Made by a program: the position numbers and the translations under genes | IMG/VR virus record: IMGVR_UViG_3300033145_003439 | Coordinates: 1-25,725 of that record | From: a virus | Strand: one strand, 5' to 3' | Length of the DNA: 25,725 nucleotides | The notes under the pieces: model-generated | Told to the model about the DNA's origin: nothing | The model's database searches: none | Seen by the model: only the letters and a program-made list of their open reading frames with translations | Shown here: positions 1-25,725 of the stretch, in pieces | Layout: the number at the start of each line of letters is the position of its first letter | Numbering within the stretch: the stretch's first letter is position 1

Positions 1-231
1 ATGCCACATTCAAAAAACTATCCGTCTGTTCTGACCCCGGATGAACGGCTTCAGGAACTGACCGCCATTCTTGGCCAAGGCCTGCTGCGCTTCTTTGGTA
101 GCGGGGCTATGGACGCCGAATCCTGCGGCTCAACGCCCTGTGGCTACGATACCGAAACAGTCCAGAAAGCCCTTGATGTGTCGCCAACAAGCGACCCTGT
201 TGTGTCACGGTTGACGCAAGAGAGATCGTGA
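1..231 (+). CDS. small conserved hypothetical protein of the recombinase module
   Basis: A 76-residue frame opens with ATG at the first base of the window, so an upstream extension cannot be excluded. The N-terminal part has a short pattern around DERLQELTAILGQGLLR, which I recall from small hypothetical proteins encoded just before DUF2924 and serine-recombinase genes. The remainder is low in recognisable features and is probably partly disordered. It ends 13 bases before the next start codon on the same strand, so it probably belongs to the same transcription unit as the DUF2924 and recombinase genes. Function unknown; a role connected with the recombinase is inferred from position only. 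Confidence 0.6.
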   Translation: MPHSKNYPSVLTPDERLQELTAILGQGLLRFFGSGAMDAESCGSTPCGYDTETVQKALDVSPTSDPVVSRLTQERS

Positions 232-244
232 GAGGAGACGCATC

Positions 245-754
245 ATGGCACTGAACATCGGCAAGGAAATGGCCCAATTGCAGCGGTTGACGGTTCCGGA
301 GCTGAGGCGCAGGTACGCCGACGTCTGCGGAGAAGATACAACGTCCAGGAACAAGGTCTACCTGGTCCGGCGGATCATCTGGCGCCTGCAGATGAAGCAG
401 GAAGGCGGTCTGTCAGAGAGGGCCCGCAAGCGGGCCAGGGAACTGGCGGCAAACGCTGATGTGCGGCTGACCGCGCCCAAGACATTCACGTCAGAATCCG
501 GCGGTATGACCAGGGAGTTCGCGGTCAGTTTCCCTCGGGACCAGCGCCTGCCCATGCCCGGGGCCGTCATCATGCGCCAGTATAAAGGTGAAACCATCCA
601 GGTGCGGGTTCTGCCCACGGGTTTCGAGTACGAGGGCGAGATTTACCGCACATTGAGCGGCGTGGCCAAGAAGGTCACCGGCACTCATTGGAATGGATAC
701 CACTTCTTCAAATTGGGCGGGAAAGGAATCTCGGATGATCAAAAGAAGGATTGA
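245..754 (+). CDS. DUF2924 domain-containing protein
   Basis: This 169-residue protein matches the DUF2924 pattern. It has an N-terminal helical segment with LTVPELRRRYADVCGE, then a basic region with YLVRRIIWRLQ and a run of Arg/Lys/Ala (residues about 57-66). The C-terminal part carries the family's GFEYEGEIYRTLSGVAKKVTGTHWNG motif in residues about 126-152. DUF2924 proteins are typically encoded directly upstream of large serine recombinases; their biochemical role is not established, although the basic composition fits DNA binding. AGGAG lies seven bases before the ATG. The recombinase start lies inside the last 20 bases of this gene, which suggests translational coupling. Confidence 0.9.
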   Translation: MALNIGKEMAQLQRLTVPELRRRYADVCGEDTTSRNKVYLVRRIIWRLQMKQEGGLSERARKRARELAANADVRLTAPKTFTSESGGMTREFAVSFPRDQRLPMPGAVIMRQYKGETIQVRVLPTGFEYEGEIYRTLSGVAKKVTGTHWNGYHFFKLGGKGISDDQKKD

Positions 755-2288
755 GGAACCGGAAATACGTTGCGCCATCTATACGCGCAAGAGCACCGAG
801 GAAGGCCTCGAACAGGAGTTCAACAGCCTGGATGCGCAGCGGGAAGCGAGCGAGGCTTTCATCGCCAGCCAGCGAGGTGAAGGGTGGGTCTGCCTGCCGG
901 CCCGGTACGACGACGGTGGGTTCACCGGCGGCAATATGGAGCGTCCCGCCTTCAAACGCCTGATGACCGATATCAAAGCGGGCCGGATCGATTGCGTGGT
1001 GGTCTACAAGGTGGACCGGATGTCTCGCAGCCTGTTGGACTTCACGCAGATCATGGGGCAGTTGGAGAAGCACGGGGTTTCCTTCGTGTCGGTGACCCAG
1101 CAGTTCAACACCACCAGTTCCATGGGCCGGTTGACCTTGAACATCCTGCTCTCGTTCGCCCAGTTCGAGCGGGAGATCATTTCAGAACGGACCAGGGACA
1201 AGATTGCCGCCACCAGGCGCAAGGGGAAATGGTCCGGTGGCCGCCCTGTTCTCGGTTACGACGTCGATCCCGGTGGGGGCCGCATCCTGGTCAATGAAGA
1301 GGAGGCGACCAGGGTCAGAGCGATCTTCAATGTCTACCTGGATTACCAATCGCTCATTTCGACGATCAAGGAACTGGATACGCGGGGGTGGGTGAACAAG
1401 CAGTGGATCACCCGCAAGGGGAAGGAATCCGGCGGCCAGCCCTTCACCAAGAACAGCCTCTACCGGCTGCTAACCAACGTGCTGTATATCGGGAGAGTCA
1501 AATACAAGGATGAAGTCCACGCCGGTGAACACCCAGCCATCGTGGACCAGGAGGTTTTTCGGGCTGCGGGACTTCTTCTGCATCGCAACGGGACCACCGG
1601 TGGCAAGGAGGTCCGGAACCGGTTCGGGGCCATCCTGAAGGGTCTGATCCACTGCGTTCCCTGTGGAGCGGCCATGGTCCCGACCCACGTGAAGAAGCCG
1701 AACAAGCGGTACCGGTACTATGTATGCACCAACGCCCAGAAGCGGGGCTGGCACGTCTGTCCGTCCAAGTCGATTCCCGCGGTCGAGATTGAGAAATTCG
1801 TAGTGGATCAAATCCGGTGCATCGGCAAGGACCCTGCCCTGCTGGCGGAGACCCTGGCCGTGGCCAGGTCCGAGGCCAAGGCGCGGATCAAGGAACTGGA
1901 AGCGGAAAAGCGGAGCCTGGAACGGGGGCTCGCACGCCATAGCACGGAATTGCAGGAGTTGGTCGGCAATCTGGCTGGTGGCGAAGTGACCACGGCCCAG
2001 ATGGCGGACCTGCAGGAGCGGATTCAGAGCGCGGAACAGCGGACGTCCCAGATCAGGGCGGAACTGATCGGGCTGGAGCGCCAACTGATCGACGAGCAAG
2101 AGGCTATGCGGGTACTGGCCGCCTTTGATCCCGTCTGGGAGACGCTTTCGCTGCGGGAACAGGCCCGGGTGCTGCGGCTGCTGGTCCAGCGGGTGGATTA
2201 TGACGGGGAGAAGGGAACCGTATCGGTGACATTCCATCCTTCCGGTATCGAGATGCTGTCCCATGAATTCGCGGAGGAGATTGCATGA
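735..2288 (+). CDS. large serine recombinase (site-specific integrase)
   Basis: Probable phage integrase of the resolvase/invertase superfamily, 517 residues from ATG 735 (AAAGGA upstream; an ATG at 693 in the same frame lacks a good ribosome binding site). The catalytic domain comes first: YTRKS puts the nucleophile at Ser20, followed by the SLDAQREA motif and VYKVDRMSR with its conserved arginines. A recombinase domain covers roughly residues 170-290. A zinc ribbon follows, with Cys307, Cys310, Cys331 and Cys342. The C-terminal third is a long charged coiled coil (about 380-455), as in large serine integrases that synapse attP and attB. All expected parts are present and intact, so it looks active. 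No attachment site could be recognised. Confidence 0.95.
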   Translation: MIKRRIEEPEIRCAIYTRKSTEEGLEQEFNSLDAQREASEAFIASQRGEGWVCLPARYDDGGFTGGNMERPAFKRLMTDIKAGRIDCVVVYKVDRMSRSLLDFTQIMGQLEKHGVSFVSVTQQFNTTSSMGRLTLNILLSFAQFEREIISERTRDKIAATRRKGKWSGGRPVLGYDVDPGGGRILVNEEEATRVRAIFNVYLDYQSLISTIKELDTRGWVNKQWITRKGKESGGQPFTKNSLYRLLTNVLYIGRVKYKDEVHAGEHPAIVDQEVFRAAGLLLHRNGTTGGKEVRNRFGAILKGLIHCVPCGAAMVPTHVKKPNKRYRYYVCTNAQKRGWHVCPSKSIPAVEIEKFVVDQIRCIGKDPALLAETLAVARSEAKARIKELEAEKRSLERGLARHSTELQELVGNLAGGEVTTAQMADLQERIQSAEQRTSQIRAELIGLERQLIDEQEAMRVLAAFDPVWETLSLREQARVLRLLVQRVDYDGEKGTVSVTFHPSGIEMLSHEFAEEIA

Positions 2289-2698
2289 CCCGGCCGATCA
2301 AGATCACCAAGCAGGTCCATTTTCGGACGGCAAAGCGGGGCCGGCGGGTCTTGAAGGAAGGGACCAGGGAGAAGGCGGTAACTTTGGGGAAGGTGCCCAG
2401 GTTGTCACGGTTGATGGCCCTGGCCCTCTACATGGATGACCTGTTGCACCAGGCGGTGGCCCGGGATCTGGCCGACCTGGCCAGGCTCGCGATGGTGACC
2501 AGGGGGCGGATGACCCAGATCATGAATCTGCTGCTCTTGGCCCCGGAGATTCAGGAGGAAATCCTGTTTTTACCGCTGTCCCATGGCGGGCGGGATGTAT
2601 TGAGTGAACGGAAGATTCGGCCCATTGCGACGGTTCCGGACTGGCGGAAGCAGCGGGTGATGTGGCGGGAATTGAAGGCAGCCCTCCCGGACTCGTGA
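2285..2698 (+). CDS. small recombinase-associated protein, probable helix-turn-helix
   Basis: This 137-residue basic protein starts in an ATGA overlap with the recombinase stop codon, so the two are translationally coupled. The middle (about residues 43-80) reads as an amphipathic helical region with ARDLADLARLAMVTRGRMTQIMNLLLL, which looks like a helix-turn-helix similar to the ParB/KorB or sigma-4 type. The C-terminal part has Trp and Arg-rich segments. Proteins of this kind recur directly after serine recombinases that have a DUF2924 gene upstream. A recombination directionality factor or DNA-binding accessory role is a reasonable inference, not shown by the sequence. Confidence 0.7.
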   Translation: MTRPIKITKQVHFRTAKRGRRVLKEGTREKAVTLGKVPRLSRLMALALYMDDLLHQAVARDLADLARLAMVTRGRMTQIMNLLLLAPEIQEEILFLPLSHGGRDVLSERKIRPIATVPDWRKQRVMWRELKAALPDS

Positions 2699-2765
2699 GG
2701 CCCGTTTGGAGGCCCCCTTATCTCCTTGAAAAATAACGATGTTGAAAATAATTGCACCCATAGGA

Positions 2766-2794
2766 TTGACACGCTATTCTGTGTGAAGTATTTA
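2766..2794 (+). promoter_or_regulatory. predicted promoter of the repressor-metallopeptidase operon
   Basis: A perfect TTGACA -35 hexamer at 2766-2771 is followed after 17 bases by TATTTA at 2789-2794 as a weak -10. It lies in AT-rich DNA 78 bases upstream of the repressor start codon, and the operator-like sequence at 2783-2800 overlaps the -10. The -10 match is poor, so the exact hexamer is uncertain. Confidence 0.5.
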
Positions 2795-2800
2795 GTAAAC
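2783..2800. promoter_or_regulatory. candidate repressor operator, copy 1
   Basis: GTGAAGTATTTAGTAAAC overlaps the predicted -10 of the repressor promoter. It matches 14 of 18 positions of the sequence at 3985-4002 in front of the next transcription unit, and both copies share the core AGTATTTAG and partial dyad symmetry ending in AAC. This is the position expected for an autoregulatory XRE operator. Confidence 0.5.
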
Positions 2801-2871
2801 ATGGACGGGCGAAGACTACCGACATGGCACAAGAATTGTTTGTCGTTTGACGACAGTCAGGAGGTGAAATT

Positions 2872-3240
2872 ATGGCTGGAAACCCCAAGTTTGGAAAACG
2901 GATTCGTGAACTCCGTGAAGCGAAGAAGAAGGTTGACCCTTCCTATTCATTGAGGCAGTTCGCAGAGAAGGTCGGAGTCAGCGCCACGTTCTTGAGCAAA
3001 CTCGAGACGGGTGAGTTTGATCCACCCAGACCGGAAAAGATCATCAGGATGGCTGAACTTCTGGAAGTCGATCCTGATGAGTTTTTGGCACTGGCCGGCA
3101 AGACGGATCCTGAACTCGAGAACATAATTCTATCGAGGCCCAAGGCTATGGCTGATTTGTTGAGGACAGCTCACGACAAAGGTCTGACCGCTGACGATCT
3201 CGATAGGATCACTAGGAGGATCAAGAAAAAGAAACCCTGA
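2872..3240 (+). CDS. XRE-family transcriptional repressor (ImmR/CI-like)
   Basis: A 122-residue protein with a Cro/CI helix-turn-helix in residues about 6-72. SLRQFAEKVGVSATFLSKLETG is the two-helix motif, with the conserved Ser-x-x-Lys-Leu-Glu recognition pattern. A short helical C-terminal part follows and ends in a lysine-rich tail. CAGGAGGTG upstream of the ATG is a strong ribosome binding site. The protein has no LexA-like self-cleavage domain, and the next gene encodes an ImmA/IrrE metallopeptidase. That pairing is known from ICEBs1 and related elements, where ImmA cleaves the repressor ImmR. It is therefore the likely master repressor of lysogeny, autoregulated through the operator at 2783-2800. 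Confidence 0.88.
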   Translation: MAGNPKFGKRIRELREAKKKVDPSYSLRQFAEKVGVSATFLSKLETGEFDPPRPEKIIRMAELLEVDPDEFLALAGKTDPELENIILSRPKAMADLLRTAHDKGLTADDLDRITRRIKKKKP

Positions 3241-3248
3241 TCAGGGTT
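3233..3248. repeat. perfect 16-bp palindrome across the repressor stop codon
   Basis: AACCCTGATCAGGGTT reads the same on both strands and spans the TGA stop of the repressor gene, just before the ribosome binding site of the metallopeptidase gene. It could be a protein site, or an RNA hairpin tuning the ratio of the two proteins; neither can be decided here. Confidence 0.7.
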
Positions 3249-3261
3249 CGCGGAGGTGCCA

Positions 3262-3960
3262 ATGCATCCAAAAATCCGGTTTGTCCGGAAAGAGAGCATC
3301 GAGCTTGGGACTCAAGTTCTGCTGGCCGATTATGGCCGAAAATATGGGGAGATCTTCAAGCCTCCGATTCCGGTGGAAGAGATTCTCGAAGCCCACCTGG
3401 AAATCGACTTCTGGTTTGACGATCTCCCGGTCCTGTTGGAAATGCCTGACGTGCTGGGTGCTACCTGGTTCAAGCAGCGTGAGGTGAGAATCGATCAATC
3501 TCTCGATCCCTCGGTTCATCCGGCCCAATTGGGACGGTACCGCTTTACAGTCGCTCACGAAGTTGGGCACTGGGATCTCCACCGCGAAATCTTCCTGTCC
3601 GACAAGAGCCAGGTGACTTTGTTCGGAGTCAGGGAGGAGCCTATCGTTTGCCGGTCCAACGACCGCAGACCTTTGGAATGGCAAGCAGATTCCTTTGCTG
3701 GTTTTCTTCTGATGCCCAAGAAGATGGTCTTCGCCGCATGGGAGACTCTTCAGGGTTCCCTTCAACCCTATGTCGCCATCGGTGAAATCGACGACATCAA
3801 GGCCAAATGGGGTCTGGAGAACCATGAGTTCGCCACTGTGGACATCGCCCGCCAAATGGCTCAGGTGTTCGAGGTTTCGGCTCAGGCCATGCAGATCCGT
3901 TTGATTGAACTCGGACTCATTCGCACCCAGATTCCGGAGCCGAGTCTGTTTTCAGTGTAA
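3262..3960 (+). CDS. ImmA/IrrE family zinc metallopeptidase
   Basis: A 232-residue protein with the metallopeptidase signature. HEVGH at residues 99-103 supplies two zinc ligands (His99, His103) and the catalytic Glu100. The family's downstream helix with EWQADSFAGFLLMP starts at Glu139, the likely third ligand. An N-terminal region of about 90 residues and a C-terminal helical region surround the core. The start at ATG 3262 is preferred because GGAGG at 3252-3256 would overlap the alternative GTG at 3256. It directly follows the XRE repressor in the same operon. In related elements ImmA-type enzymes are anti-repressors that cleave the repressor after induction, and that is the inferred role here. 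Confidence 0.9.
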   Translation: MHPKIRFVRKESIELGTQVLLADYGRKYGEIFKPPIPVEEILEAHLEIDFWFDDLPVLLEMPDVLGATWFKQREVRIDQSLDPSVHPAQLGRYRFTVAHEVGHWDLHREIFLSDKSQVTLFGVREEPIVCRSNDRRPLEWQADSFAGFLLMPKKMVFAAWETLQGSLQPYVAIGEIDDIKAKWGLENHEFATVDIARQMAQVFEVSAQAMQIRLIELGLIRTQIPEPSLFSV

Positions 3961-3984
3961 CCCATTCTCTTTTTTGAAGTTGGT

Positions 3985-4002
3985 GTTTAGTATTTAGGTA
4001 AC
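3985..4002. promoter_or_regulatory. candidate repressor operator, copy 2, in the early promoter region
   Basis: GTTTAGTATTTAGGTAAC matches the operator-like sequence at 2783-2800 at 14 of 18 positions, with symmetric GTT/AAC ends and internal TA steps. It sits between a weak -35-like TTGGTG (3980-3985) and a -10-like TATACG (4005-4010), 48 bases upstream of the next gene. Repressor bound here would block the early operon. Confidence 0.5.
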
Positions 4003-4049
4003 GATATACGAACACCCCGCCCCAGACCCTGCTTGTGGAAGGAGCCATG

Positions 4050-4376
4050 ATGCAAATACCCAGGAAGTCATCACTTTCACCAGCTCAATCCAGGCTCGTC
4101 GAAATGATGCAACGCATCGACTTTGGGACGATCGAGGATCTTGTTGTCCGTGAGGGTCAACCGGTTCTTCGGCCCAAGCCTCGAGTCATCCGCGACGTGA
4201 AGTTCGGCGCCCGCAATGACAAACGTCCCCAAACCGGCCTCAGTGATTTTGCTCTGAAATCAAGCGTTCAGGAGCTCATGGCCAAGTTTGATTCCCTCGG
4301 TGAGGCCACCGTGCATCGCCTTGTGGTCAAACATGGTTTGCCCTTCAGCATGCAGGTGGAGGAATTCGACGCCTGA
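4050..4376 (+). CDS. conserved phage hypothetical protein, first gene of the early operon
   Basis: 108 residues from ATG 4050, chosen because AAGGAG at 4039-4044 is five bases upstream; ATG 4047 and GTG 4035 are in frame but badly spaced. The central motif RPKPRVIRDVKFGARND and the C-terminal VVKHGLPFSMQVEE segment are recognisable as a recurring small hypothetical in prophages, without assigned function. No membrane segment or signal peptide is visible. It follows the second operator copy directly, so it should be among the first proteins made after the repressor is lost. The 186-base structured leader of the sigma factor gene follows. Confidence 0.8.
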   Translation: MQIPRKSSLSPAQSRLVEMMQRIDFGTIEDLVVREGQPVLRPKPRVIRDVKFGARNDKRPQTGLSDFALKSSVQELMAKFDSLGEATVHRLVVKHGLPFSMQVEEFDA

Positions 4377-4380
4377 ATGA

Positions 4381-4397
4381 GGGGGTTAGGCACCCCC
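4381..4397 (+). promoter_or_regulatory. short GC hairpin after the first early gene
   Basis: GGGGGT and ACCCCC form a perfect six-pair stem with a five-base loop, starting four bases after the stop codon at 4374-4376. There is no T-run after it, so it is a weak terminator or attenuator at best. Confidence 0.4.
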
Positions 4398-4443
4398 ACT
4401 CCCATCCCTGATATCTAGTCACCAGACATTCAACCGGCCACGA

Positions 4444-4496
4444 GGTGGAGGTGCTTGTGGGTGTCGCCGTAAAGGCGATCCACGTGTGCCTCCGCC
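4444..4496 (+). promoter_or_regulatory. long imperfect hairpin in the sigma-factor leader
   Basis: GGTGGAGG (4444-4451) pairs with CCTCCGCC (4489-4496) with one G-U pair. Inside, TGTGG (4456-4460) pairs with CCACG (4480-4484), and TCGCC (4464-4468) pairs perfectly with GGCGA (4474-4478) around a GTAAA loop. The three stacked stems lie between the first early gene and the sigma factor gene and suggest a structured leader RNA. Confidence 0.45.
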
Positions 4497-4534
4497 ACGC
4501 CGGTTTCTGCGCTGTCTCGTGCGATATCCACGCG

Positions 4535-4557
4535 CCTCTCCACGGCCTCAGGAGAGG
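4535..4557 (+). promoter_or_regulatory. hairpin that sequesters the ribosome binding site of the sigma gene
   Basis: CCTCTCC (4535-4541) is the exact complement of GGAGAGG (4551-4557), giving a perfect seven-pair GC-rich stem with a nine-base loop. The right arm is the Shine-Dalgarno sequence of the sigma factor gene, five bases before its ATG at 4563. When folded, it should block translation initiation. What would open it is not visible. Confidence 0.55.
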
Positions 4558-4562
4558 TTCCG

Positions 4563-5174
4563 ATGGAGAACGCGAAACAGGGCGTCCTGAATGGATACGC
4601 CAAAGAAGTAATCCGACACAAAGCAAGACAGTTGATCGGCAAATACGGGTTCACCCGTGACGACTACGAAGACCTGCAGCAGGAGATGACACTCGATCTG
4701 CTGCGCAGGCTGGGAAAGTACGATCCGGAAAAATCAGCCCTGACGACATTCGTCGCTCGGGTCGTCAACGGCAAAATCTCCACCTTGATCCGTCACCGCA
4801 AACAAGAAAAACGCGACTACAGGTGCCAGGTCTGTTCGCTGAATGCACCGGTCGAAAGCGATACCAGTGAGTCGTTCGACATGGACGAAACCCTGAGCCA
4901 AGACGACTTCGATCGGCAGGTAGGGCGGAATGCAGATCGGCTTGATCTGAGTCTCGATTTCTCCCGCGCCATGGAGGAATTGCCGGACGACCTGCGTCAA
5001 CTGGCGATCCGTCTCCAGACTCAAACCATGGCTGAGATTGCTCGCGAACTCGGCGTGCCGCGGACCAGACTCTATGACAAGGGGCTCACTCGCCTGCGGA
5101 AGTCATTCGAGGACAAAGGGCTGCGTGAATACCTCGGAAGTCCCCGACACATCGACAAGCCGCAGGGTAAGTAA
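4563..5174 (+). CDS. phage-encoded sigma-70-family RNA polymerase sigma factor
   Basis: A 203-residue protein with two sigma domains. Residues about 11-85 match sigma region 2: an FTRDDYEDLQQEMTLDLLRRL helix corresponding to the core-binding part, then FVARVVNGKISTLIRHRKQEKRD for the promoter-melting region. An acidic linker (about 95-130) follows. Residues about 133-185 match region 4, with LRQLAIRLQTQTMAEIARELG and the recognition helix VPRTRLYDKGLTRLRKSF. The small size and lack of regions 1.1 and 3 resemble ECF-type sigma factors. No anti-sigma gene is adjacent. It probably redirects host RNA polymerase to phage promoters; the targets are unknown. Translation may be controlled by the hairpin over its ribosome binding site. 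Confidence 0.85.
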   Translation: MENAKQGVLNGYAKEVIRHKARQLIGKYGFTRDDYEDLQQEMTLDLLRRLGKYDPEKSALTTFVARVVNGKISTLIRHRKQEKRDYRCQVCSLNAPVESDTSESFDMDETLSQDDFDRQVGRNADRLDLSLDFSRAMEELPDDLRQLAIRLQTQTMAEIARELGVPRTRLYDKGLTRLRKSFEDKGLREYLGSPRHIDKPQGK

Positions 5175-5218
5175 CCAGCAGAGGGCCGATGGTCCGCAAC
5201 CACAGGAGACGAGAAACG

Positions 5219-5521
5219 ATGAGCCGAGAAATCCACCGCTACCAGTTCAAAGCCACGGTGCCGGCAGAGGAGATCGAAAGCACCCTGCTGCTTGCCGTAC
5301 TGGCGGTCGAGGGGCTGCACGGTGTGTCTCGCGTTCGGCTGGAGGCGAGCTACTGCTTCGATGCTGAGAAACACGCTTGCGTGATCGATACCGAAACGGT
5401 GGTCGGCCAGGACATCAGCCGGATTTTCACCGGGTTCGCCATCCGCGAATACGGGGAAACCGCCTTCAGGGTGGAGCGAGCCAACACGACTGACCAAGAA
5501 ACGGAGGGCGTTACGACATGA
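5219..5521 (+). CDS. small conserved phage hypothetical protein
   Basis: 100 residues from ATG 5219, ten bases after AGGAGA; an in-frame ATG at 5189 is possible, but the conserved part begins with SREIHRYQFKA. Later blocks are LLLAVLAVEGLHG, CVIDTETVVGQDISRIFTGF and REYGETAFRVER. The sequence resembles a recurrent hypothetical protein of phage early operons. It has no catalytic motif or membrane segment and reads as a compact alpha/beta domain. It lies between the sigma factor and the nuclease gene and shares an ATGA overlap with the nuclease, so the two are probably coupled. Function unknown. Confidence 0.8.
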   Translation: MSREIHRYQFKATVPAEEIESTLLLAVLAVEGLHGVSRVRLEASYCFDAEKHACVIDTETVVGQDISRIFTGFAIREYGETAFRVERANTTDQETEGVTT

Positions 5522-6354
5522 CCAAGGCTGGAGTATTCAAACGACGTTCAGGAAGTCTCGAAAACCTTGACTTCCTGATCCAGGAACCGGCGGAGGATTA
5601 CCACGCCAAGGCGGGCAAGTACCTGTCGAGCCACCGGCTGGCCGACTTCAGGCGCAACGCGCTGCTGTTTCACAAGAAGGAACTCGGGCTGATCGAAGAG
5701 CCGGACCGACCGGCATATGTGCTGGGCCGCGCCGCCCACGTCCTGATTCTCGAAGGCAGAGAAGCCTATGAGAAGAACTACGCCATCGGCGGACCAATCA
5801 ACCCCAAGACGGGTGCTCCGTTTGGCAATCGAACGAAGGCGTTTCAGGAGTGGGCGGAGGCCCAGGGCAAACCTGTGCTGGGCGATGACCAGGCTCTGCT
5901 GATCGAGAGTCTCTATTCCGCAGTCCAGGGCCACGGCCACGCTCGGGATCTGCTCGCCGAGGGGCAGGCCGAAGGTGTGGTGAGGACCGAGTACCGGGAT
6001 CTGCCATGCCAGGGCCGCTTGGACTGGCTGCACCCGAGCCACGGAATCGTCGACCTGAAAACCTGCGAAAACCTCGACTGGCTGGAGATGGACGCCCGCA
6101 GTTACGGCTACATCCACCAGTTGGCCTTCTACCGCTCCCTGGTGGCTCGCGCCACCGGCGAAACCCTCCCGGTCTACCTGATCGCTGTCGAGAAACGCGA
6201 GCCTCTGCGCTGTGGAGTTTGGCGCGTGGGTGAAGAGGTACTCGGCATCGCCCAGAAGGACAACGAGCAGGCCATCGAGCGGCTCAAAGACTGTCGTGAG
6301 CGGGACTTCTGGCCCACCGGGTACGAGGAAATCAAGATCCTCGACTGCATCTGA
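5518..6354 (+). CDS. RecE/YqaJ-like PD-(D/E)XK exonuclease (DUF3799-type)
   Basis: A 278-residue putative phage recombination exonuclease. It has the conserved GRAAHVLILEG helix, with His74 in the position typical of RecE and YqaJ nucleases. The catalytic core follows, with Asp169 in GRLDW and Asp179-x-Lys181 in VDLKT forming the D-(D/E)xK metal site. A downstream YIHQLAFYRSL helix matches the QxxxY motif of lambda-exonuclease-like enzymes. Family members resect double-stranded ends to prepare single strands for an annealing protein. The neighbouring Sak4-like ATPase and DUF669 protein fit that pathway. The start is in an ATGA overlap with the preceding gene. Confidence 0.88.
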   Translation: MTKAGVFKRRSGSLENLDFLIQEPAEDYHAKAGKYLSSHRLADFRRNALLFHKKELGLIEEPDRPAYVLGRAAHVLILEGREAYEKNYAIGGPINPKTGAPFGNRTKAFQEWAEAQGKPVLGDDQALLIESLYSAVQGHGHARDLLAEGQAEGVVRTEYRDLPCQGRLDWLHPSHGIVDLKTCENLDWLEMDARSYGYIHQLAFYRSLVARATGETLPVYLIAVEKREPLRCGVWRVGEEVLGIAQKDNEQAIERLKDCRERDFWPTGYEEIKILDCI

Positions 6355-6361
6355 AACACAG

Positions 6362-6433
6362 GGGAAGCGGGCGGAATGGCGTGACGCACTGACGCCCGGG
6401 TGCGTCGGGACTCCCTGGGTCTGTCCGCTTCCC
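6362..6433 (+). promoter_or_regulatory. structured intergenic RNA between the nuclease and ATPase genes
   Basis: GGGAAGCGG (6362-6370) is perfectly complementary to CCGCTTCCC (6425-6433). Inside lies a second stem, either GACGCA (6383-6388) with TGCGTC (6401-6406) or GACGC (6391-6395) with GCGTC (6402-6406), so two mutually exclusive inner hairpins exist. It occupies most of the only sizeable gap in an otherwise overlapping operon. Confidence 0.5.
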
Positions 6434-6462
6434 GGTCAACCTGAACGAAAGGAAATGCAACC

Positions 6463-7245
6463 GTGAAACTCTTGGAAAAAGTAACCAGCGGGAAGGCTCC
6501 GGCCCCGAGGCGGTTGATGCTCTACGGCACCCACGGCATCGGCAAGTCAACCTTCGCCGCGTGTGCGCCCAAGCCAGTGTTCATCCAGACCGAGGATGGC
6601 CTGGGCGAGATCGAGTGCGACAAGTTTCCTCTGACCACCACCTTCGATCAGGCCGTGCAGGCCCTGTCGGAACTCTACTCCGAAAAGCATAGCTATCGCA
6701 CGGTGGTGATCGACTCCCTGGACTGGCTCGAGCGCCTGATCTGGAACGAAGTGTGCCGCAAACGGAACGTCGAGAGCATCGAGGACATCGGCTACGCCAA
6801 GGGCTACGTGTTCGCGCTGACGCAGTGGCGGGAGTTCCTCGAGGGGTTGTCGGCGCTACGCAGCGACAAGGGCATGATGATCGTGTTGATCGCCCATGCC
6901 CGGATCGAGCGATTCGCCAACCCGGAAACCGACAGCTACGACCGCTATGTGCCACGCCTGCACCGGCTGGCTTCGCAGGTTCTGCAGGAATGGTGCGATG
7001 AGGTCCTGTTCGCCACGTTCAAGGTCTACACCAAGCAGACGGACGAGGGTTTCGACCGCAAACGCACCCAGGGCATCGGCACGGGTGAGCGGATCGTTCG
7101 CACCGTCGAGCGCCCTGCCCACATGGCGAAGAACCGCCTCAGTCTCCCCGAGGAAATGCCACTGGATTGGAATGCCTACGCCCAGCACCTGGGCAATGGA
7201 CGCGTCAACACGCCGCAAACCGGCAAGAACAAAGGAGCGAAATAG
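6463..7245 (+). CDS. AAA_24/Sak4-like RecA-fold ATPase
   Basis: 260 residues starting with GTG behind AAAGGAA. Walker A is GTHGIGKST at residues 22-30, and a Walker B-like strand RTVVIDSLDWLE follows near residues 80-90. The middle has a sensor-like strand MMIVLIAHARIERF. This layout matches the AAA_24 family, which includes the phage single-strand annealing ATPase Sak4. Sak4-type proteins work together with a single-strand-binding protein. Here the DUF669 gene follows directly, and an exonuclease gene precedes it, so a recombination function in the cytoplasm is likely. The specific Sak4 assignment is an inference from motif order and context. Confidence 0.83.
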   Translation: MKLLEKVTSGKAPAPRRLMLYGTHGIGKSTFAACAPKPVFIQTEDGLGEIECDKFPLTTTFDQAVQALSELYSEKHSYRTVVIDSLDWLERLIWNEVCRKRNVESIEDIGYAKGYVFALTQWREFLEGLSALRSDKGMMIVLIAHARIERFANPETDSYDRYVPRLHRLASQVLQEWCDEVLFATFKVYTKQTDEGFDRKRTQGIGTGERIVRTVERPAHMAKNRLSLPEEMPLDWNAYAQHLGNGRVNTPQTGKNKGAK

Positions 7246-7247
7246 CT

Positions 7248-7706
7248 ATGGCGAATCTGAACGGCTTTGACGCCACCAACGTGGAGCCCCAGGGGGATTT
7301 CGAACCGCTGCCCGCGGGGAAGTACATGGTCATCATGACCGATTCTGAGATGAAGGAGACCAAGAGCGGCACCGGGCACTACCTGGAGCTCACGTTCCAG
7401 GTGGTCGACGGGCAGTACAAGGGCCGCCTTCTGTGGTCTCGCCTGAACCTGGACAACCCGAACCCCACCGCGGTGAAGATCGCCCAGGGTGAACTGTCGT
7501 CCATCTGCCGGGCCGTCGGGGTGATGAGGCCGAAGGACTCGGTCGAACTGCACAACCTGCCTTTGCAGGTGACGGTCAAGTGCAAGAAGCGGCAGGACAC
7601 CGGGGACATCGTGAACGAAATCCGCAGCTATGCCCAGAAGGATGCGCAGGAGGTGAATTCCCAGCAGGAGGCTTCCTCCAATACACCGCCCTGGGCACGG
7701 CAATGA
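7248..7706 (+). CDS. DUF669 family protein, probable ssDNA-binding partner
   Basis: 152 residues from ATG 7248, with AAAGGAG ten bases upstream; the frame is open further 5' but without support. The DUF669 pattern is clear: EPLPAGKYMVIMTDSEMKE, then the YLELTFQVVDGQYKGRLLWSRLNLDNPN block and a basic beta segment LPLQVTVKCKKR. The C-terminus is Gln/Ser-rich and ends in PPWARQ, resembling the tails of single-strand-binding proteins. DUF669 proteins recur beside phage recombination ATPases and are thought to bind single-stranded DNA; this is not proven for this member. It overlaps the RusA start codon by ATGA. Confidence 0.88.
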   Translation: MANLNGFDATNVEPQGDFEPLPAGKYMVIMTDSEMKETKSGTGHYLELTFQVVDGQYKGRLLWSRLNLDNPNPTAVKIAQGELSSICRAVGVMRPKDSVELHNLPLQVTVKCKKRQDTGDIVNEIRSYAQKDAQEVNSQQEASSNTPPWARQ

Positions 7707-8056
7707 TCGAGTTGGAATTGCCGTTTCCCCCTTCGATCAATCACTACTACCGCCGGGTCGGTCCACGGATTCTCATCAGCCGGGAGGGGCGCAGATTTCG
7801 CGAGAAAGTCTGCGCCACCCTGGCCTTCATCGGTGTGAAACCGATGACCGGGCCGCTTCATATGGAGATCGAACTCTACCCGCCTGATCATCGCCGCAGG
7901 GATATCGACAATTCACAAAAGGCACTCCTTGATGCACTTCAGCACGCGGGGCTGTACGCAGATGACAGCCAGATCGTGAAGCTGAACACGGAGAAGCGGG
8001 GTGTCGTTCCCGGCGGCCGGACCATCGTGCGCCTGGAGGTATCGCGGGATGCTTGA
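7703..8056 (+). CDS. rusA: RusA-family Holliday junction resolvase
   Basis: A 117-residue protein of normal RusA length. It begins with the family's LPFPPSINHYYR motif. The acidic active site is present: Asp67 and Asp69 in RRRDIDN, and Asp87/Asp88 in AGLYADDSQI. The Lys-containing NSQKALLDAL helix between them is also typical. RusA is a homodimeric, metal-dependent resolvase that cuts four-way junctions in phage replication and recombination intermediates. Start ATG 7703 overlaps the DUF669 stop, and the helicase start lies inside the last eight bases of this gene, so the three are tightly coupled. Confidence 0.93.
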   Translation: MIELELPFPPSINHYYRRVGPRILISREGRRFREKVCATLAFIGVKPMTGPLHMEIELYPPDHRRRDIDNSQKALLDALQHAGLYADDSQIVKLNTEKRGVVPGGRTIVRLEVSRDA

Positions 8057-9752
8057 ACTGAGGCCATATCAACACGCGGCTGTTGAGGCGATCTATCGCC
8101 ATCTGCGCCAGCGGGACGACAACCCCTGCGTGGTGATTCCCACAGGTGGAGGCAAGACACCGGTCATGGCCACCGTCTGCCGGGATGCTGTCGGCCGTTG
8201 GGGAGGCCGGGTTCTGATCCTGGCCCATGTGAAGGAATTGCTGGAGCAGGCCCGGGAGAAGCTGCATGTGGTGGCTCCTGAGATGTGGATGAAGACCGGG
8301 GTGTATTCGGCGGGCCTGAAGAGCCGCGACACGGATAAGCCGATCATCATCGCCGGTATCCAGTCGGTTTTCCGTCGAGCCTGCGAGTTGGATGCCTTCG
8401 ACCTGGTGATCATCGACGAGGCGCACATGATCCCGCCGGATGGGGACGGGATGTACCGGAAGTTCCTGAATGACGCCAGGACGGTGAACCCCAGCCTGCG
8501 GGTCATTGGCCTGACCGCCACCCCATTTCGGATGAAAAGCGGAATGATCTGCGGGCCCCAGAACGTGTTGAACGAGGTCTGTTACGACATCGGTGTGAAG
8601 GAATTGATCGTCCAGGGCTACCTGTGTCCGCTGATCACCAAGGGTAGCCAGACACCGGTTGATACATCGGGCCTGCACGTCAGAGCCGGTGAGTTCATCG
8701 CCGGCGAGGCCGAGGATTTGATGAACACCGACGTGTTGGTGGAAACCGCCTGCAGGGAGATCATCGAGCAGACCCGGCAACGGCATTCGGTGCTGGTTTT
8801 TACCACCGGGGTGAAGCACGCCCGCAGCATCGCCGAAGCGTTACGGAAGATGTCCGGATCTGACGTGGGAATGGTTTTCGGCTCGACATCGAACGAGGAC
8901 CGGGACCAGGTGTTGGCGGATTTCAAGGCCGGCAGGCTGAAATACCTGGTCAATGTGAATGTGCTGACCACGGGGTTCGACGCACCGAACATCGACTGCG
9001 TGGCCATGGTGCGGCCGACGATGTCTCCGGGGCTGTACTACCAGATGGTCGGCCGGGGTTTCCGGCTCCTTGAAGGCAAAGAGAACTGCTTGGTTTTGGA
9101 CTTTGGGGGAAATGTCCTGCGGCACGGTCCGGTGGACGCGATCCGAGTTCGGGAACCAGTGCACCGGGGTAACAGTGAAGCGCCGGCCAAGCAGTGTCCC
9201 GAGTGTCAGAGCGTGATCGCCGCCGGCTATACGGTGTGTCCCGACTGCGGGTTCGAGTTCCCGCCACCTGAACGGTCGCAGCACGAGGCCACAGCATCGA
9301 CCGAGGGGATCCTCTCGGGTGAGATGTCCACATCCGAGCATGAAGTCGAAGAGGTTTTCTACAGCGTCCATCACAAGAAGGATGCTCCCGAGGACGCACC
9401 AACGACCCTGCGAGTCGAGTACCGCATCGGTTTCCATCAGTACCAATCGGAATGGATCTGTTTCGACCACACTGGTTGGGCCCGGAAGAAGGCGGAATCA
9501 TGGTGGCGCAAACGCTCAAACGCGCCGGTTCCCAAGTCCGTGACCGAGGCGGTGGCGTTGGCCTATTACGGGGCCGTCTGCGACACCTACTGCATCACCT
9601 TGAGAAAAGTTGTCGGAGAGAAATACCCCAAGATCATCGGTTACGAGCTGGGAGAGAAGCCCGTCTGGCGGGAGCCGGGTGTGGATGAAGACGAGGAGTT
9701 GGTCCCCAGCGGCTCATTCGATCCGGTGGACCCGGACGATATCCCCTTTTGA
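8049..9752 (+). CDS. superfamily 2 DEAD/DEAH helicase with SSB-like C-terminal tail
   Basis: 567 residues from ATG 8049, which overlaps the rusA end. The helicase motifs are in order: Q-like start LRPYQHAA, Walker A PTGGGKT (31-37), DEAH (123-126), TATPF (156-160), TGFDAPN near 308, and motif VI QMVGRGFR (332-339). A zinc ribbon with Cys383, Cys386, Cys397 and Cys400 follows. The C-terminal region (about 440-550) is of unknown fold and may bind DNA. The last residues, PVDPDDIPF, match the acidic tip of bacterial SSB that recruits replication and repair proteins. Likely a branch-migration or origin-opening helicase of the phage replisome. Confidence 0.92.
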   Translation: MLELRPYQHAAVEAIYRHLRQRDDNPCVVIPTGGGKTPVMATVCRDAVGRWGGRVLILAHVKELLEQAREKLHVVAPEMWMKTGVYSAGLKSRDTDKPIIIAGIQSVFRRACELDAFDLVIIDEAHMIPPDGDGMYRKFLNDARTVNPSLRVIGLTATPFRMKSGMICGPQNVLNEVCYDIGVKELIVQGYLCPLITKGSQTPVDTSGLHVRAGEFIAGEAEDLMNTDVLVETACREIIEQTRQRHSVLVFTTGVKHARSIAEALRKMSGSDVGMVFGSTSNEDRDQVLADFKAGRLKYLVNVNVLTTGFDAPNIDCVAMVRPTMSPGLYYQMVGRGFRLLEGKENCLVLDFGGNVLRHGPVDAIRVREPVHRGNSEAPAKQCPECQSVIAAGYTVCPDCGFEFPPPERSQHEATASTEGILSGEMSTSEHEVEEVFYSVHHKKDAPEDAPTTLRVEYRIGFHQYQSEWICFDHTGWARKKAESWWRKRSNAPVPKSVTEAVALAYYGAVCDTYCITLRKVVGEKYPKIIGYELGEKPVWREPGVDEDEELVPSGSFDPVDPDDIPF

Positions 9753-9763
9753 TTATGGAGTGA

Positions 9764-11914
9764 ATGGGCATGGAAGGAACGATGGAAAAGATACTGTCTT
9801 CTGCTCTCGGGTACGCTGAACTCGGATATCCGGTTTTCCCCTGCGTACCCGGTGGAAAGAGACCGCTTACCAAACACGGGTTCAAGGACGCGACAACCGA
9901 TCCGGAGCAGATCCGCACCTGGTGGACTCAGAATCCCGATGCGAATGTGGCCATGCCCACAGCCGGTATGTTGGTGGTTGATATCGATGGGGCCGACAAT
10001 CCCTGGCCCAGTGACCAGGAGCAGGTGAACGATCTTGGCCAGTGCCCGGTTTCGCTGACCGCAGGGGGCGGACATCACCACATCTTTCGACAACCGGAAG
10101 GTGCCAGTTGGAAAAACACGGCCAGCAAGATTGCCTCCAAGGTCGACACCCGGGGTAACGGTGGGTACATCGTCTTGCCGCCGTCGATCGTTGATGGGAA
10201 GCCGTACCGATGGGCCACCGATTTCGAGGCCCGGCTGGCCGATCTGCCGGAGCCTCCTGGCTGGCTGGTTGAGTTGTTGGATGGAAATGGGGACCTGTTT
10301 GCCCAGGCGGTGGCATCATGTGGCGGAGGGAAAAAATGCGGCCAATCGTGCGCGCCTGTGGCGCCCCAGGGCGCGGCCTCTTCCCCTGATGGCAACCTTA
10401 TACCAGCCGGGCAAAGGAACGCCACCCTGGCGCGACTGGCGGGGGCAATGCGGCGTGTGGGGATGAGCCAAGCGGAGATTCTGGCCGCTCTGGCGAAGAT
10501 CAACCAGGATCGTTGCCGGCCGTCGTTGCCGGATAGGGAAGTGGGTCGGATAGCGGCCAGCATTGCGCGGTACGAACCGGACCAGGTAGCGGTGGCCGTA
10601 GTGGAAGACCACTGGGGCCAGGACATGGGTGCGCCAGAGCCCGCGGTAGATGCAGTGCCGGCTATTGTCGACCCTGGTCCTATGCCTAAAAAGTTGCTGC
10701 GGATCCCCGGCTTCATTTCCGAGGTCATGGATCATTGTATGGCCACGGCCCCGTACCCGAATCGTGTGCTGGCCTTTTCGGGTGCACTTGCATTGCAGGC
10801 GATACTGGCCGGGCGGAAGGTTAGGGATTCAGGTAGGAATCGGACGAACCTGTATTTGCTGGGACTTGCCCACTCATCCGCAGGGAAGGATCACCCCAGG
10901 AAGCTGAATATCGAAATCCTGCATTCGGCTGGGTTGTCGGACCAGATTGGTGGCCAGTTTGCATCCGGAGAGGGCATCCAGGACGCCTTGTTTACCCAGC
11001 CAACTATGCTATTTCAGACCGACGAGATTGACGGGATGCTGCAGTCAATTAACAAGTCCAAGGACGCCCGGCACGAGAACATAATGGGTACCCTGCTGAC
11101 GATGTTCTCCTCGGCGAATTCGATCTTTCCCATGCGGAGGAAAGCAGGGAAAGAATCGCCAGGCGTGATAGATCAGCCCTGTCTCGTCGTGTTCGGTACG
11201 GCTATTCCCGACCACTATTACAAGGCGCTCTCAGAGAGAATGCTCACCAACGGCTTCTTTGCTCGCATGATCGTTATGGAAGCCGGTAAGCGGTCTTCGG
11301 GACAGGAACCGAAGGATGATCCGCCGCCAGCACGGGTGTTGGAGACGGCCAAATGGTGGGCTGATTTCCAGCCAGGGACCGGGAACCTCGAGCAGTGGCA
11401 TCCAGTACCACGTTTGGTTAAGCATACGCCGGAAGCCCGTGAGATCTTAGTCGAGGCTCGCCTCCAGGTGGAGGCCGAGTATAACAAGGCCGAAACCAGG
11501 AGCGACGAGGTCGGCACGGCTGTGTGGGGACGGGTGGCAGAACATGCTCGCAAGCTTGCGTTGATCCATGCCGTCAGCGAGAACCATCTTGAGCCCGAGA
11601 TTGGCAGGGCGGCAGCTGAGTGGGCACGGGACTTTGCCATCCATCAGACCAGGCGGATGCTGTACATGGCCCAGTCTCATGTCGCGGATAACCCATTCCA
11701 TGCGGAATGCCTGAAGTTCCTGCGGAAGCTTCGCTCGACCCCCGGCGGGGAGTTATCACACAGCGTGTTGTTGAAGCGGATGAAGACTGATGCCAAGACC
11801 TTTCGTGAGCTGGTTAATACGCTCGAGCAACGCGGTGATATCACTACTCGGACAGAGGTTGTCCGTGGCGGAGTCGGGAAGTTCTACAGACTGCGTAAAA
11901 CTCAAGTTAGGTAG
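9764..11914 (+). CDS. bifunctional primase-polymerase with PriCT and DUF3987-like ATPase domains
   Basis: Up to 716 residues; ATG 9770 or ATG 9782 (close behind GGAAGG) may be the true start. The N-terminal PrimPol domain (about 1-175) has the catalytic Asp73-x-Asp75 in MLVVDIDG, the GGGHHH motif and DTRGNGGY with Asp128. A PriCT-type helical domain follows (about 217-272). The C-terminal part resembles DUF3987, with AHSSAGKDHPRK (369-380) as an atypical P-loop and Asp420-Glu421 in LFQTDEID as Walker B. It probably primes and may initiate phage replication; the linker between domains is Cys- and Ala-rich. It is the last gene of the replication operon before AT-rich cargo. Confidence 0.9.
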   Translation: MGMEGTMEKILSSALGYAELGYPVFPCVPGGKRPLTKHGFKDATTDPEQIRTWWTQNPDANVAMPTAGMLVVDIDGADNPWPSDQEQVNDLGQCPVSLTAGGGHHHIFRQPEGASWKNTASKIASKVDTRGNGGYIVLPPSIVDGKPYRWATDFEARLADLPEPPGWLVELLDGNGDLFAQAVASCGGGKKCGQSCAPVAPQGAASSPDGNLIPAGQRNATLARLAGAMRRVGMSQAEILAALAKINQDRCRPSLPDREVGRIAASIARYEPDQVAVAVVEDHWGQDMGAPEPAVDAVPAIVDPGPMPKKLLRIPGFISEVMDHCMATAPYPNRVLAFSGALALQAILAGRKVRDSGRNRTNLYLLGLAHSSAGKDHPRKLNIEILHSAGLSDQIGGQFASGEGIQDALFTQPTMLFQTDEIDGMLQSINKSKDARHENIMGTLLTMFSSANSIFPMRRKAGKESPGVIDQPCLVVFGTAIPDHYYKALSERMLTNGFFARMIVMEAGKRSSGQEPKDDPPPARVLETAKWWADFQPGTGNLEQWHPVPRLVKHTPEAREILVEARLQVEAEYNKAETRSDEVGTAVWGRVAEHARKLALIHAVSENHLEPEIGRAAAEWARDFAIHQTRRMLYMAQSHVADNPFHAECLKFLRKLRSTPGGELSHSVLLKRMKTDAKTFRELVNTLEQRGDITTRTEVVRGGVGKFYRLRKTQVR

Positions 11915-12105
11915 AAAATGGTGCTTGTGAAGGTTCGACAGCTATACAAGGCGAACAATTTCAGCTATTCGTGCACGGGTATTGGGATCACTCAAGCTTT
12001 TTCCCTCTTAAAAAAAATGACCATATTTTTGGCGGAGATGCTAAGATTTTTAGACAAGCAAACTGTGCCAATATTCAGCGCTGACTGTATCGTTAGGAAT
12101 AGGGA

Positions 12106-12594
12106 ATGCAAATATCACCTCAGCTTGAGTTTGAACCGCTGTTGCCGATTGGATTTCACGGAATGGATTTGCCGGCAATCCGTGAATTGTGTGTCGGGAG
12201 TTTCCCCTCCTCCGCAACTCGATCGGAAGTGATGGCTGGACTGGAAAATGTAATCGTCCAGCTCGAGAAGGAAGGTATTGAAGCGGAGGTATGGGTAGAT
12301 GGGAGTTTTCTGACCAAGAAACCAAACCCGAACGATTCAGACATCATCGTTTTTGTTGAATCGGAGGTATATATGAACGCGACCCCCGAACAACGAAAGA
12401 CATTAGATTGGATCAAGGCTAACCAGAAGGCTAGTTTGAGGTGCGATTGCTATCTATACGTGAAGATGGCTGCTGATAGTAACCAAGCGCCATTGAATGA
12501 GTATATGCATTCCTATTGGCACCGTCAGTTCGGGTTCAGTAGGGGAAATAACCTGAAAGGCATTGCGGTTATCAATACAGGGAGGCAAACATGA
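12106..12594 (+). CDS. DUF6932-like stand-alone nucleotidyltransferase (cargo cassette, gene 1)
   Basis: 162 residues with a pol-beta-type nucleotidyltransferase core: Gly66-Ser67 in VWVDGSFLT, Asp77 and Asp79 in NPNDSDIIVFVE, and Asp115 in LRCDCYLYV as the probable third carboxylate. This is the arrangement of minimal nucleotidyltransferases such as MNT toxins and antitoxins, and the sequence resembles DUF6932. No HEPN partner is adjacent. The gene is visibly AT-richer than the replication genes and follows a 191-base spacer. It shares an ATGA overlap with the next gene, so the two form one cassette. It may modify a nucleotide, tRNA or partner protein; the substrate is unknown. Confidence 0.78.
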   Translation: MQISPQLEFEPLLPIGFHGMDLPAIRELCVGSFPSSATRSEVMAGLENVIVQLEKEGIEAEVWVDGSFLTKKPNPNDSDIIVFVESEVYMNATPEQRKTLDWIKANQKASLRCDCYLYVKMAADSNQAPLNEYMHSYWHRQFGFSRGNNLKGIAVINTGRQT

Positions 12595-13526
12595 GCACCT
12601 TGATTGATGTTACCCAGCAATTAAACGAGACCCAGGCGATGATTCGGACCCTGGAAGCAGCCTTGCGTGAAGATCCCCAAAACGAAGCGCTGCAGGTGAA
12701 TCTGGAGTCTCTCTATGTCCGAGTCGTGCATCTTGAAGAGAAATTCCTAACTGCGGCAAATCAGACAAACTTGGACATTTGTTCGTATCGGATCTACTCC
12801 GAGCATGAAACCAAACTTCCTGTTGGTGCGTTGGGTGCTGCGTTGAGCCATTTTCAGAAGTGGTTTTCTATTGTTTATGACTCCGTTGTCAACGGCCCTA
12901 AAACGAGGGCGCGAATTGGTCCAGAAATTGTTTCTAAGACAACGATGGATTTTGGGTTCACTTTTCAGGGGTCGGTCGGTGTTGCACTGACAGTACCACG
13001 TGACCGGGTCCTGTTTGATACTCATTTGGAAAAGGCGATGCAACTTACCACCGAATTGATAAGCGCTGAGGACAGCGAGCAGGTCCATCACTATTCTGAA
13101 GTAGTTGGGGCTGCTGCGATCAAAGCTCTCTACGCACTCGTCCAAGATCACATAGAATCGGGGACTGGAGTCGAGATCAGATGGTTGCGAGAGGACTCGG
13201 AACTTGCTTCGGCCTGCGTTGACGGCAACCATATGAAGAATCTTGGACAAGCTATCGACGAAACGAGCGATCAGAGCGAAGAGGAGATAACGATTGAGGG
13301 AATACTGGTTGGCGCGGATACTACAAACCACACTTTTCATATGGCATTCGACGATCCAGATGTGCAGGAAATAAGAGGGAAAATGTCTGAAAATATTGGG
13401 AGCGGATACACGGTAGAATTACCCAAACGATATATTGCAAATGTGACCAAGTCCTCATTCACGAACTTCGCAACTGACAAAGAAACAGAGAAGTTTTTTT
13501 TGAACAGCCTCGCTGAGCCTAATTAG
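12591..13526 (+). CDS. unknown 311-residue partner of the nucleotidyltransferase (cargo cassette, gene 2)
   Basis: I do not recognise this family. Residues about 5-55 look like a charged coiled coil with regular leucines (TQAMIRTLEAALRED onward). Residues about 60-200 are mixed alpha/beta, with FGFTFQGSVGVALTVPRDR in the centre. Residues about 235-300 read as a small beta-barrel, with ITIEGILVGADTTNHTFHMAF and YTVELPKRYIANV. No membrane segment, signal peptide or classical catalytic motif is seen. It starts in an ATGA overlap with the nucleotidyltransferase gene, so it is probably a partner or target regulator. Its stop codon is formed with the first base of the adjacent MITE-like element, so the original C-terminus may have been altered. 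Confidence 0.75.
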   Translation: MSTLIDVTQQLNETQAMIRTLEAALREDPQNEALQVNLESLYVRVVHLEEKFLTAANQTNLDICSYRIYSEHETKLPVGALGAALSHFQKWFSIVYDSVVNGPKTRARIGPEIVSKTTMDFGFTFQGSVGVALTVPRDRVLFDTHLEKAMQLTTELISAEDSEQVHHYSEVVGAAAIKALYALVQDHIESGTGVEIRWLREDSELASACVDGNHMKNLGQAIDETSDQSEEEITIEGILVGADTTNHTFHMAFDDPDVQEIRGKMSENIGSGYTVELPKRYIANVTKSSFTNFATDKETEKFFLNSLAEPN

Positions 13527-13646
13527 AACTCATTTCAAAACCCAGATTGTGGCTTTGTGGCTCATGGAGAAAGGCCACGAAACACGGATTTCGGGCACGA
13601 TATTGCTTATCTCTGCTCCAGCCAAAAGGTTTTGAAATAAGTTCTA
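13524..13646. mobile_element. MITE-like element with terminal inverted repeats and TA flanks
   Basis: GAACTCATTTCAAAACC (13526-13542) and GGTTTTGAAATAAGTTC (13628-13644) are inverted repeats matching at 16 of 17 positions. TA dinucleotides flank both ends, at 13524-13525 and 13645-13646. The 119-bp interior has no transposase frame. This is the structure of a non-autonomous MITE mobilised by a transposase that duplicates TA; the family (IS630-like or IS5-like) is not determinable here. Confidence 0.6.
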
Positions 13647-13692
13647 GGCAAGATGGAAGTATGCTGCAAGAGCTTGGCCTATGGGCTACCCC

Positions 13693-13988
13693 TTCACAGT
13701 GAAAGCCATCCAGGGGTGAAACCGTTTGGCGAGGGGAAACGTTAGCCCGATAAAACCTCGTAACTTCAAACCCCACATTTTGTTCCATGCAATTTCACCA
13801 TTTCACCCCCCCTTCATCCACAAAAAAGCGGGGGGTGAAACCGTGTGAAAGAGTAGATTGTTAACTATATATATTACAATATATTATCTCTTCTATTCTC
13901 CTGTTCCCCCTTTCACCTGCTCGCACGATATTTCTTTCATTCCCCCAGTTTCTGGGTGTGTATGAGGGAGGGTGGTGAAAAGGTGAAA
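13693..13988. other. candidate replication origin with GGTGAAA iterons and AT-rich core
   Basis: Seven exact GGTGAAA heptamers occur in 274 bases: + strand at 13715, 13834, 13974 and 13982; - strand at 13793, 13801 and 13911 (as TTTCACC). Two of the sets are tandem pairs with 8-base spacing in opposite orientation, and TTCACAGTGAA at 13693 adds a symmetric variant. Between the inner repeats lies an AT-rich tract (about 13855-13900). Iterons beside an AT-rich unwinding region just after a replication operon are typical of an origin. The rest of the 570-base gap holds the MITE and a terminator, with no convincing gene. Confidence 0.55.
13801..13840. repeat. perfect inverted repeat inside the candidate origin
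   Basis: TTTCACCCCCC (13801-13811) is the exact complement of GGGGGGTGAAA (13830-13840), with an 18-base spacer. The arms contain one iteron each in opposite orientation. It could form a strong hairpin in single-stranded DNA or RNA, or bind a dimeric initiator. Confidence 0.75.
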
Positions 13989-14045
13989 TGGTTTTGGCCT
14001 ACTGGATAATCAAGCAGCACGAGCGGTGACTGCAATCCCTGAAAC

Positions 14046-14077
14046 CAAAGACCCCCCGGCATTCCGAGGGGTCTTTG
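14046..14077 (-). terminator. terminator of the leftward late operon
   Basis: CAAAGACCCC (14046-14055) and GGGGTCTTTG (14068-14077) form a ten-pair stem extended by three inner CG pairs around a CATT loop. On the - strand the stem is followed by a T-rich stretch, and it lies 22 bases past the last gene of that operon. It may also stop + strand transcription from the replication side. Confidence 0.8.
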
Positions 14078-14098
14078 ACAGGGCTTCTGTGGTCCCAC

Positions 14099-14359
14099 CT
14101 ACGCCTCGCTCTGGGCTTCCCTCATGATGCCCCTGACGGCGTTGTCATCGCCTTGTGCGGCTGCCACCAGGAGCCTCCTAGCAAACTTTGATGCCTTACC
14201 AGGACCGGCCGCTTTGTGAATAGCCACGCGCTCCTCAGCGGTCAGCCTGAAGGCGAAGACACAGAGTTCTTCCTTGGACTTTTTCTCAGCCTTGGCCTCG
14301 GTCTTCTTGGCCGCCGGCTTCTTGCTCTTCGTGGTGGTATTTTTCGTCGTCTTGCTCAT
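14099..14359 (-). CDS. small Lys/Ala-rich hypothetical protein
   Basis: 86 residues. The first 30 are almost only Lys, Ala, Thr, Ser and Glu, and are probably disordered and nucleic-acid binding. The C-terminal part has VFAFRLTAEERVAIHKAAG followed by helices, which resembles the ribbon-helix-helix or plasmid-mobilisation type of small DNA-binding domain; this assignment is tentative. AAGGAA lies upstream of the ATG. It is the last gene of the leftward operon, and the terminator hairpin follows 22 bases on. No specific function can be given. Confidence 0.7.
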   Translation of the reverse strand: MSKTTKNTTTKSKKPAAKKTEAKAEKKSKEELCVFAFRLTAEERVAIHKAAGPGKASKFARRLLVAAAQGDDNAVRGIMREAQSEA

Positions 14360-14362
14360 GGC

Positions 14363-14608
14363 TCAGTTCCTTTCCTTCGGGTTTGAAATACGGCTGGGCT
14401 CTTTGCCACAGCCTTCGCACGCCACACGTCCGCCCTGGCGGTCGATCTCCACCATGTCGGCGGGCGTGATTTCCTCCCATCGTTCCCAGTTCCACGTGTC
14501 GGACCCGGGATAGGGGATGTGGCAGCAGGCGCAGACGATGCTGCCCCGCTCGTTCCAGAAAACCTGATGGGCCTGGAGTCCGAATCTGGGTGTCGATTTG
14601 GCCGCCAT
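14363..14608 (-). CDS. small Cys-rich probable zinc-binding hypothetical protein
   Basis: 81 residues with two cysteine clusters: CACCH near residues 26-30 and CEGC near residues 64-67, spaced like a zinc ribbon or treble clef. Between them are several tryptophans and a MVEIDRQGGRVACEGC segment. GGGAG precedes the start codon. The gene is three bases from its downstream neighbour and two bases from its upstream one, so it is clearly in the same operon. It may bind zinc and nucleic acid or protein; the sequence does not allow a firmer call. Confidence 0.72.
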   Translation of the reverse strand: MAAKSTPRFGLQAHQVFWNERGSIVCACCHIPYPGSDTWNWERWEEITPADMVEIDRQGGRVACEGCGKEPSRISNPKERN

Positions 14609-14610
14609 GG

Positions 14611-14937
14611 TCAGCTCCCTTCTTTGGGAAGATCCGCTTCAAAGACGAGGCTTCCGTCCTCGCCGTAGATCTCGACGCGGTCGATGCGGGTGCCGGGGTT
14701 CTCACGACCGGCCCGCAGGATGGCCTGCCGGGCCCGCATGGCTGTCAGCCGTCCATAGGCCTCGTACCGAGCCTCTTTCTCGTCGGTAAAGAGCGTGGGG
14801 TTCTCTTCGATCTGCAGCCCTCCCTTGAACTGCAGGTCGAGATCCCTCAGCGATGCCTGGAAGAGAATGTCCTCCAACTCGCTGATTGGTTTCGGGTCGA
14901 TCACGACCCAGAATTTGTCGTCAGGTCCGTAGCGCAT
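14611..14937 (-). CDS. hypothetical late-operon protein
   Basis: 108 residues, acidic, with no motif I recognise. Visible elements are an N-terminal strand FWVVIDP, helical PISELEDILFQASLRDL, a charged helix with EKEARYEAYGRLTAMRARQ, and a C-terminal strand pair around RVEIYGEDGSLVFEADLP. A very good AAGGAGGA ribbon upstream of the start supports expression. It lies in the four-gene operon between the palindrome at 15257-15271 and the terminator at 14046-14077. Function unknown. Confidence 0.75.
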   Translation of the reverse strand: MRYGPDDKFWVVIDPKPISELEDILFQASLRDLDLQFKGGLQIEENPTLFTDEKEARYEAYGRLTAMRARQAILRAGRENPGTRIDRVEIYGEDGSLVFEADLPKEGS

Positions 14938-14948
14938 CGTTGTCCTCC

Positions 14949-15215
14949 TTATTGCACCGCCGCGAACGCCCAGGCAGGCGCGTACGGCGAGTCGTCGATG
15001 GGATGGCCGCCCTCTACGAGGTAGACTACCGAGGCGGCGTCATCGGGTTCTTCGTCGGGTTCGCCCATGCTGCGGCTCTCGTCGTCCGGGATCGTGATCC
15101 CGGCGATGGTGAACTGCAGGGGCCAGTTGGGTTGGAAAGCCAGACGCAATTCGCACTCGCCGAATCCGTCCTCGGCCACGTCTTGCAGGCGTTCGATCAT
15201 CTCGTTGACTGTCAT
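14949..15215 (-). CDS. hypothetical late-operon protein, first gene
   Basis: 88 residues from the ATG at 15215, chosen because GGAGA is well placed upstream; a longer frame to 15263 has no ribosome binding site and would run into the palindrome. The start is MTVNEMIERLQDVAEDG, a helix also seen at the start of several small phage proteins. The LRLAFQPNWPLQF segment follows, then a strand and an acidic region with SMGEPDEEPDDAASVVYLVEGGHP. This pattern is familiar from small phage hypotheticals without assigned function. It is the first of four genes transcribed leftward. Confidence 0.75.
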   Translation of the reverse strand: MTVNEMIERLQDVAEDGFGECELRLAFQPNWPLQFTIAGITIPDDESRSMGEPDEEPDDAASVVYLVEGGHPIDDSPYAPAWAFAAVQ

Positions 15216-15256
15216 CGTTATCTCCTTCGTTTCGGCGTCGGGCACCGCTCTAGATG

Positions 15257-15271
15257 TGCTCACAGTGAGCA
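15257..15271. promoter_or_regulatory. perfect 15-bp palindrome upstream of the small leftward operon
   Basis: TGCTCACAGTGAGCA is symmetric about its central base and sits 42 bases upstream of the operon's first start codon. On the - strand a TTGACT (15292-15297) and a TAAACT (15271-15276) lie just upstream with a short 15-base spacer, a weak promoter. The core TCACAGTGA also occurs in the palindrome at 13693-13703. Confidence 0.5.
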
Positions 15272-15389
15272 GTTTATGGTCCCCGATGGGAAGTCAATTC
15301 GACCTGTAAGGCGATTCTAAACAACAGCTTGCACGTGTGGTGGGAGTCCGCTAAAAGGGGCGAATTTTGCCTACCGATTTCTCGCGCAA

Positions 15390-17240
15390 CTACCCTCTCC
15401 ACCCATCAATCCACCCCCGGCGGCGTTGCAAAGCAGGGCCTGGGGCGGGTTCATCGGCGATAGGTGCCTCTCTTTTGCAATCCAAGGCGGCGGCTCTTTC
15501 GGGCAGTGATTTCACAAGAGTCGGCCCCAGGATGTAGAGGGCGGCTAGGCAGTAGACCTCAAGGTCGAGCGCCTCGTTGCGCTCGCGGGTCTTGACCCAT
15601 TCACGAACGGTTCCGCGGTTCTTTATCCACTTGCGGATGGCCTTCTCGGCTGTGAGTTGAGCGATGTATTCTTCGTCGATCCACTCGGGCAGATGGCAGT
15701 AGCCAGGACCGGGGGTTCCGATCCGAAGTCGGGAGAAGACGATTTCCTTGGCCGTGTCCACACATAGGGTGAACAGCTTGGCCCGGTAGCGGTTGTTGGT
15801 GGTCGGTCTGCCGACGACGGGTTTCCCTTTTTCCGATCCCCCGCGGATGGCAAACACTCGCCTGTCGATCCGGGCCCGGCAGAATCGGTAGACCTGCTCG
15901 GAGTGATGACCACCGCTGTCGACGGTCACGCAGGAGATGGGGACTCGCTGCCCGCTCTGGTGGGTGAACTTCTGCTGCAGGAATTGATCGAGTTCATGCC
16001 AGACCTTGTCCCTGCCGGGATCGCCGTGGAACTGGGAGAAGGCAATCAACCAGGATTCCTCGGCCGCGCCGTAGCCCTTCACCGCGCATTCGAGGCGGTC
16101 GCCCTGGACGTCCACCGAGGCCACGAGCACACCCACACCCGATGGGATTTCAGCCTCGTAACGCTCCGCCCGGCCGAGCAGACTCTCCGGATCGACCGTT
16201 TCGCCTCGTTCTTCCCACGTCTCACCCAGCACGCTGTTGACCCAGTTCTTCAGGCGCAGGGGATCTTCTTTGGCAGCGAGGAATTCAGCGACGGTGGCAG
16301 ACCATGGCAACCAGCCGATCGGGGAATACAAGCTCGAGAGGTGGAACCCGATGGTCTCGCTATCCCCGGTGGCCGTGGGACGCCACTCACCTGCAGCGAG
16401 CATTTCAGTCTTGAAACGTTCTTCAATCAATGCGCCGCAGGCCACGCAGACCAGGGCCGCCGTCTTGGGGTCGTCGTCCTGCCAGCGGATGTTCTCCCAC
16501 CGCATCCAGTCGTAGTTGCCGCAATGGGGGCAGGGCACGAAGTAGCGTCTCTGGTCCGAAGCCAAGAATTCCCGCTCGATCCGTGAGATCCCCTTGATCG
16601 TGGGCGTGGAGACGAGGAAGATCTTCCGGCGAGAGTAGGTGGGCCCGGTGGTCCGCTTCTCCGCCAGGGCAATGGGGTCGCCTTGGCCGTCCACATCGCC
16701 GGGGTATTCGTCGATCTCATCGCAGAAGAGCCAGCGGATCGGCATGGACTTGACGCCGGTAGCGGAGTTCGAACCGGTCAGGAACAGCACCCCGCCAGGG
16801 AATTCCTTAATGAGCAGGCTGTTGCCGCCCTCGCGTGAGCGTGCTTCGCGGACCAGGTCGTTCAGGACCGGGGTCGTGGCGATCATGGGATCGAGTCGTT
16901 GTCGGCTGAACCGCCTGGCCTCGTCCACGGTGGGGCGCAGGACCAGGATCGGACCCGGCGCGTGATGCATGACGAACCCGAGCCAGTTGTTGCCAGCTTC
17001 GGTGCCGCCCAGCTGGGAACCCTTCATGAAGACGACCCGGCGCGCTGGGGAGCGCGGTCCGAGGGCGTCCATGATCTCCCGCAGGTAAGGCGTGGTCGCG
17101 GTGCGCCAGTGGGTGGCCGCATGGCCGGAACGGTTGCCCAGAATCCGGTGGGCATCGGCCCAGGTGCTGACCGTAAGCCGGGGCTCAGGCCGCCAACCGG
17201 CCCGGTAAGAGCTTTCGTAGAGGTCACGGCCGTTCTGCAT
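15390..17240 (-). CDS. terminase large subunit, GpA type
   Basis: A 616-residue DNA-packaging motor of the lambda GpA family. The ATPase half has a Walker A variant, KGSQLGGTEAG (73-83), and Walker B with Asp174-Glu175 in LFCDEIDEYP. A motif III-like FLVSTPT (208-214) follows. A zinc-binding knuckle is present with Cys237, Cys240, Cys265 and Cys268. The C-terminal nuclease half has Asp377 in LVASVDVQGD and Asp441 in CVTVDSGGHHSEQ, the expected metal ligands. It cuts concatemers and pumps DNA into the prohead. AGGAG precedes the start, which lies 17 bases inside the small terminase gene. Unusually, no portal gene follows it. Confidence 0.95.
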   Translation of the reverse strand: MQNGRDLYESSYRAGWRPEPRLTVSTWADAHRILGNRSGHAATHWRTATTPYLREIMDALGPRSPARRVVFMKGSQLGGTEAGNNWLGFVMHHAPGPILVLRPTVDEARRFSRQRLDPMIATTPVLNDLVREARSREGGNSLLIKEFPGGVLFLTGSNSATGVKSMPIRWLFCDEIDEYPGDVDGQGDPIALAEKRTTGPTYSRRKIFLVSTPTIKGISRIEREFLASDQRRYFVPCPHCGNYDWMRWENIRWQDDDPKTAALVCVACGALIEERFKTEMLAAGEWRPTATGDSETIGFHLSSLYSPIGWLPWSATVAEFLAAKEDPLRLKNWVNSVLGETWEERGETVDPESLLGRAERYEAEIPSGVGVLVASVDVQGDRLECAVKGYGAAEESWLIAFSQFHGDPGRDKVWHELDQFLQQKFTHQSGQRVPISCVTVDSGGHHSEQVYRFCRARIDRRVFAIRGGSEKGKPVVGRPTTNNRYRAKLFTLCVDTAKEIVFSRLRIGTPGPGYCHLPEWIDEEYIAQLTAEKAIRKWIKNRGTVREWVKTRERNEALDLEVYCLAALYILGPTLVKSLPERAAALDCKREAPIADEPAPGPALQRRRGWIDGWRG

Positions 17241-17787
17241 CCGCGATCTCCTGGCATATGCGTTCTATTTCTTCATCAAGGATGCGTCCTACCTCGACCG
17301 GGTCATCGGTGGCTGCGAGAGTGGCGGCGACCCGTTCGGGCAAGGCGATCAACTGGTCGCGCGCTTTGCGGGCCATGTTGAACGCACCGAGCCGTACTTC
17401 GTCGGCGGAGACAAGGGCGCCACGCCTGCGGTCGAGTTCGAGCTTGGCCAGCTGGGCCTGGTACAACTCCCGGGCAGCACGTGCCCTGGCGTAGCCGGTG
17501 GCGGTTCCAATGCCACCGGAAGCACTGTCCCCACCTCCCATGTCCATGGGCACGGACGGCTCTCCTGGGGTGCGGGTGTGCTTGGGGTTGCCGGTGATCC
17601 GGTTAAGGGGTTTGCTCTGGTCGGTGTTCTGCCGCCATTGCTGATCAGCCAGGACGGGGTCGATCTTCCCGCCGACGGTCGTGATCCTTCCCGACTTGAT
17701 GGCGCGCTGAACGGAGACGTGAGAGATGCCACGCCGCTTTGCGTATGCTCGCTGACTGATCAGTTGCTTCTTCTTTGCCTTGGCCAC
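17224..17787 (-). CDS. terminase small subunit, Nu1-like
   Basis: 187 residues starting with GTG three bases after the methyltransferase stop, so probably translated by coupling. The N-terminal 50 residues form a winged helix-turn-helix like phage Nu1: SQRAYAKRRGISHVSVQRAIKSGRI is the DNA-recognition part. A Gly/Ser-rich linker (about 60-95) follows. Then come long helices with ARAARELYQAQLAKLELDRRRGALV and an ERVAATLA segment typical for oligomerisation and for contact with the large subunit. It recognises the packaging site on phage DNA. The position directly before the large subunit gene supports the call. Confidence 0.9.
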   Translation of the reverse strand: MAKAKKKQLISQRAYAKRRGISHVSVQRAIKSGRITTVGGKIDPVLADQQWRQNTDQSKPLNRITGNPKHTRTPGEPSVPMDMGGGDSASGGIGTATGYARARAARELYQAQLAKLELDRRRGALVSADEVRLGAFNMARKARDQLIALPERVAATLAATDDPVEVGRILDEEIERICQEIADAERP

Positions 17788-17790
17788 CGC

Positions 17791-19284
17791 CTACTCATCC
17801 CGGCTAGCCCTGCGATCAGCAGCGATCTCATCGTATTTCCGGCCATCTCCTTCAAGGATTGCCTGCTTGCCGGTCGCTTCCTGCCATCGCATCACGATCA
17901 CGTCTGTGTAGGCCGGGTCGAGTTCCATGAGGAAGGCACGGCGGCCGGTCTGCTCGGCTCCCATGAGGGTTGAGCCACTACCGCCAAAGAGATCGAGGAC
18001 GTTCTCATGTGGCTTCGATGAATATTGGATCGCGCGTACGGCCAGTTCGACCGGCTTCTCGGTCAGGTGGATCATGCTCTGGGGGTTGACCTTCTTGATG
18101 GCCCAGACATCCACCGCGTTGGAGGGGCCGTAGAACTTGTGCGCGGCGCCCTCTTTCCAGTTATAAAAACACCATTCGTGATTACCCATGAAATCCTTGC
18201 GCGTCAGCACTGGGTGTTCCTTTACCCAGATGATGGCCTGGGAGAAGTAGAGACCTACGGCCTTGAGCACCGGCGGGTAATTGGCGCAGTTGGCATAGCC
18301 ACCCCAGATGTAGGCGGCGCGTCCCGGCAGCAGCACCCGCGCGATGTTCCCGAACCAGGCCAGGAGCATTTCATCGAAGGCCTCGTCGGAAACGAAGTCG
18401 TTTTCCAGGGGCCGGTCCTTGGGACGCATCTTGCCGGTGGGTTTCGACTTGCTCTTGTGGCGGGCCAGATCAAAACCCTGGTGGTGCATGCCTTGAGCAT
18501 CAGAGGCATCGACAGCGCTTTTTGCTGCTGGGTAACTGGACAGCCCGGCGGCGATCGCGTTGTTCGATCTCGGTTCGACTTTCACGTTGTAGGGCGGGTC
18601 GGTGTTCACTAGATGAATTGGGTCGCCGCCAAGCAGACGGTCAACGTCATCAGGGCTGCTGGAGTCACCGCACAGAAGCCGGTGGTTGCCCAGGATCCAC
18701 AGATCTCCCTTCTGGCTGATCGGTTCATCAGGCGGTTCGGGCGCAGGGATTTCCTCGACCTCTTCCTCTTCTAGCAGATCGCCCAACTCGTCCAGGTCGA
18801 ATCCTGTCAGCTCGAGATTGAAGTCCAGATCCTCGAGGGCCTTCAGTTCCTCTGCCAACAGATCCTCGTCCCACCCGGCGTCCAGGGCCAAGCGATTGTC
18901 GGCGATGACGTAGGCGCGCTTCTGGGCTTCGGTCAGGTGTGAAAGCTCGATGACCGGGACGGTATCCATTCCCAGCTCACGGGCTGCCAGGAGCCGGCCG
19001 TGGCCCGCGATGATACCGGCTTCGCTGTCCACAAGGATGGGATTGGTCCAGCCGAACTCCAGCAAGCTGGCCGCGATCTTGGTGATCTGGTCGGGGGAAT
19101 GGGTCCGCGGGTTCCGCTCGTAGGGGCGGAGCTTGTCTATGTTCCAATGTTCCAGTTTTCCTGGTAGGCGTACCAGTGCATCAGGAGCCTTAGAATCGCC
19201 CACAGGGGCCGTTTTGGGCGCTTTGGTGGCCTTTTGGGCCGTGTCCTCAGTGGAACATTTGGAACGGGTGGAAACTTGTTTCAT
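17791..19284 (-). CDS. ParB-domain DNA methyltransferase fusion
   Basis: 497 residues from the ATG at 19284 (GGGAG upstream; a longer frame to 19350 has no ribosome binding site). Residues about 45-140 are a ParB/sulfiredoxin-like domain, with LRPYERNPRTHS and the AGHGRLLAA box. An acidic linker (about 165-190) follows. The C-terminal part is an N6-adenine or N4-cytosine methyltransferase of beta order: DPPY (229-232) comes first and DLFGGSGST (431-439), the AdoMet site, comes late. Such fusions are common in phages and modify phage DNA, often against host restriction. Its place directly before the terminase genes suggests methylation near packaging time. Confidence 0.93.
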   Translation of the reverse strand: MKQVSTRSKCSTEDTAQKATKAPKTAPVGDSKAPDALVRLPGKLEHWNIDKLRPYERNPRTHSPDQITKIAASLLEFGWTNPILVDSEAGIIAGHGRLLAARELGMDTVPVIELSHLTEAQKRAYVIADNRLALDAGWDEDLLAEELKALEDLDFNLELTGFDLDELGDLLEEEEVEEIPAPEPPDEPISQKGDLWILGNHRLLCGDSSSPDDVDRLLGGDPIHLVNTDPPYNVKVEPRSNNAIAAGLSSYPAAKSAVDASDAQGMHHQGFDLARHKSKSKPTGKMRPKDRPLENDFVSDEAFDEMLLAWFGNIARVLLPGRAAYIWGGYANCANYPPVLKAVGLYFSQAIIWVKEHPVLTRKDFMGNHEWCFYNWKEGAAHKFYGPSNAVDVWAIKKVNPQSMIHLTEKPVELAVRAIQYSSKPHENVLDLFGGSGSTLMGAEQTGRRAFLMELDPAYTDVIVMRWQEATGKQAILEGDGRKYDEIAADRRASRDE

Positions 19285-19378
19285 GACTCTCCCACGTGTT
19301 GAAAACCGGGGTCGCCGGTACCCTCGGCTCTTGGTCCCAGAAGGAACCATTTTGCAATGACTTACGACACTGTAGTGT

Positions 19379-20044
19379 CTACAGGCCTCTTCCTTTCGCT
19401 CGGGCGATCGCGTTCAGAACTTCCTTTTCCATCTCCTCTCTGAACCACCTGTCGGCTTCTTTCCGGGCCGTCTGGATGAAGTGCAGGCGGGGTTTGAGCC
19501 TCTTGCCGCGCGAGAAGAAGTAGACCAGGCGTGAAGTCGCTGACCCGGTGCGCTGGAAGATCCCGACCTTGGGAACGAGGTATGTCTTGGTTCGGGTCAC
19601 GCCGGCACGCCTGCGGCCGGTCTTGGTTCGATCGAACCGGAGCCGACGGAGGCGGAGTTCGGGGGTGACTGGCTGGTTGAAACGGGGACGCGCCGGCCCT
19701 CCGATTACGGGCTCGGCCACGCGGCGGGCAGACGGTGTGGACGGTTTGCGTTCCGCCCCGCGCTCGAAGGCGGATAGGAGAAGGCGAGGCTTCTGACCGA
19801 CAGCGATCTCGGTATACGGACGGCCTTGCTTGACGTTGGCAAACGGCTTGATGACGGCGGCCTGGCGGAGTACGAAGTTCTTCTTGCGGACGGTGAACTC
19901 TTTCTCGACACGCTGGCGTTCGGCCGCCTGGATTCGCTTGGCGGTATTGTTGATGGCATTGACCGCGGCGTAGGCCAGGCGGCGTTGGCCATTGCGCAGG
20001 CGCAGGATGAGTTTGGTAGAGTCGATCTGCAGGTCGATCTTCAT
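19379..20044 (-). CDS. conserved phage structural-type protein (minor tail or morphogenesis)
   Basis: 221 residues, strongly basic. It begins with a helical block around RNGQRRLAYAAVNAINNTAK and then RQRVEKEFTVRKKNFVLRQAAVIKPFA, followed by the ALL-type segment QKPRLLLSAFERGAERKP. The C-terminal part has TYLVPKVGIFQRTG and RLHFIQTARKEADRWFREEM. I recall this pattern from prophage proteins encoded near terminases and tail genes and labelled hypothetical or tail protein. The exact virion role is unknown. The start codon overlaps the stop of the Cro-like gene by ATGA. Confidence 0.72.
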   Translation of the reverse strand: MKIDLQIDSTKLILRLRNGQRRLAYAAVNAINNTAKRIQAAERQRVEKEFTVRKKNFVLRQAAVIKPFANVKQGRPYTEIAVGQKPRLLLSAFERGAERKPSTPSARRVAEPVIGGPARPRFNQPVTPELRLRRLRFDRTKTGRRRAGVTRTKTYLVPKVGIFQRTGSATSRLVYFFSRGKRLKPRLHFIQTARKEADRWFREEMEKEVLNAIARAKGRGL

Positions 20045-20340
20045 CGGTGATCACCTGGCCCTTCCGCCTGCCGGACTTGCTGGCCGTGTTTGTATATGGC
20101 CTCGAGGGTTAGGCGGCCCCCAGACATCTCCACCAGCGCCATGGCCCGGGCTGGTTGGGGTGCGTGGCCTTGGAGCCATTCGTAGACGGCCTGGTTGGTG
20201 ATGCGCAGGTCGGGGTCATGGGCGAGTCCGGCGACGATGCGTGGCACGCCAAAGTCGGCGACCCAGCGGCCGAACTCGGTCTGCCAGCGATCGGGGGCAC
20301 GCTTGTACCTGCCGCTTTCAAGCGCCTCGTTTCGGATCAT
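20041..20340 (-). CDS. small Cro-like helix-turn-helix protein
   Basis: 99 residues from the ATG at 20340, with AGGAG five bases upstream; the in-frame GTG at 20346 overlaps the ribosome binding site. Residues about 20-65 hold the likely helix-turn-helix, VADFGVPRIVAGL ... RITNQAVYEWLQGHAPQPARAMALVEMSGG, as in YdaS/Cro-type regulators and their relatives. A short basic C-terminal part follows. It is the first gene of the leftward packaging operon, so it may control that operon or the divergent + strand cargo genes. Its target is not visible. Confidence 0.72.
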   Translation of the reverse strand: MIRNEALESGRYKRAPDRWQTEFGRWVADFGVPRIVAGLAHDPDLRITNQAVYEWLQGHAPQPARAMALVEMSGGRLTLEAIYKHGQQVRQAEGPGDHR

Positions 20341-20425
20341 CGTCACTCCTGGAGTAGAAAGAACGCTTCTATTGGATATTTACCCCGTGCGTAGACGAAG
20401 TGTCGGGCGCTTGAGGAGAGAAGCA

Positions 20426-20653
20426 GTGGATACCCCCGATGATTTGGGTTGGCACTGGCAAGTGGATGGGTTGGGTCTGAATTTGAAAGGGGAACTGGAT
20501 GACCGGATGGGATCCAACTGGCCATTGACAACAGGCACCGCGAACCCCGTACGTTTTAGCGGCTGGAGTAAACGGGGTGATGGCGAATACTTTGTCTCCG
20601 AAGATCAAAGAGGGACAATGGGGAGACTCTGGGGACGCGAGGTATTGCGATAA
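20426..20653 (+). CDS. possible small hypothetical protein in the divergent intergenic region
   Basis: A 75-residue frame starts with GTG behind a good GAGGAGAG (five bases spacing). It reads like a protein: DDLGWHWQVDGLGLNLKG, then WPLTTGTANPVRFSGWSKRG and a final EDQRGTMGRLWGRE. There is no recognised domain and no independent support, and the antisense strand is also open here. It fills most of the 400-base gap between the leftward packaging operon and the + strand cargo genes. It could instead be noncoding DNA with a chance frame. Confidence 0.35.
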   Translation: MDTPDDLGWHWQVDGLGLNLKGELDDRMGSNWPLTTGTANPVRFSGWSKRGDGEYFVSEDQRGTMGRLWGREVLR

Positions 20654-20686
20654 AAGCAAGAATTGAAATGAACACGAAATATGAAA

Positions 20687-20716
20687 TTGACTCGATAGTC
20701 CTGCCCCATATATAGT
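20687..20716 (+). promoter_or_regulatory. predicted promoter of the + strand cargo cassette
   Basis: TTGACT at 20687-20692 is followed by TATATA at 20709-20714 (16-base spacer), or by TATAGT at 20711-20716 (18 bases). GAGGAGG lies before the cargo ATG at 20741. The cassette therefore seems to be transcribed on its own, against the surrounding late genes. Confidence 0.6.
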
Positions 20717-20740
20717 TAACCACTCAGCCGAGGAGGCCGC

Positions 20741-22477
20741 ATGAAGTATCTATTATTCTGTTCCATTCCTGGATTGGATATTGAGAAAAGCCTGGAGTGT
20801 TTTAAAATGGCAGCTCCTGCCGGAGCGCCCCGAATCGTTGGCCCAATTAAGGTGGAACCTGAGGCGCGTGCTGCTGCAGAACCTGATCTGGAGAAATGGC
20901 AGGGTGTCCCGGAAAAACGTTTCACCCAGTTTCTGCGACTTCCCCCGGGGACGATCAGTGATGCCGGTCACAAGGGGTTTGAAAAAGCATTTGCCAAAGC
21001 CCGTAAAGAGGCTGCCGGGGACACCAAGGCGGTTGCCCTTATTGCTTTTCACCCAGTGCTATATCATCAAGAGAGTGAAGCGTTCTTGCAGCCCTATGAT
21101 GGTGGCCGCATAGTTTCCTTTCTCCAGAAGGGTGAAGAGATTTCGCGTTTGGTTTCTCTGCATGATGATATCTACGATGTTTACACCAGACTCTTAGCGA
21201 GTCGAAGGCTCTTTGATCCGATGGTTACCCAACGTCCGAACCGAGGGGCTGCACTGGACATCCGGGAACTTCTTTTGATCCTTCAATGGCGGGATCGCGA
21301 ACTTGCGACATCAATGGCATTAGCGAGCGGTATTGGGTGCCGACATCTCTTATTCCTAAATAAGGGGCGCGCCAAGGCTCTTTGGGATATTCTCATTGAT
21401 GAGCAGCCAGTCGTCTACTTTTCACATCCCATAAGCCAAGTGCGTCGTGATCTTCTCAACATACCCCATGAACGCAAGTGCATTGTCCCTAGTCGTGATC
21501 GTGGGCTTCAACTTCAACGCCAATGTCTGGAAATTGCTAACCGCCTAGCTCAATCAGCAGCGATCGTTGAGCCTACTGCCATTGACGAGTTCCGCCTGGA
21601 CTTTAGTGCTCTTCATAGGTTGAAGGAGGACGATCTTCGGGAAGCCGTACTACCTCCGCTGACTACGAGGTGGCCCATACCCCAAGATAGCCTATTGTGT
21701 GGCCCAACCATCCCCCAAGATGTTGACGGTCTTTATCGTGTCCCAAGGAATGTATTTGGTAAGCTAGAGGCGGAGAATACGAATCTTGAGAAGTTGGAAA
21801 TTGGAATGTGGCTTCTCAAAGAGGAAATGCTTCGCCAGATTAATGTGCGGGACCACGCTTTGGCTGAACAAGCAGATTTGGTTGTCGCCTTTAGGCCATT
21901 TTGTCAGCCGGACTCACCAGAGATGTCCGGGGGTGTTGGCGAGGAAATTGACACGATTTTCCGGAAAATCGCCTTAGGTAAGCGTACCTGCATGCCCGGC
22001 CTCATAATCGTTCATCCGGAAGAAGACGAGCAACGCCGTCGCACGTTGGAATTTGGGGGCGTTTGGGAAAAGCTAAAGTCTGATGGTCGGTTTGCGGATA
22101 ATATGGAGGGTTCGATGCAGCACTGTTACGGCCAGTGTTTAGACCTGATCCTCAGGGTAAAAGATGATGAACAGCAGGATTCCGTAACGGAGAGCATTTT
22201 GGAACTTTTCCAAGAGTCTGGTATACGAGTGTCTCCAAAGACGGATGACTCTAGCATGGATACTGGTGGCCTCGCCTTAGAGGATGCGGCAGCTAGAGAG
22301 TTAGCGCAAATGATTGCAGGACAAACTGCAATTCTTCGCCCGCAGTTTATCGAAGCGGCCCGCAAACGACATTCTGAGGCCATTCAGGTTCTTGGTGATG
22401 GCAAGCCGCATTTTGAATTGACTAAGTTAGTAAGGGAAGTCTTAGAAAGAGGTGTGCACGATGGTAGAGAAGCATAA
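20741..22477 (+). CDS. unknown large cargo protein with nucleoside-2-deoxyribosyltransferase-like signature
   Basis: 578 residues, no family I can name. Residues 1-15 form a strand start LLFCSIPGLD, and HDDIYDVYTRLL (141-152) recalls nucleotide-kinase-like folds, but no P-loop is present. Residues 223-232 read PVVYFSHPIS. Residues 369-384 (VRDHALAEQADLVVAF) and 396-415 (SGGVGEEIDTIFRKIALGKR) follow the order of nucleoside 2-deoxyribosyltransferases: a YxxxP loop, an Asp-containing strand and a G-x-x-x-Glu helix with Glu401/Glu402. That fold also includes nucleotide- and NAD-cleaving enzymes. It lies on the opposite strand to all neighbours, with its own promoter and lower GC. A nucleotide-acting defence or toxin role is inferred, not shown. 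Confidence 0.7.
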   Translation: MKYLLFCSIPGLDIEKSLECFKMAAPAGAPRIVGPIKVEPEARAAAEPDLEKWQGVPEKRFTQFLRLPPGTISDAGHKGFEKAFAKARKEAAGDTKAVALIAFHPVLYHQESEAFLQPYDGGRIVSFLQKGEEISRLVSLHDDIYDVYTRLLASRRLFDPMVTQRPNRGAALDIRELLLILQWRDRELATSMALASGIGCRHLLFLNKGRAKALWDILIDEQPVVYFSHPISQVRRDLLNIPHERKCIVPSRDRGLQLQRQCLEIANRLAQSAAIVEPTAIDEFRLDFSALHRLKEDDLREAVLPPLTTRWPIPQDSLLCGPTIPQDVDGLYRVPRNVFGKLEAENTNLEKLEIGMWLLKEEMLRQINVRDHALAEQADLVVAFRPFCQPDSPEMSGGVGEEIDTIFRKIALGKRTCMPGLIIVHPEEDEQRRRTLEFGGVWEKLKSDGRFADNMEGSMQHCYGQCLDLILRVKDDEQQDSVTESILELFQESGIRVSPKTDDSSMDTGGLALEDAAARELAQMIAGQTAILRPQFIEAARKRHSEAIQVLGDGKPHFELTKLVREVLERGVHDGREA

Positions 22478-22679
22478 TCGGCAGGAACTCCTATTCTGGA
22501 ATGATGGATCCTCCTGGGCGCGCGGGATGGAACAGCGTTTACATGACCGGGGGTACAATGTGCAACCAATCTTGTCCACATCCCCGAAGCCCGGTATTTC
22601 CTTCAATGGCATGGCTCTCTTTGGACACTCTGCAATTTGTTCAGTGTTTGGGACACCAAAAAATCAGAAATCGGGGTAA
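22461..22679 (+). CDS. small second protein of the cargo cassette
   Basis: 72 residues from ATG 22461, overlapping the end of the large cargo gene by 17 bases behind AGAGGTG. The sequence ELLFWNDGSSWARGMEQRLHDRG has the strand-helix layout of a glutaredoxin-like fold, but the cysteine pair expected there is replaced by Ser and Trp. Residues around FNGMALFGHSAICSVFG could be the second half. The similarity is weak and may be chance. Another frame is open from about 22552 to past 22720 and also reads protein-like, so a frameshift at the GGGGG run (22549-22553) is possible. The frame ends 41 bases before the convergent tail gene. Confidence 0.5.
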   Translation: MVEKHNRQELLFWNDGSSWARGMEQRLHDRGYNVQPILSTSPKPGISFNGMALFGHSAICSVFGTPKNQKSG

Positions 22680-22720
22680 TCGTTGAACGGCCCAATGGTT
22701 GGTCTTTTTGCCTTGATCTC

Positions 22721-25168
22721 CTATCGTGCGCTGGTCCACTCAATCTTCCGCACTGCCATGTGAGATCGCCCGGCCCCATAGGTATGGATTACAACCCGCA
22801 AATGGTCATTTAGCCGCCCTAGCCCTGACTCCGAGATCTCATCCGTCTCAAGGTAGGTCCACGAGGTTCCAGTGATCCCGGTCTCGGTATGGACAAGCGT
22901 CCCGAGTTCCCCGTAGACAAGGATGTCGTACTCGGTCCCAGGTTCCGCGGTCGCCGTCTTTCCGGAGTCCGTGTAGCTCCAGGTTCCGAGCCGATTCCGG
23001 TGCGACCAGGACACGGTCAATTCTCCGGTGATCGATGCGGGGTAGCTCTCCCCGTTGAAGCGAACATCGGTCGGGCAGTAGACCTTCTCCGACCTAGCCG
23101 GCGTGGTCGCGGCCACCTGCGAATCCAAACACGAGCCAAACGAATACTCACTCTGGTTATTGAAGGCCTGAAACCGGATATCGTTGTAAACGGTTTCTGT
23201 CGGCGGCATCGGCCCACGTACATTCACGATCTGGCTGCCATACGAGATGAACCAGATGCGTGTGCCGGCAGTGAACGCCGTCGGCGCAGTGTCCAAACAA
23301 CCCCGGGCGACGACTTGAAGGCTGATGCCTCCCTCGACTTGAACCACATTCTGGAAGGCAATGAACTCCTCGGTCGTTCCGTCTGAGATCCAGGCAACGT
23401 TGACCCCGAGCGAGAAGTCCGGCGCGCTGACCGACTCCACAAGGTCGGTGTCGAGACCCGAAGAGACGACGATCTCGCCAGTGAGCTCATCGATCGCAGC
23501 AGTCAGGGAGCCCGAGGGCGTGAAAATGGGAATGTCGACTGGCGGGGCCCACCCACCGGCACCGTCGGCGACATAGGCCCTGTACCCCAAAGAAATCCCA
23601 GTCGCCCCCCGCGCAGCGAGCGTCACGGCCAGCTGCACGTCCGACCCAATGCTCCCGTAGTCCTTGACGGCTTCGTAGGGCGCAGCGAGAGCAGCTTGAT
23701 CACTGAGCGCTGGGACATCCCCAGAAGGATCCTCCCAACCAGACGCAGGCGGAGACGAATACCCCGTCCAGTCCACGGCGAAGATATCCTCCATGGCCTC
23801 GATCTCGATCTTCCCTGAGTCCAGGCGGCCAGTTCCCACCCGAACGCACCTGCAGACCATGCCGGTGATCCCGAGCGGATCCCAGACCAGCTTGAATACG
23901 CCCCCGGGCCGGAAGGCCCAGGCGGAGCGGTCAGCCTCGATCGTGAGCGTAGCCAGGGGATAGGCCAACGCCGCCAAGGCCCGAGCTGCGGCCTGCTGCG
24001 CGGTCGTCGGGTTGGAAAGCCCACGCAGGGTGAGGTTCTGGAGTGAGACTTCACCGCCTTGAACTTCGATCGAGGCCAGGTCCTGCGCCTGGGCGACCTT
24101 CTCGATGAATCCCGCATCGCGGCCCACGTAACTGATGCGGACCGTGTTCTTCAGGTCGCCCCATGACGGCCGGGCGAAAGATTTCACGGTGCAGGAGTCC
24201 GCATCAAGCACAGGAATCGTCTCGGGATCGTAGTCGAACCGCACCAGGCGGATCTTCAGCAAGCCGGTCGAAGGCTCGACATACATCACGCCATCGATGT
24301 GCCGTAGGATCTCCAGGACCAGATCCTTGGTGGTAGTCGTACGGTCCTGGAGCATGGAAAGCCCGAGGCCTTCAGTGGCCAGGGTCTGTCCCACCTCACG
24401 AAATGCGTCAATATCAAGAAATCCCTCTGGCAGGCCCAGTCCGTTTTCCGCAGGAGGGGAGATGAGTATGTCGTAGATCATGGCTGCGGGGTTGGCGTCC
24501 CCGCCGATGTCGTGGGCTCCGCCGGTAAGCCCTAAGCTATTCGGGCAGCGGCGAACCACGAATGAGACAGACTTGATGTAGGGCGTCGTGCCCAGGTACA
24601 CGTGGCGAAAGACAGCGTAACTGACCCGCCGCCAGGCCGGCAGATTCTCCCCCACGCGGGCGACGAGGTAATCGTCTGGCTCCTGTGTTGCGGTGCCGTG
24701 GTAGACGTAGATGCTGCCCTTGACCCCACCCTCGGAGTCTTCCCCACCGAAAAAGCTCGGCGAGTTGATATAGACCTCGGTGCGGTCCGGAGTGTAGGCG
24801 TAGGACCCGGAAGGCCGCCGGTCATCGAAGCGGATCTCCAGGACCTCGTCGAGTTCACCCCCACTCAGGACCAATTGGATGCCGAGGTAGTACTTGTAGC
24901 CGGTGGTGATGGTCTTGTGAGAGAACAGCCCAGTCTTGACCCTCTCGGTGATGGCCTGCACCTGGAGATCACCGTACCAGGTGACCATGGGCCCGGAGAG
25001 TTTGCAGGTTCCCCAGACGATCGGGATCGAGCGCCCTTCGCCGATGGATGGAAACTGGAAATCGCCCAGCGCAGACGGGGTCGGGGAATCAAACTTTGGC
25101 TTTGGCCTGAGGACCTCGTAGAGAACTGTGCCCACGAGGTAGACCAGTGCCATGATGAAAAAGGCCAT
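22721..25168 (-). CDS. phage tail-tip protein (host-specificity/J-like, Phage-tail_3)
   Basis: 815 residues from the ATG at 25168, with GGAGG eight bases upstream. The N-terminus is hydrophobic (MAFFIMALVYLVGTVLY), then FPSIGEGRSIPIVWGTCKLSGP, which is typical of tail proteins of the gene transfer agent and J type. The middle (about 290-380) has LVLEILRHIDGVMYVEPSTGLLKIRLVRFD, the Phage-tail_3 region. The C-terminal 150 residues contain a fibronectin-like beta domain with SITGELTVSWSHRNRLGTW. It forms the distal tail tip and probably touches the host receptor. It shares a TGATG overlap with the DUF2163 gene and is the last gene of the leftward tail operon. Confidence 0.9.
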   Translation of the reverse strand: MAFFIMALVYLVGTVLYEVLRPKPKFDSPTPSALGDFQFPSIGEGRSIPIVWGTCKLSGPMVTWYGDLQVQAITERVKTGLFSHKTITTGYKYYLGIQLVLSGGELDEVLEIRFDDRRPSGSYAYTPDRTEVYINSPSFFGGEDSEGGVKGSIYVYHGTATQEPDDYLVARVGENLPAWRRVSYAVFRHVYLGTTPYIKSVSFVVRRCPNSLGLTGGAHDIGGDANPAAMIYDILISPPAENGLGLPEGFLDIDAFREVGQTLATEGLGLSMLQDRTTTTKDLVLEILRHIDGVMYVEPSTGLLKIRLVRFDYDPETIPVLDADSCTVKSFARPSWGDLKNTVRISYVGRDAGFIEKVAQAQDLASIEVQGGEVSLQNLTLRGLSNPTTAQQAAARALAALAYPLATLTIEADRSAWAFRPGGVFKLVWDPLGITGMVCRCVRVGTGRLDSGKIEIEAMEDIFAVDWTGYSSPPASGWEDPSGDVPALSDQAALAAPYEAVKDYGSIGSDVQLAVTLAARGATGISLGYRAYVADGAGGWAPPVDIPIFTPSGSLTAAIDELTGEIVVSSGLDTDLVESVSAPDFSLGVNVAWISDGTTEEFIAFQNVVQVEGGISLQVVARGCLDTAPTAFTAGTRIWFISYGSQIVNVRGPMPPTETVYNDIRFQAFNNQSEYSFGSCLDSQVAATTPARSEKVYCPTDVRFNGESYPASITGELTVSWSHRNRLGTWSYTDSGKTATAEPGTEYDILVYGELGTLVHTETGITGTSWTYLETDEISESGLGRLNDHLRVVIHTYGAGRSHMAVRKIEWTSAR

Positions 25169-25725
25169 CAGTCGATCCTCCCGCTGAAGGGATTGCGGCC
25201 CGGCAGACGAGACCAACCCAGGTGGTTCACAAGGTTGCCAAATTTGTCCCGGCAGGTGGCTTCGAGGTGGTCGCAGCCCCAGTAGGCCCAGACCTCATCG
25301 AGCGAACTGACCCCGGGCATCGGCGATATGAGCGTGACCGTGTCCCCTTGGTGATCGACGACAAAGCGAGTCTCGCCGGTGGCTGATTCCAGGCGGCCGC
25401 CTTGATACCACTGATCGGGGCGCAGTGCGAAGCCGTTTGAGACAACGGTGGCCCCTGTGACCGAGGTCACCGAAACCAGATCCCGGCTGGAAGTGGGATT
25501 AGCCCCGCAGGGCGCGGAGTAGAGGACGTGATTGCAGGGGGTCTGCATGGCCAGGATCGGTATCGTGCGTGTGAGCATGGCCATCAAGCTTGCCCCGGTG
25601 AGGATCGCTTCTGACTGCTCGAACCTGGCCCGGACCACTTTGCCACTGAAGATCGTCACCGCGAGGTCCTCGTTTCCGCGATGGGCCCGATAGACGGTCA
25701 CTCCGACCGGTGAGGACGGCAGATC
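25168..25725 (-). CDS. DUF2163/BR0599 family tail protein, 5' end beyond the window
   Basis: The visible part has about 185 residues. The frame is open up to the window edge, and the first readable residues, DLPSSPVG, continue the known family pattern, so the gene begins outside the window. Features are TVYRAHRGNED, VRARFEQSEAILTGASL, LAMQTPCNHVLYSAPCG with its conserved Cys pair, and a C-terminal VWAYWGCDHLEATCRDKFGNLVN. The last motif is the BR0599 C-terminal Cys signature, which is typical for tail-assembly proteins next to the tail-tip gene. Probably a component of the tail tip or hub. Confidence 0.9.
   Translation of the reverse strand, partial: DLPSSPVGVTVYRAHRGNEDLAVTIFSGKVVRARFEQSEAILTGASLMAMLTRTIPILAMQTPCNHVLYSAPCGANPTSSRDLVSVTSVTGATVVSNGFALRPDQWYQGGRLESATGETRFVVDHQGDTVTLISPMPGVSSLDEVWAYWGCDHLEATCRDKFGNLVNHLGWSRLPGRNPFSGRID

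What the first reader, a model, noticed from the sequence alone, without database searches (positions are those of the whole stretch)
12106..13526. Two-gene cargo cassette: nucleotidyltransferase plus unknown 311-residue partner
A minimal nucleotidyltransferase with all catalytic residues is coupled by ATGA to a coiled-coil and beta-barrel protein of no known family. The cassette is AT-richer than the replication genes, sits at the replication-origin boundary and ends at a MITE. This is the form of a defence or toxin-antitoxin system, but the partner is not HEPN, so it would be a new pairing.
Basis: partly seen in the sequence, partly recalled or inferred. Interest (0 to 1): 0.7.

Follow-up and report, generated by a model that had tools for sequence, protein, structure and literature searches.

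The report
Prophage nucleotidyltransferase pair, PDC-M63 type
Two overlapping phage genes encode a small nucleotide-transferring enzyme and a partner protein; the pair is already listed as a candidate anti-phage system (PDC-M63) without demonstrated activity, and comparison across bacteria suggests it works like a toxin-antitoxin switch whose partner has an interchangeable tail.

Summary
In detail: a 162-aa minimal nucleotidyltransferase (A, 12106-12594) overlaps by ATGA a 311-aa partner (B, 12591-13526), at 47% GC against 58% for the record. The novelty claim does not hold. PADLOC already lists the pair as candidate defence system PDC-M63: A matches PDC-M63A (6e-32) and B matches PDC-M63B (1e-13). 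A is also Pfam DUF6932. The pairing is ancient: 116 of 131 DUF6932 loci have B next door by a simple profile, 34 of 34 lambdoid-type B loci have A, and A and B distances correlate at r = 0.84. In lambdoid phages the pair sits just downstream of cI, as rexAB does. A published deletion in E. coli NILS69 changed none of ten phages. What appears new here is that B is modular. Other DUF6932 enzymes are followed by an N-terminal helical hairpin alone, or hairpin plus HTH, HTH-IrrE peptidase, TPR, or the M63B domain (alpha/beta plus OB-like barrel). The best reading is an A effector restrained by a hairpin antitoxin with a swappable trigger or regulatory domain (confidence about 0.5). Which gene is toxic was not shown. 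In 64 relatives of this phage the slot holds other cargo, including restriction-type nucleases.

The parts
12106..12594 (+). Gene A: minimal nucleotidyltransferase, DUF6932 / PDC-M63A, 162 aa
   Evidence: Pfam PF22014 2e-26; PADLOC PDC-M63A 6e-32
12301..12447 (+). NTase active site in gene A: G66-S67 (12301-12306), D77 and D79 (12334-12342), third acidic residue D114 (12445-12447)
   Evidence: alignment; G66, S67, D77, D79 invariant in 71/71 relatives, D114 Asp in 59/71
12591..12594 (+). ATGA overlap of A stop and B start; the same 4-bp overlap is in 58 of 92 distinct pairs
12591..13526 (+). Gene B: PDC-M63B, 311 aa
   Evidence: PADLOC PDC-M63B 1e-13; no Pfam family
12594..12764 (+). B N-terminal helical hairpin (residues 2-58), the module shared with other DUF6932 partners
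   Evidence: AF2; profile comparisons
12771..13262 (+). B alpha/beta domain (residues 61-224), no solved relative found
   Evidence: AF2; Foldseek PDB
13266..13514 (+). B C-terminal OB-fold-like barrel (residues 226-308)
   Evidence: AF2; Foldseek hits to SSB, RPA, CST, ExoVII and IF1, SSB for a relative, E 0.005-0.3
9764..11914 (+). Upstream Prim-Pol/PriCT replication gene that bounds the cargo slot
   Evidence: Pfam; slot comparison
13524..13646 (.). MITE-like element, 19-bp terminal inverted repeats, starts at B's stop codon

Best explanation
This is a phage-borne PDC-M63 pair that most likely works as a toxin-antitoxin-type anti-phage (superinfection) module. A is the nucleotidyltransferase effector. 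B is its co-translated partner: the N-terminal helical hairpin holds A inactive, and the C-terminal alpha/beta plus OB-like part is the trigger-sensing or regulatory domain. When a competing phage changes what B senses, possibly a nucleic-acid structure given the OB-like barrel, A is freed and transfers nucleotides to an essential target. By analogy with MenT and toxSAS enzymes the target could be a tRNA end, and the infected cell stops supporting phage growth. Shown: the pair's identity, conservation, coupling, co-inheritance, modular partner architecture and prophage position. Inferred: which gene is toxic, hairpin-A binding, the target, the trigger, and defence itself.
For: Both proteins match PADLOC PDC-M63 models in the right order. 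B lies directly downstream in 116/131 DUF6932 loci by a 5-sequence profile; several of the rest carry a diverged full-length B or a short partner. Lambdoid-type B always has A, 34/34. A-B distance correlation is r = 0.84, 0 of 2000 permutations as high, n = 71. Phylum draws by the DUF6932 profile alone show the second gene in several forms, each starting with a hairpin: hairpin only (11 loci), hairpin+XRE HTH (6), hairpin+HTH+IrrE peptidase (4), hairpin+TPR (2), M63B (Pfam). Hairpin profiles of M63B match those of the other classes at E 2e-12 to 5e-4; reversed controls reach only 0.0085. TPR and one other form nest inside the M63B branch of the A tree. HTH and HTH-peptidase proteins downstream of a small enzyme are the typical antitoxin arrangement (PMC2701414; PD-lambda-2, PMC9519451; L165's partner hits PD-Lambda-2_B at 1e-75). 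30 of 58 viral pairs have a CI-like gene just upstream, the rexAB position. In E. coli NZ_CP020107 an IS3 interrupts A while B is intact.
Against: Deleting PDC-M63AB in E. coli NILS69 changed none of 10 phages (PMC12409345). In PD-lambda-2 the Xre-peptidase protein, not the HigB-like one, was toxic alone, so polarity cannot be read off domain labels. A fused A+B model gave pTM 0.56, so no confident interface. Covariation did not favour the hairpin as A's contact, though only about 61 effective sequences were available. The B-hairpin to HTH-hairpin match is modest (32% probability, E 5e-4), and some class pairs (e.g. HTH against TPR) do not match each other directly. Neighbours of cellular copies are mostly phage, regulator or housekeeping genes, with few defence genes.
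Confidence: 0.5

Rival explanations
1. Reverse polarity, as in MNT-HEPN (type VII): A is the antitoxin and neutralises a toxic B by attaching nucleotides to it.
For: A is a minimal NTase like MntA; the MntA-HEPN complex 7ae9 appears among weak fold hits. In PD-lambda-2 the second, regulator-like protein was the toxic one.
Against: B has no HEPN or other recognisable catalytic domain. Several DUF6932 enzymes have a partner of only 55-78 aa that is little more than the hairpin, and others carry HTH repressor domains typical of antitoxins.
Confidence: 0.2
2. A lysogeny or phage-regulation pair rather than defence: A modifies a regulator or RNA and B is its nucleic-acid-binding cofactor.
For: Frequent position directly after cI; OB-like barrel in B; negative deletion test for defence.
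Against: The pair also occurs in unrelated cellular and phage contexts across many phyla with no shared regulatory neighbour. In this phage it sits after the replication genes, and 64 relatives with the same Prim-Pol lack it there.
Confidence: 0.17
3. A makes a nucleotide second messenger that B senses (CBASS-like signalling).
For: The only sequence hit of A among solved structures is a cGAS/DncV-like enzyme, at E 0.56, not significant.
Against: A is about 160 aa, half a CD-NTase, and no PADLOC CBASS model matched. Hairpin-only partners leave nothing to sense a messenger or act.
Confidence: 0.06

Closest known systems
PADLOC PDC-M63 (candidate defence system, A+B)
   Same: Both proteins match the A and B models; same order and adjacency; also prophage-borne in E. 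coli NILS69
   Different: This copy is far from the lambdoid ones (A 36-40%, B 17-18% identity) and sits after Prim-Pol, not after cI
MNT-HEPN (MntA-HepT) type VII toxin-antitoxin
   Same: Minimal NTase with a co-operonic partner
   Different: Partner is not HEPN; NTase family is DUF6932; partner varies and can be a bare hairpin
MenAT / AbiE NTase toxin-antitoxin systems
   Same: NTase next to a regulator-like partner; working analogy for A as a tRNA-modifying toxin
   Different: A hits DUF6932, not the AbiEii/DUF1814 family; gene order is enzyme first; no AbiEi/MenA-type domain found in the partner
PD-lambda-2 and Xre-COG2856 toxin-antitoxin operons
   Same: Sister DUF6932 loci have an Xre+IrrE second gene; L165's matches PD-Lambda-2_B at 1e-75
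   Different: PD-lambda-2 has a HigB-like first gene and a third gene; the window's B has neither HTH nor peptidase
Lambda rexAB (position only)
   Same: In lambdoid phages the pair lies directly downstream of cI
   Different: No sequence relation tested or seen; the window's own copy is not in that position

Membership tests
PDC-M63 | Gene A matches the PDC-M63A profile | tested here: met
   6e-32, full length
PDC-M63 | Gene B matches the PDC-M63B profile and is adjacent | tested here: met
   1.1e-13, residues 1-304 of 311; ATGA overlap
PDC-M63 | Anti-phage activity | not testable with these tools
   Published deletion of an E. coli copy was negative for 10 phages (PMC12409345)
DUF6932 (PF22014) | Profile above curated cut-off, NTase active-site residues present | tested here: met
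   93.6 bits against cut-off 27; residues
MNT-HEPN type VII TA | HEPN partner | tested here: not met
   No HEPN in Pfam or PADLOC; fold is hairpin + alpha/beta + OB-like
MenAT / AbiE | NTase of the AbiEii/DUF1814 family | tested here: not met
   Pfam and NCBIfam give no such hit
PD-lambda-2 | HigB-like A, Xre-peptidase B, third gene C | tested here: not met
   A is DUF6932, B has no HTH or peptidase, no third gene before the MITE
CBASS | CD-NTase with messenger-sensing effector | tested here: not met
   No CBASS model in PADLOC; PDB hit only E 0.56
Type II-like toxin-antitoxin | One gene toxic alone, the other neutralises it | not testable with these tools
   Inferred from architecture only

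The most novel reading that the evidence does not exclude
DUF6932 defines a new class of nucleotidyltransferase toxin whose antitoxins share one small helical hairpin and carry exchangeable C-terminal sensors (none, HTH, HTH-protease, TPR, M63B). That would make PDC-M63 one branch of a wider modular immune family, carried by some lambdoid phages in the rexAB position.
Probability: 0.4. Interest if true: 0.7.

Novelty: new member of a known kind. Interest (0 to 1): 0.45.

Why it matters
If the modular reading is right, a candidate system listed without a mechanism becomes a testable toxin-antitoxin family present in a few percent of sampled species in several phyla (over-cutoff hits, each draw including one genome chosen because it has the family: Bacteroidota 12/198, Pseudomonadota 15/349, Bacillota 6/299, Verrucomicrobiota 3/241, Acidobacteriota 9/247; phylum names from the record titles of the centre genomes). 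It points to the hairpin as the part to delete and to the NTase active site as the residues to mutate. The cI-adjacent position suggests testing exclusion of temperate, related phages rather than the virulent panel that gave the published negative.

Tried and rejected
Single-protein scan of viral contigs for A found nothing; an alignment query worked. B against phages and plasmids by tblastn: none. PDB sequence searches: nothing significant. Fused read-through model of L093 to see the A-B interface: pTM 0.56, uninformative. Covariation between A and the parts of B: no enrichment of the hairpin. DUF6575 link: B's best viral fold match is a phage protein named DUF6575 (E 9e-13), a domain seen in a validated defence screen, but DUF6575 was too rare in sampled genomes to align, and it was not established that DUF6575 is the shared part. 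Rfam and tRNA: nothing. First parse of minus-strand loci was wrong and was redone.

Full report
Observation. A is 162 aa and matches Pfam DUF6932 (PF22014, 2e-26); B is 311 aa and has no Pfam family. The ATGA overlap is real. GC is 46.8% and 47.5% against 58% for the record. The window is a complete IMG/VR virus record of 25,725 bases with a serine recombinase, XRE and IrrE-type genes, DUF3799, AAA, RusA, helicase and Prim-Pol genes on the + strand, and terminase, ParB-methyltransferase and tail genes on the - strand. It therefore comes from a probably temperate tailed phage.

Identity. PADLOC lists both proteins: PDC-M63A (6e-32) and PDC-M63B (1e-13 over residues 1-304). PDC systems are computational candidates; PMC12988326 describes them as coming from a 'guilt-by-embedding' search with most still unvalidated. 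One paper tested this one: PDC-M63AB in a prophage of E. coli NILS69 was deleted, and the infectivity of ten phages did not change (PMC12409345). The claim of a new pairing is therefore not supported.

Conservation of the pair. An alignment query for A found 63 viral and 60 genome loci. With the phage and plasmid loci and the window, 116 of 131 have B directly downstream by a profile built from five B sequences. Of the others, three (L054, L058, L068) carry a diverged full-length B by eye. Lambdoid-type B searched for on its own has A in 34 of 34 cases; these are contigs already found through A. Among 92 distinct pairs, 58 overlap by exactly four bases. A and B distances correlate at r = 0.84 over 71 pairs, with no permutation of 2000 reaching more than 0.14. 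A is more conserved (mean identity 33%) than B (22%). In A, G66, S67, D77 and D79 are invariant; the third acidic residue D114 is Asp in 59 of 71.

Position. In mEpX1, PhiR30_1, Erwinia phage 59 and a Klebsiella prophage the pair follows cI directly. In all, 30 of 58 viral pairs have a CI-like gene just upstream on the same strand. Lambda's rexAB occupies that position (background knowledge). The window's copy is different: it follows Prim-Pol. Of 64 related phages with the same Prim-Pol and enough downstream sequence, none has A or B there and the slot content varies. Examples include an Mrr restriction endonuclease (L259), a DUF4365 gene (L257) and a NO VEIN C-terminal domain gene (L308). 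'Cargo' is thus a fair description.

Modular partner. Searching DUF6932 across five phyla and eleven chosen genomes by profile, without reference to B, gave 57 readable loci. The second gene is M63B-like in 28, hairpin-only in 11, hairpin plus XRE HTH in 6, hairpin plus HTH plus IrrE-type peptidase in 4, hairpin plus TPR in 2, and hairpin plus an unassigned domain in 1. The remaining 5 are truncated, unclear or without a partner. The classes were assigned by reading the sequences with profile support. HTH_3 and Peptidase_M78 were confirmed by Pfam for representatives, and TPR for both TPR-type partners. L170's peptidase match is below cut-off and L164 is assigned by similarity to L160. Profile comparison of the hairpins gives E 2e-12 (M63B against TPR class, which here includes the unassigned one), 1e-5 (M63B against its second subfamily), 7e-5 (HTH against hairpin-only), 3e-4 (M63B against hairpin-only) and 5e-4 (M63B against HTH). 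Four other class pairs do not match directly. Reversed controls reach at best 0.0085. The second M63B subfamily also matches M63B outside the hairpin (E 2e-21). On a tree of A, partner classes cluster (11 changes against 40 for shuffled labels). TPR and the unassigned form nest within M63B, and hairpin-only appears in about three places, which is what exchange or loss of the C-terminal part would produce. Many branches are weakly supported.

Structure. The AF2 model of the window's B has pLDDT 92 and pTM 0.78: hairpin 2-58, alpha/beta 61-224, barrel 226-308. Foldseek against PDB gives nothing below 1e-3, but the best consistent hits are OB-folds (SSB, RPA, CST, ExoVII) for the barrel, and IF1/SSB for a relative. 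A predicted phage protein named DUF6575 matches over 287 columns at 9e-13. A read-through model of A+B from L093 has good local confidence but pTM 0.56, so it does not show an interface.

Mechanism. HTH or HTH-peptidase proteins following a small toxin-like enzyme are the known toxin-antitoxin arrangement (PMC2701414). The Xre-peptidase partner of one DUF6932 enzyme matches PD-Lambda-2_B at 1e-75, and PD-lambda-2 is a validated abortive-infection system (PMC9519451). That DUF6932 stands where a toxin stands, with a partner that can shrink to a hairpin, is the main argument for A as effector and B as restrainer. The same paper warns against certainty, since in PD-lambda-2 the Xre-peptidase protein was toxic and the HigB-like one rescued. 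In E. coli, 97 of 5,426 genomes carry the lambdoid pair, almost all intact. One inspected exception has an IS3 interrupting A with B intact, which fits A as the harmful member but is a single case. A tRNA target for A is by analogy with MenT only.

Verdict. A real, conserved, mobile two-gene module, already catalogued as a candidate. The pairing is not new. The interchangeable hairpin partner and the cI-adjacent position are the useful additions; function remains inferred.

Noticed in passing
window 13715-13988: Seven GGTGAAA copies on both strands in 274 bp next to an AT-rich run, with GC-skew change: looks like an iteron-type replication origin.
   Followed up: partly
window 13524-13646: MITE-like element with 19-bp terminal repeats beginning at B's stop codon; the repeat sequence occurs in 12 other viral contigs.
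   Followed up: partly
L257, L259, L308 downstream of Prim-Pol: The same slot in related phages holds DUF4365, Mrr and NO VEIN C-terminal domain genes: a possible phage defence hotspot.
   Followed up: partly
L254, about 860-3424 bases downstream of the Prim-Pol stop: Slot cargo in one relative is an ATP-grasp enzyme facing a gene that reads like a PLP-type decarboxylase, odd metabolic cargo for a phage.
   Followed up: no
L178 1492-2694: A DUF6932 NTase continues as one 400-aa protein into a region with an alpha/beta-hydrolase-like SHSFG motif by eye; only DUF6932 found by Pfam.
   Followed up: no
A alignment position 114: Eleven of 71 relatives have His instead of the third catalytic Asp; L193, in the window's wider subfamily, reads HLCHS there.
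   Followed up: no
window 2872-3960: XRE HTH gene followed by an IrrE-type peptidase gene, an ImmR-ImmA-like lysogeny switch pair.
   Followed up: no
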